Part shown: one piece after another, positions 1 through 55,439 of the stretch
Numbering within the stretch: the first letter of the stretch is position 1
Layout: each line of letters starts with the position of its first letter
DNA from: an uncultured bacterium
Lineage (GTDB): Bacteria > Edwardsbacteria > AC1 > EtOH8
Assembly (NCBI GenBank): GCA_937863685.1
Contig: CALMGM010000006.1
Span: 1 to 55,439, forward strand
Direction: 5' to 3'
Length of the DNA stretch: 55,439 bases
Program-made: the position numbers and the translations under genes
The notes under the pieces: model-generated
The model's database searches: none
The model's input: the letters and a program-made list of their open reading frames with translations, nothing else
What the model was told of the DNA's origin: nothing

Positions 1-55
1 CGATCGTCCCGATATTTACGTGCGGTTTGGTTCGCTCGAATTTCGCTTTGGCCAT
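1..55 (-). CDS. tuf: Elongation factor Tu, N-terminal fragment (cut by window edge)
   Basis: Only the first 18 codons are in the window. They read MAKAKFERTKPHVNIGTI, the near-invariant N-terminus of EF-Tu just before its first GTP-binding loop. The start codon is the ATG at 55-53, preceded by an AAGGAG Shine-Dalgarno sequence. EF-Tu delivers aminoacyl-tRNA to the ribosome as a GTP complex. The gene is the last visible member of a minus-strand transcription unit that begins with four tRNA genes, so it corresponds to the tufB position of E. coli. The rest of the gene lies outside the window. Confidence 0.95.
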   Translation of the reverse strand, partial: MAKAKFERTKPHVNIGTI

Positions 56-105
56 GGCGCGTCTCCTTGTAAAAGGATTTATTCTTAAGAATTCATGTTT
101 TTAAA

Positions 106-181
<76 letters not shown>

Positions 182-398
182 GCTGGTAATAAAAGAAAAA
201 GAACAATAAACCCCTATCCCCCCAAGTCACCACTACTTTGGGCGGCAGAGTCTATTTTTTTACGAAGAATTGTAATTATATCAAATTTTTAGGATTTGTC
301 AACTATATTTTTTGGCAATTGCCCAGATATTTTCCCTGCTCGGTCAGGGGTGTTCACCTGCTTAAAAACAGATGTTTTGCGAGATGTTAGCAATAAAA

Positions 399-473
399 TG
401 GAGCGGGTGAACGGAATCGAACCGTCGTATCCTGCTTGGAAGGCAGGAGCACTAACCGTTGTGCTACACCCGC
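399..473 (-). tRNA. glyT: tRNA-Gly (anticodon TCC)
   Basis: The reverse strand gives acceptor stem GCGGGTG paired with CACCCGC, anticodon stem CCTGC/GCAGG around the loop CTTCCAA (anticodon TCC), T-loop TTCGATT and an encoded CCA at 399-401. It occupies the glyT position of the tRNA-tufB operon. Confidence 0.95.
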
Positions 474-499
474 TCGTATCACTTATCCGCGGATATTTT

Positions 500-549
500 G
501 ACCCCGCCTTGATTCCTTCCCTTGGTCAAGGGGAGGACCGGGAGGGGTC
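500..549. repeat. Imperfect palindrome of the dispersed CCCTTCCC/GGGGAGG type
   Basis: GACCCC at 500-505 pairs with GGGGTC at 544-549, and an inner CCCTTG/CAAGGG pair forms a hairpin. The C-rich then G-rich layout resembles the segments at about 9015-9050, 26255-26293 and 44885-44940. I read these as copies of one non-coding repeat family. Here it sits in the tRNA-Tyr to tRNA-Gly spacer. Confidence 0.5.
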
Positions 550-555
550 TAAAAA

Positions 556-575
556 TGGTGATGAGGGGAGGATTC
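556..575 (-). repeat. Copy of the last 20 nt of tRNA-Tyr, in the Tyr-Gly spacer
   Basis: These 20 bases match the 3' end of the tRNA-Tyr gene (688-707) at 19 of 20 positions, including the T-arm 3' side, most of the acceptor strand and CCA. The mismatch is at 561. The copy lies 132 bases downstream of the true end. The intervening spacer also holds two strong hairpins (607-622 and 652-674) but no complete tRNA fold. It could be a remnant of a tRNA duplication, an attachment-site duplicate, or something like the tyrT terminal repeats of E. coli. Confidence 0.7.
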
Positions 576-606
576 TCCGCCTATGCAATTATAAAAACAA
601 TGCTAT

Positions 607-622
607 GCGGCGGATCCGCCGC
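607..622. repeat. Perfect 16-bp palindrome in the tRNA spacer
   Basis: GCGGCGGATCCGCCGC is a perfect palindrome and can form a very stable GC hairpin in the primary tRNA transcript. It could guide RNA processing or pausing between tRNA-Tyr and tRNA-Gly. No T-tract follows on the transcribed strand, so it does not look like a terminator. Confidence 0.6.
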
Positions 623-651
623 CGCCCTGCTTTGAAGCCGAGCATCAGGTG

Positions 652-674
652 GAGAACCTCTCTTTTTGGTTCTC
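652..674. repeat. 7-bp inverted repeat just downstream of tRNA-Tyr
   Basis: GAGAACC (652-658) pairs with GGTTCTC (668-674) around a 9-base loop. The hairpin begins 14 bases after the tRNA-Tyr CCA in the direction of transcription. It may be a processing signal. It is not followed by a T-tract. Confidence 0.55.
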
Positions 675-687
675 ATCCCTATAAAAG

Positions 688-772
688 TGGTGGTGAGGGG
701 AGGATTCGAACCTCCGAAGGCTTCGCCGACAGATTTACAGTCTGTTCCCTTTGGCCACTCGGGAACCTCACC
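688..772 (-). tRNA. tyrU: tRNA-Tyr (anticodon GTA)
   Basis: This is an 85-nt class II tRNA on the reverse strand. The acceptor stem is GGTGAGG/CCTCACC, the anticodon loop contains GTA between CAGA and TCTG, there is a long variable arm, the T-loop is TTCGAAT, and ACCA is encoded at the 3' end. It occupies the tyrU position in the operon. Confidence 0.95.
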
Positions 773-799
773 ACTTTATTACAGCATACGATAACCTTA

Positions 800-875
800 T
801 GGAGCCACCGAAGGGACTTGAACCCCCGACCAGCGGTTTACAAAACCGCTGCTCTACCAGCTGAGCTACGGTGGC
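800..875 (-). tRNA. thrU: tRNA-Thr (anticodon TGT)
   Basis: The reverse strand gives acceptor stem GCCACCG/CGGTGGC, anticodon stem GCGGT/ACCGC around the loop TTTGTAA (anticodon TGT), T-loop TTCAAGT and CCA at 800-802. It is the first gene after the promoter at 901-929, as thrU is in E. coli. Confidence 0.95.
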
Positions 876-900
876 CCTTCGGGTTCCTTAAGAGATTGTA

Positions 901-929
901 ATTATAACCAAAAATATTTATTAAGTCAA
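901..929 (-). promoter_or_regulatory. Consensus sigma-70 promoter of the tRNA-tuf operon
   Basis: On the reverse strand the -35 box is TTGACT (929-924) and the -10 box is TATAAT (906-901), separated by exactly 17 bases. The first tRNA begins 25 bases beyond the -10 box. The near-perfect match and AT-rich upstream sequence fit a strong stable-RNA promoter. No GC-rich discriminator is obvious. Confidence 0.85.
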
Positions 930-982
930 TATAAAATTATAGCTCGGAAATCGCATTACAAGCGCATATCTGTTTTGTCATT

Positions 983-2323
983 TCATTTATCCTCTTTTGT
1001 GAATCTCTCCAGCTCATTTTCCACTTCCTGTGCCAGCGGTTCTAGTCCCATTTTCCGGAACAGGTCCCTGGCCAGGGACAACTGGACGGTCACCTTTTGG
1101 GGCAAGCCTTTTTTTGCCAAGATATGCCCATAGGCCATTCTCATCTGGGCTGTATCGTAGTCATTCTGCATGGCCTGGTAGATATCCAGCGCCTTCAGAT
1201 ACTTTCCCTCGGCCTGGTCCAGCGATCCTTTTGCCGTGAAAAGCCTCCCGTAGGTTTCGTGGCATTTTGCCTCATCAGCCGCCGATTCCATTTCGACCGC
1301 CAGTGCAAATCCGGACTCCAGCAGTTCTTCAATCCCGTTGAGCTCACCCACTGCGATCTTGGCGGCAGCCAGTGAGCAAATGGTCACGCACCGGTCCAAC
1401 TTATGGCCCATTTCTTCCTGTATTTTCAGGGATTCTTGGAAGATATCCAGAGAACGGCGGTGTTCCCCCAACTGGGCATGAATGCCCCCGATGACGTTAA
1501 GGCAGCCGACCTGTCCCGCCCGCTCTCCGATCTCGCGGCGTATGACCAGGGATCTTTCAGCCTGGTCCAGCGCCTTTTCCCACTCCTGGCGCAGCTGATG
1601 GATATTGCTCAGATTGAGAAGACCGGCCGCTTGGCCAGCCCGGTCGCCTATCTCCATCCGTATTTTTTGCGCCCGGGTGGTGCACTCCAGGGACTTATCT
1701 AGCTCCCCCCTGCAGTAATGGATGTTGTCAATACTGTGAAGGCTCTTCGCCTGCCCCACCTTGTCGCCGATCTCCTCCCGGATAGCCAGGGAGGCCTGAT
1801 AATGCTTTAATGCGGTATCATAATCACCCTGCCCGTAGTGGATGTTGCCGAGGCTTAGGTGACAGGCCGCCTCCCCCTTTTGGCTGCCCAATCCCCGATA
1901 GGACGACATCGCCAGCTGGAAACATTCCAGGGCTTTGACGTATTCGCCGCGTCCGGCATGTATATTGCCTTGATTTAGATAGCTTTCGGCCAGACCTTGC
2001 TGGTCGCCAAGGCCTTCACGGATCAACCTGGCTTCATCGAGATGCTTGAGCGCCCTGGAATAATCGCCCAGCCGAAAATAGACATGACCGATGGTGTGCA
2101 GGCCGTATGCCTTCATTTTGGGATCATCAAGCACGCCGGATATGATCACCACTTTCCTGGCCATCTCCATTATCCGAGAATATTTGCCGGTCAGGGTGAG
2201 AACCTCAATGTAACCATGATAAACAGAGCAATAAAGCCCGACTGCATCCTGTCCGCGGGCTCGTCTGCGCCCGCCGGTGATTCGGGCAAGTGAGTTCCCT
2301 CCGTTCCTGTTTGTCTTGGCCAT
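983..2323 (-). CDS. Tetratricopeptide repeat (TPR) protein
   Basis: The 446-residue protein is made of about eight to nine TPR units of roughly 40 residues with the spacing typical of LGN/Rapsyn-type TPRs ('GNIHYGQGDYDTALKHYQ' and similar). Such proteins are protein-binding scaffolds, often in signalling. No catalytic domain, signal peptide or membrane segment is visible, so it is probably cytoplasmic. The first 25 residues are basic and unlike TPR, so the start may be slightly off, and the ATG at 2323 has only a weak GAGAAG ribosome site. It starts 14 bases after the preceding gene and is likely cotranscribed. It resembles the TPR protein at 32479-33909 in repeat type. Partner unknown. Confidence 0.85.
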   Translation of the reverse strand: MAKTNRNGGNSLARITGGRRRARGQDAVGLYCSVYHGYIEVLTLTGKYSRIMEMARKVVIISGVLDDPKMKAYGLHTIGHVYFRLGDYSRALKHLDEARLIREGLGDQQGLAESYLNQGNIHAGRGEYVKALECFQLAMSSYRGLGSQKGEAACHLSLGNIHYGQGDYDTALKHYQASLAIREEIGDKVGQAKSLHSIDNIHYCRGELDKSLECTTRAQKIRMEIGDRAGQAAGLLNLSNIHQLRQEWEKALDQAERSLVIRREIGERAGQVGCLNVIGGIHAQLGEHRRSLDIFQESLKIQEEMGHKLDRCVTICSLAAAKIAVGELNGIEELLESGFALAVEMESAADEAKCHETYGRLFTAKGSLDQAEGKYLKALDIYQAMQNDYDTAQMRMAYGHILAKKGLPQKVTVQLSLARDLFRKMGLEPLAQEVENELERFTKEDK

Positions 2324-2337
2324 CGACCAGTCACTTC

Positions 2338-3597
2338 TCAGGTTTTCAACTGCTTCTTCTTGGCTGCCGGGAACAGGATATTATTAAGTATCAACCGATA
2401 TCCTGGCGAGTTGCGGTACAGCCGCAAGTCGGTCTTGGGGTCGCCGACGAAATGCTGAAAATCTTCGGGATCGTGTCCTCCAAAATAGGCAAAGCTCCCC
2501 TTGCCGTATATCCCGTGCAGGTATTTTACCTCGTGGGTGCCGGTCACCTCGGCCAGTAGCACTATCCCCTTTTTTATCTTGTCCCGCCGAAATCCGGTAT
2601 CCTGTCCCAAAAATTCGCTGACCAGCGCCACATGGTTCTGCACCAGCATGCATGATACCGGATCATACTTAGCCGAAAAATCGAACATGGTAAAATAGGT
2701 GTCCTTGCCCCTGGCCAGGGCGTCAATGCCCACATCTATATCGGAATGCTCGTAAACCAAGGGATTGGTGATGACGCTGAAGTCGGTAAAAGCCAGGGTC
2801 TGGGCAAAGTCCAGCTTGGATTGGTAGGCCGGATCGGCCGGGTCGCCGTCGAACTCCCCAGGCACAATATCGGTGCCGGAGGCAGACAGGGCGATGTCCA
2901 AGGTGGCTGGCGCCGAGCACATGGCGAACAGGAAGCCCCCGTCGAATAGGTACTGCCGTAGCTTTTGGGCCACCGCCAATTTCATCTGCGATACCTTTTT
3001 ATATCCCAGTTTTCCAGCCAGCCGGGTGTTGGCCCGGACATCATTCTGGTACCAGTCGGTATTGCGGTAGCTGGAATAGAACTTGCCGTATTGCCCGGTA
3101 AAATCCTCGTGATGCAAATGCAGCCAGTCGTATTGGCTCAGCGCCCCGGACAGCACCTCCTCGTCCCACAGAGTGGTATAGGGCACCTGGGCATAGTCCA
3201 GCGCCAGGCGGACGGCATCGTCCCAGGGATCGTGGGTCAGCGGAACATAGACCGCCAGTTTTGGAGCCTTCTCCAGTTCTATCCGCTCCATGTTCTGGGA
3301 TTCGATCTGGCGGTATATCTCCGAAGTCTGATTGTCGGAAATAACACTGTAGCCGACTCCGGAGATCTTGCACAGCTCGGCAATCGCCTGGTTCTCGGAA
3401 GACAGGAACGAGCCGCCCCGGTAATTGAGCAGCCACTCCACTTTGATGCCGTTCTGCAGGCTGCGAAACACCACCCCGTAGGCCCGCAGGTGGTCCGATT
3501 GGGTAAGATCCATGGGGATGAGGATGCTGGCGGCAGAAAGATTTGAAACAAAAAAGAACGTTCCCGACACAATCAATATATATTTTCTTTTCAGCAT
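2338..3597 (-). CDS. Secreted protein of the 'asparagine synthetase B'-labelled family
   Basis: The 419-residue protein begins with a signal peptide (about residues 1-23, ending SNLSAAS). The next stretch, 'ILIPMDLTQSDHLRAYG' followed by 'WLLNYRGGSF', is characteristic of a family that databases often call asparagine synthetase B in Bacteroidota. I see neither the N-terminal cysteine of a Gln amidotransferase nor an ATP-PPase loop, so that name is probably wrong. Residues around 220-400 look like a class I glutamine-amidotransferase-like fold, and this part is inference. It is probably periplasmic or exported. The gene follows the Nudix gene by 7 bases and has no clear ribosome site, which suggests translational coupling. 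Function unknown. Confidence 0.7.
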   Translation of the reverse strand: MLKRKYILIVSGTFFFVSNLSAASILIPMDLTQSDHLRAYGVVFRSLQNGIKVEWLLNYRGGSFLSSENQAIAELCKISGVGYSVISDNQTSEIYRQIESQNMERIELEKAPKLAVYVPLTHDPWDDAVRLALDYAQVPYTTLWDEEVLSGALSQYDWLHLHHEDFTGQYGKFYSSYRNTDWYQNDVRANTRLAGKLGYKKVSQMKLAVAQKLRQYLFDGGFLFAMCSAPATLDIALSASGTDIVPGEFDGDPADPAYQSKLDFAQTLAFTDFSVITNPLVYEHSDIDVGIDALARGKDTYFTMFDFSAKYDPVSCMLVQNHVALVSEFLGQDTGFRRDKIKKGIVLLAEVTGTHEVKYLHGIYGKGSFAYFGGHDPEDFQHFVGDPKTDLRLYRNSPGYRLILNNILFPAAKKKQLKT

Positions 3598-3604
3598 TTT
3601 TTAC

Positions 3605-4057
3605 TTACAATCCAATATTCTTTTTATGCTCCTTATAGGAACCGGCATCGGGAAATCGATTTTTTACCAAATTCATGAATTTTTTAGAAAAACCATATTT
3701 AGTCAATTCATCAATAGACACCAATTTAACATCATGAATTGGATTTTCGTCAAATTCATTAGAAGGCAATCTTATTTTCCCGCCAATTTTCTCCAACAAG
3801 AAGGTTATATGCAGAATCGGCGGCACATTCTCCGGTTTTTCGCACAAATATAACAGTTTTACAATCTTTGTCTGCAAACCGGTTTCTTCTTCCATTTCCC
3901 TTATCAACGCGTCCCCTATCTTTTCTCCCTTTTCTACCCTTCCTCCGGGCAGTGACCACGCCCTTTCGCTGGAAACAGACTGATTCACAATCAACATCTT
4001 TTCATTTTCGATAAGAATACCGGCTACTCTGGTTTGCATTTGATATTTATTTTCCAT
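3605..4057 (-). CDS. Nudix hydrolase
   Basis: The 150-residue protein has a full Nudix box starting at 'GGRVEKGEKIGDALIREMEE' (about residues 38-61), with the glutamates that bind Mg2+ (REMEEETG). Nudix enzymes hydrolyse nucleoside diphosphates linked to another group. The substrate cannot be told from sequence, and the length fits a single-domain MutT-like enzyme. The gene is clearly AT-richer than its neighbours, which hints at a different origin. The ATG at 4057 has no good Shine-Dalgarno sequence. It is probably the first gene of the unit that continues into 2338-3597 and 983-2323. Confidence 0.9.
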   Translation of the reverse strand: MENKYQMQTRVAGILIENEKMLIVNQSVSSERAWSLPGGRVEKGEKIGDALIREMEEETGLQTKIVKLLYLCEKPENVPPILHITFLLEKIGGKIRLPSNEFDENPIHDVKLVSIDELTKYGFSKKFMNLVKNRFPDAGSYKEHKKNIGL

Positions 4058-4085
4058 AACGATATATGTTTGTAAATTTTAATAT

Positions 4086-4111
4086 GGATTCCCGATTTCT
4101 CGGGAATGACA
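4086..4111. repeat. Dispersed palindrome GGATTCCCG...CGGGAATGACA
   Basis: A 9-base arm, a 6-base loop and an 11-base arm match the copy at 31527-31552 everywhere except the loop. This kind of palindrome is widely scattered in intergenic DNA of many bacteria. Here it lies in the 190-bp divergent region between the Nudix gene (minus) and the gene at 4249 (plus), which otherwise shows nothing I can name. Confidence 0.7.
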
Positions 4112-4248
4112 ATTAATGTCCAGTGTCCAAGGGTCTTCTCCCTGCCAGATTAAGTTTAATTGCATTTACACGATTTGTCAATTGAATAATGGAACACTTT
4201 ACTATTGAAATTCTATCCATTAAGTGATATCCTAGGAGGTGAAGGAGA

Positions 4249-4566
4249 ATGCCAATAATGCGACGCTGTGAAAAATGCGGAAGGGCCCTGCCCCAGGGCA
4301 GTATCTATTACCGGCTGAACATCTCTCTGTTGCAGGGATTTGACGGTGTTATCGAGGAGGCCGACGGCACCAGCATCCAGGATTTTATCACCCGGATAAA
4401 CGAACAGACCGCCGGAGTGCCGGAGTCCCTGCTGGAGGAGGAGGTACACCGCGAGTTCACCTTCATCCTTTGCAGCCGGTGCAAGGAGAAATACTGCGCC
4501 AACCCCCTGGACCTACCCCTCACCGGCAACAATATCCCTAAAAAGCTCTCCGATCTGCAGGAATGA
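4249..4566 (+). CDS. Small zinc-binding protein of unknown function
   Basis: The 105-residue protein has two CxxC pairs, 'CEKCGRALPQG' near the N-terminus and 'CSRCKEKYCANP' near residue 80, which together could hold one zinc ion. The middle is an acidic helix-rich stretch. A strong ribosome site, AGGAGGTGAAGGAG, precedes the ATG. It lies 72 bases before dnaE on the same strand and may be cotranscribed with it. I do not recognise the family, and the cysteine layout fits a treble-clef or ribbon-like fold only loosely. Confidence 0.75.
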   Translation: MPIMRRCEKCGRALPQGSIYYRLNISLLQGFDGVIEEADGTSIQDFITRINEQTAGVPESLLEEEVHREFTFILCSRCKEKYCANPLDLPLTGNNIPKKLSDLQE

Positions 4567-4638
4567 TCTTTCCCCGCCGCTTTTGGTAAGCTATGGCTCC
4601 CCATAATCCCACATTTGTAATCTAAAATCAAAATTGTC

Positions 4639-7600
4639 ATGCCTCACTCCCGATTCACCCATCTTCATCTTCATACCGAATACAGCGTACTGGACGGGCT
4701 GATCCCCGTTAAAAAACTGGTGGAAAAGGCTGCGGAACACAAGATGACCTCCCTGGCCATCACCGACCACGGCAATATGTTCGGGGCCCTGGATTTTTAC
4801 ACCACCGCTCGTTCGGCCGGGATCAAACCCATCATCGGCAGCGAGATGTATGTGGCTCCGGGCAGCCGGCTGGACCGATCGGCCGACGCCGCCGGCCAGA
4901 CCGCCTTTCATCTGATACTGCTGGCCCGCGACGAGACCGGCTACCGAAATCTGATGAAGCTTTCCTCGGCCGGATTCCTGGAGGGATTCTACTACAAACC
5001 GCGGATCGACAAGGAATACCTGGCCCAGCACTCCGAAGGTCTGCTGGCCCTCTCCTCCTGCGTCCAGGGCGAGATCGCCCAGGCCATCCTGAAGGGCAAT
5101 CCCAAAAAGGCCCGTGAGGCCGCCTCCTTCTACCGGGAATTGTTCGGCCCCGACTTTTACCTGGAGATCCAGAACCACGGCCTGCCCGAGGAACTTCAGG
5201 TCATCCCTGAGATCGCCGCCATATCCAAGGACCTGGACATCCCGCTGGTGGCCACCAACGACGTCCACTACTTGGAGGCCGCCGATGCCAGGGCCCACGA
5301 TGCCCTGCTGTGCATCCAGACCGGGCGGACCATCACCGATCCCGACCGGATGAAGTTCTCCAACGACAATTTTTACTTCAAATCCCCGGCCGAGATGGCC
5401 CGGCTGTTCGAGGAATTTCCCCGGGCCATTGATAACACCATGACGGTGGCCGAGCGCTGTAACCTGCTGCTGTCCGACCTGGGCTCCGGCAAATTGAATA
5501 TTCCCTTCTATACCATTCCCAAGGAGTTTGACAGCCAGCATGCTTACCTGAGATATTTGGCCGAGACCGGCCTCAACAAAAGATATCAGCCGGTCACCGC
5601 CGGCATTCGGGAACGCCTGAATAAGGAACTGGACATCATCGACAAGATGAATTTCCCCGGCTATTTTCTGGTGGTCAAGGATTTCATCGATTTTGCCAGG
5701 GCCAACCAGGTGCCGGTGGGGCCGGGCCGGGGTTCGGCGGTGGGCAGCCTGGTGCTGTACTGCCTGGGCATCACCGACGTGGAGCCGCTCAGGTTCAACT
5801 TGCTGTTCGAGCGCTTTTTGAACCCGGAGCGGGTCAGCATGCCCGATGTCGACATCGATTTCGGCGACAGTCAGCGGGGCAAGGTGATAGAATACGTCAA
5901 CCAGAAATACGGCTCGGACAGCGTGGCCCAGATCATCACCTTCGGCACCATGCAGGCCAAGGCCGCGGTGCGGGACGTGGGCCGGGTGTACGACCTGAGC
6001 TACAGCGAAGCCGACAAGATCGCCAAGCTGATCCCCTTCGGCAACACCATCGCCGAGGCCATAAAACACGTGCCCGAACTGGAGAAGCTGGTGAGGTCCG
6101 ACCCCCGCTTCCAGGAGGTCATCGAGATCGCCCAGGCGGTGGAGGGCCGCATCCGCAACGTCGGCACTCACGCCGCCGGAGTGGTGATCACCCCGGGACA
6201 GCTGACAGATTACCTACCACTGTTCAAAAGCAGCAAGGGGGACGTCTCGACCCAGTACGAGATGGGCTGGCTGGAAAAGTGCGGACTGCTGAAGATGGAT
6301 TTTCTGGGCCTGCGCAACCTGACGGTGATCGACGACACCGTCCGGATGCTTCGGGAGCGGGGCGTCAATCTGAACATGGACGCCCTCCCCTACACCGACG
6401 AGATGACCTTCGCCCTGCTGAAAAAGGGCAACACCACCGGCGTCTTCCAGCTGGAGTCGGCCGGAATGCGCGACCTGACGGTCAAGCTGCAGACCTCCAC
6501 CATCGATGACATAATCGCGGTGATATCGCTGTACCGTCCCGGCCCCATGGACCTGATCCCCGATTTTCTGGCCCGCAAGAACGGCCAGCAGAAGATAGAA
6601 TACGAGCATCCCCTGCTGGAGCCCATCTGCAAGAACACTTACGGCATCCTGATCTATCAGGAACAGGTGATGCAGGCGGTGCAGGCTTTGGCCGGATACT
6701 CTCTGGGCGCCGGCTACCTGATGCTTAAATCCATCAGCAAGAAACGGCTGGAGGATCTGGAGAAGCAACGCCCGGCTTTCATCAAGGGATGCCAGGAAGT
6801 GAACAAGATATCCAAGGAAAGAGCCGAGAAGATATTCGACCTGCTGGCCAAGTTCGCCGGATACGGCTTCAACAAATCCCATGCCGCCGGATATGCCGTG
6901 CTGGCTTATCAGACGGCCTACCTAAAGGCCCACTACCCGCTTGAGTATATGTCGGCCCTGCTGACCAGCGTCATGGGCGACACCGCCAAGACCATCTCCT
7001 TTCTGGCCAACTGCCGGGAGATGGGCATCGTTCTGCTTCCCCCGGATGTCAATGCCAGCCAGCACCATTATCAGCCGGAGGGCCAGGCCATCCGCTTCGG
7101 CCTGGGTGCGGTAAAGAACGTGGGGCGCAACACCATCGATTCCATCATCGGGTCCCGCCGGGAGCTCCAGCGTTTTGATTCCTTAAAACAGATGCTGGAG
7201 AACATCGATGCCCGGGCGGTCAACCGAAAGGTGCTGGAAAGCCTGATAAAATCCGGCTGTTTCGACACCATTCAGCCGGACCGCGAAGGACTGCTGCACG
7301 ACCTGGACCTCACCATGGAATCGGCCGCCCAGGTCCGCCACGAGCGGGAGATAGGCCAGACCTCCTTCTTCGACTCCGCCGAACCGGTCTCTCAGTCGGC
7401 CCGGGGCCAGATAAAACGTGCCGCCACCCCGGTGAGCCGCAAGCAGTTCCTGGCCTTCGAAAAAGAGGCCCTGGGCTTTTATCTCTCCGGCCACCCCCTG
7501 GAAAAATATACCGCCGATATCAAATGCTTTGCCACCCATAACCTGGACCAGCTGACCGGTCTGGACGATTACCAGGCGGTGATCGTGGCCGGGCTGATCT

Positions 7601-8142
7601 CAACGGTCAAATCCATCACCCAGAAGAACGGCAAGCCGATGGCCTTCGTCTCGCTGGAGGACCTGACCGGCTTTACCGAGGTGGTGGTTTTCTCCGACCT
7701 GTACGAGACCCGACGCAGTCTGATTAACAGCGACGGTGTGGTGCTGGTGGCCGGTACCGTATCAACCAAGGAGGATGAGGCCCCCAAGATCGTAGCCTCG
7801 GATTTTTACGCCCTGCCGGAATGCCGCAAGGGCCTGGTGGAACAACTGGAGATACATTTGGAGCAGGGAAAGATGGACGACGAGTTCACTCGGCAATTGA
7901 CCGGAATCCTGCAGCGCTATCCCGGCGTCTGTTCGGTGACCTTTGTGGTCAAGAACGGCGATTCCCAGCCGGTGCGGATCCGCTCCCAGAAACTGAAAGT
8001 GATGCCGGAACAGGAGCTGCTGGCCGAGCTGAACCAGTTCCTGGGCGGTCCATTTTACCGGTTCTGCGGCAAGTGGCAGCCGGCCACTCCCCGCAAGCAG
8101 AGCAACTACCGGAAGAACGGTTCCGGAGGACGGCAGCAATAA
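4639..8142 (+). CDS. dnaE: DNA polymerase III alpha subunit (DnaE)
   Basis: The 1167-residue protein is the replicative C-family polymerase. An N-terminal PHP domain (residues 5-280) starts with HLHLHTEYS and TDHGN. The palm carries the catalytic PDVDIDF at residues 402-408, followed by the fingers, helix-hairpin-helix region (around 820-900) and a C-terminal OB fold (around 980-1060). Unlike E. coli DnaE, the PHP metal ligands visible here (H10, H12, D43, H44, E69) are all present, so the PHP domain may have nuclease activity. Length is normal for DnaE1. The chosen ATG is the first in frame and gives the standard N-terminus, but no Shine-Dalgarno sequence precedes it. Confidence 0.97.
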   Translation: MPHSRFTHLHLHTEYSVLDGLIPVKKLVEKAAEHKMTSLAITDHGNMFGALDFYTTARSAGIKPIIGSEMYVAPGSRLDRSADAAGQTAFHLILLARDETGYRNLMKLSSAGFLEGFYYKPRIDKEYLAQHSEGLLALSSCVQGEIAQAILKGNPKKAREAASFYRELFGPDFYLEIQNHGLPEELQVIPEIAAISKDLDIPLVATNDVHYLEAADARAHDALLCIQTGRTITDPDRMKFSNDNFYFKSPAEMARLFEEFPRAIDNTMTVAERCNLLLSDLGSGKLNIPFYTIPKEFDSQHAYLRYLAETGLNKRYQPVTAGIRERLNKELDIIDKMNFPGYFLVVKDFIDFARANQVPVGPGRGSAVGSLVLYCLGITDVEPLRFNLLFERFLNPERVSMPDVDIDFGDSQRGKVIEYVNQKYGSDSVAQIITFGTMQAKAAVRDVGRVYDLSYSEADKIAKLIPFGNTIAEAIKHVPELEKLVRSDPRFQEVIEIAQAVEGRIRNVGTHAAGVVITPGQLTDYLPLFKSSKGDVSTQYEMGWLEKCGLLKMDFLGLRNLTVIDDTVRMLRERGVNLNMDALPYTDEMTFALLKKGNTTGVFQLESAGMRDLTVKLQTSTIDDIIAVISLYRPGPMDLIPDFLARKNGQQKIEYEHPLLEPICKNTYGILIYQEQVMQAVQALAGYSLGAGYLMLKSISKKRLEDLEKQRPAFIKGCQEVNKISKERAEKIFDLLAKFAGYGFNKSHAAGYAVLAYQTAYLKAHYPLEYMSALLTSVMGDTAKTISFLANCREMGIVLLPPDVNASQHHYQPEGQAIRFGLGAVKNVGRNTIDSIIGSRRELQRFDSLKQMLENIDARAVNRKVLESLIKSGCFDTIQPDREGLLHDLDLTMESAAQVRHEREIGQTSFFDSAEPVSQSARGQIKRAATPVSRKQFLAFEKEALGFYLSGHPLEKYTADIKCFATHNLDQLTGLDDYQAVIVAGLISTVKSITQKNGKPMAFVSLEDLTGFTEVVVFSDLYETRRSLINSDGVVLVAGTVSTKEDEAPKIVASDFYALPECRKGLVEQLEIHLEQGKMDDEFTRQLTGILQRYPGVCSVTFVVKNGDSQPVRIRSQKLKVMPEQELLAELNQFLGGPFYRFCGKWQPATPRKQSNYRKNGSGGRQQ

Positions 8143-8206
8143 ATCTGGACCTCGCCAATATTTAATCTTTGATATTTAATATTTGATTTGCTAGTCATTA
8201 TTTATC

Positions 8207-8235
8207 TTGCAAAACAGCCTTTAAATATATATAAT
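8207..8235 (+). promoter_or_regulatory. Predicted sigma-70 promoter of the outer-membrane protein gene
   Basis: TTGCAA (8207-8212) and TATAAT (8230-8235) are separated by 17 bases in the AT-rich gap after dnaE. The -10 box ends 25 bases before the ATG at 8261, leaving room for a short leader containing GGAG. Confidence 0.7.
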
Positions 8236-8260
8236 TACTGAAATGCTATTTGGAGATGTT

Positions 8261-9010
8261 ATGAGAAAGATATTTATTTTAACCTTATCCTTGGCCCTGC
8301 TGGGCGGCGCGGCCTCTGCCGTGCAGTTCGGCGAGATGGTGGATTACCCCACCGCCGGGACCCTGGCCCGGGCCACCTACTCCATCAACCTGAAGATGCA
8401 GCCGGTGGGCGGCCTGCTGTTGGGTTTCAACTTCGGGCTGTTCGACCGCCTGAACTTCGGTTTCGCTTACGGCGGAGACAACATCATAGGGTACGGCAAT
8501 CCCGAGTGGAATCCCCAGCCGGGATTTATGGCCAAGTACCGGATCTTCGACGAGAGTTATTACGGGCCGGGCATCGCCCTGGGCTTCAATAATCAGGGCA
8601 ACGGGCCCTATGCCAATAACAGATATCTGACCAAGTCCCCTGGCTTCTATGCCGTGGCCAGCAAGAACTACCGGTTTATGGGCACTCTGGCCTTTCACGG
8701 CGGAGCCAATTACAGCATAGAGGACCGCAACAACCCGGACAACTCCGTAAACTTCTTCGGGGGTCTGGAAAAATCGCTTAACCCGGAATTGTGGCTGGCC
8801 GCCGAGTTCGATATGGCGCTGAATGACAACTTAGAGGATCAGCAATACGGCGAGGGCTACGGCTATCTGAACCTGGGCCTGCGCTGGCTGTTCAACCAGA
8901 AACTGATGATGGAATTCGACCTGAGGAACATCCTGCGCAATGGGCCGGAGGGGCAGGAATCGGCCCGGGTGGGCCGGACGGTGAAGATCGCTTATTACGA
9001 CGCGTTTTAA
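8261..9010 (+). CDS. Predicted outer-membrane beta-barrel protein
   Basis: The 249-residue protein starts with a signal peptide (MRKIFILTLSLALLGGAASA) and continues as alternating aromatic and polar strands rich in Gly, Tyr and Asn ('GGLLLGFNFGLFDRLNFGFA'). It ends in a strand-like segment with C-terminal aromatic residue (YYDAF), as outer-membrane barrels do. I chose the ATG at 8261 rather than the in-frame ATG at 8243 because GGAG lies 7 bases before it and it begins the signal peptide. It has its own promoter (8207-8235) and terminator (9054-9082). Function is unknown. It resembles the YjbH/outer-membrane 'hypothetical barrel' type only in general character. Confidence 0.8.
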   Translation: MRKIFILTLSLALLGGAASAVQFGEMVDYPTAGTLARATYSINLKMQPVGGLLLGFNFGLFDRLNFGFAYGGDNIIGYGNPEWNPQPGFMAKYRIFDESYYGPGIALGFNNQGNGPYANNRYLTKSPGFYAVASKNYRFMGTLAFHGGANYSIEDRNNPDNSVNFFGGLEKSLNPELWLAAEFDMALNDNLEDQQYGEGYGYLNLGLRWLFNQKLMMEFDLRNILRNGPEGQESARVGRTVKIAYYDAF

Positions 9011-9053
9011 TCTGACCTCTCCCTAACCCCACTCCGCTGCGGAGGGGGATAAT

Positions 9054-9082
9054 AAAAAGCCCCGCATCTTGCGGGGCTTTTT
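9054..9082. terminator. Bidirectional intrinsic terminator
   Basis: AAAAAGCCCCGC and GCGGGGCTTTTT form a stem flanked by A and T tracts on both sides, so it can stop transcription from either strand. It lies between the convergent genes at 8261-9010 (plus) and 9093-9746 (minus). Confidence 0.9.
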
Positions 9083-9092
9083 ATTTAGGGAA

Positions 9093-9746
9093 TCATTTCT
9101 CCAGGGCGCTTTGCAGCAGGCGCTGTTCATATATCATATCCCTCCAACAATCCCCGTCCTTCTTGAACGGCCACCATAATATCTTCCGCTCTCTCCACCC
9201 GATATCAAAATCCATATCCAGGATATTGTGGCTCTTTTTGTTGGCCAGCATCCTGAGCAGTACCTCCACCATGCCTTGGGCATCAAGATGTCCGTAGTAG
9301 CAGAGGCTGTATTCCATGGGCCTCTTCACCTGTTCCTCGGTCAGCCTCTCATCCTGCTTCAAGCTCAACTCATAGCTCAGGTCGGCGGTGTAATTGATGA
9401 AATTGTTGACCTTAAAGGCTGCCACCAGCATCCGCCGGGGGATATCCGGGTCCTCCGGCCTGGCATCCTTCCTCCGGTACAGCACTTCGGTCCCCTCCTG
9501 CTGAAAAAGGCTCCGGGGCGGATGGGAGGATAGACGGGAGATCTTGGCATCATATGAAATCAGCCACAAAGGCAGAAGGATGTCCGGCTGAACCTCGGTC
9601 TTGATTATAGCCTGCTCCAGCTTGACGGCCGATTCCCCGGTGAACTCGGCGGCATTGCCGCAGTACTGGCAGGCCACCAGCACGGTGTTCCCGGTTATCT
9701 TAAGCTTGGCCCCGCAATGGGGGCATTTTAATGGGGTGAGTTTCAT
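9093..9746 (-). CDS. Zinc-ribbon protein of unknown function (cluster member 3)
   Basis: The 217-residue protein opens with a zinc ribbon, CPHCGAKL then CQYCGN (residues 8-30), followed by a soluble alpha/beta region with no motif I recognise and no membrane helix. It is the last of three consecutive minus-strand genes whose products all begin with a two-CxxC ribbon. The ribbon could bind nucleic acid or protein. The phrase 'PLWLISYDAKI' parallels 'YYPVWRVLGF' in the middle gene, so the three may share a domain (inference). The gap of 94 bp to the next gene upstream holds no clear terminator. Confidence 0.8.
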   Translation of the reverse strand: MKLTPLKCPHCGAKLKITGNTVLVACQYCGNAAEFTGESAVKLEQAIIKTEVQPDILLPLWLISYDAKISRLSSHPPRSLFQQEGTEVLYRRKDARPEDPDIPRRMLVAAFKVNNFINYTADLSYELSLKQDERLTEEQVKRPMEYSLCYYGHLDAQGMVEVLLRMLANKKSHNILDMDFDIGWRERKILWWPFKKDGDCWRDMIYEQRLLQSALEK

Positions 9747-9840
9747 GTTTAATGAATGATGTATGAACTTATCGATTTAACCCCTTCCCTTCGGCTGGCT
9801 CAGCACAAGCCCCAGAGAAAGGAGATAAGGCCTAGACAGG

Positions 9841-10833
9841 TTAGACCTTCCAGATAAGCCTGACGGCCTTCTCAGCCAAACGGTCCAGTATCAGGCGGTT
9901 AAGCAGGGCCCCGCCGGCCAGGAACCCCAGCAGGAAGAAAGGCGCCACAAATGACAGCCAACCCTGCGGGATGACATTCCCGGGGGCCAATATCATACCC
10001 AGAGCCAACCCCGCCGCCATGGCAGCGACCAAGTATTTGGTGGGAGGCACTATCCGGATCCTGCTGTACTGCTTGATATAAACCTGCGTCCCATTGACAC
10101 CGTCCAACAGACATTTGAACCTTCCCTTCTTGGTAAATCCCAGCACCCGCCACACCGGATAATAGATCAGCCTCCGGTTCTGCTTGAGCAGGGAGATGCG
10201 GCTGGTCAGCCCCTGGTAGTTTCCGTAGGGGTACAGCAGCTGTCCCTTGAAGGATTTCGTCGATTCGCCGATCATCTCCGGCTCGGCCACCGCGTCCGGC
10301 TCCAGCACCAGCCCCAGCTTGGACAGTTCGGCATCGTCCTCCGGAATCAGGTCCATCCGGGACGCGCCGTCACGGATATCACTGCCCCCCAGTTCATTCC
10401 ATTTGATGCCCAGCATCCGGTAATCCTTTTTGACCCACAGACTCTTTTTCACCACCTCCCCGCCGATCTTCTGTTTGATCTCCTTTTCATAAACGGTGTT
10501 GCCTTCGGCGTCGGAGACGGGTATCTTCAGGACCCTCTCCACGATCGGGCGCTGACCACCGATGAAGCCGAAAGCCTCGGCCTCCACATGCCACACCGGA
10601 ATGAACATCAACCGGGCGGCAATGGTCTCGAAGGAGAGCTCGGTGGCCTGGCCGGCCAGGGAAATGGCGGCATTGCGCCTGATCCCGGGCTCCACATAGT
10701 AACGATGAAAGCCCATCTGCGATCCCAGGGCCACCGAGGCCTGGCAGGAACGGCATTGGGCCAGGGGACTGCCGGATTCCGCCGCCAGGCCCGAGCCGCA
10801 TACCGGACAAAGCAACGCTGTTATTTTCTCCAT
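9841..10833 (-). CDS. Zinc-ribbon membrane protein of unknown function (cluster member 2)
   Basis: The 330-residue protein starts MEKITALLCPVCGSG, giving a ribbon with CPVC and CRSC (residues 9-29). A long soluble region follows (residues 30-265), and then two predicted membrane helices ('YLVAAMAAGLALGMILA' and 'FVAPFFLLGFLAGGALL') before a short basic tail. I use the ATG at 10833 because it begins the ribbon and overlaps the upstream stop by 13 bases with GGGAGG ahead of it, which indicates translational coupling. A longer frame to 10974 has no ribbon-like start. Function unknown. The soluble part contains tryptophan- and tyrosine-rich strands also seen in member 3. Confidence 0.8.
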   Translation of the reverse strand: MEKITALLCPVCGSGLAAESGSPLAQCRSCQASVALGSQMGFHRYYVEPGIRRNAAISLAGQATELSFETIAARLMFIPVWHVEAEAFGFIGGQRPIVERVLKIPVSDAEGNTVYEKEIKQKIGGEVVKKSLWVKKDYRMLGIKWNELGGSDIRDGASRMDLIPEDDAELSKLGLVLEPDAVAEPEMIGESTKSFKGQLLYPYGNYQGLTSRISLLKQNRRLIYYPVWRVLGFTKKGRFKCLLDGVNGTQVYIKQYSRIRIVPPTKYLVAAMAAGLALGMILAPGNVIPQGWLSFVAPFFLLGFLAGGALLNRLILDRLAEKAVRLIWKV

Positions 10834-11558
10834 CCCCAGCCCTCCCACAGCAGACTTATGGCTATCTCCAATACCACGAAACTCAGGCCCAGCACTATGG
10901 TCTTGGCCATCACCGGTCTTATCAGCATGCCTTCGATCAGAAAGATAAGGCCCGCCAGGGCCAGGCTTCCCCACCGAAGGGTCATTTTGACCCTCCGGTC
11001 GGGAAGATATCCGGCCAGGCTCCCGGTGGAGGCCTCGATGGCCGCGTTCCTCCGCTCTCCCCCATAGCTGAAGCTGGCGGTGTAGAACGGAACGTATATG
11101 ACGGCATCGCCCGGCTCCGCCACTTCATCCGGAACGTGGGGCAGGGCAAACCCGGCGGTATTCTCGCTGTCGAACCGGACATACTCGCCCGGAGGCAGTT
11201 TGACATCGCAAAGATAGGGCTGCTTTGGCTTTATTGCCGGCTGATAGCTGTGTCCGATAATGTCGCCGTTCTTTCTCTTTTCCCTTCTCAGCCATGGCAC
11301 CCAAAGGCTTTCACCGATGCCAAGGTCCGATGCTGTTCCCTGGTAGTTCTCCCACAGCCAGGCCGACAGTATCCGGTGGCATTCGGAACGCAGCAGCACC
11401 GGACGCAGCATCCAGCGGGTCTCCATGGCCCGGGGATCCAGATGCAGCCGCGACCCGCAGAAGGGGCAGTGGCCCAGACGGCGTTTGGGCGACAAACTGA
11501 TGTCGGCCCCGCATTGCGGGCACTGCACCTGGCCGTTATGTTCTTGACTTTTGTTCAT
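10821..11558 (-). CDS. Zinc-ribbon membrane protein of unknown function (cluster member 1)
   Basis: The 245-residue protein starts with a hydrophilic leader, then a ribbon with CPQCGADIS and CPFCGSRL, a soluble region, and two C-terminal membrane helices ('LALAGLIFLIEGMLI' and 'IVLGLSFVVLEIAISLL'). I prefer the ATG at 11558, which has GGAG just ahead. A TTG at 11579 is also in frame but would overlap the divergent rlmN start. Its 3' end overlaps member 2. The arrangement of ribbon, soluble domain and two helices matches member 2, so the pair probably arose by duplication and may form a membrane complex with member 3 (inference). Confidence 0.8.
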   Translation of the reverse strand: MNKSQEHNGQVQCPQCGADISLSPKRRLGHCPFCGSRLHLDPRAMETRWMLRPVLLRSECHRILSAWLWENYQGTASDLGIGESLWVPWLRREKRKNGDIIGHSYQPAIKPKQPYLCDVKLPPGEYVRFDSENTAGFALPHVPDEVAEPGDAVIYVPFYTASFSYGGERRNAAIEASTGSLAGYLPDRRVKMTLRWGSLALAGLIFLIEGMLIRPVMAKTIVLGLSFVVLEIAISLLWEGWGWRK

Positions 11559-11578
11559 GGCTCCATTATCATTGAACA

Positions 11579-12634
11579 ATGAAAAATATTTTTCTCCCCT
11601 CCCTCAAGGGACTGCATCTCCATGAAATGAAGGATATCTTGGCGCCTCTGGGGGCCAGAGCCTTTCATGCCCGGCAGATCATGGCCTGGTTCTACCAACG
11701 GGGCGTTTCGGATTTCTCCCGGATGACCGACCTCTCCAAGGGACTGCGCACCGCTCTGGGAAAAAATTTCCGGGCCGACGAACTGCTATTGATGACCGAA
11801 CGCCGGTCCCGGGACGGCAGCCGGAAGATCCTGCTGAAAACCGCCGACCGCCAGCTTATCGAAAGCGTGCTGATCCCCAGCCGGGAGCGGCTCACCGCCT
11901 GCCTCTCCACCCAGCTGGGCTGCAAACTGAACTGCGGTTTCTGCGCCACCGGAGCCATGGGTTTGGTCCGCAACCTGACCGCCGGGGAGATAGCCGACCA
12001 GTTGTTCCATCTGCAGAGCATGGCCGGATGGCAGAACCGCATCACCAACATCGTGTTCATGGGCATGGGCGAGCCGATGCTCAACTACGATGCCACGCTC
12101 TCGGCCGCCCGGCTGATAAATTCGCACCTGGGTTTCAACATCGGCGCCCGGCACATCACCATCTCCACTTCCGGAATAGTGCCCGGCATCCTGAGGCTGA
12201 TGGAGGAGCCGGAGCAGTTCAAGCTGGCCATATCACTGAGCGCTACTACCGATGCCGTCCGAAACAAGATCATGCCGGTGAATAAAAAATATCCTTTGAA
12301 AGAACTGCTGACCGCCGCCAGGGAGTTCAGCAACCGGAAAGGCAAACTGGTGTTCTTTGAATATATACTGCTGGCCGGGATTAACGACGGTTTGGATGAT
12401 GCCGACCGGCTGGCGAAGTTGCTGAAGAACATTCCCGGCAAAGTCAACCTGATACCCTACAACCCTGGGGAGAAGAATGGCCTTTTCAAACCTTCCCCGC
12501 CCCAGGCCCAGCATGCTTTTTTTGAAAGATTGCTCCAGCAGGGAGTGGCGGTGACCGTAAGAATGAGCAAAGGACAGGATATCAGCGCCGCCTGCGGGCA
12601 ATTGAGGGCGGCGGCAATATCAAAACAAACATGA
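11579..12634 (+). CDS. rlmN: 23S rRNA (adenine-2503-C2)/tRNA (adenine-37-C2) methyltransferase RlmN
   Basis: The 351-residue radical-SAM enzyme methylates C2 of A2503 in 23S rRNA. The cluster-binding cysteines are C115, C119 and C122 in CKLNCGFC. The catalytic Glu is in 'LIESVLIP' (E95), and the C-terminal methylene-carrier cysteine lies in 'AACGQL' (about C339). Another mark is 'VFMGMGEPMLNY'. The N-terminus fits RlmN ('GLHLHEMKDILAPLGARAFH'). No strong ribosome site precedes the ATG. It is divergent from the zinc-ribbon gene cluster with only about 20 bases between starts, so the promoters must overlap coding or start regions. A terminator follows at 12649. Confidence 0.97.
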   Translation: MKNIFLPSLKGLHLHEMKDILAPLGARAFHARQIMAWFYQRGVSDFSRMTDLSKGLRTALGKNFRADELLLMTERRSRDGSRKILLKTADRQLIESVLIPSRERLTACLSTQLGCKLNCGFCATGAMGLVRNLTAGEIADQLFHLQSMAGWQNRITNIVFMGMGEPMLNYDATLSAARLINSHLGFNIGARHITISTSGIVPGILRLMEEPEQFKLAISLSATTDAVRNKIMPVNKKYPLKELLTAAREFSNRKGKLVFFEYILLAGINDGLDDADRLAKLLKNIPGKVNLIPYNPGEKNGLFKPSPPQAQHAFFERLLQQGVAVTVRMSKGQDISAACGQLRAAAISKQT

Positions 12635-12648
12635 AGTGACGCTATCAC

Positions 12649-12684
12649 ATCAAAGACCCAGCCCTTACGGGCTGGGTCTTTGAT
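12649..12684. terminator. Bidirectional intrinsic terminator after rlmN
   Basis: A 16-bp perfect stem (12649-12664 with 12669-12684) contains AAAGACCCAGCCC and its complement, followed by a T-rich stretch. It separates rlmN (plus) from the convergent aminotransferase gene (minus). Confidence 0.9.
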
Positions 12685-12687
12685 ATT

Positions 12688-13803
12688 TTATTTGTAGAAC
12701 TTGGCGATGGCATCCACCACCTGGTCCTGCTGTTCCCGGGTGATCTCGGGGTATATCGGCAGGGAGAACACCTGGCTGGCGGCCTCTTCGGCCACCGGGA
12801 AGCTGCCTCTCTTGTGGCCCAAAAATTCAAAGGCCGGCTGCATATGCAGCGGTATGGGATAATGGACCGCGGTCGGCACCCCGTTCTGCCCCAGGAACTC
12901 CACCAGGGCATCCCGTTTAGCGGTCCTCAAGGTGTACTGGTGATAGATGGCCTCATTGTCTGGCCGCACCTGGGGGATATGGATGTCGCCGATCCCGGCA
13001 AACCGCTGGTTGTAATATCCGGCCTTCTCCTGCCGGGACCGGTTCCATTCTTCCAGGTGTTTCAGCTTGACCGAGAGCACCGCCGCCTGCAGGGCGTCCA
13101 GTCGGGAATTGACCCCCAGCTTGAGGTGGTGGTATTTCTTGTCCTGGCCGTGCTGGCGCAGCATCTTGACGACCTTCATCATCTCCTCGTCGTTGGTCAG
13201 CACCATGCCGCCGTCGCCGTAAGCGCCCAGGTTCTTGCTGGGAAAGAAGCTCAGACCGGCTATGTGGCCGATGCTGCCGGTCTGCTGGCCGTGGTATTTG
13301 GCTCCCAGGCTCTGGGCGCAGTCCTCGATAACCGCCAGCTTGTGCTTTTTGGCGATCTCCATGATTGCGGTCATATCGGCCGCCTGGCCGTAAAGGTGGA
13401 CCGGGATGATGGCCTTGGTCCGTGGGGTAATGGCCTTTTCCAGCCGAGCGGGATCAATGTTGAGGGTGTCGGGGCAGATGTCCACGAACACCGGCTTGGC
13501 CGGGATCCAGCAGATCACCTCGGCAGTGGCGATAAAAGTGAAGGGGGTGGTGATCACCTCGTCACCCTCGCTGACCCCGGCGGCTTTCAGCGCCAAATAC
13601 AGGGCGTCGGTCCCCGAATTCACCCCGATGCCGTATTTCACGCCCACGAACCCGGCCACCGATTTTTCGAACTCCTCCACGGTTTTACCCAGTATGAATC
13701 CCCCGGTGGAGACCACTCGGGAGATGGCCTCATCGACCTCCGGCTTGATGGTCTGGTACTGGGCCACCAGATCCAGCAGTTGCAGTTTTTTCTTCTCGTC
13801 CAT
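12688..13803 (-). CDS. DegT/DnrJ/EryC1/StrS-family sugar aminotransferase
   Basis: The 371-residue protein is a fold-type I PLP enzyme that transfers an amino group to a nucleotide-linked keto-sugar for surface glycan synthesis. K190 in 'SFFPSKNLGAYGDGG' is the PLP lysine, D161 in 'VIEDCAQSLGA' contacts the pyridine nitrogen, and 'GVNSGTDALYLALKA' binds the phosphate. The layout is like WbpE/FdtB enzymes, but the substrate cannot be decided. AAGGA precedes the ATG. No other nucleotide-sugar gene is next to it: it follows ptsI by 52 bases on the same strand, so it may be the end of the long lpt-rpoN-pts unit. Confidence 0.93.
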   Translation of the reverse strand: MDEKKKLQLLDLVAQYQTIKPEVDEAISRVVSTGGFILGKTVEEFEKSVAGFVGVKYGIGVNSGTDALYLALKAAGVSEGDEVITTPFTFIATAEVICWIPAKPVFVDICPDTLNIDPARLEKAITPRTKAIIPVHLYGQAADMTAIMEIAKKHKLAVIEDCAQSLGAKYHGQQTGSIGHIAGLSFFPSKNLGAYGDGGMVLTNDEEMMKVVKMLRQHGQDKKYHHLKLGVNSRLDALQAAVLSVKLKHLEEWNRSRQEKAGYYNQRFAGIGDIHIPQVRPDNEAIYHQYTLRTAKRDALVEFLGQNGVPTAVHYPIPLHMQPAFEFLGHKRGSFPVAEEAASQVFSLPIYPEITREQQDQVVDAIAKFYK

Positions 13804-13855
13804 TTTTCCTTCTGTTGTTATATTTTATGATTTAAGGTTGTCCGATCCATTGATA

Positions 13856-15619
13856 TCATGATCTTTCCAGGCTGCAGCTCAGGGCCAGATCCGGAAAGAT
13901 GTTTAGCACGAACTCCGAAAGTGCGGTTCTGGCCTCCAGCGCACTCCTGGCCTCCATGACCCTCCCAGCCACCTTCTGGCAGTCATCCAGCCTTAGTTTG
14001 AGGATCATCCGTTTGATCTCGGGAACCGAGACCGCGTTCATGCTGAACTCGTCCAGTCCCAGCCCCAGCAACAGGGGCACCGCCAGGGGATCGGCGCACA
14101 TCTCCCCGCACAGGCCCACCCATATGCCTGCCCGGTGCCCGGAGTCTATCACCTGCCTGATCAGTTTCAGAACCGCCGGGTTGAAGGGGTCGTACAGTTT
14201 GGCCACTTTTTCGTTGACCCGGTCCACCGCCAGGGTGTACTGGGTAAGATCGTTGGATCCGATGCTGAAGAAGTCCACCTCTTTGGCCAGAACATCGCTG
14301 GTCAGGGCCGCCGCCGGGGTCTCGATCATCACCCCCAGCTGGCAGCCGGGGTCATAGGCAATCTTCTTGTCGTCCAGTTCCCGGCGGATGGAATCCAGTA
14401 GGGACTTGGTCTGGGTTATCTCCTCCAGACAGCAGATCATGGGAAGCATGATCTTGACCGAGCCGAAGGCCGAGGCCCTCAGGATGGCCCTCAACTGGGC
14501 CCGGAAGATCTCCGGACGGTCCAGGCAGAATCTGATGGCCCGCCACCCCAGAAAAGGGTTGGCCTCGGGAGAAAAGCCGTGGCCGTTGATCTTGTCCCCG
14601 CCCAGGTCGAAGGTGCGGATTATCACCGGATCGGGGCTCAGCTTCTCGGCCGCCTGCTTGTAGATATTGAACTGCTGCTCCTCTCCCGGCATCTGGGAAG
14701 AGGTCAGGAAAAGGAACTCTGTCCGGAAAAGTCCGATGCCCTTGGCCCCATGGGACCTCACCGAGGGGATCTCCTCCGGCAGCTCGATGTTGGCCGACAG
14801 TTCTATCTGGCGGCCGTCCAGGGTCACCGGTTTGCTCTTTCTCAGCCGCTTCAGTTCCGAGAGATGCTTCTGGTATTCCTTCAATTCGTGCTGATATGAT
14901 TCCAGGGTCTGGGGAAGCGGGTCCAGAATGACCAGGCCCCTGGTGCCGTCCACAATGATCATGGCGCCGGGCCGGGGCTGCTGCAGGGCCCCCTTGATCC
15001 CGACCACCGCCGGGATCTCCAGGGAGCGGGCCACAATGGCGGTATGGGATGTCTTGCCGCCCACTTCGGTGATGAAGCCGGCGATGTTCCGGGCCGACAT
15101 CAGGGCGGTATCAGCTGCCGACAGGTCGTGGGACATCACCACCGAATTCCGGGGGAGTTTTTGCAGCACCGAGGGGTCGCCGGACTGGATGTGTTTTATC
15201 ACCCGCCAGGAGATGTCCCGGATGTCGGCCACCCGTTCCTTGAGGTACTGGTTGGAGGATGATTCAATGGTCTCGGCCACCTGGCCGATGGTCTCCTGGA
15301 AGGCCGAGGCGGCATCCTGTCCCTTGTCCCTGATCCTGTCGGCGGTGGCTTCGATCACCGTCTGGTCCTCCAGCATCATCAGCTGGGCGGTCCACAGTTC
15401 GGCCTCGTCCCTCCCCAGCCGCCCGGCGATCATGTCCCGCAGTTCGGCTATCTCCAGCCGGGCGTTGCTCAGGGCATTATGGAAACGGGCGATCTCCTGG
15501 TTGGTGTCGTCCACCGCCTGCCGCTTGATCACCGGCAGGTTTTTGCGGTAGACAAAGACCCGGCCGATCCCGAAACCCGGGGAGACCGGTATCCCGTATA
15601 ACCTGGTCTCATTGGCCAT
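13856..15619 (-). CDS. ptsI: Phosphoenolpyruvate-protein phosphotransferase (PTS enzyme I)
   Basis: The 587-residue protein takes phosphate from PEP and passes it to HPr. It has the N-terminal HPr-binding region, the phosphohistidine domain with H192 in 'GGKTSHTAIVARS', and the PEP-binding barrel with 'GSNDLTQYTLAVDR' and 'GLCGEMCADP'. Length is standard. The ATG at 15619 is preceded by GAGG at proper distance. A TTG two codons upstream is less likely. It starts two bases after the ptsH stop, as expected for a coupled ptsHI pair. No GAF domain is fused, so it is not the PtsP type. No PTS permease is in the window, which points to a regulatory role with HprK. Confidence 0.97.
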   Translation of the reverse strand: MANETRLYGIPVSPGFGIGRVFVYRKNLPVIKRQAVDDTNQEIARFHNALSNARLEIAELRDMIAGRLGRDEAELWTAQLMMLEDQTVIEATADRIRDKGQDAASAFQETIGQVAETIESSSNQYLKERVADIRDISWRVIKHIQSGDPSVLQKLPRNSVVMSHDLSAADTALMSARNIAGFITEVGGKTSHTAIVARSLEIPAVVGIKGALQQPRPGAMIIVDGTRGLVILDPLPQTLESYQHELKEYQKHLSELKRLRKSKPVTLDGRQIELSANIELPEEIPSVRSHGAKGIGLFRTEFLFLTSSQMPGEEQQFNIYKQAAEKLSPDPVIIRTFDLGGDKINGHGFSPEANPFLGWRAIRFCLDRPEIFRAQLRAILRASAFGSVKIMLPMICCLEEITQTKSLLDSIRRELDDKKIAYDPGCQLGVMIETPAAALTSDVLAKEVDFFSIGSNDLTQYTLAVDRVNEKVAKLYDPFNPAVLKLIRQVIDSGHRAGIWVGLCGEMCADPLAVPLLLGLGLDEFSMNAVSVPEIKRMILKLRLDDCQKVAGRVMEARSALEARTALSEFVLNIFPDLALSCSLERS

Positions 15620-15621
15620 GA

Positions 15622-15888
15622 TCAATCCTCATAGAATTTATCGGCTACCAGTTTGGCCAGGGCCTCCAGGGCCTCCTTCTCGTCAGGCCCGTCAGCCTTG
15701 ATGATCAGGCTGCTGCCGGGCTCGGCGGCCAGCATCATCACCCCCATGATGCTCTTGCCGTTGACCTCCAGATCATCCTTGCGGACCCAGATCTTGGACT
15801 GGAACTTGCTGGATGTTTTCACGAACAGGGCGGCCGGCCTGGCATGCATGCCCAGGCGGTTGACAATGGGTGCTTTTATCTCCTGCAT
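15622..15888 (-). CDS. ptsH: HPr phosphocarrier protein
   Basis: The 88-residue protein has the enzyme I-phosphorylated histidine H15 in 'GMHARPAA' and the regulatory serine S46 in 'NGKSIMGVMML', the residue that HprK phosphorylates. Both sites are therefore intact. The ATG at 15888 overlaps the stop of the upstream GH57 gene (TGATG), with AAAGGGG ahead. The neighbouring ptsI follows at once. Because S46 is kept and hprK is in the same run of genes, the protein is likely to act both as carrier and as a regulatory switch. Confidence 0.96.
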   Translation of the reverse strand: MQEIKAPIVNRLGMHARPAALFVKTSSKFQSKIWVRKDDLEVNGKSIMGVMMLAAEPGSSLIIKADGPDEKEALEALAKLVADKFYED

Positions 15889-17960
15889 CAAACCCCTTTA
15901 TATCCTACTTCGAATTTCAGGTTGTATCCTTCCCCCGGTTCCAGTCTCAATTTGGCATGCCATAAAAAGCACGAGCATTGGTAATTCCTTTCCATTCCTG
16001 ATTCCGACTGGGAGACGGTCTCCACCGGGAACCGCCACAGATCGGCCGGCCGGCTAAGACCGAATTCGACGCTCATTTTGCGGTGTTGATCATGGATCGA
16101 CAGCCGGCTGACATTACCGTCGGATGCCGGCAGATCCAGCCTTTCGGTGGACAGATGGTCCGGTGATGTGCAATGTCTTCCAAACCCCGACGACAGCAGG
16201 CCAAAGTTGAACTCCACTCCCGGCCAAATATCAAGGCCCGCCTTCCCTCTGTTGGTCCACTGATAGCTGACCTGAAACGATTCGTCCGCACCAAAAGAAA
16301 TGGTTTTCGATATCTGAAGGTCGCCCGATATTTTCGACAGCCCTGCTTTTATAAGCCCGCCTTCCTTGGATGTTCTGGTCTCCCACCTAGAGCCCAACAT
16401 TTCATCGGCCTCCTTATGGGAGCAGGCGGCAAATCCCTCCAGGGTGGTTTCCTTATCAAGCAGATGGTCCACCAGTCCCACCCGGCGGAATTTGTCATAA
16501 TGGAGAAGCTTCTCCAAACCCTCCTCCTTGACGGACAGGGACTCGTGGATGCTTTTGCCCTGGTTTTGGTCGCCGTGGCTGATGCCGGCAATCTGGCGGT
16601 GGTAGTTCTCGGGGCGGCGGGCCAGGGTGTCGAAAAGATTTATCTCCTTTTCTTTGATATCCCATTCATATATCGTTCCACCCTGCTCCGGGGAAAGGTA
16701 GAGGTTCATCTTGCCGTTGGATAAAAGTATCTCCTGGTGTCCGTCCCCGTCGAAATCGGTCACTTCAACCGTGGGATATTCCAACGAACGTTCCTCGTCC
16801 GTTAAATTCTCCGCCCTGATCAGGTGCCGGTACAGGGCTTCCCTCAAATGCGGGAGATAAAGCCCTCCGAAGATGCCGTGCCAGTAGGCACAGTTGCACT
16901 GTCCCCGGTACATCTCCCGCTTGATCTTTTCGCCGGAGCCAGCGGCCTTATCGCTGACGTAAAGCATCTTCCGGTAGATATTGTTGGATTCGGGATATTT
17001 TACCAGATAGTTGCGCCAGATCCCTCCCCGGACATAAGGACTGTAACGCTGATAACTGCCTTCGTTCTTCAGACGGCCGGCCAGTTCCTGATAAATGCCC
17101 TCGGATTCCGGCTCCAGCACCCACTCCCCCATCTCGGCGTAGGACCCGGTGGGCAGATATATCCTGCCCAGGGGGGGTACCTCTTTAATGACATCGGAGA
17201 AGGTGCTTAGTTCGATCCAGTCCAGATTCTGTGACAGCTTGTCCATAAAGCGCTTCAGCCAGCCGTTGGTGTATACGTGATCAAAAGTGCCGGGCCATAT
17301 CCCGAACTTCTCGCCGTCGTCGCCCAGAATGGCCAGGGCATTGTTGTTCCGATCGTATAATTCCCGGAGATAGGCGATGACCTCGTCCACGTCATGGAAC
17401 GGTATCAGGTACCGGAGTTTCTGGCTGATGGGAAAGACCGACAGCGATTGGCCCTGGTCGTCTGTCAGGTAATAACCCCCCAGGTCCTTATCCTGTTTTC
17501 CGGCGCACTTGAAGTGGTAATCGTCCAGCACGGTATATCTGATGCCGGCCCCGGCCAGGGTCGATGCCAGGCAGGGCTCCCACACCCTCTCGGCCACCCA
17601 GGCCCCAGACGGAGCCTCACCGAACCTGTCTTTCAGGTATCCGGACATCATATCCAGCTGGCCCCGGCGGTCGCCTTCCGGAATGGCCGGCAGGATGGGT
17701 TCGTAAAAGCCGCCGCCCATAAGCTCCGCCTGTCCCGATTTGACTAGGGCATTGACCTTGTCAAAATACTCCGGGCAATTGGCCTCCAGCCATTCCCACA
17801 GACAACCGCTGTTGTGCATGGTGAAGCGGAACCAGGGGTACTGCGAGACCATCTCCAGAAAAGGCAGATAGGCCTTCCGGCAGGCCTCTTCGAACACAAA
17901 ATCAAAGTTGCCCACCGGCTGGTGGTTGTGAACGCCGAATATGAATTTTAATTTAGGCAT
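15888..17960 (-). CDS. Glycoside hydrolase family 57 (4-alpha-glucanotransferase type)
   Basis: The 690-residue protein starts with the GH57 signature 'FGVHNHQPVGNF'. E124 in 'WVAERVWEP' matches the nucleophile and D214 in 'ILGDDGEKFG' the acid/base of the Thermococcus 4-alpha-glucanotransferase (E123, D214). The C-terminal half (about 390-690) fits the beta-sandwich domains of that group. The likely reaction is transfer or hydrolysis of alpha-1,4-glucan in the cytoplasm, since there is no signal peptide. Its stop overlaps the ptsH start, so glucan turnover seems coupled to HPr expression. Its other neighbour is hprK, 119 bases upstream across a gap that holds a weak CTGGCC/GGCCAG hairpin. 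Confidence 0.93.
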   Translation of the reverse strand: MPKLKFIFGVHNHQPVGNFDFVFEEACRKAYLPFLEMVSQYPWFRFTMHNSGCLWEWLEANCPEYFDKVNALVKSGQAELMGGGFYEPILPAIPEGDRRGQLDMMSGYLKDRFGEAPSGAWVAERVWEPCLASTLAGAGIRYTVLDDYHFKCAGKQDKDLGGYYLTDDQGQSLSVFPISQKLRYLIPFHDVDEVIAYLRELYDRNNNALAILGDDGEKFGIWPGTFDHVYTNGWLKRFMDKLSQNLDWIELSTFSDVIKEVPPLGRIYLPTGSYAEMGEWVLEPESEGIYQELAGRLKNEGSYQRYSPYVRGGIWRNYLVKYPESNNIYRKMLYVSDKAAGSGEKIKREMYRGQCNCAYWHGIFGGLYLPHLREALYRHLIRAENLTDEERSLEYPTVEVTDFDGDGHQEILLSNGKMNLYLSPEQGGTIYEWDIKEKEINLFDTLARRPENYHRQIAGISHGDQNQGKSIHESLSVKEEGLEKLLHYDKFRRVGLVDHLLDKETTLEGFAACSHKEADEMLGSRWETRTSKEGGLIKAGLSKISGDLQISKTISFGADESFQVSYQWTNRGKAGLDIWPGVEFNFGLLSSGFGRHCTSPDHLSTERLDLPASDGNVSRLSIHDQHRKMSVEFGLSRPADLWRFPVETVSQSESGMERNYQCSCFLWHAKLRLEPGEGYNLKFEVGYKGV

Positions 17961-18079
17961 GGATGATAGATCTAATGTTTTGAGCTCATCTTCTCGCCAT
18001 TCTCCTGGCCTTGTACTGGGCCAGTCGTAGCAAAGAAAAGGGTTGCGGAGATGAGTTTATATATAAAACCGGATGCCGT

Positions 18080-19048
18080 TCACTCCAGGTCGTCCTCCAC
18101 GAACCGGGCGGCCTCGAACTTCTTCTGCATGGAGTCCAGCAGTCGGCTGTTGAACTCCTCGGCGCTGTTGTATCCGCAGAGCTTCAGCAGATGGTTCATG
18201 GCCAGCACCTCGGAGATCACGCTGATATTCTTGCCCGGCACCACCGGCACGGTGATCAGCGGGATCTCCACCCCCAGGATGGTGGTGGGCTTCTCCTCCA
18301 GTCCCAGCCTTTCGTAGTCCTCGTCGTCCGACCAGCGCTTGAGCCGGACCTCCACTTCGATCCGCTTGCGCATCCTCACCGAACGGATGCCGAACAGGGT
18401 GGTCAGGTCCACGATGCCGATCCCCCGGATCTCCATATGGTGCTGCAGCATCTGGTTGCCGTAGCCCACCAGCACCCGCTCCCCGCGCTTTTTGATGGTG
18501 ACCACGTCGTCGGCCACCAGCCGGTGCCCCCGCTCTATCAGGTCCAGTGCGCATTCGCTCTTACCGATGCCGGAATCGCCGGTGTACAGCAGCCCCACCC
18601 CGTAGACATCCACCAAGGTGCCGTGCATGGTGGTGGTGGGCGCCAGCATGTTGTCGATGTAGGAGGACAGCCGGTGGATGAACTCGGTGGTGTCGATATC
18701 GGTCCTCAGGACCGGAATGTTTCTGGCCCTGGCCTCGGCCAGCAGTTCGGGGTGCACCCCCAGCTTCTTGGTGACCACGATGCAGGGCAGCTCGAAGGCG
18801 GTGATCCGCTTAATGGCCTCTGTTCTTTTCTCCGGGGATAGGGCCTCCAGGTAACCGGTCTCGGTGATGCCGATTATCTGTACCCTCTCCCACAGAAAAT
18901 AGCCCAGATAGCCGGTCAGTCCCAGGCCCGGCCGGTTGGTATCGGCGATGATTATCTTCCGGTCCAGGCCGATATCCCCGGTCAGGACCTCCAGATGGAA
19001 GGCCGCCTGGCGTTCAGCCAGCAGCTCCTTTACCAATACCGATTTCAT
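18080..19048 (-). CDS. hprK: HPr kinase/phosphorylase
   Basis: The 322-residue protein phosphorylates HPr on Ser46 and can reverse it. The N-terminal domain (1-130) is followed by the catalytic core with H142 in 'MHGTLVDVYGVG', Walker A GDSGIGKS at 157-164, 'HRLVADD' at 175-181, and the K/P signature 'MEIRGIGIVD'. Length is normal. The start ATG gives the usual N-terminus. It lies between hpf and the GH57 gene, with ptsH and ptsI further on. In Proteobacteria hprK likewise often lies downstream of rpoN and hpf in place of, or beside, ptsN. Confidence 0.97.
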   Translation of the reverse strand: MKSVLVKELLAERQAAFHLEVLTGDIGLDRKIIIADTNRPGLGLTGYLGYFLWERVQIIGITETGYLEALSPEKRTEAIKRITAFELPCIVVTKKLGVHPELLAEARARNIPVLRTDIDTTEFIHRLSSYIDNMLAPTTTMHGTLVDVYGVGLLYTGDSGIGKSECALDLIERGHRLVADDVVTIKKRGERVLVGYGNQMLQHHMEIRGIGIVDLTTLFGIRSVRMRKRIEVEVRLKRWSDDEDYERLGLEEKPTTILGVEIPLITVPVVPGKNISVISEVLAMNHLLKLCGYNSAEEFNSRLLDSMQKKFEAARFVEDDLE

Positions 19049-19070
19049 GGATGCCTCCGGTTAGGTTGTT

Positions 19071-19391
19071 TTATAATGATTTCCTGAGGGTGGTCCTCTT
19101 GCGGTCCTTCTTCCGGTCCTTGACCTTCTTTACCTGAACCTCTATCTTCTTGATGGCCTTTTCCACCGAGGCCCACATATCCCCGGCCTCCTCCTTGGCC
19201 AGCAGCCGGATCCCTCCCGGCAGGTGGATCGAGACCTCGGCGATCTGCCGGTTCTTCTCCTCGCTTAAGGTCACCTTGGCCTCCACGATGCGATCGAAGA
19301 ATTTTTCCAGCTTGGCAATTCTGGTTTCGATGTCCGATCGCAGGGGATCGGTCAGCCCTTCGAAATGCCTGGTGGTGATGTTCAGATCCAT
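19071..19391 (-). CDS. hpf: Ribosome hibernation-promoting factor (short HPF/RaiA family)
   Basis: The 106-residue protein has the HPF fold signature: 'MDLNITTRHFEGLTDPLR' followed by 'KLEKFFDRIVEAKVTL' and a basic tail. It binds the 30S decoding region and silences ribosomes when growth slows. It is the short form without the C-terminal dimerisation domain of long HPF. The ATG at 19391 is set by AAGGAGG upstream; a longer frame to 19604 would overlap lipA and is not HPF-like. Position downstream of rpoN (with lipA between) matches the classic rpoN-hpf neighbourhood. Confidence 0.95.
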   Translation of the reverse strand: MDLNITTRHFEGLTDPLRSDIETRIAKLEKFFDRIVEAKVTLSEEKNRQIAEVSIHLPGGIRLLAKEEAGDMWASVEKAIKKIEVQVKKVKDRKKDRKRTTLRKSL

Positions 19392-19405
19392 TTTGCCTTT
19401 CCTCC

Positions 19406-20290
19406 TTAATGATTTATCGTCTGGTATGTATGATGGGCGTGATAAGAGCTTCTTACCAGGGGCCCGGCCACCACCGCTTTGAGGCCCAGAATATCCTGGC
19501 CGTAGGCCCGGCACTCCTCGAATTCCTCCGGCTCCCAGAACCGGGCCACCTGGTGATGCAGGGCCGACGGCGCCAGGTACTGGCCGATGGTCACGATGTC
19601 GCATCCCGCTTCGGCCAGGTGGGACATGGCCGTCTTGATCTCGGCCAACGACTCTCCCAGTCCGGCCATCAGTCCGGATTTGGTTGTCCGGCCGCTTTTC
19701 TTGACCCGGCTGATCAGGGCCAGCGACCTGCGGTAATCGGCCTGGGGGCGTACCTGGGGATACAGCCGGGCGATGGTCTCCAGATTGTGGTTGAAAACAT
19801 CCGGCCCGGCGGTTATCACCGCATCGATGGATTCCGGGCGGCCCATAAAATCCGGGGTCAGCACCTCTACCAGCACCGGGGGATCCAGGCGCCGGAGGTT
19901 CTCTATCACCGCCGTGAAATGGCCGGCCCCGCCGTCCTCCAGGTCGTCGCGGGTCACCGAGGTCACCACCGCATATTTCAGTTTGAGATCGGCAGCCGCC
20001 CGGGCCACCGCCCGCGGTTCGTCGGGATCCAGCATCTGCGGAGCGTTCTTGCTGACGGCGCAGAAACTGCAGGACCGGGTGCAGCTGCCTCCCATTATCA
20101 GAAAGGTGGCCGTTCCCTGCGAGTAGCAGTGGTTGCGGTTGGGACAGCGGGCCTCTTCGCAGACCGTGTGGAGACCCAGCCGGTTCAGGGTGCCGGACAC
20201 TTCCTCCACCTTGGGGGATCTGACGATCCGCTGTTTGAAATGGCCGGGCAGGCGCCCCAGACTCTTTGTTTTGTTTTCCTGAAGGCTCAT
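19406..20290 (-). CDS. lipA: Lipoyl synthase
   Basis: The 294-residue radical-SAM enzyme inserts sulfur at C6 and C8 of the octanoyl group on lipoyl domains. The auxiliary cluster cysteines are C44, C49 and C55 in 'CEEARCPNRNHC'. The SAM cluster cysteines are C70, C74 and C77 in 'CTRSCSFC'. The C-terminal 'VRSSYHA' supplies the serine ligand. The ATG overlaps the rpoN stop (ATGA at 20287-20290), so it is translationally coupled to sigma-54, which is unusual. No lipB or lipoate-dependent dehydrogenase gene is in the window. Confidence 0.97.
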   Translation of the reverse strand: MSLQENKTKSLGRLPGHFKQRIVRSPKVEEVSGTLNRLGLHTVCEEARCPNRNHCYSQGTATFLIMGGSCTRSCSFCAVSKNAPQMLDPDEPRAVARAAADLKLKYAVVTSVTRDDLEDGGAGHFTAVIENLRRLDPPVLVEVLTPDFMGRPESIDAVITAGPDVFNHNLETIARLYPQVRPQADYRRSLALISRVKKSGRTTKSGLMAGLGESLAEIKTAMSHLAEAGCDIVTIGQYLAPSALHHQVARFWEPEEFEECRAYGQDILGLKAVVAGPLVRSSYHAHHTYQTINH

Positions 20291-21687
20291 GTTCTGTTCC
20301 GGCGGTATTTGGCGGGAAGGATCTTCAGCTCCTCCCGGTACTTGGCCACCGTCCGCCGGGCGATGGTGATGCCCTGGCCGCCCAGCTTGTCGGCGATCTC
20401 TTGGTCGCTCAGTGGTTTTTTGGAGTTCTCCCGGCTTATCATTTCGGCGATGTTGTCCTTGATGGATTTGGCGGAATCCTCCCCGGAATCGGACTTGAGC
20501 CCCACCCCGAAGAAATATTTCACCGGCAGCATCCCGTTGGGAGTTATCGCGTATTTGTTGTGCACCGCCCGGCTGACGGTCGATTCGTGCATCTCGATGT
20601 CCTGGGCGATCAGCTTCATGGTCAGCGGCTTGATGTACCTGATGCCCTTGTCCAGAAAATCCTTCTGCCTTTCGATGATGGCCTGCATTATCCGGCCCAT
20701 GGTCCGGCGGCGCTGCTCTATCATCCGGACGATGAACCGGGCCGCTTCCAGCCGCTTGATAACGTACTCACGGTCCTGGGGGCTGGACTTGCGGGATTGC
20801 GATAGTATCTGGCGGTAGCCGGTGGTCAGCCTGACCCTCGGCACCGCCTGGTCGTTGGTGATCACCACATATTCCCCGTCCCGTTTTTCTATTATCAGGT
20901 CGGGATAAACATACTGCGACTGGTCGCTGGTGAAGCTGGCCCCCGGCTTGGGAGACAGGGAAGCTATCAGCTCCCTGGCCTGCAATACCTGGGATTCCAG
21001 CACCCCCAGCGCCTTGGCGATGGCCGGATATCTCTGACGCTCCAGGTTCTCCAGATGGCCGGATACTATCCTGGCCGCCAGGCTTTCTTCCTGACCCAGA
21101 ATATTCAATTGGATCAACAGGCATTCCCGCAGGTTCCGGCAGCCCACCCCCGGCGGATCCAGCTTCTGGACCTCGGCCAGGGCCCGTTCCACCTCGGCGA
21201 TCTCCTGGTCCAGGGCCTGGGCCACTTCCTGCGGAGTGATGGTCAGGTATCCGTCGTCGTTGAGGTTGCCGATCAGGTATTCGCCGATGGCCGTGGCCTG
21301 GGGATCGGCCGCCGATGTCCTCAGCTGGAACAGCAGGTAATCCTGAAAGGTGTCCTTCTGGGCGATGATGGGCCCTTCGGGTTCCTCGGTGGGCTCCAGG
21401 TTCTGCAGGTAGCGGTCGTCCACCCCCTCCTGCATATAATCCCGCCAGTCGATGCGGTCCAGCTCCGGAGAAGGCTCGTTGTGATCCTCCCGTTCCTCGG
21501 TCTCCTTTTGCTGCTCGACGGAAGGCTCCTCCAGGACCTCCTCCAGCATGGGATTGATCTCCAACTCCTGGCGCACCAGTTGCTGCAGCTCCAGGGTGGG
21601 CAGCTGCAGCAGCTTTAACAGCTGCAGCATCTCCGGGGCCAGCACCTGCCTCAGTTCCTGTCGCAGTCCCATTTTAGGGGGGCTCAT
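20287..21687 (-). CDS. rpoN: RNA polymerase sigma-54 factor
   Basis: The 466-residue protein has the Gln/Leu-rich activator-interaction region I ('EMLQLLKLLQLPTLELQQL'), an acidic region II, the core-binding region, a helix-turn-helix, and a C-terminal RpoN box 'ARRTVAKYRE' that reads the -24 element. Sigma-54 transcription needs an AAA+ activator, none of which is in the window. The ATG overlaps the lptA-like stop by four bases, with GGAG 5 bases ahead. Its place after lptC-lptA is the conserved lpt-rpoN arrangement, but without lptB in between. Confidence 0.98.
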   Translation of the reverse strand: MSPPKMGLRQELRQVLAPEMLQLLKLLQLPTLELQQLVRQELEINPMLEEVLEEPSVEQQKETEEREDHNEPSPELDRIDWRDYMQEGVDDRYLQNLEPTEEPEGPIIAQKDTFQDYLLFQLRTSAADPQATAIGEYLIGNLNDDGYLTITPQEVAQALDQEIAEVERALAEVQKLDPPGVGCRNLRECLLIQLNILGQEESLAARIVSGHLENLERQRYPAIAKALGVLESQVLQARELIASLSPKPGASFTSDQSQYVYPDLIIEKRDGEYVVITNDQAVPRVRLTTGYRQILSQSRKSSPQDREYVIKRLEAARFIVRMIEQRRRTMGRIMQAIIERQKDFLDKGIRYIKPLTMKLIAQDIEMHESTVSRAVHNKYAITPNGMLPVKYFFGVGLKSDSGEDSAKSIKDNIAEMISRENSKKPLSDQEIADKLGGQGITIARRTVAKYREELKILPAKYRRNRT

Positions 21688-22736
21688 GGTTTCTCCAATT
21701 CGAAATAGGCACCCCTGGCGCTTTGTTTGACATTAAGCCTGTCTATCTTTCCCTGTGAAAAATAAAATTCAATCTGGTCGCCGGCCGTGATATTCCATCC
21801 CGCGATCCGGCCCTTATCCATTTGATGGTAGCGGCTCCAAGCCCTCCCGGTGGCCCGGGCCTGGGAGAGCTTTCCCTGGGAGAATTCTATCCACAGGCTG
21901 TCGCATTTGATCAGGTCGGTATCGCCCGGCTCCGCCAAAAACTGCCGCAGCACCACCGAATCACGCACCACCGAATTCTTCAGGCTGTCCCGTAAAAAGG
22001 TCATCTCTATGGTCCGGCCCGACAGGTCGGCATCGCTGCGCCACACCCGGGGCTGTTCCTCCAGGAACATCCGGCCCTCGTTCTTGAAGTAGGACATCCT
22101 CTCGGCCGAGGCCCAAACGCTGTCCTCGGAGTACCGAACGTTGCCGGTGGCGATGGCCACCTGCCCCTGCTGGTAGGCTTCCATCCGGTCGGCGGTGATG
22201 GTGCTGAGCTTGCCGGTGCCGCCGATGATGGAATACTTGGGGCTCCCGGTCAGCAGGCCGTAGCTCTCCTGGTGCCAATATTCGCCGTAGTCGCTTTGGA
22301 TATTGCTCTTGCCTGACGAGTCCCGCATCTCCACCTGCCCGAAGGCGTAACTTTTAGCCTGGTCCCGGAGATGCACCAGAGAATCGGCCGTCAGGGTCCA
22401 TCCGCCGTCCTTAAGGTTTGACCGGCCCTGCAGGACGCTCCGGCCGTACCGTTTAAAGTAGACCGCGCTCTGCCCGGCCAGCTCGGCCGTCCGATCGGTT
22501 ATCCGGACATGGCCCCAGATCAGGGCCTGCTCCTGCAGGGTGGACACCCGGGCGCTGTCGCCCCGGATGACGGTCGGCCCGTGGATTATCTCCACGCTTC
22601 CCCGCAGCCATGTCACCTTGTCCCGGCCAATCAGCTGGGCTTTCATGAAATTGGCCGATACCATGTAAGGTTGGCTGGTGTCGGGCGTTGCTGCCGCCAT
22701 CAAGGCGGCTATCAGTATTCCGGCAAGACAGCTCAT
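21684..22736 (-). CDS. lptA: LptA/OstA-like LPS-transport protein
   Basis: The 350-residue protein has a short signal peptide (up to about residue 18) and repeated short beta strands of the OstA/LptA-type jellyroll, for example 'VEIIHGPTVIRGDSARV' and 'ATGNVRYSEDSVWASAERM'. LptA bridges the periplasm to carry LPS from LptC to LptD. It is about twice the length of E. coli LptA (185), so it may hold two OstA units or be an LptD-N-like form. It overlaps lptC and rpoN by four bases on each side (ATGA), which shows a tight operon. lptB, the ATPase usually next to it, is absent here. Confidence 0.85.
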   Translation of the reverse strand: MSCLAGILIAALMAAATPDTSQPYMVSANFMKAQLIGRDKVTWLRGSVEIIHGPTVIRGDSARVSTLQEQALIWGHVRITDRTAELAGQSAVYFKRYGRSVLQGRSNLKDGGWTLTADSLVHLRDQAKSYAFGQVEMRDSSGKSNIQSDYGEYWHQESYGLLTGSPKYSIIGGTGKLSTITADRMEAYQQGQVAIATGNVRYSEDSVWASAERMSYFKNEGRMFLEEQPRVWRSDADLSGRTIEMTFLRDSLKNSVVRDSVVLRQFLAEPGDTDLIKCDSLWIEFSQGKLSQARATGRAWSRYHQMDKGRIAGWNITAGDQIEFYFSQGKIDRLNVKQSARGAYFELEKP

Positions 22737-23302
22737 CGTTCTATGTTCAGCAGGTCCTTCTGGCCTTTGACGTTCCTTTTGATCTGGATCTCCTTGAGGT
22801 CCGAGCTGGCCTCCAGCCCGTCGCCGGTCAGCCAGTCGGTGCCCTTTTCCAGGCGGATGGCCGATTCGGTGAACAACTTTTTGGTGTCATTGTTCCAGGT
22901 GAGATGATCGGTGGTCAGCACCAGACTGTCGTTGGTCACCATCCGGACGTTCTGGCTGGCCTCCATGTCGCGGGTGGCGGTGTTTACCTTGCCGAAATCG
23001 GCCGTCAGGGTGGCGTTGACCGAATCGGTGCCGGTCTTGTAGAAATCGATGTCCAGCTTTCGCAGGTCCACCTCCTGGCTTTTGTCGTAGGTGTCGGCCT
23101 GGTCGGCCTTGAGCACCCAGGAACGCCGGCCCAGGATGGTCTCGGTCAGCTTGAAGCCCTCGATGGTCTGGGATGGGATCCGCCCCGGCGCAGGCTGGAT
23201 CCGCGCCGGCTGGTCCTTGGTCCCGCACCCCGCCAAGAGCAGCAGCAATAATAAAAGATATTTTGGTACGTACTTCACTGTTTTTACATTAATTATGAAC
23301 AT
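22733..23302 (-). CDS. lptC: LptC-like LPS export lipoprotein
   Basis: The 189-residue protein has an N-terminal hydrophobic stretch ending in a lipobox (LLLAGC, C26), so it is likely lipid-anchored rather than a plain inner-membrane protein like E. coli LptC. The rest shows the LptC pattern of paired strands ('WVLKADQADTYDKSQEVDL', 'DIDFYKTG', 'NVRMVTNDSLVLTTDHL'). LptC hands LPS from LptBFG to LptA. It is coupled to lptA by an ATGA overlap. The ATG at 23302 has no clear ribosome site. A GTG eight codons further in is an alternative. Confidence 0.85.
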   Translation of the reverse strand: MFIINVKTVKYVPKYLLLLLLLLAGCGTKDQPARIQPAPGRIPSQTIEGFKLTETILGRRSWVLKADQADTYDKSQEVDLRKLDIDFYKTGTDSVNATLTADFGKVNTATRDMEASQNVRMVTNDSLVLTTDHLTWNNDTKKLFTESAIRLEKGTDWLTGDGLEASSDLKEIQIKRNVKGQKDLLNIER

Positions 23303-23316
23303 TGATTTCTAAAGTG

Positions 23317-23378
23317 TCATGCCAGTGAAGCTTGTCCTCGACAACGATCGGGGAACTGGCTTATTTGTCATTATAAAA
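23317..23378. repeat. Possible remnant of the GTCATGCC dispersed repeat
   Basis: The gap between the acyltransferase gene and lptC contains GTCATGCCAGTGAA near its left end and TTTGTCATTATAA near its right. The left part matches the beginning of the palindromic element at 31496-31552 (GTCATGCCCGTGAA). The middle does not align, so this is at most a decayed copy. I see no gene or terminator in this 92-bp gap. Confidence 0.35.
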
Positions 23379-23394
23379 TGCAGTGATCTCAGGT

Positions 23395-24294
23395 TCACGG
23401 CTTTTCCTTCCACCTCAGGTGCATCCACACCCACTGGGTGATGTCGCGCCGGATGAACTCCTCCAGCTGCCGGGTCTGCTTCTGGACCATGGCCCGGATC
23501 CGTTCCTCCTTGGGCAGGGATTGGTCGAAGGCGATGGCCGGCTTGACCGACAGCAGGTATTTTCCGTCCGGCTGGCGGAGGATGGCCAACGGCACCACCG
23601 GCGCCCCCGTTTTGTCGGCCAGGGCGGCCGCCCCCACCGGGGTGCTGGCCTGGTGTCCGAAGAATTCCACGTCGATGCTGGCCACCCGGGTGTCCTGGTC
23701 TATCAGTATCCCCACCGCATGGCCGCTGCGCAGATCGCGCAGGGCGTCCTTGGCCCCGCTGTCCCGGTCGATGATGTTCACTCCCTGGCTGGTGCGCATC
23801 CGGGCCAGTATCCTGTCCAGCCGGGGATCGTAGACCCGCTTGCCGATGACGCTGATCTTGTAGCCGTGGCGGGAGAACCAGGCCGGAATGAACTCCCAGC
23901 AGCCTATGTGCCCGGTGACTGCCACCAGGCCCCTGCCCAGGTTGTAGGCGGCATCGAAATGCTCCAAGCCCTCGACCTCCACCAGGCCATTCAGTTGATC
24001 ATCGGTTATCCTGAAAAGGGTGAAGGCATCGGCCACCGATACCGCCACATTCCGGAAGACCTCCCGTCCCACGGCCTGGTGGTCGTTGCGCTCCGGAAAG
24101 ATCAGGGCCAGGTTGAAGAGGGTCTTCCTTCTTTCCTTTTTCAGGAGCCGCCAGGCCAGGCCCGAAAGCCCGGCGGCGGCGGAGACGGCCGCCCGTCTGG
24201 GAAGCATTTGGATGACAAAGAGAACTGCCCGGATCAGGATGTATTGTATATGGCGTCTTATTTTTTTTCGCACAGTTAAATTTACCACAGCCAT
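23395..24294 (-). CDS. LpxL/HtrB-type lipid A acyltransferase
   Basis: The 299-residue protein belongs to the lysophospholipid/lipid A acyltransferase family. The catalytic HX4E motif is H129 and E134 in 'GHIGCWE', and a second conserved block is 'GILIDQD'. An N-terminal amphipathic or membrane segment lies around residues 18-30. The expected role is adding a secondary acyl chain to Kdo-lipid A at the inner membrane. Whether it is LpxL-, LpxM- or LpxP-like cannot be told. It lies just upstream of lptC-lptA, and with kdsA and kdsD in the window fits a Kdo-containing LPS. A terminator lies upstream at 24311-24343. Confidence 0.9.
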   Translation of the reverse strand: MAVVNLTVRKKIRRHIQYILIRAVLFVIQMLPRRAAVSAAAGLSGLAWRLLKKERRKTLFNLALIFPERNDHQAVGREVFRNVAVSVADAFTLFRITDDQLNGLVEVEGLEHFDAAYNLGRGLVAVTGHIGCWEFIPAWFSRHGYKISVIGKRVYDPRLDRILARMRTSQGVNIIDRDSGAKDALRDLRSGHAVGILIDQDTRVASIDVEFFGHQASTPVGAAALADKTGAPVVPLAILRQPDGKYLLSVKPAIAFDQSLPKEERIRAMVQKQTRQLEEFIRRDITQWVWMHLRWKEKP

Positions 24295-24310
24295 CCGCCC
24301 TTTTCAAGCT

Positions 24311-24343
24311 AAAAAGCGGCCTTTTTTAATAAAAAGGCCGCTT
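24311..24343 (-). terminator. Intrinsic terminator of the lipoprotein gene
   Basis: On the reverse strand AAGCGGCC and GGCCGCTT form a stem, extended by A/T pairs, followed by a T5 run. It lies between the lipoprotein gene ending at 24446 and the acyltransferase gene starting at 24294, both on the minus strand, so it divides two transcription units. Confidence 0.8.
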
Positions 24344-24445
24344 GATAAAATCCGAATTCTTTTATAACGATTTATCTGTCAATAAATTAGAGAAGCGTGA
24401 ATTGTCGTGTCAATAGCACAGCAAAATTTATACCAGAATTGTGTT

Positions 24446-25291
24446 TTACTGGCCTGTAATCATCTGCAAGTATTTATCTATTCTCTCTTTTGGGCTGGGC
24501 GTTTTATGCTCTATCATAGAAGTTTTTACGCCTTTGAGTGGAGAACCCACATAAAAATAAGTGTACCCCATTTGTCCTTCAGAATTTAAAAATCCTTTGA
24601 TCGTTCCAGTCATGTTCCCTATGGCACCAGCTTGGACCTCCGGCCCATGCAAAGGGTAAATGTATAAATAAACGTGGTAATAATCTGCACCGGTATAATC
24701 AAAAAATGTATTGGGCAGGCTAATGGTTGTATCTGTGGCAACAGTGATTTCGTTTTCTAAATAGCCCAAATAGTTATCCAAGCTATCAAATGCGTATGCC
24801 TCATACTGAACCCAATACCAATCGGCCCTGGCTGCCTTGGCCCAGGTGCATATTACAGAGTCTATTGGCAGAATAGCCCCAAAACTTGGTGTGTATAAAT
24901 ATGTGCTTTCAGGTATTTGTATAGAGCCTTGGCAATTGCCAACGTCAGAAATCACCTTTAAGGTCAAGGTCGTATCTAAAAAATTATGAGTCGTGTCAAA
25001 TTCAAACTCAATACCCCCTTGTATCTGCATTTTCTGGTAGGTAATAGAGTTTAGGCTGTCTCCCCAGGTAAGTGTCGTATTTGAGGTAGAAATGTCAGCG
25101 ACCGGATCCGAAACCAATCTGGCGCCGCTATAAAAGAAATCAAAATATTTGACCACATAACATACAGCTATCTTAGAAGTGGTTATAGCATTTGTGCTGC
25201 TTGTCGGTGTTTCCGTCTTGCTGCAACCAAAAAGAATACCTACCATAAGCAATAAAAAAACCATTGTTTTTGCCATTTTGGTTTTATGCAT
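24446..25291 (-). CDS. Putative lipoprotein of unknown function
   Basis: The 281-residue protein has a signal peptide with a lipobox (VGILFGCSK), so it is probably anchored to a membrane. The mature part is rich in Thr, Asp and Tyr and looks like beta-sandwich domains: 'TCWAKAARADWYWVQYEAYA'-like wording suggests a fibronectin III or similar fold (the W-x-x-V-x-Y pattern), which is an inference. AAGGAG lies 7 bases before the ATG at 25291. The gene is AT-richer than the lpt-rpoN block. It has its own terminator. Family not recognised. Confidence 0.7.
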   Translation of the reverse strand: MHKTKMAKTMVFLLLMVGILFGCSKTETPTSSTNAITTSKIAVCYVVKYFDFFYSGARLVSDPVADISTSNTTLTWGDSLNSITYQKMQIQGGIEFEFDTTHNFLDTTLTLKVISDVGNCQGSIQIPESTYLYTPSFGAILPIDSVICTWAKAARADWYWVQYEAYAFDSLDNYLGYLENEITVATDTTISLPNTFFDYTGADYYHVYLYIYPLHGPEVQAGAIGNMTGTIKGFLNSEGQMGYTYFYVGSPLKGVKTSMIEHKTPSPKERIDKYLQMITGQ

Positions 25292-25356
25292 TTGTTGGCT
25301 CCTTTGATTTAAGTTTGTTCTTCAGCTATTTTCTAATTCCAAATACCTGTCCTCTG

Positions 25357-25401
25357 TCAAAACACGCCCGCCTGCATGATATCATGCAGATGGATAATCA
25401 C
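25357..25401 (-). pseudogene. Remnant: last 14 codons and stop of a second kdsD
   Basis: Read on the minus strand this stretch gives VIIHLHDIMQAGVF and a stop. The tail of the intact kdsD 940 bases away (26297-26341) reads GIIHLHDIMQAGVL and a stop. DNA identity is 40 of 45. Three of the five differences are synonymous, so the copy diverged while it was still coding. No further kdsD sequence is seen upstream, where the SDR gene ends at 25425 instead. Confidence 0.8.
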
Positions 25402-25424
25402 TATCACTTCTTCTTGCCCACCAA

Positions 25425-26192
25425 TCAAACAACAGCCTTTTTATATTGGCTAATATCGATCACCCCGCCGTCAATGAATTCCTTATCGAAGATCAGTTCA
25501 ATGACCTTTCCTGCCACAAACTCCGGCGTAGAAAGCTTCCCGTCATTTTTATAGGCAATGAATCTTTCCAACTGTTCGAAGTCTTGCTTGGAGGCTGAAC
25601 GGATCTCCTTTTGCATATCAGTATCAACAATCCCCGGGGCAAAGGAGATTATTTTGACCGGGTATTCCTTGGCTTGCTGTTCCAGGCTGATACACCGCGT
25701 GAACAGATCTATTGCCGCTTTTGAGCCACAGTAAATGGACCAGCCGTAATAGGGCTTCTTGCCTGCCCCAGAAGAAATATTTATGATCCTTTTTTCGGCG
25801 TTGAGTTCTCCGGTATGTTTAATGAACAAGCTGGCCAGGATCATCGGAGCTATTGCATTAACGGCTACATTTCGTGCGATCTCGCCGCTGCTGCATTTGT
25901 CCGCCGGCTTGACAGGAGTTACTACTCCAGCATTATTGACCAGTATGATGGTACCGCCATCTTTTACCGTGATCCTGTCGAAGATACTTTGCATCAAGTC
26001 GTCCAGACCGGCGACATCCGACAGATCATATTCATAATATTCCAACGAACAGTTACCTGCCTTGGCAGCATCGATAAGCTGCTCGTTCTTTTTGCGAGAT
26101 ATGCAGAATATGTGATTGTCTTTCGAGATCAATCCCTTGGTAATAGAATAACCCAGTCCTTTTGATGCGCCGGTAATGATGATGTAGTTCAT
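25425..26192 (-). CDS. Short-chain dehydrogenase/reductase (SDR)
   Basis: The 255-residue protein is a classical SDR. The NAD(P)-binding glycine motif is TGASKGLG near the N-terminus, 'NNAG' follows, and the active site has 'NISSGAG' and Y-x-x-x-K in 'YCGSK'. The acid tail and length (about 250) resemble the YueD/benzil-reductase and sepiapterin-reductase-like group, where R/K after the glycine motif favours NADPH ('ISRKK'). Substrate unknown. The gene is AT-richer than kdsD beside it and lies between two kdsD 3' ends and dispersed palindromes, which suggests that it was inserted or rearranged here. The ribosome site is weak. Confidence 0.93.
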   Translation of the reverse strand: MNYIIITGASKGLGYSITKGLISKDNHIFCISRKKNEQLIDAAKAGNCSLEYYEYDLSDVAGLDDLMQSIFDRITVKDGGTIILVNNAGVVTPVKPADKCSSGEIARNVAVNAIAPMILASLFIKHTGELNAEKRIINISSGAGKKPYYGWSIYCGSKAAIDLFTRCISLEQQAKEYPVKIISFAPGIVDTDMQKEIRSASKQDFEQLERFIAYKNDGKLSTPEFVAGKVIELIFDKEFIDGGVIDISQYKKAVV

Positions 26193-26219
26193 TTAATTCT
26201 TCACCGTGGTAGATTATTT

Positions 26220-26237
26220 GACATGGCTCGCCATGTC
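26220..26237. repeat. 18-bp palindrome GACATGG-CTCG-CCATGTC
   Basis: The arms GACATGG and CCATGTC are perfect, preceded on the reverse strand by GTAGG. This shape, GTAGGG followed by a palindrome, is a common kind of dispersed intergenic repeat in bacteria. It lies just upstream of the SDR start. Confidence 0.6.
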
Positions 26238-26254
26238 CCTACAGTAATTTATTT

Positions 26255-26293
26255 TCAATCAATTCCCTCTCCGCATCGGGGAGGGTAAGGGAG
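26255..26293. repeat. C-rich/G-rich imperfect palindrome after kdsD
   Basis: TTCCCTCTCC...GGGGAGGG...GGGAGGGG resembles the element at 500-549 and those near 9015 and 44901. It abuts the kdsD stop codon. Confidence 0.5.
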
Positions 26294-26296
26294 GGG

Positions 26297-27271
26297 TCAA
26301 AGCACTCCCGCCTGCATGATGTCATGCAGATGGATTATCCCCACCGGCTTCTTATCCTTGTCCACCACCAGCAGGGAGGTCACCCGGTGATCCTCCATCA
26401 TCTTGGCGGCCTTCACCGCCAGGCGCTCCTGGTCCACCGTCTTGGGATTCTTGCCGATCACCTCGTCCACCTTCAGTGCGAAGATGTCGTTGGTCCTGGC
26501 CAGCAGTCTTTTGAGGTCGCCGTCGGTGATGATCCCCAACAGCCGGCCCTTCTCGTCCACCACCGAGGTCACCCCGCGCTTGGCGGTCATCTCTATCAGG
26601 GCCTCCTTCATGCCCGATCCGCTGGCGACGATGGGGACGTCCTGGCCGGTCAGCATCAGGTCGGACACCTTCAGCAGCAGCCTTTTGCCCAAGCCGCCGC
26701 CGGGATGGAAGCAGGCGAAATCCTCCGGGCTGAAATTGCGCTGGTCCAAAAGGGCCACAGCCAGGGCGTCGCCCATGGCCAGGGCGGCGGTGGTGCTGGA
26801 GGTGGGCACCAGGTCATGCGGGCAGGCCTCCTCCTTGACCGAGACGTCCAGCACCACGTCGGACAGCCCAGCCAGCGGGGAATCCAGCTTGCCCAGCAGG
26901 GCGATGATCTTGACTCCCACCCGTTTTAACACAGACAAGAGTTCGTACAGCTCGTCGGTCTCGCCGCTCTTGGAGATGATGATGGCCGCATCACCCTTGC
27001 GCACCAGCCCCAGGTCGCCATGCAGGGCGTCGGTGGGATGCAGGAAGAAGGCCGGGGTCCCGGTTGAGGTCAAAGTGGCGGCTATCTTCTGGCCGATCAG
27101 GCCGGACTTTCCCACCCCGGTGACTATCACCTTGCGCTTGACCTTAAACAGGACGTCCACCGCCTGGTCGAAATTCCCGTTGAGCCGGTCAGCCAATTCG
27201 TTCAGGGCCAAGGCCTCGGTCTTGATGACCTTCCTGCCCAGGTTTATTATGCTTTTATTGCTGTTCTTCAT
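26297..27271 (-). CDS. kdsD: Arabinose-5-phosphate isomerase (KdsD/KpsF/GutQ type)
   Basis: The 324-residue protein interconverts ribulose-5-P and arabinose-5-P, the first step of Kdo synthesis. A SIS domain (about 40-175) with 'VTGVGKSGLIGQKIAATL' and 'SKSGETDELYEL' is followed by 'HPGGGLGKRLL' and two CBS domains (about 205-265 and 270-324). Length and layout are typical. The ATG follows AGGA closely. kdsA is 4.4 kb away. kdsB and kdsC are not in the window. A partial copy of its 3' end lies at 25357-25401. Confidence 0.96.
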   Translation of the reverse strand: MKNSNKSIINLGRKVIKTEALALNELADRLNGNFDQAVDVLFKVKRKVIVTGVGKSGLIGQKIAATLTSTGTPAFFLHPTDALHGDLGLVRKGDAAIIISKSGETDELYELLSVLKRVGVKIIALLGKLDSPLAGLSDVVLDVSVKEEACPHDLVPTSSTTAALAMGDALAVALLDQRNFSPEDFACFHPGGGLGKRLLLKVSDLMLTGQDVPIVASGSGMKEALIEMTAKRGVTSVVDEKGRLLGIITDGDLKRLLARTNDIFALKVDEVIGKNPKTVDQERLAVKAAKMMEDHRVTSLLVVDKDKKPVGIIHLHDIMQAGVL

Positions 27272-27290
27272 ATTCCTACTTTCTTTATTG

Positions 27291-27316
27291 AACCACTAAG
27301 GCACAAAGGCACAAAG
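27291..27316 (+). repeat. Left inverted repeat of the GxxExxY cassette
   Basis: The 26 bases start AACCACTAAGG and consist of an 8-base unit, CACWAAGG, repeated about three times. They match the reverse complement of 27760-27785 at 22 of 26 positions. Confidence 0.8.
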
Positions 27317-27317
27317 T

Positions 27318-27746
27318 TTATAATGCTATTCTTTTTATTCCTTGTCTGATGACAGGAACATTGAAGTTGATCAACAAACCTAAACGTTTTTTCGTCGGTT
27401 TTAAATAGGTTAATAATTGGGCTTCATAGAGTGGATGATGTTGCTCTGTGGCTTTAATCTCAACAACTACGGCATCCTCAACCATGATATCTATCCGTAA
27501 ACCGGCATCAATATTCAATCCCCCGTAAATAATCGGTATATCTACTTGCTCCCAAAACTTTATGCCCCGCACCTTTAGTTCATAGATTAAGCATTTTTCA
27601 TATACAGATTCTAGCAAACCAGGGCCCAACGTGGAATGTACTTTATAAGCGGCATCAATTATTGTTTTTGCCAGTTTTTCAGTTTCTTCAGGGATAGGTA
27701 CTATATTACTCACATTTTGCTCTAATGTATTTTTGTAGTTACTCAT
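27318..27746 (-). CDS. GxxExxY protein (PD-(D/E)XK nuclease-like)
   Basis: The 142-residue protein carries the family-defining motif G43-L-L-E46-S-V-Y49. A likely nuclease core follows: D86 in 'LRIDIMVEDAVVVEIKA', then E96-x-K98, the D-x(n)-ExK pattern of the PD-(D/E)XK superfamily. Nuclease activity for this family is predicted rather than proven as far as I know. The ATG lacks a clear ribosome site. The gene is AT-rich and framed by inverted octamer repeats, between kdsD and the DUF4139 genes, and may be part of a small dispersed element. Confidence 0.9.
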   Translation of the reverse strand: MSNYKNTLEQNVSNIVPIPEETEKLAKTIIDAAYKVHSTLGPGLLESVYEKCLIYELKVRGIKFWEQVDIPIIYGGLNIDAGLRIDIMVEDAVVVEIKATEQHHPLYEAQLLTYLKPTKKRLGLLINFNVPVIRQGIKRIAL

Positions 27747-27759
27747 AAGTAATCTGTTG

Positions 27760-27785
27760 TTTTGTGCCTTAGTGTCTTTGTGGTT
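27760..27785 (-). repeat. Right inverted repeat of the GxxExxY cassette
   Basis: The reverse complement begins AACCACAAAGACAC and keeps the 8-base period of the left end. It ends just before the stop of the DUF4139 gene at 27793. Confidence 0.8.
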
Positions 27786-27792
27786 AAACTTT

Positions 27793-29709
27793 CTATAGGC
27801 CCGTCACGCTGACCCCGCCGGGATACTCCAGAATATACTCCAGCTCCATCTCCTTTTTCTCCTGCGGGCCCAGCTCCATCTTCCACTCTATCAGTCCGTT
27901 GGCCTTTTCCTTGATCCCGTATTCCAGCTTCTCGTCGTCGAACTTGGGAGATACTAATTTAATCTTTATCTTGTCGTTCCGGGTGACCGGATATTGTTCG
28001 TTGACGGTCAGGATCTCCTTGGTCTTCTTCAAGTTCTTGACCGTGATCTTGTAGCCGTAGGTCCGCTTGATCCGCTTGCCGTTCTCCACCAGGTCCTTCA
28101 TCTTCTGGCGGGTGATCTTGATGCCCTCATCTATGCCCAGCGAGACGTCGAATTTTTCGGACGGAATGACGGTGTTGATGGCCGAGGTGCCCACGAAATT
28201 GTTCCCGAAGAAGACGTTGATGTCCCCGGCAATGAAGGGGTACTCGGTGGAATTCTTGACCTTGCCCTGCAGATAGGCGTACTGCTTCAGGCGGGGGGCC
28301 GAGGAATATTCGAAGTCGGCCTTCAGGGTCTCGAAAGCGATGGGTATCTTGTGCGGCTCGCCGTCCGAGGGGATGTTGTTCTCTCCGGGGGTGTTGAAAA
28401 CATAAGATGTTGGTAAGTTCTCAACTTCTGAAATACATGGGATGGCTTGTATTTCTCTTGATGCCAATATTAGAATACCTTCTACTTCTAACGCTGTTGG
28501 CAATAAAGTAAACTTGATGTCGGCTGTCCGCCCTTCTTTTAATGAAACACCACTAACTGTAACAGCCTCATAACCCATCATCCTTGCTTTAATTGCATAA
28601 GTACCTGCAGGAATGTTATTTATTATAAATTTACCATTAATATCTGTATTTGCCCCCAGCTCTGTGTTTAATATTCCCACAACGGCTCCGGGCAGTGGTT
28701 CGTTAGTTCCTGCATCTAGAAGCATACCTGTTACTTTATTGTTCTTACCTGAACGGGATGTATTAATCTTAACTACTGCTCTTTGCCCGTCAGAATCTCT
28801 AGTAGATTTATATCTTGGCCTAGTTTGTTTTGAATCCAAATACCAAGTTGAAAGCAGCGGCATATTACCGGAAATATCCGGACGGGCAGTAGATAAAATC
28901 ATTTTTACGCCATTCCAATCCTCACCTGTTTGTTGGCGGATCATGGCATAATAGCCAACTTCTACAGATTTATCTTCGGGAGATACCCGAATATCATACT
29001 GTGGTTGCCAAGACGCTCCTTTTATAATATAACTTAACTTCAGATCCAGGTTGCCACCTTTTAACACTTGAAGGTTAACTGTTACGTTCTTTTGAATTGC
29101 ATTTTCAATGCTGGATATTTTCTGAAGCCTGTTTTGCAGTGCAATAAGTTTTGTCGTTAATTGTTTTTTGTATTTTCCAATTGTCCTGACATCATTATTT
29201 ATTATTTGATAGTGACTATCATAAAAAGCAAACAATCCTGTCCATTCGTTTGCAGGTTTAATTTTTGTTTTTTCATCTCCTGTCGCGCTTGTTTCAGTAC
29301 TTATGTTTTTAATACAGTCAAGGTAATCCGCTTTCTTTTTAAGCAGACCATGACGATCATCATATGCTTTTATTTGCTCTTGGTATAACTCTACAGAATC
29401 ATATAATATTCTGTATTTCTGATTTGTGGTATCTTGATATATTGTTTCTATTTTTATGGTTTGTATTTTTACTTCTGCAGATCCGTCGCCTGAAACCCTA
29501 ACTGTGTTATCATTAATTTCTACCGGCAAGGCCAATAGCTTTATTTGATACTCACCTGGTTGGTATGTTTTTATTAATGTGTGTGTAACTTCGCATTCCT
29601 GTTCATAAATCACTACCCGGCTTATTGGTGCAATGCTTTCAATTAATTGAACTGCATAAGCATTTAAACCTATCACTAAAATTATGATTATATATATACT
29701 TTTTTTCAT
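27793..29709 (-). CDS. DUF4139 protein A, with inserted carboxypeptidase-regulatory-like domain
   Basis: The 638-residue exported protein has a signal peptide (MKKSIYIIIILVIGLNAYA), an N-terminal DUF4140-like region, a coiled coil (about 100-210), and a DUF4139 region. Residues about 325-410 are an extra domain, 'GAVVGILNTELGANTDINGK', like the CarboxypepD_reg domain that opens TonB-dependent receptors, followed by a receptor-like 'ALEVEGILILASRE'. The last ~175 residues are identical to protein B, with DNA identity over 521 bp. The N-terminal two thirds are AT-rich and diverged from B. I use the ATG at 29709 since it starts the signal peptide. The family is sometimes named MuiA (mucoidy inhibitor); its biochemical role is unknown. 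Confidence 0.85.
   Translation of the reverse strand: MKKSIYIIIILVIGLNAYAVQLIESIAPISRVVIYEQECEVTHTLIKTYQPGEYQIKLLALPVEINDNTVRVSGDGSAEVKIQTIKIETIYQDTTNQKYRILYDSVELYQEQIKAYDDRHGLLKKKADYLDCIKNISTETSATGDEKTKIKPANEWTGLFAFYDSHYQIINNDVRTIGKYKKQLTTKLIALQNRLQKISSIENAIQKNVTVNLQVLKGGNLDLKLSYIIKGASWQPQYDIRVSPEDKSVEVGYYAMIRQQTGEDWNGVKMILSTARPDISGNMPLLSTWYLDSKQTRPRYKSTRDSDGQRAVVKINTSRSGKNNKVTGMLLDAGTNEPLPGAVVGILNTELGANTDINGKFIINNIPAGTYAIKARMMGYEAVTVSGVSLKEGRTADIKFTLLPTALEVEGILILASREIQAIPCISEVENLPTSYVFNTPGENNIPSDGEPHKIPIAFETLKADFEYSSAPRLKQYAYLQGKVKNSTEYPFIAGDINVFFGNNFVGTSAINTVIPSEKFDVSLGIDEGIKITRQKMKDLVENGKRIKRTYGYKITVKNLKKTKEILTVNEQYPVTRNDKIKIKLVSPKFDDEKLEYGIKEKANGLIEWKMELGPQEKKEMELEYILEYPGGVSVTGL
27851..28371 (-). 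repeat. 521-bp direct repeat, copy A
   Basis: This block encodes the C-terminal part of DUF4139 protein A and is identical, base for base, to 29832-30352 in protein B (offset 1981). Identity stops sharply at both ends: mismatches at 27850 and 28372, then clear divergence. This indicates recent gene conversion or unequal recombination. Confidence 0.95.
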
Positions 29710-29773
29710 TTGAATAAACCAATCATAGTATATTTTAATGCTTTTCAATTGGTTATACTTATTGGTGAACATT

Positions 29774-31462
29774 TTATAGACCTTGAACATTAGTATCCGA
29801 AGGGTATTCTACAATGTATTCCAGCTCCATTTCCTTTTTCTCCTGCGGGCCCAGCTCCATCTTCCACTCTATCAGTCCGTTGGCCTTTTCCTTGATCCCG
29901 TATTCCAGCTTCTCGTCGTCGAACTTGGGAGATACTAATTTAATCTTTATCTTGTCGTTCCGGGTGACCGGATATTGTTCGTTGACGGTCAGGATCTCCT
30001 TGGTCTTCTTCAAGTTCTTGACCGTGATCTTGTAGCCGTAGGTCCGCTTGATCCGCTTGCCGTTCTCCACCAGGTCCTTCATCTTCTGGCGGGTGATCTT
30101 GATGCCCTCATCTATGCCCAGCGAGACGTCGAATTTTTCGGACGGAATGACGGTGTTGATGGCCGAGGTGCCCACGAAATTGTTCCCGAAGAAGACGTTG
30201 ATGTCCCCGGCAATGAAGGGGTACTCGGTGGAATTCTTGACCTTGCCCTGCAGATAGGCGTACTGCTTCAGGCGGGGGGCCGAGGAATATTCGAAGTCGG
30301 CCTTCAGGGTCTCGAAAGCGATGGGTATCTTGTGCGGCTCGCCGTCCGAGGGAATGTTGTTCTCGCCCGGGGTCTGGTAGACGTAGGAGGTGCCTGTGAA
30401 TTCAACACCCGAAACGTTGATAGTAGCCCCCATAGCACCTGTCAATTGATCAGTTGTGGATGACCCGTCCGTAAAATAGGCCATCTCCGCCGGAGCCGGG
30501 GCCTGCTGCTCCTTGCTATAGGCGATATTCTGCTTGGCCCTTTGCGAGGCCTGCCCTTTCTGGTAATACTGCTGATAGACGTCGACATACCAGGGCTTGA
30601 GGGCCGGCATGGAGCCGGAGATGGAAGGCTGGGCGGTGGACAGGGTAATTTTGACGTTCTTCCAGTCCTCGCCGGTGTTCTGGTAGATCACCCCGTAATA
30701 GGTGAACTCCACCTCCTTGTTCTCCGGCGACACCCGGATGTCGTATAGGGGATGCCAGGAGGCGCCCATCATCATGTAACTTAAGGCTAGGGCCAGGCTG
30801 CCCTCCTTTTTGACGGTGAAGCTGACGCTCACGTCCTTCTTGGTCAGTCTGGCTCCGGCCGATAGCTTGTGCAGACGGCTCTGCAGGGCATTCAGCCTGG
30901 CTTGCAGAGCCTTCTTGCTCTTCTCGATACTCCGTTGTTCCTTGTTCATCGCTTCAAATTTGGCATCGTAAAAATTGTACAGCCCGGTCCACTCGCTGAT
31001 GGTGGTGGACCTGGGCTTGTCCGATTCCCGGCCGGAGGGCACGGCGGTGCTGGCATTCTTGATCTTCTCCAGATAATCGGACTCCTTCTGCAGCAGGCTG
31101 TAGCGGTCGTCGTATATCTTCTGCTGGTCCTTGAGCTGTTCCACCGAATCCTCCAGGGCCTTGTATTTCTGGTTGGTGGTGGTGTCCAGGTAGACCGTCT
31201 CGATCTTCACCCCGTTGATCTTGACCTCGGCCGTGCCGCTCCCGGAGGCCCGCACCGAGTTCTCGTCCAGCGAGGACGGCAGGTCGGTCATCTTGAACTG
31301 GTACTCCCCCGGCTGGTAGCCGGTCTTGTGCATCCGGGTTATCTCCACCCGGTCGTTGTAGATCACCACCTGGGAGATGGGGGTCTTCTGCTCGATGGTC
31401 TGCAGGGCAAAGGCTCCGGCGGCTATCAGCATCAGGGTTGATGCTAGGATGATCTTTTTCAT
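29774..31462 (-). CDS. DUF4139 protein B
   Basis: The 562-residue exported protein has a signal peptide ending GAFA (residues 1-19), a DUF4140-like N-terminus with a short beta domain, a coiled coil (about 95-200) and a DUF4139 C-terminal beta region. Between them lies a Gln/Ala/Pro-rich linker at the place where protein A has its extra domain. AAGGAG stands 6 bases before the ATG. GC content is like the chromosome average, so this looks like the resident copy. It lies 64 bases upstream of protein A, probably in one unit. The function of the family is not established. Confidence 0.9.
   Translation of the reverse strand: MKKIILASTLMLIAAGAFALQTIEQKTPISQVVIYNDRVEITRMHKTGYQPGEYQFKMTDLPSSLDENSVRASGSGTAEVKINGVKIETVYLDTTTNQKYKALEDSVEQLKDQQKIYDDRYSLLQKESDYLEKIKNASTAVPSGRESDKPRSTTISEWTGLYNFYDAKFEAMNKEQRSIEKSKKALQARLNALQSRLHKLSAGARLTKKDVSVSFTVKKEGSLALALSYMMMGASWHPLYDIRVSPENKEVEFTYYGVIYQNTGEDWKNVKITLSTAQPSISGSMPALKPWYVDVYQQYYQKGQASQRAKQNIAYSKEQQAPAPAEMAYFTDGSSTTDQLTGAMGATINVSGVEFTGTSYVYQTPGENNIPSDGEPHKIPIAFETLKADFEYSSAPRLKQYAYLQGKVKNSTEYPFIAGDINVFFGNNFVGTSAINTVIPSEKFDVSLGIDEGIKITRQKMKDLVENGKRIKRTYGYKITVKNLKKTKEILTVNEQYPVTRNDKIKIKLVSPKFDDEKLEYGIKEKANGLIEWKMELGPQEKKEMELEYIVEYPSDTNVQGL
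29832..30352 (-). repeat. 521-bp direct repeat, copy B
   Basis: Identical to 27851-28371. Codon choice in this block is GC-rich, as in the rest of gene B and unlike the rest of gene A, so B was probably the donor. Confidence 0.95.
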
Positions 31463-31495
31463 CTCTTACTCCTTTGGCTTTATTTCATTCCTTTT

Positions 31496-31552
31496 GTCAT
31501 GCCCGTGAAAACGGGCATCCAGGCCTGGATTCCCGCTGTTGCGGGAATGACA
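31496..31552. repeat. Double-hairpin dispersed repeat (GTCATGCCCGTG...CGGGAATGACA)
   Basis: Two hairpins lie head to tail: ATGCCCGT-GAAA-ACGGGCAT (31499-31518) and GGATTCCCG-6-CGGGAATGACA (31527-31552). The ends GTCAT and ATGACA are complementary, so the whole forms one large palindrome. The second half matches 4086-4111. The type is widespread in bacterial intergenic DNA. Confidence 0.8.
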
Positions 31553-31628
31553 CTTTAGTTCCGAGTATTTTCTTTGTGCCCTGAAAAACACTGGTAAAAA
31601 TAAAATGAGTGAACCCCGAAAAAGCGGG

Positions 31629-31646
31629 GGTGTCTTGGTGGTTAAA
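31629..31646 (-). repeat. Solo copy of the AACCACNAAGACAC end motif
   Basis: Reverse-strand AACCACCAAGACAC matches the right end of the GxxExxY cassette (27760-27785) at 13 of 14 bases, also preceded by GTTT. It abuts the kdsA stop codon. A TTTGTGCCC about 55 bases away might be the facing half. It suggests a former or empty cassette site. Confidence 0.55.
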
Positions 31647-32469
31647 CGTACTTCCTGGCCACCTGGTCCAGTTCTATCAAACTCTCCAGCAACTTTTCCA
31701 GTTTCGACAGATCCAGCATGCTGGCCGCGTCGCACTTGGCCTCGCAGGGCCTGGGGTGGGTCTCGATGAAGATGGCGTCGCAGCCCGCCGCCACCCCGGC
31801 CCGGGCCAGAGGCTCAATGAACTCCGGGCTCCCCCCGGCCGGATCGCTGGACGGTTTGCCGTACTTGCGGATGGTGTGGGTGACATCGAATACCACCGGA
31901 TAACCCAGCGAGCGCATGATGGGCAGGGCCTTGAAATCCACCACCAGGTTGTGGTAGCCGAAACAGCTGCCCCGCTCGGTCAGCAGGATGTTGCTGTTGC
32001 CGATCTCCTCTATCTTTTTGACGATGTGTCCCACGTCCTCCGGCGCCAGAAACTGCCCCTTTTTGATGTTGACCACCTTGCCGGTCCGGGCGACCTTCAA
32101 GGTCAGCTCGGTCTGCATGCACAGATAGGCCGGGATCTGGATGATGTCCAGCACCTGGGCGCAGGCGGCCACTTCCTCGGGATAATGGACGTCGGACAGC
32201 ACCGGTACCTCGAACTGGTTCTTGACCTTTTCCAACAGTTTCAAACCGTTCTCGAGTCCCGGGCCCTGGTAGCTCTTGGCCGACGAGCGGTTGTCCTTTT
32301 TGTAGGAGGCCTTGAACACCAGGCCGATCTTCAGCTTTTCCGAGATCTTCTTTATCTCCTCGGCGGTCCTCATCACCACCGCTTCGTCCTCCAGCACGCA
32401 GGGTCCGGCTATCAGGGCCAGCGGATTCCCGTGGCCTATCTTTAGGTTTTTCAGTATTAGTTCTTTCAT
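31642..32469 (-). CDS. kdsA: 3-deoxy-8-phosphooctulonate (Kdo-8-P) synthase
   Basis: The 275-residue enzyme condenses PEP with arabinose-5-phosphate, the product of KdsD. Marks are 'LIAGPCVLE' (C24), 'FKASYKKDNRSS' and 'PVVFDVTHTIR', with 'HPRPCEAKCDAA' near the C-terminus. The Cys in AGPCV is the metal ligand of the metal-dependent class (as in Aquifex), whereas E. coli has Asn there. AAGGGA precedes the ATG. It starts 9 bases after the TPR gene stop at 32479, so the two are probably cotranscribed. Confidence 0.97.
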   Translation of the reverse strand: MKELILKNLKIGHGNPLALIAGPCVLEDEAVVMRTAEEIKKISEKLKIGLVFKASYKKDNRSSAKSYQGPGLENGLKLLEKVKNQFEVPVLSDVHYPEEVAACAQVLDIIQIPAYLCMQTELTLKVARTGKVVNIKKGQFLAPEDVGHIVKKIEEIGNSNILLTERGSCFGYHNLVVDFKALPIMRSLGYPVVFDVTHTIRKYGKPSSDPAGGSPEFIEPLARAGVAAGCDAIFIETHPRPCEAKCDAASMLDLSKLEKLLESLIELDQVARKYV

Positions 32470-32478
32470 GATTCCCTT

Positions 32479-33909
32479 TTATTTTATGGATGATTTAAGT
32501 TCACTAAGCCGGTCACGGTAATCAATATTGCCCGACCTCTGCCAAAGCTCCTGGTAAAGACTCAGGGAATTTTCCCGGTATTCTGTATTACCAGTCAGTT
32601 TAAAGAGGTGGTAATTTATCTCCGCTAGGTATTTATCTGTTTGAATATCCGGCAGCAGAGTTTTCAGGCCGGCAATGGCCCCGGGCTTGTCTTCAGCTGC
32701 CAACAGAATATCCTCCAGGATCCCCGCTTTTATGAGCACCTCCCGGCAGTTGGTCTCCCGGGCCGATTCCAATGCCCGTTGATTGAACTCTCTGGCCGGC
32801 TGCTGCCGCCCCTCCTTATGATAGAAATCGGCCATAAGAAAATAATTCTGCGAAAGCTGAAAATCATTTTCAGACTTCTTGGCGCTTTCGACGCCTTTGG
32901 CAAAATATTCCTCGGCCTGGCCCTTATTCCCCAGCCTGGCCTGCAGTTTGCCGATGTTGGCCAGCAGTACGGCTATATTCTCAGCGTTGCTAATCTCGTT
33001 TGTCAGCTCCATGGCTTTATCAAATAACTGCTGACTGGCCTGGTAATTCCCCAGGAACATCTCGGTGATCGCCATGTCGTCGCAGGCCACTATCATCCCT
33101 GGTTTATCCCCCAGTTCCTGAGAGATCTCCAGATACTGCCGGAAGAAATTCTTGGCTCTCTCCAGTTCGTCCATTTCGAAATAGATAGAGCCCACATTGC
33201 CCAGGGCGTAACTGATCACCTGCTTATTGCCCTGGCTCTGGGCCATTTTCAGATAACTGGTGCAGTATTCCAAAGCCTTGGGATAATCGCCTATCTCCTG
33301 GTAGATCATCCCGATATTACCCACCGAGATGGCCTCGGTCTCCTGGTCGCCCAGCTCCCGGGAGATATCCATGGCCCGCTGATAGTACTCGATGGCCCGG
33401 TCGAAATCGCCCTTTTCGTAATAGATGATCCCTATATTTCCAATGGCCCGGCTGATACCCTGTTTGTTGCCCAGTTCCTCGGCGTACCCCAGAGCCTCTT
33501 TCAGACATTCCAACGCGCTGTCGTAATCGCCCCGGTTGTGGTGGATGCTGGCGATGTTGCACAGCACCCGGCCCTGACCCCGTTTGTCGCCGGCATCCTG
33601 GAAGATGGTCAGCGATCTGTCGAATATCCTTCCGGCCTCCGCATACAGTCCGCGGTTGACCTTGAGGCTGCCCAGCCTGCTGCAGGCCTCGGCCAGCATG
33701 GTCTTGTCCTGAAACCTGTCCAACTCTTCCAGCGAACCGACCAGCAGGGATTCCACCTGCTCCCACTCCCCGATGATCTCCAGCGTATCTATCTTGCGGT
33801 CGATCACCTCATAGGGATAATATGCGCCTGACTCAACCGATTCCAGCCAGAGCATCGGCTTTTTATACCCGGAGCTTTTTTTTAAAGTGCTTTCTGGGCC
33901 GTTGCTCAT
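32479..33909 (-). CDS. Tetratricopeptide repeat protein
   Basis: The 476-residue protein holds about nine TPR units of the 40-residue LGN-like kind ('GNIGIIYYEKGDFDRAIEYY') from about residue 60 to 400, then a helical tail. There is no signal peptide or enzyme domain. GGGAG lies just before the ATG. The same repeat class occurs in the gene at 983-2323. It lies 9 bases upstream of kdsA, but a functional link to Kdo synthesis is not shown. Confidence 0.88.
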   Translation of the reverse strand: MSNGPESTLKKSSGYKKPMLWLESVESGAYYPYEVIDRKIDTLEIIGEWEQVESLLVGSLEELDRFQDKTMLAEACSRLGSLKVNRGLYAEAGRIFDRSLTIFQDAGDKRGQGRVLCNIASIHHNRGDYDSALECLKEALGYAEELGNKQGISRAIGNIGIIYYEKGDFDRAIEYYQRAMDISRELGDQETEAISVGNIGMIYQEIGDYPKALEYCTSYLKMAQSQGNKQVISYALGNVGSIYFEMDELERAKNFFRQYLEISQELGDKPGMIVACDDMAITEMFLGNYQASQQLFDKAMELTNEISNAENIAVLLANIGKLQARLGNKGQAEEYFAKGVESAKKSENDFQLSQNYFLMADFYHKEGRQQPAREFNQRALESARETNCREVLIKAGILEDILLAAEDKPGAIAGLKTLLPDIQTDKYLAEINYHLFKLTGNTEYRENSLSLYQELWQRSGNIDYRDRLSELKSSIK

Positions 33910-33961
33910 ATGCTCCCGGCTTGGTGGTTTATTGTTTTGATGCCCTGTCAGGGACCAATGT

Positions 33962-34294
33962 CTATTTTTTCAATTTTACGAACACCCGCCCGGCATAGAC
34001 CCCCAGAAAGGCCGGTATCAGAGCCAGCAGGGAGAAGAACAGATTCTGCTTGAAGGCCGGCATCCGGTCAAACATCAGCACCAGCAGCTGCAGCAGGAAC
34101 GGCCCGAAGCCCAGCGCAAAAGCCAGGCTTCTGGGATGCCGGTCGAAGAAGCGGCCCAAAGCCGCCCCTGCGGCCAGCACCAGCAGGGAGGTCAACACCC
34201 AGTTGACATGCAGGAGGTCCAGCCCCCCGGCCAGCATCCCTACGGCGGTGGCCATCAGGTAGTCTTTGTTTGCCTGAAAATAATTTTTCGGCAT
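33962..34294 (-). CDS. Small membrane protein of unknown function
   Basis: The 110-residue protein has three to four predicted membrane helices: 'TAVGMLAGGLDLLHVNWVL', 'SLLVLAAGAALGRFF', 'LAFALGFGPFLLQLLVLMF' and 'LFFSLLALIPAFLGVYAG'. A basic C-terminus (KLKK) suggests an inside location. It lies 54 bases downstream of the redox fusion gene on the same strand and could serve it, but no family is recognised. Confidence 0.75.
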   Translation of the reverse strand: MPKNYFQANKDYLMATAVGMLAGGLDLLHVNWVLTSLLVLAAGAALGRFFDRHPRSLAFALGFGPFLLQLLVLMFDRMPAFKQNLFFSLLALIPAFLGVYAGRVFVKLKK

Positions 34295-34348
34295 AGCTCT
34301 CTTTTAAATTATATTGAAGTAATTTAACTTTTTAGGATTCAAAGCAGT

Positions 34349-36721
34349 CTATGTAATCAGTATCACCACCAACGCCAGGCTCATCACCATGAACAATATG
34401 GCGGTGGCCAGCTTCACCCCGGACACCGAAGCTTGAGCCCATCCGGCGATGGTCTTGGAGGATACTCCCCAGAAGGCGATGACGAAGGTGATGATCATCG
34501 GCACTTCGAACATCAGGTTGTACAACAGCAGGTACCCGTAGGCCTGATACCTGACCGAGGATATCTGGCTGACAAAGGCGATGGTGGGCAGATAGACCTG
34601 GCCGGTGCAGGCGAACTCCAGGACCGAGGTGATCAGCCCCACCACAAAGGCCCCGCCGATAAGCCCCCCGGCCCCCATCCGTTCGCGGATAACCTTATGG
34701 ATGCGCTGTTTGGTCTTGGATGACAATTGCAGGTCCATGCCGGAGAGATCCCCCCGATGTGCTTTCAGGTAATCCCTGAAATTATATACCGCCAGAATAA
34801 GACCGGCAATGACCGCCAGCCAATACAGGATGCGGCTCAGCGCCGGCAGTGCCTTCAGGGACAGCAGGAATGACAGGCCTCCGACGCCGATCAGAAAATA
34901 GACCAGAAAATCGGCCAGGGTATAGGACAGACCCACCGCCAGGATCTCCCACCTTTTGCGGCCCACGAAGGCCAGGTAGGAGATGAAGAACACCAGCACC
35001 GCCAGAGAACAGGGATTTATCCCGTCCAGCAGGCCGGCTCCCATTACCCCCAGTACGCCGAAGGACTTGAAACGCTGGAAAATGCTCTGGCCGGCCTGGG
35101 TGATGTACCTTTTGGCCTCCTCCCAGGGGACCCGTTTGGTGCCCCTGGAATATTTGGAGACCAGGGCGGCCAGGGCGGCATCGTCTATCTGGCTGGCTGC
35201 CAGATGGTCATCGCCGATGTAGGCGCTGGGGGCTATCATCCTTTGTTCCCCGGGGACGTTGTAGAGTATCCCCAGGGCCTCTATGATCACCCGGTCGCCC
35301 TTGGCCTGCAGGTCGAATTTTCTTACTGCCAGCCGGGGATGCTGTTCCTGCAAGGCCCTCAGCATATACTCGGCCCGGCCGCATTTCTGGCAGCGCAGGT
35401 TGGTGACGAAGGCCAGGTAGATGCTGTCGGATGATGCCCCGGCCGCTAAATTATTTTCAGATGTATCTTTTGTATTCGATGTTTTGTTCTTGGTCTTTTT
35501 TATGCTATTTTGATTCAGCTGCAGGCTCAGCAGTGCCTCCAGCTCCTTTTCAATCTCCTCCACCCCGCCGAGGATCCTGTCGTTTATGACCACCGCAGGG
35601 ATCTCATTGCTTTTATCGTTAAACAGCCTCTCATAATCCAGCAGTAATTTATATTCCCTTGAATCATCAACCCTGTGATATTGGAGGCGCAGTCTGCCGG
35701 AATATTTGCCAGCGACATCCCGGAAAAGCCCTTTCTCCAGCTTTTGGCAATCGGGGCAGTCCGGTGCCACAAAGATGTGGATGACCGTTTTTTCTATCGT
35801 GATGCCGCCGCCGGTGTCTGGGTTGTGGTGGGAATAGTCCGGCATCGGACCGATTATTCTGCCGACTGCCGGATCATCGGGCAGGTCGGAAGTTATTCCG
35901 TAAAGCTTCGACTCCGATAGCAGCCACTTGCCGCCCTCCCTGGCCATAGCTGTCCCGGTCAGCCGTTTTCCGCCCGAGCCCGATTCTATTATCGGCACTC
36001 CGTTGCTGTAATATGGTTTTTCCAGCTCTGTCTGGCTGTGCCCGCCGATGACCAGCGACAGCTCCGGGAATTTTCTGGCCAGCTCGGCCTCTTCCTCAAA
36101 ACCCAGATGCGAGACCAGGATGAAAAGATCTACCTTGCCCTTTAAACTGTCGACCAGATTTCGGAGCACCGGTTCGGGAGGAATGATCTCTAGGCCCTCC
36201 AGCTTTTCCTTTGGGTAGTAAAGAAGGGTCTTGGGTGATATCAGCCCGATCACCGCGGCCTTTGCCGCCGGCTTGTCTAAAGAGCAGATCCGGTAAGCTT
36301 CAGCCATCGGTCTGCCATTGTAAAGCAGATTGGCGGAAACAAAGGGGATGTCAAACCGGCTTTTCAATTGCAGGAAATAATCGCCCCCTTTGGCCAGTTC
36401 CTGGTCGCCGACGGCCACCGCCTGGTACTTCATGGCCTGAAATGCCGCCAGGACCAGGGAATCCGAGGGCCGGTCGGTGTTTATCCCGAAGATGTCCCCG
36501 GACTCCAGCAGCCAGTACGGTCCGCCGCCGGCCAGCTTCTTTACCAGGGATGCCTGTTTGGCCAGGCCGCCCTTGGGCTCGCTGGGACAGCGACAGGGAA
36601 AAAGGTGTCCGTTGGCCGAGTTGGTCTGAAATATCTGTAATTCCTGGGCTGCGGCGTTGGAGGGAACGATCAGTCCGGACAAAAAGATTATCAGTATAGA
36701 TATTGAAAATATTTTTTTCAT
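34349..36721 (-). CDS. Fusion: UshA-like domain, two thioredoxin-like domains, CcdA/DsbD-like membrane domain
   Basis: The 790-residue protein starts with a signal peptide (to about residue 26). Residues 27-320 resemble UshA-like 5'-nucleotidases, with 'HLFPCRCPSEPKGGLA', 'SGDIFG' and 'IGGHSQT', but several metal-binding Asp/His positions seem changed. A thioredoxin-like domain with CPDC follows (about 330-425), then a second with CQKC (about 450-545). The C-terminal 220 residues form about six helices with the paired CcdA/DsbD cysteines in 'GINPCS' and 'EFACTGQVYLP'. This suggests electrons pass from the cytoplasm through the membrane domain to the two periplasmic disulfide domains. The ATG at 36721 is chosen for the signal peptide. 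Confidence 0.85.
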   Translation of the reverse strand: MKKIFSISILIIFLSGLIVPSNAAAQELQIFQTNSANGHLFPCRCPSEPKGGLAKQASLVKKLAGGGPYWLLESGDIFGINTDRPSDSLVLAAFQAMKYQAVAVGDQELAKGGDYFLQLKSRFDIPFVSANLLYNGRPMAEAYRICSLDKPAAKAAVIGLISPKTLLYYPKEKLEGLEIIPPEPVLRNLVDSLKGKVDLFILVSHLGFEEEAELARKFPELSLVIGGHSQTELEKPYYSNGVPIIESGSGGKRLTGTAMAREGGKWLLSESKLYGITSDLPDDPAVGRIIGPMPDYSHHNPDTGGGITIEKTVIHIFVAPDCPDCQKLEKGLFRDVAGKYSGRLRLQYHRVDDSREYKLLLDYERLFNDKSNEIPAVVINDRILGGVEEIEKELEALLSLQLNQNSIKKTKNKTSNTKDTSENNLAAGASSDSIYLAFVTNLRCQKCGRAEYMLRALQEQHPRLAVRKFDLQAKGDRVIIEALGILYNVPGEQRMIAPSAYIGDDHLAASQIDDAALAALVSKYSRGTKRVPWEEAKRYITQAGQSIFQRFKSFGVLGVMGAGLLDGINPCSLAVLVFFISYLAFVGRKRWEILAVGLSYTLADFLVYFLIGVGGLSFLLSLKALPALSRILYWLAVIAGLILAVYNFRDYLKAHRGDLSGMDLQLSSKTKQRIHKVIRERMGAGGLIGGAFVVGLITSVLEFACTGQVYLPTIAFVSQISSVRYQAYGYLLLYNLMFEVPMIITFVIAFWGVSSKTIAGWAQASVSGVKLATAILFMVMSLALVVILIT

Positions 36722-36734
36722 GGATACAAATGCA

Positions 36735-36763
36735 GCGCCGCACAACACAGGGCTATGCGGCGC
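36735..36763 (-). terminator. Possible terminator after gap
   Basis: GCGCCGCA and TGCGGCGC form an 8-bp GC-rich stem with a 13-base loop between the gap stop (36779) and the fusion gene start (36721). No good T-tract follows on the reverse strand, so termination would be weak or the hairpin may have another role. Confidence 0.4.
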
Positions 36764-36778
36764 CTTTTAAGCCTCCGG

Positions 36779-37861
<1,083 letters not shown>

Positions 37862-37869
37862 TTAAAGTT

Positions 37870-38523
37870 TTATATTAGTTTGATCGCTTCCTTGACGATG
37901 GCTATGATCCCCGCGCTTTTTACCCTGGCGGTGTTGATCATCAGGTGGTACAGGGCGGGATCGTTCCAGTCCCGTTGATAAAAATCCTTGACGTAGGATG
38001 AGCGGGCCTTATCCTTTTTCTGTATCAGGTCCCGGGCCTCTTTTTCGCTGACCGCTTGTTTCTCCATTACCCGTTTGATCCTGTAATCCAGAGGGGCGGT
38101 GATCCTCAGGTGCAGACAGCCCGGCTTGTCGGACAGGAATACCTGGCTGCCCCGGCCCACCAGCACCACCTTCCCCTTGCCGCAGAGATTCTCCATCAAG
38201 GTCTGGGTGAACTTGAGATATTGCTCGGCATCGAAGAAATCATATCCTGCCGGCAGCATCCCCGGCCCGGCCATCGGCAGCTCGAACCCCAGCCCGGAGT
38301 ACAGGGAGGGATTGGCCAGCAGCAGGTTGTTCAGGAACTTGCCCATGGAATCGTAGCCCTCCTGGTCGAATTTTTCCACTTTTTCGGCCGACACCTTGGC
38401 GTTCTGGGCCACCTTGACGATCATGGCCTTGTCCACCAGTTCGTAGCCCAGCGCCCGGGCGATGTCCTGGGATATCTGCTTGCCGCCGGCCCCGTGCTCT
38501 TTGGATATGGTGATCACCGGCAT
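37870..38523 (-). CDS. Cytidylate-kinase-like family protein
   Basis: The 217-residue protein resembles the Cytidylate_kin-like P-loop family. It starts 'MPVITISKEHGAGGKQI', where the P-loop is the relaxed GAGGKQ form, and has 'RITAPLDYRIKRVM' typical of NMP kinases. The substrate is not known; members often sit in operons with transporters or metabolic genes and are not the essential Cmk. The ATG at 38523 is set by AAAGGAGAT ahead of it, and it starts 35 bases after the TMTC-like gene stop, so the order TMTC-like, kinase-like, gap may be one unit. Confidence 0.85.
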   Translation of the reverse strand: MPVITISKEHGAGGKQISQDIARALGYELVDKAMIVKVAQNAKVSAEKVEKFDQEGYDSMGKFLNNLLLANPSLYSGLGFELPMAGPGMLPAGYDFFDAEQYLKFTQTLMENLCGKGKVVLVGRGSQVFLSDKPGCLHLRITAPLDYRIKRVMEKQAVSEKEARDLIQKKDKARSSYVKDFYQRDWNDPALYHLMINTARVKSAGIIAIVKEAIKLI

Positions 38524-38558
38524 GATAATCTCCTTTCTGATGGATTGTCTGATGGCGT

Positions 38559-40547
38559 TCACTGTCCGGTATCTTTACGGAAGGGTTTCAGCCGGGCCAG
38601 GATATCTTGGTCAGGCTGCCCGCCGGCCTCCAGATACCTGTCGTAAGCGTTAACCGATTCCGGATATTTCCCGTCCAGGAAATAGACCGAGGAAAGCTGG
38701 AAATGCAGCATCTTCCCAGCCGGGTTGGCCTTTAATGCTTCCCGTAGAACATCTTCCGCCAGATCGTATCGTCCGGTTTCCGAGTATATCAGGCTCAGAT
38801 TGTAACTGGCGTCAGCATTGCGGGGATCCAATTCCAGGGCTTTAAGATACTCCTGCCGGGCCTTTTCCGCCTGCTCATTTTTCAAGTAATAGCTGCCCAG
38901 ATTCACCCTGGCCGGGGCCAGATCCGGATCGAGCCGGACCGCTTTCAGGAACTCCTCCCCGGCCCGGTCATTATCGCCCTGATTATAATACAGGCTGCCC
39001 AGGTTGTTGTGGGCGGAAGGCAGGTCGCTGATGGCGATGGCTTGGGAAAACTCCTGCTTCGCCCGATCAGGCGATCCCAGCTGGCAATACAGACTTCCCA
39101 GATTGTCGTGGGCCCGGGCAAAGTCTTTTTTGAATTTTATGGCCTGCCGGTACTGCGCCTCGGCCTTGGCATATTCCCCGACGGCCTGATAGACCATCCC
39201 CAGGTTGTTATGAACCCCGGCATAATCCGGTGTGTATTTTAAAGCCAAAAGATATTTTTCAGCCGCCAGGTCGTAGTTCTTCTGTTCCTGGTACATCAGC
39301 CCCTTATTATACAACACCAAGGATGATTCCGGCGAAGTTTTTTCGGCCTGGTCCCAGAAGGTCTGCCGGTCCTTGAACACCGCGCTGTAACCTATGGTTC
39401 TGTACAACATCAGGGCAATGATAAGGGTAATGACGATCGACGATCTTCTGCCCCCAAATAGATCCTGTAAGATCCTGACCTGGGTCAATGATATCAGCAG
39501 TCCCATCAGCGGAAGGTAGAACCGGTGTTCCAGGAAAAGGGTCACAAAGGAGCCCCGGACGAGATACGGCAGGGAAAAGACCGTCAGCCACAGCAATCCG
39601 AACCGAAAGACCGGCTTATTGCCGATCCCTTTATAAAAGCTAGCCGCCAAAAGGATCACCGCTGCGGCTGCGCCGATGAGTATCGCCGGAAGCTGGGGCA
39701 CGGCCACCGGAGACAGTTTTATCGGCAGAAAGACCTTGCCCAGATAGCTGGACATCATGAAGATAAATTCCACCGGACTTGTGATCCGGTTCCCCTGCCA
39801 TTCGGGGCTGAACCCCATGGCCCCGGCCCTCAGCCAGTACCAGGCGGCAATGACCGCCAAGGCCAGAGACAGATGGGTCCACAGTTTTTTGCTTTTCCAC
39901 CCTGTTTTTGGGACCAGCAGCGCATAGCCCGCCATGGCCAGGGGAAGCATGACTGCCGATTCCTTGGCCGTCAGAGCCAGAGCAAAGAACAGCAGGCTAA
40001 AGGCCAGCCGCCCTTTTCCTCCGGCCCTTATGAAATCGATGAAACAAATGGCGCTTAGCATGATCGGCACGGCCAGCAGGGGATCGTTTCTTCCCGGGAT
40101 CCAGGCCACCGCCTGGGTATTCAGGGGATGGACGGCAAAGAACAGACAACCCAGCAGGGCTCCGGGAGGCGATATCCCCAATCTTTTTAAAAATTCAAAG
40201 AACAGCAGGCAGGCCGTCAGATGCAGGATGATATTGAATATATGAAACCCCCGGGCAGCCGGTCCGCCGATCAGGTTATTGAGAATGAAAGAGGTCTGCA
40301 GCAGCGGCCGGTAGAAGGGCGTACTGCCCCGCTCCAATTCCCCGGTGAAGGCCGCGGGAATGCTTTTGATATCCTCCAGCTGGCGCCGGTTGTTGATGAT
40401 CAGGGAATCGTCGTCAAAATAGACGTATCCGAAATTGACGGACCAGAGGTGGGCGGCTATCAGCAAGGCCGTTATCCAGGCGTAGGGCCGCCAGCCTTTC
40501 AGGAATATATTCTCTCTGAAATTCCCCTTATTATTGTCTGTGGTCAA
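38559..40547 (-). CDS. TMTC-like membrane glycosyltransferase-fold protein with TPR tail
   Basis: The 662-residue protein has an N-terminal cytoplasmic leader, about 9-10 membrane helices (residues 22-390) and six to seven TPRs (about 400-655). The first loop has 'YVYFDDDSLI' (D45-D47), the acidic motif that binds polyprenyl-phosphate sugar in GT-C enzymes. This layout is that of TMTC and bacterial relatives, which are thought to transfer sugars to exported proteins. The start codon is a TTG at 40547 with no good ribosome site. No ATG is available before the first helix. Substrate unknown. Confidence 0.85.
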   Translation of the reverse strand: MTTDNNKGNFRENIFLKGWRPYAWITALLIAAHLWSVNFGYVYFDDDSLIINNRRQLEDIKSIPAAFTGELERGSTPFYRPLLQTSFILNNLIGGPAARGFHIFNIILHLTACLLFFEFLKRLGISPPGALLGCLFFAVHPLNTQAVAWIPGRNDPLLAVPIMLSAICFIDFIRAGGKGRLAFSLLFFALALTAKESAVMLPLAMAGYALLVPKTGWKSKKLWTHLSLALAVIAAWYWLRAGAMGFSPEWQGNRITSPVEFIFMMSSYLGKVFLPIKLSPVAVPQLPAILIGAAAAVILLAASFYKGIGNKPVFRFGLLWLTVFSLPYLVRGSFVTLFLEHRFYLPLMGLLISLTQVRILQDLFGGRRSSIVITLIIALMLYRTIGYSAVFKDRQTFWDQAEKTSPESSLVLYNKGLMYQEQKNYDLAAEKYLLALKYTPDYAGVHNNLGMVYQAVGEYAKAEAQYRQAIKFKKDFARAHDNLGSLYCQLGSPDRAKQEFSQAIAISDLPSAHNNLGSLYYNQGDNDRAGEEFLKAVRLDPDLAPARVNLGSYYLKNEQAEKARQEYLKALELDPRNADASYNLSLIYSETGRYDLAEDVLREALKANPAGKMLHFQLSSVYFLDGKYPESVNAYDRYLEAGGQPDQDILARLKPFRKDTGQ

Positions 40548-40568
40548 ATTTCACCGCAGGTATTCGAT

Positions 40569-41723
40569 TCATCTGTTTTTCATCAGGACCCCGATCCCGC
40601 CATTGGCCTCCAGCTCCCGGGCCCCTTCCACGAATTCCACCCTGACTCCGCGCCTCAGGGCCAGGCCCACCATCTCCTCTTTCATGTCCGGGTCCTTATT
40701 GATGTTCTTGCCGCTGCAATAGATGCATTCCCTTGGTTTGCCCAGAACCCCCAGCATCAGGCAGTCGGCGCACTGCCAGCCCTGCCCGGTATATTTTTCC
40801 GAGATCACTAGGGTCTCGGCCCGGCCGTCCTGCAGGGCCGTCAGGATGGCCCTGGTTCCCAGCATGGCCCGCCCCCCCTTGCTTTTGGCCAGCACTACGG
40901 CCTCCCGGGCTATCCTCTGGGACTCCTGGTTCTCCAAATCTTTGAACAGCTTCAGCGATTCGTCCAGCACCTTTTTGTTGGGCGATTTGATGTCGAATTT
41001 GGCGGTGGTGATCACCTTGTTCTTCAGCGCGGCCGGCAGCTGCCGGTTGATCTCGGCCAAAGTTCCGTTCTCCGCGGCCACCAGCAGATGGGCGGTGTCG
41101 CCCTGGAAGAATCTCTGGGCCTCCCGGATGACGCTTTTTACGTGTTTGGCCCGGAGGTCTTTCAGATGCCGCTGGTGTTTTTCATCGGACAGGCCCAGCC
41201 GGCCCTTTCTGGTCTCGTAGCCCTTGGCCGAGATGTCATCGGCCGCGGTTACAATATCGGCCTCCTCCTCCAGGTTGCCCAGGTACATCTTCAGCATTTT
41301 GGCCTGCTTCTCGTCGCTGATGATCACGCCGTAAGGGTAGTAATTATCGGCCATCCTGGCCAGGGGATAGATGAAGGGTACCCGGGACACTATCACCCGG
41401 TTGGCCAGGGGAAGCACCGTCTGGAAGGTCTTGAATATTTTCTTGCTCTGGGAAATGAACACGGCGGCCCCCTTGCTCTCCGGCCTCAGGTCCTCCTCCA
41501 GATAACGGTTGATCTCCTTGATGTCCTTGGGAAAGCTTTCCGCTTCCGGGCTGTGCGGTTTCAAGCTCTTTTCTATTTCGCTGAATTTTTTCTTGAGAAA
41601 CACATTGTAATTCCTGCGTCCTTTGCCGTCCGGGGCGGCGTTAATGTAGACGCTCAGCACATAGCCCTGGCCGGGCTGCATCCTGGTCAGTTCCCGAAGT
41701 GATTTTTTGATATCGGTGCTCAT
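40569..41723 (-). CDS. Bacterial eRF1-like (baeRF) protein
   Basis: The 384-residue protein resembles bacterial archaeo-eukaryotic release-factor homologues. Region 120-260 fits eRF1 domain 2 (RNase H-like fold), and the end (about 270-384) fits the L7Ae-like domain 3 with an inserted zinc ribbon, 'CADCLMLGVLGKPRECIYC', as in aRF1/eRF1. The usual GGQ loop is not evident ('SAKGYETRKGRLG' is at that place), so true release activity is unlikely. Roles in ribosome rescue or stress are proposed for the family. I use the ATG at 41723 with AGGAG 10 bases ahead. A GTG at 41732 is too close to it. Confidence 0.75.
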   Translation of the reverse strand: MSTDIKKSLRELTRMQPGQGYVLSVYINAAPDGKGRRNYNVFLKKKFSEIEKSLKPHSPEAESFPKDIKEINRYLEEDLRPESKGAAVFISQSKKIFKTFQTVLPLANRVIVSRVPFIYPLARMADNYYPYGVIISDEKQAKMLKMYLGNLEEEADIVTAADDISAKGYETRKGRLGLSDEKHQRHLKDLRAKHVKSVIREAQRFFQGDTAHLLVAAENGTLAEINRQLPAALKNKVITTAKFDIKSPNKKVLDESLKLFKDLENQESQRIAREAVVLAKSKGGRAMLGTRAILTALQDGRAETLVISEKYTGQGWQCADCLMLGVLGKPRECIYCSGKNINKDPDMKEEMVGLALRRGVRVEFVEGARELEANGGIGVLMKNR

Positions 41724-41865
41724 GATGTTCACGCTCCTTTTTAGTTTACTGGTTGATTCAGATAGTCTAAAAGGACGTTAATTGTCGCCCAATATCAATC
41801 CTCCTTATATGATTTTTATTTGTTAGACTAAGTTAATAGATTCCCATTGACCATTCGGACGCTTT

Positions 41866-42432
41866 TCATTTTAGGTTCCCTAAGGCCAGATCCAGATAGA
41901 TCGATATAAAGGCCCTCTCACCGGTAAAACAAACCGCAAAGCTGGGTCCTATCCCAACGTGCCTGGACCTCAGCAATATCTGTCCCTTGGCAATGATCCC
42001 GTAATAGTCACGGTGTCTTGCGGCATAGATGAATTCGGTGTCAAACCAGTCGTCCGGGTCGTTGGAATAGGAGTCACTGATCTCATAGCTGGTTTCGTTC
42101 CTGTAGCATACCCCCAGCGAGCCCAAGGCCATTGCCATGTCCGTGGCCACACAACGTCCATAAGCCAGGCTGAATTCCTGCCGGTTGTCCTCTGGGTCGC
42201 CCCAAAAACTGTATTCTTTGGAGCTTGCGTACTGCGCCGAAAAGCAATGTTCATTGACGAATACATGGGTGCTGACATTGAATCCCGACAAGCTATCGGA
42301 ACCGCCCAGGCCAAAGGATATCCACACCGGGTCTGGTCCATTCTGTTTTACCGAACCGCTGTCTGACATTTGGGCGGTTGCCGAAAAGGCATAGATAAAA
42401 ATTACGGCTATAAGGCTACCACATTTTTTCAT
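41866..42432 (-). CDS. Exported protein of unknown function
   Basis: The 188-residue protein has a signal peptide (MKKCGSLIAVIFIYAFSATA, cut after ATA-Q). The rest is short strands with Tyr, Phe and Gly and a Cys at positions that could pair. A barrel-like end ('AFISIYLDLALG') suggests a small outer-membrane or periplasmic beta protein. The start at 42432 is chosen for the signal peptide; a longer frame overlaps the fba gene. It follows fba by 49 bases. The 142 bp between it and baeRF hold no feature I can name. Confidence 0.7.
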   Translation of the reverse strand: MKKCGSLIAVIFIYAFSATAQMSDSGSVKQNGPDPVWISFGLGGSDSLSGFNVSTHVFVNEHCFSAQYASSKEYSFWGDPEDNRQEFSLAYGRCVATDMAMALGSLGVCYRNETSYEISDSYSNDPDDWFDTEFIYAARHRDYYGIIAKGQILLRSRHVGIGPSFAVCFTGERAFISIYLDLALGNLK

Positions 42433-42481
42433 ATGGTCTTTTTTGGTTGTGATGATTTTCCGGTTGCGGTCTTTCGGATTT

Positions 42482-43402
42482 CTAGGCCTGGCCGGCGCAG
42501 CCGAACAGCTTGACCTTGCCCTTGACCACCTGCTTGACCGCCTCCCGGGCCGGACCCAGGTATTTGCGGGGATCGAACTCCGACGGATTCTCGGCAAAGG
42601 CCTTGCGGATGGCCCCGGTCATTGCTATGCGCAGATCGGTGTCCACGTTGATCTTGCAGACCGCCATCTTGGCGGCCCGGGCCAGGAATTCTTCCGGCAC
42701 CCCGCGGGTGCCCGGCAGTTTTCCGCCGTACTTGTTGCAGATCTCCACCAGCTCGGCCGGCACCGATGAGGCCCCGTGCAGGACTATGGGATACCCCGGA
42801 AGAAGGTTTTGGATCTTCTCCAGCCGCGGGAAATCAAGGGTGGCCTCGCCCTTGAATTTGTAGGCCCCGTGCGAGGTGCCTATGGAGATGGCCAGCGAAT
42901 CGCAGCCGGTCTGTTTGACGAATTCCACCACTTCGTCCGGATCGGTATAGACTGCTTCCCGGGCCCCGGGCTCGTCCGAGGTCGAGGTCAGCTTGCCCAG
43001 CTCGGCCTCCACCGGCACCCCCTTGGCATGGGCGTATTCCACCACTTTTTTGGTGAGGGCCACGTTCTCCTCGAAGGGATCATGCGAGGCGTCTATCATC
43101 ACCGAGGAGAAGCCGCCGTCCACGCAGGCTTTGCACAGCTCGAAGCTGTCGCCGTGGTCCAGGTGCAAAGCCACCGGAATGTCGGTGGTCTCCATGGCTG
43201 CCTTGACCAGGTGGATCAGGTATTCCTGGCGGGCATATTTGCGGGCCCCGGCCGATACCTGCAGGATCAGCGGGGAGCGCTCCTCGGTTCCGGCATCCAC
43301 GATGGCCTGCAATAATTCCATGTTGTTGACATTGAAGGCCCCGACGGCATAGCCGCCGTCATAGGCCTTTTTGAACATTTCGCGGGTTCCCACTAACGGC
43401 AT
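42482..43402 (-). CDS. fba: Class II fructose-bisphosphate aldolase
   Basis: The 306-residue enzyme cleaves fructose-1,6-bisphosphate in glycolysis. The metal ligand H83 lies in 'VALHLDHGDSFELC', followed by 'SSVMIDASHDPFEENV' and 'AISIGTSHGAYK'. Its size fits the shorter class II aldolases (tagatose/fructose type), so a tagatose-bisphosphate role cannot be excluded. The ATG at 43402 is preceded by GAGAGGAGAT; upstream frame extension overlaps the secreted protein gene. gap and PFP, its pathway partners, are within 10 kb. Confidence 0.95.
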   Translation of the reverse strand: MPLVGTREMFKKAYDGGYAVGAFNVNNMELLQAIVDAGTEERSPLILQVSAGARKYARQEYLIHLVKAAMETTDIPVALHLDHGDSFELCKACVDGGFSSVMIDASHDPFEENVALTKKVVEYAHAKGVPVEAELGKLTSTSDEPGAREAVYTDPDEVVEFVKQTGCDSLAISIGTSHGAYKFKGEATLDFPRLEKIQNLLPGYPIVLHGASSVPAELVEICNKYGGKLPGTRGVPEEFLARAAKMAVCKINVDTDLRIAMTGAIRKAFAENPSEFDPRKYLGPAREAVKQVVKGKVKLFGCAGQA

Positions 43403-43443
43403 TATGATCTCCTCTCTGTGTTTGTTGAACAGACCGGTATTGA

Positions 43444-44760
43444 TTATCGCATGAGCACCATTCTGCTGGTCCGGACGTCCCCTCCGCTTCTCAACCGGCA
43501 AAAATAGACGCCGGCGGGATGATTATCGGATTCGTATTTCACGACGTGGGTCCCCGGCTCCTGATGCGATTGGATGACGGTCCGGACCTTCTGCCCGGTG
43601 CTGTTGTAGATCGCCACCTCGACATCACCGGCCCGGGGAATGGTATAACTGATGACGACCTGCCGCCGGAAGGGGTTGGGTTGTATCGACAACCGCAGGC
43701 CGGGATCGTCCTTCACGGTATTTATGTCGGCCGTGATGCCTGACGGCGTCCCGTCCCAGCCCGACAGCCGCGCCAGCATCCACCACATGGCCTTGGCCAG
43801 CCGGATGGCACCCCGCTGCCCGATATGGTCCCCGTCCTCGGTGTAAGTGCCGTTGGTGTCCAGCATGTTGTCGGCGTGGATCTGGGGGAAGTCTCTGAGG
43901 GTGCCTCCGTCGTTCCAGGTGGCCACGTGCTGGGAATCGGCATTGCTCCAGCACAGGATGTCGGCATAGTCGAACAGCACCCGGGTGGTATCCTGCGCCA
44001 CGTACTGCCGCATGTACTGGTGCTTGACCTCGCGCTGAAAACCGTTCTCGCTGTTGTCGTTGCCGTCCACCGGGCCGGTGGTGAAGAACACCACCGTGGG
44101 CCAGCCGTTCGTCGCACAGGAATCGGCGTAGGACTGGGTGGCTTCCAGGTAGGTGTCCATGCAGACGCTGTTCCCGGTAAGGATCGAGTCCCCGGCGTCA
44201 AGGCCCCAGCGCAGGCTGCCCTGCGGGCCGCCTTCTGACGAACCGGCCCAGCGCACCTGGTGGACGGGATCCTCTGTGCCGCCTGGCGCGTTTATCCACG
44301 TCATGTCCCAGCACCAGCCGAATCCCGTGGCGTGCAGCGGCCTCCCGTTGGTGTTGCAGTAGCGGATACCGGCCGCAGTACGGGCGACCGCGGTCTGGCT
44401 GGTATACCAGTCCTCCTCGCCGTACCCGTAGCGCCAGCCACTGGAGGAGTTCAGATCGCCCCAGGTGGCGCGACTGAAGCGCAGGGCGCCGGCCGGCAGG
44501 CTGTCGGGGGTGCCGCTCTCGAGGATGGCCACGGCGTTATTAGAGTCAATGGACTGCAGGATGGCCAGGCCTATACGGTAGCCGGACGAGTGCGATTCCC
44601 CGGGGACGGTCACCCACCAAGTCCTGACGCTGTCGATGTACTGCTGGGGGATATCGGAATAACTATCGACGACCGTATGGTCGGCAATTATCTGTTGAGC
44701 GGCGGCGTTGCCAGCCAATATCAGCAAGAAAAACGCTGAGGTTATGATCTTATTTTTCAC
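43444..44760 (-). CDS. Secreted sorting-domain protein, SGNH-hydrolase-like
   Basis: The 438-residue protein has a signal peptide ending NAAAQ and a C-terminal sorting domain (about 355-438): 'IQPNPFRRQVVISYTI', then 'IYNSTGQKVRTVI' and 'PAGVYFCRLRSGG', the mark of type IX (Por) secretion cargo. The middle ends with 'DGDHIGQRGAIRLAKAMWW', like the D-x-x-H of SGNH/GDSL esterases, though the N-terminal GDS motif is not evident. The start codon is GTG with GGGGG ahead. A deacetylase or esterase acting on glycans outside the cell is a guess. Confidence 0.8.
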   Translation of the reverse strand: MKNKIITSAFFLLILAGNAAAQQIIADHTVVDSYSDIPQQYIDSVRTWWVTVPGESHSSGYRIGLAILQSIDSNNAVAILESGTPDSLPAGALRFSRATWGDLNSSSGWRYGYGEEDWYTSQTAVARTAAGIRYCNTNGRPLHATGFGWCWDMTWINAPGGTEDPVHQVRWAGSSEGGPQGSLRWGLDAGDSILTGNSVCMDTYLEATQSYADSCATNGWPTVVFFTTGPVDGNDNSENGFQREVKHQYMRQYVAQDTTRVLFDYADILCWSNADSQHVATWNDGGTLRDFPQIHADNMLDTNGTYTEDGDHIGQRGAIRLAKAMWWMLARLSGWDGTPSGITADINTVKDDPGLRLSIQPNPFRRQVVISYTIPRAGDVEVAIYNSTGQKVRTVIQSHQEPGTHVVKYESDNHPAGVYFCRLRSGGDVRTSRMVLMR

Positions 44761-45034
44761 GGGTCCCCCTTTTCGGCGGAGTTCTGGTCATCCTTTCAAC
44801 TGCCACAAGCTGTCGGGCGATTTATGTTTATTGATCAAAAGTAGATGATATGAATTATAGATTATGGATTATTGATTTAAATTTTGAACTCATTCCTTCG
44901 CCCTTCTCTTCATAAGAGAAGGGGTATAGGGGTTGAGTTGGGTTTAACTAAATCATCAATTGTAAGGATTAGTTATAAATTACTTTGCGGAACGATACCC
45001 AGAAACCACACGGTAGAATATATATTTTCAACCG
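44761..45034. other. Intergenic region of 274 bp
   Basis: The stretch is AT-rich and holds no credible ORF or RNA. It contains one 10-bp hairpin, CCCTTCTCTT/AAGAGAAGGG at 44901-44923, within a C-rich/G-rich repeat of the family also seen at 500-549. A weak TTGATC lies near the GTG start but lacks a good -10. Confidence 0.6.
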
Positions 45035-45592
45035 TTATCTTTTAAATCTGTTGCTTATTGTCTCCACAAATATCCTGTCGGCTTTTTTTGAGATCATAGA
45101 GATCGGGGAATATCCTTTTCTTTTTGCCTGATATATTGTGAATGCCATTAATGCTAGGGTAATAATGATATTTGGCCAGGCATTTAGCGCCCATTGCCCG
45201 TTAAATTCCAAGGGGGTTTGGGAAAAGGGATACAGATAATTTATTGCCCAGATGGAACCATCCGGACCGGCTGAACCCAACAAGTCGAATAGTAAGTGTA
45301 GATGAAATATAATAAACGCCCATAAGGCTGTTTTATATTTCCTTCTGGTCAGCAATAGAACTGCTGCTGATAATATTAGGGCGGCGGTAAAGTTGTGGGC
45401 CAAAACGTGATGATACTTTTGATAGACATCTATAATTGTTTGGGATCTTCCGCTAAAACCCATCAGGGTAGCCGGCAAAATATCTATGTCCGGCAAAATA
45501 CCCGAGAAAGTCAATATACATCTTTCTCTATCATTTTCTGCTACGACATCGGCCAAAAGCCAAGAGACAAAAAAGTGGGTTGCTAAATGCAC
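45035..45592 (-). CDS. YdjM/DUF457-type inner-membrane metal-dependent hydrolase
   Basis: The 185-residue protein begins 'MHLATHFFVSWLLADVV' and continues 'FSGILPDIDILP', the start of the YdjM (LexA-binding/DUF457) membrane family. Conserved His and Asp lie in 'YHHVLAHNF' and 'HLHLLFDLLGS', set among four predicted membrane helices. Metal-dependent hydrolase activity is predicted, and substrate is unknown. The start is a GTG at 45592 with AAGG about 10 bases upstream. The gene is much AT-richer than its neighbours. Confidence 0.85.
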   Translation of the reverse strand: MHLATHFFVSWLLADVVAENDRERCILTFSGILPDIDILPATLMGFSGRSQTIIDVYQKYHHVLAHNFTAALILSAAVLLLTRRKYKTALWAFIIFHLHLLFDLLGSAGPDGSIWAINYLYPFSQTPLEFNGQWALNAWPNIIITLALMAFTIYQAKRKGYSPISMISKKADRIFVETISNRFKR

Positions 45593-45653
45593 TAGGCTTT
45601 TACCTTATATCAACATTTTACTGCTTTGATACAAGTTTCCAACTCTAAGGGCT

Positions 45654-47738
45654 TTACTCTTTCTCCTTCAGCTCCTTCAGCCTCTCCGCCCCCAGTTTCT
45701 CCAGCTTGTCGCCCAGGTTGCCGAACTCGGCCAGAAAATCCTTGAAACTGTAGGAATCCAAAAACAGCACGCTGCCGTCGGTCCTGGCCACCACGTTGGC
45801 GGTCCGGGGCACGTCGGTCAGCAAGGCGATCTCCCCGAAGGGATCGCCCTTCCTGAGTGTGGCCACCGGGGTCTTATCGTCCTTGCCCATCACCTCCAGT
45901 TCGCCGTCCATCACTATGTAGAAGCACTGCCCCAGTTCTCCCCGGCGGATGACCACCTGTCCGGGCTTGATGTACAGCCGCTGGACCATGCTGAGAAGAC
46001 GAATGATGGCCTCCGGGCCCAGCTCGGAAAAGACATCCGAATCCCTAAGGACATCCAGCCCGTGCAGGATGTTGAGGATATCCTCGCCCTGTTCCAGCGC
46101 CAGGGTCATGGTGGTGCGGTCGCAGATCTCGGCCGGTCCGAAATACTGGATGGGTCCGGGATAGATATACTCGTTTCCCTTGGCCCAGCCATCCCTCTGG
46201 CGCACGAATTCCTTGAACGGCCCGCCATTAAGGTTAACCAGGGCCTTCCTGATCACCGGGATGTCCCTGCCCTGGCGCCGCTCCAGATTCATCATCATGG
46301 TCAGGGGGATGCCGCCCGCCACCCAGTTGCCCGGGGGCTCGGCCAAGTTGGCCACTTGCGCCATATAGCCGCTCTGGCCGCAGGCCGCCAGGGCCGCCGC
46401 GGCATAGCCCAGACTGTAGCAGTAATCGGCGTCGAAATTGGAGGGCGCGGCGCAGCGCCCCTCATAGCCGAAGAAATGATACTGGGGGCTGAACTTGCCG
46501 GAGAATTTCCCCTCGGCCTTCGATTCACGCAACAGGTCGCCCACCATGTCGATCAGCAGTTTCTCGGTCTCGATCCGGGACACCTGGACGTTGCCGTGGG
46601 GATCGCGGTCCTCCAGCAATTGCCACTGGATCTCCTCCGGGATCGAGGCAAAGGCCTGGGCCGATTCGGCGGTCAGGTTCTTGTTGATGAACTGGTGCTT
46701 GTCCTCCGGGTTGGTCAGGCCGTTGAAATAATCCTTGTGCTCGGCCATCAGGTCGTTGAGTTCGGCTATCAGCTTTTTGATCTCGGGGATGAACTCGATC
46801 AGCCCCTCGGGGATCACCACCACCCCGTAATCCATGCCGTTCAGGGAGCGGTCCCGGACCACCCCGGCAATATATCCCACGATCTCCTTTAAGCGCTGGC
46901 CCTTGTCGGCCACTTCCTCGGAGATGACGGTGATGTTGGGATGGCACTGCAGGGCGCATTCCAGGGCAATATGCGAAGCCGAGCGGCCCATCACCCTGAT
47001 GAAATGCCAGTATTTTTTGGCCGACTGGTCGTCCCGCTGAATGTTGCCTAAAAGTTCGCAGTAGACCTTGGTGGCGGTGTCGAAGCCGAAGGATATCTCG
47101 ACCTGCTGGTTCTTAAGGTCGCCGTCTATGGTCTTGGGACAGCCGATCACTTTAATATCAATATCCTTTTGCAAAAAATACTCCGCCAGCATGGCGGCGT
47201 TGGTGTTGGAATCGTCTCCGCCTATCACCACAATGGCGTTTATACCCCACGATCGGCAGGTGGCAGCCGCCTTGTCGAACTGCTCCTCCTTCTCCAGCTT
47301 GGTGCGTCCCGATCCGATGATGTCGAAGCCTCCGGTGTTGCGGTACTGGTCTATGATCTCGGCGGTCAGCAATTTGCATTTGTTGTCGATCAGACCGCTG
47401 GGGCCGTCAAGAAAGCCGTAAAGCTCGCTCTTGTCGTTGAAATTCTTGAGCGCGTCAAATAGCCCGGCGATGACATTGTGCCCGCCGGGAGCCTGCCCGC
47501 CGGAAAGCACCACCCCCGCTTTGATGGCCGGAAGATCGGCCTTCTCGGTGGTCTCAAAGGTCAGCAGCGGCAGGCCGTAGGTTCGAGGAAACCTGGCATT
47601 GATGGCCTTCTGGTCGGACTGCGGTTCCGCCCGTTCCCCTTCCCGGAGATTGACCGATGTTTCTTTTTGGATGAAGACCGGAGGCAGTTTAGGCTGGTAA
47701 TTTGAGCGGTGTTTCTGCAGGATGGATATTTCGTTCAT
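45654..47738 (-). CDS. pfp: PPi-dependent phosphofructokinase fused to a cyclic-nucleotide-binding domain
   Basis: The 694-residue protein is a long-form PFP (residues 1-560) joined to a CNB domain (about 568-672). PFP marks are 'GGQAPGGHNV' (80-89), GGDDSNTN at 173-180 where Asp in place of Gly selects pyrophosphate over ATP, and PKTIDGDL at 201-208, with 'MGRSASHIALE'. The CNB part has 'RRGELGQCFYIVMDGELEV' and the phosphate-binding cassette 'FGEIALLTDVPRTANVV' (634-650) with Glu636 and Arg645 intact. The ATG at 47738 has AAGGGG ahead. This would put the reversible glycolytic step under direct cyclic-nucleotide control. It has its own promoter (47767-47795). Confidence 0.95.
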   Translation of the reverse strand: MNEISILQKHRSNYQPKLPPVFIQKETSVNLREGERAEPQSDQKAINARFPRTYGLPLLTFETTEKADLPAIKAGVVLSGGQAPGGHNVIAGLFDALKNFNDKSELYGFLDGPSGLIDNKCKLLTAEIIDQYRNTGGFDIIGSGRTKLEKEEQFDKAAATCRSWGINAIVVIGGDDSNTNAAMLAEYFLQKDIDIKVIGCPKTIDGDLKNQQVEISFGFDTATKVYCELLGNIQRDDQSAKKYWHFIRVMGRSASHIALECALQCHPNITVISEEVADKGQRLKEIVGYIAGVVRDRSLNGMDYGVVVIPEGLIEFIPEIKKLIAELNDLMAEHKDYFNGLTNPEDKHQFINKNLTAESAQAFASIPEEIQWQLLEDRDPHGNVQVSRIETEKLLIDMVGDLLRESKAEGKFSGKFSPQYHFFGYEGRCAAPSNFDADYCYSLGYAAAALAACGQSGYMAQVANLAEPPGNWVAGGIPLTMMMNLERRQGRDIPVIRKALVNLNGGPFKEFVRQRDGWAKGNEYIYPGPIQYFGPAEICDRTTMTLALEQGEDILNILHGLDVLRDSDVFSELGPEAIIRLLSMVQRLYIKPGQVVIRRGELGQCFYIVMDGELEVMGKDDKTPVATLRKGDPFGEIALLTDVPRTANVVARTDGSVLFLDSYSFKDFLAEFGNLGDKLEKLGAERLKELKEKE

Positions 47739-47766
47739 TGCTGACCCCTTATTAACTGTCAATTTT

Positions 47767-47795
47767 AGTTTAGCACTACCTTACGGGCATGTCAA
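47767..47795 (-). promoter_or_regulatory. Predicted sigma-70 promoter of the PFP gene
   Basis: On the reverse strand TTGACA (47795-47790) and TAAACT (47772-47767) are 17 bases apart. The -10 box ends 28 bases before the ATG at 47738. The rest of the 187-bp gap to comF shows nothing else clear. Confidence 0.75.
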
Positions 47796-47925
47796 TCAAA
47801 ATCGGGCTCCGTTTTAATCTTTGATAAATGCGATGTCTGAATATCCGTTTACACAGGACTAATAAAGCATTCTCCGCGTCTCTGCTGTAAAAATCCATGT
47901 AAATCCGTGACCTATTACCGGCCGA

Positions 47926-48663
47926 TCAAAGCGGGGCGGCGGCCGCGGTCAGGGCCAGAACCTCCCGGGCCCCGGCCGCTAAAAGAGATTGACCACAGGA
48001 GCCTATGGTGGCCCCGGTGGTCAATACGTCATCAACCAGAATTACGGTCTTATCTTTGATCCGGTCGGGATTTTGCACGGCAAATATTCCTTCAACGTTC
48101 CTGTGCCTTTGTTCCTTATTCATGGTGGTCTGGGATTTGGTATGCCGACACCTGGCCACCAGCCCCTTCGGAGAGGCAACGCCCAAAGCCCTTCCCAGCT
48201 GCTCGGCCAAAAGCTGGGCCTGGTTATAGCCCCGTTCCCTTTCCCTGGCGCTGTGCAGCGGAACGGCCAGCACCAGATCGGCTTTATTGTATTTTTGATC
48301 CGAGACAATGCGCTCTGCCATAATGGCTCCCAGCTTGCGGGATACGCTTATGGCATCGGAGTATTTAAGCATGTGAATTACGTCGGACAGCGGAGCCTCA
48401 AAGGGCCCGATGGTCTTGACCTCGCTGCAGCCCCAGCCTGGGATCAGGCATAATTCGCACAGCGATTTTTTACCGGCCACCTGGTTACCGCAGCGCTGGC
48501 ATTGGCCGCCCTCCCACTTCTTGACCGATGACCAGCAACCGGGGCAGATCCCGCCCGTCAATCCTTCCGGAGCCCTCTGGTGACAGTGACTGCAAAAGGG
48601 AGGAAAGACGAAATCCGCCAGGCTGCCCAAAAAAGAGATCGTATGCCGGTACAGTGCGTTCAT
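47926..48663 (-). CDS. comF: ComF family phosphoribosyltransferase-like protein
   Basis: The 245-residue protein has an N-terminal zinc region with four CxxC-type pairs ('CSHCHQ', 'CPGC', 'CQRCG', 'CELC') and a C-terminal type I phosphoribosyltransferase fold with PRPP motif 'VILVDDVLTTGAT'. ComF proteins act in uptake of DNA during transformation and possibly in replication or repair. The ATG at 48663 is chosen because the zinc region follows. There is no good ribosome site; a GTG eight codons upstream is possible. It follows the outer-membrane protein gene by 34 bases and may be read from the promoter at 50076-50104. Confidence 0.93.
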   Translation of the reverse strand: MNALYRHTISFLGSLADFVFPPFCSHCHQRAPEGLTGGICPGCWSSVKKWEGGQCQRCGNQVAGKKSLCELCLIPGWGCSEVKTIGPFEAPLSDVIHMLKYSDAISVSRKLGAIMAERIVSDQKYNKADLVLAVPLHSARERERGYNQAQLLAEQLGRALGVASPKGLVARCRHTKSQTTMNKEQRHRNVEGIFAVQNPDRIKDKTVILVDDVLTTGATIGSCGQSLLAAGAREVLALTAAAAPL

Positions 48664-48697
48664 CTTGAAGAAAGACGGCCACTTCACCGCCGGAGAT

Positions 48698-50014
48698 TTA
48701 AAAACTGAACTTGACCGCCAGCCGGGGCGAGAATTTTTCAACTGATTTGTAATAAGCAGGGATCTCATTCCCGGCATCGTCCTTGGTGGTTTTTTCGTAG
48801 GTCTTCAAGTATGTCAGGTACAGCATCACATGGGGGTACACCTGATATCCCCCCTCCACCGTCACCAGGGTGTTCTCGTTATTGGTGAACAGGTCCTTGC
48901 CGGAATTTATATGGGTCTGATCATAGGCCGCCCGGATCTCCATTTTGTTATTGGGGATCAATTTCGACAGGTCGGTCCCAAAATGCAGCATCCCGCTGTA
49001 CGGCACCTTGTGAATGGCCTGGTAGCTTCCCAGGATGGTCAGTTTGCCTACCAGTGTGGCCGTCAGTTCGCCGTAGGTCCCGTTGCGGGACTCGGTCAGA
49101 TAATTCAGCAGCAATACTTTCCTGGGAGGTATGGCTCCAAATTGATAGCGTTCCACTTCATAAAAACGATCAAAATACTGGGGCAGATATTCTGCGCCCA
49201 AAAATCTCTGTTCCAGTTTTGACGATAAGGTCAGGATCTCTCCGGGGAATTTAAGGTCGGCCGAGATGCCCACCACATTGCCGGAGCCATAGTTCTTGAT
49301 CTTGGCAAAGTCGTAATAAAGTTGGGTGTAAAGCAGGTTGGTGTTGATTATCGGCAGGCCCAGGTCGGCCCCGAAGACCGTTACCTTATCATCGACTCCG
49401 GAATTCTGATCGGGATCCAGGTCGCTTACCACCGTTGCACCCACCTCGAAATTCTTGATGATCGGTATCTCGGTGGATTTGAGGGGCCGCACATAGGCCC
49501 GGCCGCCGTAGATCTCGGCCCGGCCGAAATTGGAGACCACCGATTCGAACCCGGCCATGCCGAAGTCCAGATCGAACTCCATGCCTATCTTGCGGTCAGC
49601 ATCGTTGACCTGGTTGCCGTAGCGGTACATGATGGAACCGTGACCCAGGATAGCGGCATCCAGCGCGCCCAACCGCACGTAGACCCGGTCGTGCTTCTGC
49701 CCCCAGCGGGCATAGCGGATGATGCGCACCCAGCGGCTCTTGGGATTCCAGTCCTCCTTGCGGATGCCGTCGTTGTTGAACAGCAGGTCCACGTCCAGGC
49801 CCAGGCCGATCTTGGAGAACGAAAGCTCCGGGGCCAGCTGGACCCGGTAATACATGTCGCCGTCTATCATCACCACTCCCAGCCCGCCCATCATCTGGGC
49901 GCCGAAGGCGCTGGCATCCGCCGGCTGGGCGGCCGGTTCCTCGGTCTGGGCCAGGGCCAATGACGCCGAAATAACTGTTATAATCGCCAATAGAACCGAG
50001 ATCCTTTTAGCCAT
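48698..50014 (-). CDS. Predicted outer-membrane beta-barrel protein (porin-like)
   Basis: The 438-residue protein has a signal peptide ending ASLALAQ, then many amphipathic strands ('GDMYYRVQLAPELSFSKIGL', 'VYPHVMLYLTYLKTYEKT') and a final 'SPRLAVKFSF', a typical barrel C-terminus with terminal Phe. The long barrel of about 16-20 strands resembles porins, but no ligand is indicated. AAGGAG precedes the ATG at 50014; the frame upstream to 50104 is not used. A consensus promoter lies at 50076-50104. Confidence 0.82.
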   Translation of the reverse strand: MAKRISVLLAIITVISASLALAQTEEPAAQPADASAFGAQMMGGLGVVMIDGDMYYRVQLAPELSFSKIGLGLDVDLLFNNDGIRKEDWNPKSRWVRIIRYARWGQKHDRVYVRLGALDAAILGHGSIMYRYGNQVNDADRKIGMEFDLDFGMAGFESVVSNFGRAEIYGGRAYVRPLKSTEIPIIKNFEVGATVVSDLDPDQNSGVDDKVTVFGADLGLPIINTNLLYTQLYYDFAKIKNYGSGNVVGISADLKFPGEILTLSSKLEQRFLGAEYLPQYFDRFYEVERYQFGAIPPRKVLLLNYLTESRNGTYGELTATLVGKLTILGSYQAIHKVPYSGMLHFGTDLSKLIPNNKMEIRAAYDQTHINSGKDLFTNNENTLVTVEGGYQVYPHVMLYLTYLKTYEKTTKDDAGNEIPAYYKSVEKFSPRLAVKFSF

Positions 50015-50075
50015 TTTGTTTCTCCTTAAATTATTGCTGTTTTGTAGATTACAAAGTATCCATTGAACTATCAAA

Positions 50076-50104
50076 ATTATACTATTATGGGCCTGCCCTG
50101 TCAA
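50076..50104 (-). promoter_or_regulatory. Consensus sigma-70 promoter of the outer-membrane protein gene
   Basis: On the reverse strand TTGACA (50104-50099) and TATAAT (50081-50076) are perfect boxes with 17 bases between them. The leader to the ATG at 50014 is about 55 bases and ends in AAGGAG. Confidence 0.85.
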
Positions 50105-50159
50105 TCTAAAAGGATAAAAAATAAAACAATATATCTTATAAAAATTGAATTAAAAATTT

Positions 50160-50185
50160 AAAGCCGCTCCTTTCAGGGCGGCTTT
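50160..50185 (-). terminator. Intrinsic terminator of the 4.1-kb secreted protein gene
   Basis: AAAGCCGC and GCGGCTTT form a stem with a 10-base loop. On the reverse strand it is followed by AAATTTTTAA. It lies 11 bases after the stop codon of the gene at 50197. Confidence 0.75.
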
Positions 50186-50196
50186 ATCAAATATGG

Positions 50197-53100
50197 CTAT
50201 TTTATCAAAACCATCTTTTTATGTGCACTATGTTCCCCCGCTTCCAATCGATAAAAATACACGCCAGCTGCAGCCCTCTTGCCTGTATCATCTTTTGAAT
50301 CCCAATTGACACTGTAGTATCCAGGCATTTGGCTTTCATTGACCAAGCTTCTTACCTTCTGCCCCAAAGTATTGTAGATATTAAGCTTTACTTTTGCCTC
50401 TTTGGGGAGAGCATAATTTATGGTTGCATCAAAGGCCGAAGGATTGGGATAACTTTGGCCCAGCATGAACGATACTGGTAAAACAGGGCTTATCAGCCTT
50501 CCGGCAAGTTGCGGTCCGTCATTTATGCCCAAGTCGAAATACATCTTGAATCGCTGTATCCGGTCATTGTGGGTATCTATGACATACACATACTTGCCAT
50601 CGGGGCTTACCGCCAAACCCTGAGGCAGTTTGAATTCCCCGGCTTCTTTCCCCTGTGTTCCGAAAGTAAGCAGCTTATTGCCCCAGGCATCCAATTGGAC
50701 AACCCGGTTATTGTATACATCGGCAATATACAGGTTATTATTGTAATCGAAGCAGATATCCCAGGGCTCCCTTAAATCCAAACCAGCGCCCAAACTGTCT
50801 ACCATGTTCCCCAAGGTATCAAATATCGCGATTCTATTGTTTTTAGAATCAGAGACATATATCAAACAACTTTCACCATCTTGTCGAATAGCTATTCCTG
50901 CCGGTTGTTTGAGTATTTTATCCCCAAATTGTCGTATAAAAGACCCGTTTCTATCGAAAACCTGAACCCGGTTATTCAAATGATCCGCCACATAGATATA
51001 AACGAAGTTGACGGCAATGCCCGTCGGCTGGTTGAATTCCCCTGCCTTATTGCCATGTTTACCGATGGTGCTGATATAATTCCCCTGTCCATCGTATTTT
51101 TTGATCTTGGACTGGTAGCAATCCGTCACCCAAATATTGCCCCACTCGTCCACCGCTATGCCCTTGGGATGATTAAAGCCTAGCGTATCGGTACAGGTAT
51201 ATTTATATCCAAAGCACAAAAGCGAATCGCCCTCCGGGGAGAACTTCCATATCTTGTCGGCCTGGGTGTCGGTGGCATATATGTTCCCTTCGCCGTCAAC
51301 AGTGCCATCCACCGGAAGGCTGTTGAATAAGGCGAAATCGGCGGTGATGGCAGCAGGCGGTAAGGTAGGCACGTCAACAAAATATACATAATGAGTATCG
51401 GCTTTCACATTACCAGCTTTATCGCTAGCTGTAAGCCTCAGCAAATGCGCGCCGTAACCCAGTTGACTTGTATTCCAGGAGTATAGCAACTCAGTTGAGC
51501 TGATATCAATGTGGTTTATATCGCTTCCCGTCAAGAATTGCCACTCACTGCTTAGAAACGGCCGGTATTCCAATATCCACTGGTCAAAATGCAGGTCGGA
51601 AGCAGAGCCATAGACAGACACCGTGCCATTTATATAGCCGTTGCTGACAGGCGAACTGATATTGACAAGCGGAAGGGTCATGTCCAATATGATATCATCT
51701 GTCCAACCAGGGGTACAATCAATATTTTCACAGGAATCTTTTAACTGAAGATAAATTATTTTATTGCCGTCGCCTGAAGATAATGTAATGCCCTTATATC
51801 CACTTGTATCGACAGGGGTCCACCCATATAGATGACTGGGTTCAAATCTAATATTGTCGATCACCAAAGGATTGGGCACAGAGCTCATATTTACCTCCCC
51901 ACCACCCGGTGGAAACGGAGGCACCTCGATTTCTGGTATGCGGTAAACTATTTCCAGCCTGTCCAAAATACGCATAGTATCAATACTTAATAATACTTTT
52001 GTCCATGTATTATTATTAAGACCCAAATATATATCCTTTTGCATCAGTATCGAATTGCGGGGCAATAAAGTATCACCATAAAATACTTCTACTGTTTTAT
52101 AAACACCAATCGCATCATAACAACAAACGTCATCACTAAGCAAAAATTGAATACCAGCCCACCTTCTAAATTTGTCAGCCGTTATTATCTGTCTTGCCAC
52201 AGAACTATCCTGCCAGGGCGCTGGGCTGTGTTTTGTTCCCAATAAATGCAAATAACCATTCTGGAAAACGGCGTTTGACAGTATCCAATCGGTTGTATCC
52301 GCGAATGTCCCATTATTGATGAAATTTACATAACCATCGGAATTATTGAACGGTTTTTCAGCATACCGCATGCTATAAAGCCCCGGAAATAAATCATTGC
52401 CAGATATTTTCACCTTAACCGCCTGCTTGTTAGTAAATTCATCACCATTATTGATAACTATCGTTCCATATCCCGGCGGCACATCGTTGAAAGTTATATC
52501 CTCTACAAATGTCTGGGTGTTTATTTTTCCATCCAGTTTATAGCGAACCTCAAATATGTTATTTTTATTGTTTTGAGACAACTCCAGATATTCGGTCAAA
52601 GAGTCGACATAAGGCAACCATCCGGTGGTTTTGGTTTCCCAATAACCTACATCATCCGTCATCATTAATGAGTCCTGATTGATGCCGCTTCTCCAATACT
52701 TTTGGGTTATCTCGATGGAATCCTTGGTCAATGGTGTGCTCACCCCAGTTTTTACCTGAACGAACCTGAAATTAGTATACTGCGCGCCATTGTTGACTTT
52801 AAGGTCTGAAGCAAATGGAATGATTTTTAAAAGTCTTCCCCCACCTGGCAAAAGCTTTACCGTGAAAGAGGTATCCACGCTTCTGGGCAGGATTTCGGTT
52901 AAGGTTTCGTTATTCAAAGCGTCTACGATGAAGTAGTTTCCGGTATAAAGTGGGGTGTAATTAATCTTGACACTCACCTCCACCGTGTCCTCCGGCTGGC
53001 AGTATCGGTTAACCAATATGAAATAATCGCTGCCTTTCAGGTCTTTAAAACCACCCACCTCAAAATAGTTGTACTGCCGGTAATTTTGATCCAAAGCATT

Positions 53101-54339
53101 AACGGAGTCTATATAGAAGTCCACGGGTATGCTTGGCAGGCCATAGCGGGTATTTACCCCAAAGGCATATTGCCCGGTTAGGTTAGCCAATACCGGGGCC
53201 AAAGTGTTAACAGTGGCGTTAACTTCTTTGACCCAGTCGTAGATGGGTGGGCTCTCTGGATGTAACTGGTTATATACAGAATCTCTCGGCACACGTTTCT
53301 CATCCACCAAACCCCAGTTCTTTTCACTATAATTACTTGCCGACAAATTTGGGGGGCTGGAAAAATATGGATAATATTTTATGCCCTTGGCGCCCCGCGA
53401 AAGCGCCAGCCAGGACTGAACTCTAATTTCTTCTTTGGTTGGCCACCTGGTTGAAGGCACCCATACCCACTGACCACCAATAAATTGTTGGTGATCCCAT
53501 TTACCGCATTGGAAAACGCTGTGCCACTTTGTATTCCCGCTTCCCTTGGATATAGGATTCTCAAAATACTCAAAACAACTGTCGGCACTCTGGATAAATA
53601 TATCCAGCGCCGTTTGAAAAGAGTCAAAGGCTACGCTGTTTAAAACATAGCACACCGGTGTATAATGCCTTAATTCATAACAATCGTTTTCAACGATGCC
53701 CAAACTAGAAAGACTGCCGGCATATTCCTTCATTGAAGTATAGCCGCCCAGGTATTTAATCGGCATGATATTGATAGTTCTATCGGCTAAATATGCCGGT
53801 AAGCCATATTGCGCTATTAAGTTCTTCCATTTTCCGGCGGCATAGTTGGTAGCCGTATAATAAGCGGTCCAATTAGAATCGACCCATTCGCTTTTAGTTT
53901 CGTGACTCAGGAACATGCTGGTCCAGCTTTGCTTTTTTGCATAAGTCTTTGCCAGAGTATCAAGGCAGGAATCAAGAATTGCCGTATAATTGGGCGGCAA
54001 TGACCCATTATTGGCCCAACTACCAGGCGCATTGCCTATATAGTCAACAAAGGATTTACTCCGGCCCGGGATCATGGAGGTAGATATCTTAATCTGCCCA
54101 CCGCTGGGCTCACAGACGTTTTTCAGCCATAGACTATCATGGGGCTCGGTCCAACCCTCAATGTAGGTAACGCCTAAATCCATCAGTTTCTGCCGCTCGC
54201 CGTCCCAATCGGATTCAACCGACGGAATATCCAAAGTATAGGCAATAGCCCAAGGCCCGACAGGAAAGTAGTCAGTTTGTCCAAAACATATTCTAGCAAA
54301 ACAAGTAACAACAAAAATGCCTAACAATATCTTTTTCAT
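50197..54339 (-). CDS. Large secreted protein: glycosidase-like N-terminus, NHL repeats, sorting domain
   Basis: The 1380-residue protein has a signal peptide (to about residue 22). Residues 25-520 look like a (beta/alpha)8 glycosidase followed by a beta domain: 'WLALSRGAKGIKYYPYFSSP' is the kind of line seen near the barrel end of GH42-like proteins. Residues about 520-990 are beta-sandwich domains, perhaps carbohydrate-binding. NHL repeats follow (about 1010-1270: 'GNKAGEFNQPTGIAV', 'GKEAGEFKLPQGLAV'), then a sorting domain (about 1290-1380: 'SYPNPSAFDATINYAL', 'AAAGVYFYRLEAG'). Of two ATGs, I choose the second (54339), 9 bases after AGGAG. The gene is AT-rich. Catalytic residues could not be assigned. 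Confidence 0.85.
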   Translation of the reverse strand: MKKILLGIFVVTCFARICFGQTDYFPVGPWAIAYTLDIPSVESDWDGERQKLMDLGVTYIEGWTEPHDSLWLKNVCEPSGGQIKISTSMIPGRSKSFVDYIGNAPGSWANNGSLPPNYTAILDSCLDTLAKTYAKKQSWTSMFLSHETKSEWVDSNWTAYYTATNYAAGKWKNLIAQYGLPAYLADRTINIMPIKYLGGYTSMKEYAGSLSSLGIVENDCYELRHYTPVCYVLNSVAFDSFQTALDIFIQSADSCFEYFENPISKGSGNTKWHSVFQCGKWDHQQFIGGQWVWVPSTRWPTKEEIRVQSWLALSRGAKGIKYYPYFSSPPNLSASNYSEKNWGLVDEKRVPRDSVYNQLHPESPPIYDWVKEVNATVNTLAPVLANLTGQYAFGVNTRYGLPSIPVDFYIDSVNALDQNYRQYNYFEVGGFKDLKGSDYFILVNRYCQPEDTVEVSVKINYTPLYTGNYFIVDALNNETLTEILPRSVDTSFTVKLLPGGGRLLKIIPFASDLKVNNGAQYTNFRFVQVKTGVSTPLTKDSIEITQKYWRSGINQDSLMMTDDVGYWETKTTGWLPYVDSLTEYLELSQNNKNNIFEVRYKLDGKINTQTFVEDITFNDVPPGYGTIVINNGDEFTNKQAVKVKISGNDLFPGLYSMRYAEKPFNNSDGYVNFINNGTFADTTDWILSNAVFQNGYLHLLGTKHSPAPWQDSSVARQIITADKFRRWAGIQFLLSDDVCCYDAIGVYKTVEVFYGDTLLPRNSILMQKDIYLGLNNNTWTKVLLSIDTMRILDRLEIVYRIPEIEVPPFPPGGGEVNMSSVPNPLVIDNIRFEPSHLYGWTPVDTSGYKGITLSSGDGNKIIYLQLKDSCENIDCTPGWTDDIILDMTLPLVNISSPVSNGYINGTVSVYGSASDLHFDQWILEYRPFLSSEWQFLTGSDINHIDISSTELLYSWNTSQLGYGAHLLRLTASDKAGNVKADTHYVYFVDVPTLPPAAITADFALFNSLPVDGTVDGEGNIYATDTQADKIWKFSPEGDSLLCFGYKYTCTDTLGFNHPKGIAVDEWGNIWVTDCYQSKIKKYDGQGNYISTIGKHGNKAGEFNQPTGIAVNFVYIYVADHLNNRVQVFDRNGSFIRQFGDKILKQPAGIAIRQDGESCLIYVSDSKNNRIAIFDTLGNMVDSLGAGLDLREPWDICFDYNNNLYIADVYNNRVVQLDAWGNKLLTFGTQGKEAGEFKLPQGLAVSPDGKYVYVIDTHNDRIQRFKMYFDLGINDGPQLAGRLISPVLPVSFMLGQSYPNPSAFDATINYALPKEAKVKLNIYNTLGQKVRSLVNESQMPGYYSVNWDSKDDTGKRAAAGVYFYRLEAGEHSAHKKMVLIK

Positions 54340-54352
54340 ACCCATTTACTCC

Positions 54353-55439
54353 TTATTTTAAAATTGTTAGTTTTTTGCAAAATGTGTTGCCGTTCACTTT
54401 TAAAACACAAAAATATACCCCACTGGATATTTTATTATTTTGCCGGTTAAGCAAGTTTATCTGGTATGTATGCTTGCCCTGTGCCAAATAACCTTTATAA
54501 ACAGCACTGACTTTTTGGCCGACGATATTATAAATAGACAAGTCAGCATGACTGTTTTGAGCAATCGTGAAATTTATTTTGGCAGAATTTACCGCCGGGT
54601 TTGGATAAACATTAAGATTAATATCTATAGATTCATATATACTAATATTAGTTCCTGAAACTCCTCCAGGCATACCACTGCTGTATATTCTTTGTACATA
54701 AATATGGTTATCACTATGAATTGGATTTCCAAACCAGGTGCAAATTGCACCACCAAGCCCATCGCTAGTTATTTGTGGATAGGTTTCATATTCCATTTGC
54801 AGTGTGCAAACTGCAACGCCGCTATCACTCCATAGAATATTTCCGTTAGTATCCACTTTTTGGACATATTGATTTGAATAAAATGGACTGTTACGCATCT
54901 CGTCCCATATAACAAACAAATTATTGAAGGTATCAGATGCGGCATCAAACTGCCCGCCTGTTGTATCACCGTGTAAAAGCACACTTGACCCCCAGTCAAT
55001 ATTACCTAAACTATCAACGCGTTGGGCCGCATATGAATTTGATACCCCCCCACCAAAAAGGATCGGTTTTATTACTCCATATGTACCTAGTGTATTTATT
55101 CCCGAACTAACCCAAAGTTTATTTCCGGCGCTATCCACAGACTGTGTATATGTTTTTCCATTTCCATAATCAATCCAACTTATTATTGCACCACCTTTAT
55201 TATTTTTCACATTTTTGGGATATCTTTCATGTTGTGGTGTTGGTATATGTACTTCAATACCATTTACTGTCCACTTTAAATTACCCATAGCATCCACCAT
55301 TTGTGCATAAATATCATAGTTTCCGCTACGGTAATCTTGCCAGGTTATTATTGCATCGCCTTTTTCATTATTTGTTATCGCTGACCAGAACTGTATGCTG
55401 TCCGCAGTGCATACCGGCACGCCGTCTATTTGCCATACC
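54353..55439 (-). CDS. Secreted repeat protein with sorting domain (5' end outside window)
   Basis: The reading frame is open to the window edge (reading VWQIDGVPVC... from 55438), so the start lies outside. Imperfect repeats of the form 'GDAIITWQDYRSGNYDIYAQ' then '...GN..W...G' resemble blades of a beta-propeller. The C-terminus (about the last 85 residues) is a sorting domain: 'LNVYPNPAVNSAKINF', 'IYNIVGQKVSAVY' and 'SGVYFCVLKVNGN'. Type IX cargo is inferred. The gene is AT-rich and lies 13 bases upstream of the larger secreted protein gene, likely in one unit. Confidence 0.82.
   Translation of the reverse strand, partial: VWQIDGVPVCTADSIQFWSAITNNEKGDAIITWQDYRSGNYDIYAQMVDAMGNLKWTVNGIEVHIPTPQHERYPKNVKNNKGGAIISWIDYGNGKTYTQSVDSAGNKLWVSSGINTLGTYGVIKPILFGGGVSNSYAAQRVDSLGNIDWGSSVLLHGDTTGGQFDAASDTFNNLFVIWDEMRNSPFYSNQYVQKVDTNGNILWSDSGVAVCTLQMEYETYPQITSDGLGGAICTWFGNPIHSDNHIYVQRIYSSGMPGGVSGTNISIYESIDINLNVYPNPAVNSAKINFTIAQNSHADLSIYNIVGQKVSAVYKGYLAQGKHTYQINLLNRQNNKISSGVYFCVLKVNGNTFCKKLTILK

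Follow-up and report, generated by a model that had tools for sequence, protein, structure and literature searches.

A UshA-like domain with a redox-type cysteine pair fused to two thioredoxin-like domains and a CcdA-like membrane domain in Edwardsbacteria: a proposed extracytoplasmic reductant relay

The gene described here lies on the minus strand of a 55,439-nucleotide stretch of contig CALMGM010000006.1 (assembly GCA_937863685.1) from an uncultured bacterium of the Edwardsbacteria, and this whole stretch is referred to below as the window. The ATG at position 36721 is a better start than the GTG, placing the gene at 34349-36721 and giving a 790-residue protein that begins MKKIFSISILIIFLSGLIVPSNAAAQE. 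The signal peptide was judged by eye from the sequence, and a helix at residues 2-17 is also present in the structure model. A sequence-only reading had described a four-part fusion of UshA-like, two thioredoxin-like and CcdA/DsbD-like domains; all four parts and every quoted motif were found in the protein, including TNSANG at residues 33-38. Outside the motifs listed in the table, the protein contains a single cysteine, Cys 146.

Table 1. Features of the fusion gene and its product, in window positions
Feature	Positions	Strand	Basis or remark
Full open reading frame	34349-36748	minus	799 aa, counted from GTG
Signal peptide, residues 1-25	36647..36721	minus	MKKIFSISILIIFLSGLIVPSNAAA: hydrophobic stretch and AxA-type end
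UshA-like metallophosphoesterase-type domain, residues 27-292	35846..36643	minus	NF041198, SoxB and UshA matches; PDB 5'-nucleotidases
PCRC, residues 42-45, redox-type Cys pair	36587..36598	minus	alignment and in-frame TGA in relatives
Thioredoxin-like domain 1, residues 311-404; CPDC 322-325	35510..35791	minus	sub-threshold Pfam match and model
Thioredoxin-like domain 2, residues 433-525; CQKC 444-447	35147..35425	minus	predicted fold, conserved Cys
CcdA-like membrane domain, residues 545-790	34352..35089	minus	profile-profile match, model, charge pattern
NPC, residues 569-571, transmembrane helix 1	35009..35017	minus	invariant in 30/30 family members
CTG, residues 705-707, transmembrane helix 4	34601..34609	minus	invariant in 30/30 family members

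The fusion was encountered at full length and without a stop in nine of the ten genomes of the family, the query genome included, which argues that it is not a chance frame. The orthologs share 58-82% identity, and the motif cysteines are kept in every full-length copy. The four domains were never split into separate genes in these close relatives, a possibility that the sequence-only reading had raised, and separate neighbouring genes were seen in distant lineages only. In the tenth genome (G005, 89% complete) the fusion was not found, just a paralog with an intact nucleotidase set. The sole other match to the fusion in the query genome was likewise a paralog, carrying TNDIHGHL. A literature search found no paper describing the fusion, or DUF1573 together with CcdA.

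The genes surrounding the fusion were also inspected. A GAPDH gene (gap; 36779-37843, minus) lies 57 nt upstream, and gap is upstream at L003-L007 too, the loci with this arrangement covering two genera; in a third genus (L009, L010) a Ser/Thr kinase gene takes its place, so an operon reading with gap was given no functional weight. Directly downstream (33962-34294, minus) is a gene for a 110-residue, small membrane-protein-like product with no Pfam match. Further along the minus strand are two overlapping tandem DUF4140/DUF4139 genes (27793-29790 and 29774-31462); the former, the later of the two in transcription order, has its DUF4139 interrupted by a carboxypeptidase-regulatory-like domain. 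A bacterial baeRF_family10 (archaeo-eukaryotic release-factor-like) protein is encoded at 40569-41732, minus.

We compared the N-terminal domain, or head, with curated families and known structures. The best of three profile matches for residues 27-292 was NF041198, the UshA-like (seleno)protein model (6.6e-38; 130.5 bits, cut-off 275), and it was limited to the first half of that model (12-260 of 519). The SoxB model TIGR04486 (E 8e-13; 47.5 bits, cut-off 550) and the UshA model (6e-12, below cut-off) were matched as well. Searches of the PDB returned the 5'-nucleotidase 2z1a with phmmer (4e-9) and 3ive with Foldseek (E 7e-18, from an early AlphaFold2 model and covering about half of each target). 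From the matches and the predicted structure, the domain is assigned the metallophosphoesterase fold of 5'-nucleotidases. Although this fold is shared with UshA and ecto-5'-nucleotidase, the head has lost the first metal site, the catalytic histidine and the C-terminal substrate domain and has gained a cysteine pair. With SoxB thiosulfohydrolase it shares the superfamily domain but not the ligand set, and no sox gene was seen beside the fusion.

The loss of hydrolase residues was examined position by position, using UshA active-site numbering. Four of the eight active-site residues (D41, H43, N116 and H117) are replaced by S, N, D and Q, and the other four (D84, H217, H252 and Q254) are kept. 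The C-terminal 5'-nucleotidase domain is absent, the thioredoxin-like domains following residue 292. Because half of the active site is replaced and the substrate domain is gone, the head is judged from its sequence not to be a working 5'-nucleotidase, in agreement with what had been read from the replaced catalytic positions. In line with that reading, the metal-binding residues are not intact as a full set, yet all 12 sequences of the subclade retain D76, D106, H205, H228 and Q230; four of these (D76, H205, H228 and Q230) correspond to UshA ligands, and the fifth, D106, is the Asn-to-Asp replacement. This retained half-site may bind a metal or an anion.

The first cysteine of PCRC falls eight residues past the D41 position, on the loop that joins strand 1 to helix 1, and where the second stands about 20 relatives have an in-frame TGA, the selenocysteine site in the PCGU motif of listed selenoproteins. 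The head is not a private oddity: on this alignment it is the Cys form of a known UshA-like selenoprotein family in which PCxC alternates with PC-x-selenocysteine. These UshA-like selenoproteins, the CxU family of PMC2398784 and PMC13188914, have been listed since 2008 with no function given (PMC2398784). The window protein shares with the NF041198 family the UshA-type N-terminal domain, a PCxC or PCxU motif after the first strand and the lack of a C-terminal nucleotidase domain; it differs in scoring below the family cut-off, in its Cys form and in its fusion to the other domains, whereas the high-scoring NF041198 members examined carry a four-haem C-terminal segment in that place. In the query genome the sole above-cut-off match in a tRNA-Sec search was a tRNA-Gly, and the SelB search returned GTPase matches only, all sub-threshold. 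The genome therefore most likely lacks selenocysteine, so that the Cys form would be genuine.

Among 65 distinct relatives of the head, the Cys/Sec pair and the full hydrolase site were mutually exclusive. At least seven of the eight hydrolase residues were kept by none of the 49 relatives with the pair (the best kept four), as against 8 of the 16 without it (p = 2.5e-6, relatedness not corrected for). The residue losses and the Cys/Sec pair together support the proposal in the sequence-only reading that the UshA-like part is probably a redox or binding module rather than a nucleotidase.

Structure prediction, first run with 11 sequences (pTM 0.40), was replaced by a 54-sequence model (pLDDT 87.5, pTM 0.57) that contains two thioredoxin-like domains and a six-helix membrane domain, as the domain reading had anticipated. 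Both thioredoxin-like domains were predicted with high confidence, with block pLDDT of about 90-96 in domain 1. Their best Pfam match was Thioredoxin_2 (19.4 of 27 bits), and Thioredoxin_4 was also sub-threshold. Cys 322 and 325, and likewise Cys 444 and 447, were present in 40 of the 41 aligned rows having a residue there; over all six relay cysteines the count was 40-41 of 41. The prolines preceding the third strand (P375 and P498) are nearly invariant, and both domains combine a predicted thioredoxin-like fold with a CxxC motif and the conserved proline. The model's less certain stretches include the PCRC loop (blocks about 63), a point that weighs against the relay proposed below.

The membrane domain of the window protein had no match in Pfam, and DsbD_TM was reached by just one of 30 relatives (2.8e-5). 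Profile-profile alignment (hhalign) against 13 canonical CcdA/DsbD domains gave a probability of 94.8 and E 5e-8, and NPC and CTG aligned in register with the two PC motifs. The NCBIfam model ArsG (NF040495) was weakly matched at full length by 27 of 30 members (best 2.3e-8), the window protein itself scoring 19 bits against a cut-off of 200, and a PDB sequence search with the membrane-domain profile returned no match. Six transmembrane helices are predicted at residues 545-790; the first is interrupted at NPC and the fourth at CTG. Lys/Arg residues number 3 in the loop following helix 1, 9 in that following helix 3 and 0 or 1 in each of the others, a charge pattern that fits an N-out topology with all three exported domains outside. 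We treat this domain as a distant CcdA-type family, not described by Pfam. The query genome also encodes one classic CcdA, and a frame of 113 residues there strongly matches thioredoxin; the latter is a candidate for the cytoplasmic thioredoxin partner that the sequence-only reading had proposed to look for.

We searched 84,980 species genomes for the Trx-Trx-CcdA core and examined the best 80 of 250 loci. Among these, the core spans about 510-560 residues, sometimes with three thioredoxin domains, and was encountered in Chloroflexi, Zixibacteria, Omnitrophota, WOR-3, Poribacteria, Pseudomonadota and others. On this sequence evidence the core is a widespread family missing from Pfam, reported here as new. 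Besides the window protein, the UshA-like head is fused to the core in other Edwardsbacteria and in L073 and G047. Two Poribacteria loci (L117, L130) have degenerate fused heads with one cysteine of the pair and one thioredoxin domain, and in the tree the fused cores are not grouped with the adjacent ones in a single clade; both observations weigh against the relay. So does the absence, in most of the best 80 loci, of either a UshA-like or a DUF1573 partner from the stretch seen.

Separate TGA-bearing UshA-like genes adjoin the core gene at L074 (two), L081, L090, L096, L116 and L148 (two), and their occurrence as neighbours in distant lineages strengthens the functional link of head and core. 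The Sec motifs at these six loci are PCGU, PCPTU or SGU, with a 6-nt gap at one locus and copies on both sides of the core at another. At L074 (3201-5906) two tandem UshA-like selenoprotein genes (PSGUG, PCPTUG) lie upstream of the core gene, and at L096 (4340-5727) the Trx-Trx-CcdA gene has downstream of it a Sec-type UshA-like gene and, about 8 nt further on, a thioredoxin gene. SelB scored above cut-off in five of the six genomes and was not found in that of L096. Flanking sequence totalling about 566 kb contained the eight TGA-type genes, where a density of four per 3 Mb would predict about 0.8 (p ~1e-6); for this figure the density was assumed, the loci are not independent and the ranking may favour whole-query matches. 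The excess would shrink if spread across all 250 loci.

A second partner of the core was DUF1573, and its association cannot stem from the ranking because it was absent from the query. An N-terminal DUF1573 is fused to the core at five loci (just under the Pfam cut-off at L014), and at 12 others a separate DUF1573 gene is the same-strand neighbour of the core, no more than about 320 nt away (L083, L087, L105, L107, L109, L122, L124, L129, L138, L139, L142, L145). All 17 DUF1573 partners contain C-x-C, as SCSC, SCGC, TCGC, TCAC, SCAC or NCPC, and the core partners of either kind almost always carry C-x-C or C-x-U, so that two unrelated folds with the same spacing share one membrane core. DUF1573 has been reported as a selenoprotein family in its own right, with motif UGC, and the review tables leave its function unexplained. 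Four CxxCH haem motifs were also seen in the C-terminal segment of many UshA-like Cys/Sec proteins. One such tetrahaem protein (L015) branches just outside the clade of L073 and Edwardsbacteria heads (97/71 support) and has the same residues as these heads at all compared positions; the same head beside two different electron carriers is as expected of an oxidoreductase.

We propose, as the probable reading, that this single chain works as a DsbD-like transmembrane reductant relay, which ends on the CxC head and reduces an extracytoplasmic substrate. In DsbD, electrons from NADPH reach the periplasmic domains by way of thioredoxin and the membrane core (PMC4460558). By analogy, a cytoplasmic thioredoxin would reduce the C571/C705 pair of the membrane domain, and electrons would then pass to CPDC and CQKC in the exported domains and finally to C43/C45 of the head, in the loop over its vestigial active site. 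The head would act as a terminal thiol reductase (selenol in relatives) on a small molecule or a protein in the extracytoplasmic space. The architecture, the conserved cysteines, the lost hydrolase residues, the Sec/Cys exchange and the fused or adjacent partners come from sequence comparison; the direction of flow, the order of the thioredoxin steps, the nature of the substrate and any retained metal are inferred. The relay had been suggested before as a self-contained one; the relay itself is supported, but "self-contained" is too strong, as a CcdA-type core needs a cytoplasmic donor. In DsbD, ScsB and CcdA systems, too, a membrane core with two conserved cysteines supplies thioredoxin-like domains outside the membrane and a dithiol domain at the end of the chain, although here the exported domains are all N-terminal to the core, the thioredoxin domains number two, the head is UshA-like or DUF1573, and Pfam DsbD_TM gives no recognition.

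An unlikely but sizeable alternative is that the head serves to bind or scavenge a ligand, for instance one metal ion, a metalloid, a nucleotide or a sulfur oxyanion, that the Cys pair helps to bind and the relay just keeps the head thiols reduced, with no reductive chemistry on the substrate. The five residues kept throughout the 12-member subclade would suit such a role, as would the organoarsenical permease ArsG being the nearest, if weakly matched, curated family of the membrane domain and an ArsP_1 permease gene lying near L076. Against this, the ligands are eroded in most Cys/Sec relatives while the pair persists, and the repeated use of selenocysteine together with the tetrahaem fusions points to electron transfer. 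We think it highly improbable that the head has kept phosphoesterase or thiosulfohydrolase activity at an altered site with a single metal, the relay only protecting its cysteines: the fold persists, as does half of the ligand set, but D41 and H43 of the first site and the catalytic H117 have been lost, along with the entire C-terminal domain.

The flow could also run in reverse, a SoxB-like head oxidising a thiol or sulfur substrate and passing electrons inward through the relay. The head scores slightly better with SoxB than with UshA, and the cytochrome-fused relatives could run in either direction; since characterised CcdA/DsbD proteins move electrons outward from cytoplasmic thioredoxin (PMC4460558), we regard inward flow as very unlikely and favour the outward, reducing relay.

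Beyond the single-chain relay, the core may be a general family whose CxC or CxU partner, UshA-like or DUF1573 according to lineage, is fused or encoded next door. More tentatively, and at somewhat short of an even chance, it would serve as a general electron supply for extracytoplasmic CxC/CxU reductases, the UshA-like head being a phosphoesterase-fold oxidoreductase powered by either the relay or c-type haems. The head also represents a hydrolase fold that appears to have lost its metal chemistry on gaining a redox pair. The Cys-only fused version, with its own electron supply, could be made in Escherichia coli without selenium, and the redox chain of the single-chain fusion can be traced cysteine by cysteine. 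If the general-supply proposal is true, it would provide a first function for two orphan selenoprotein families, UshA-like and DUF1573.
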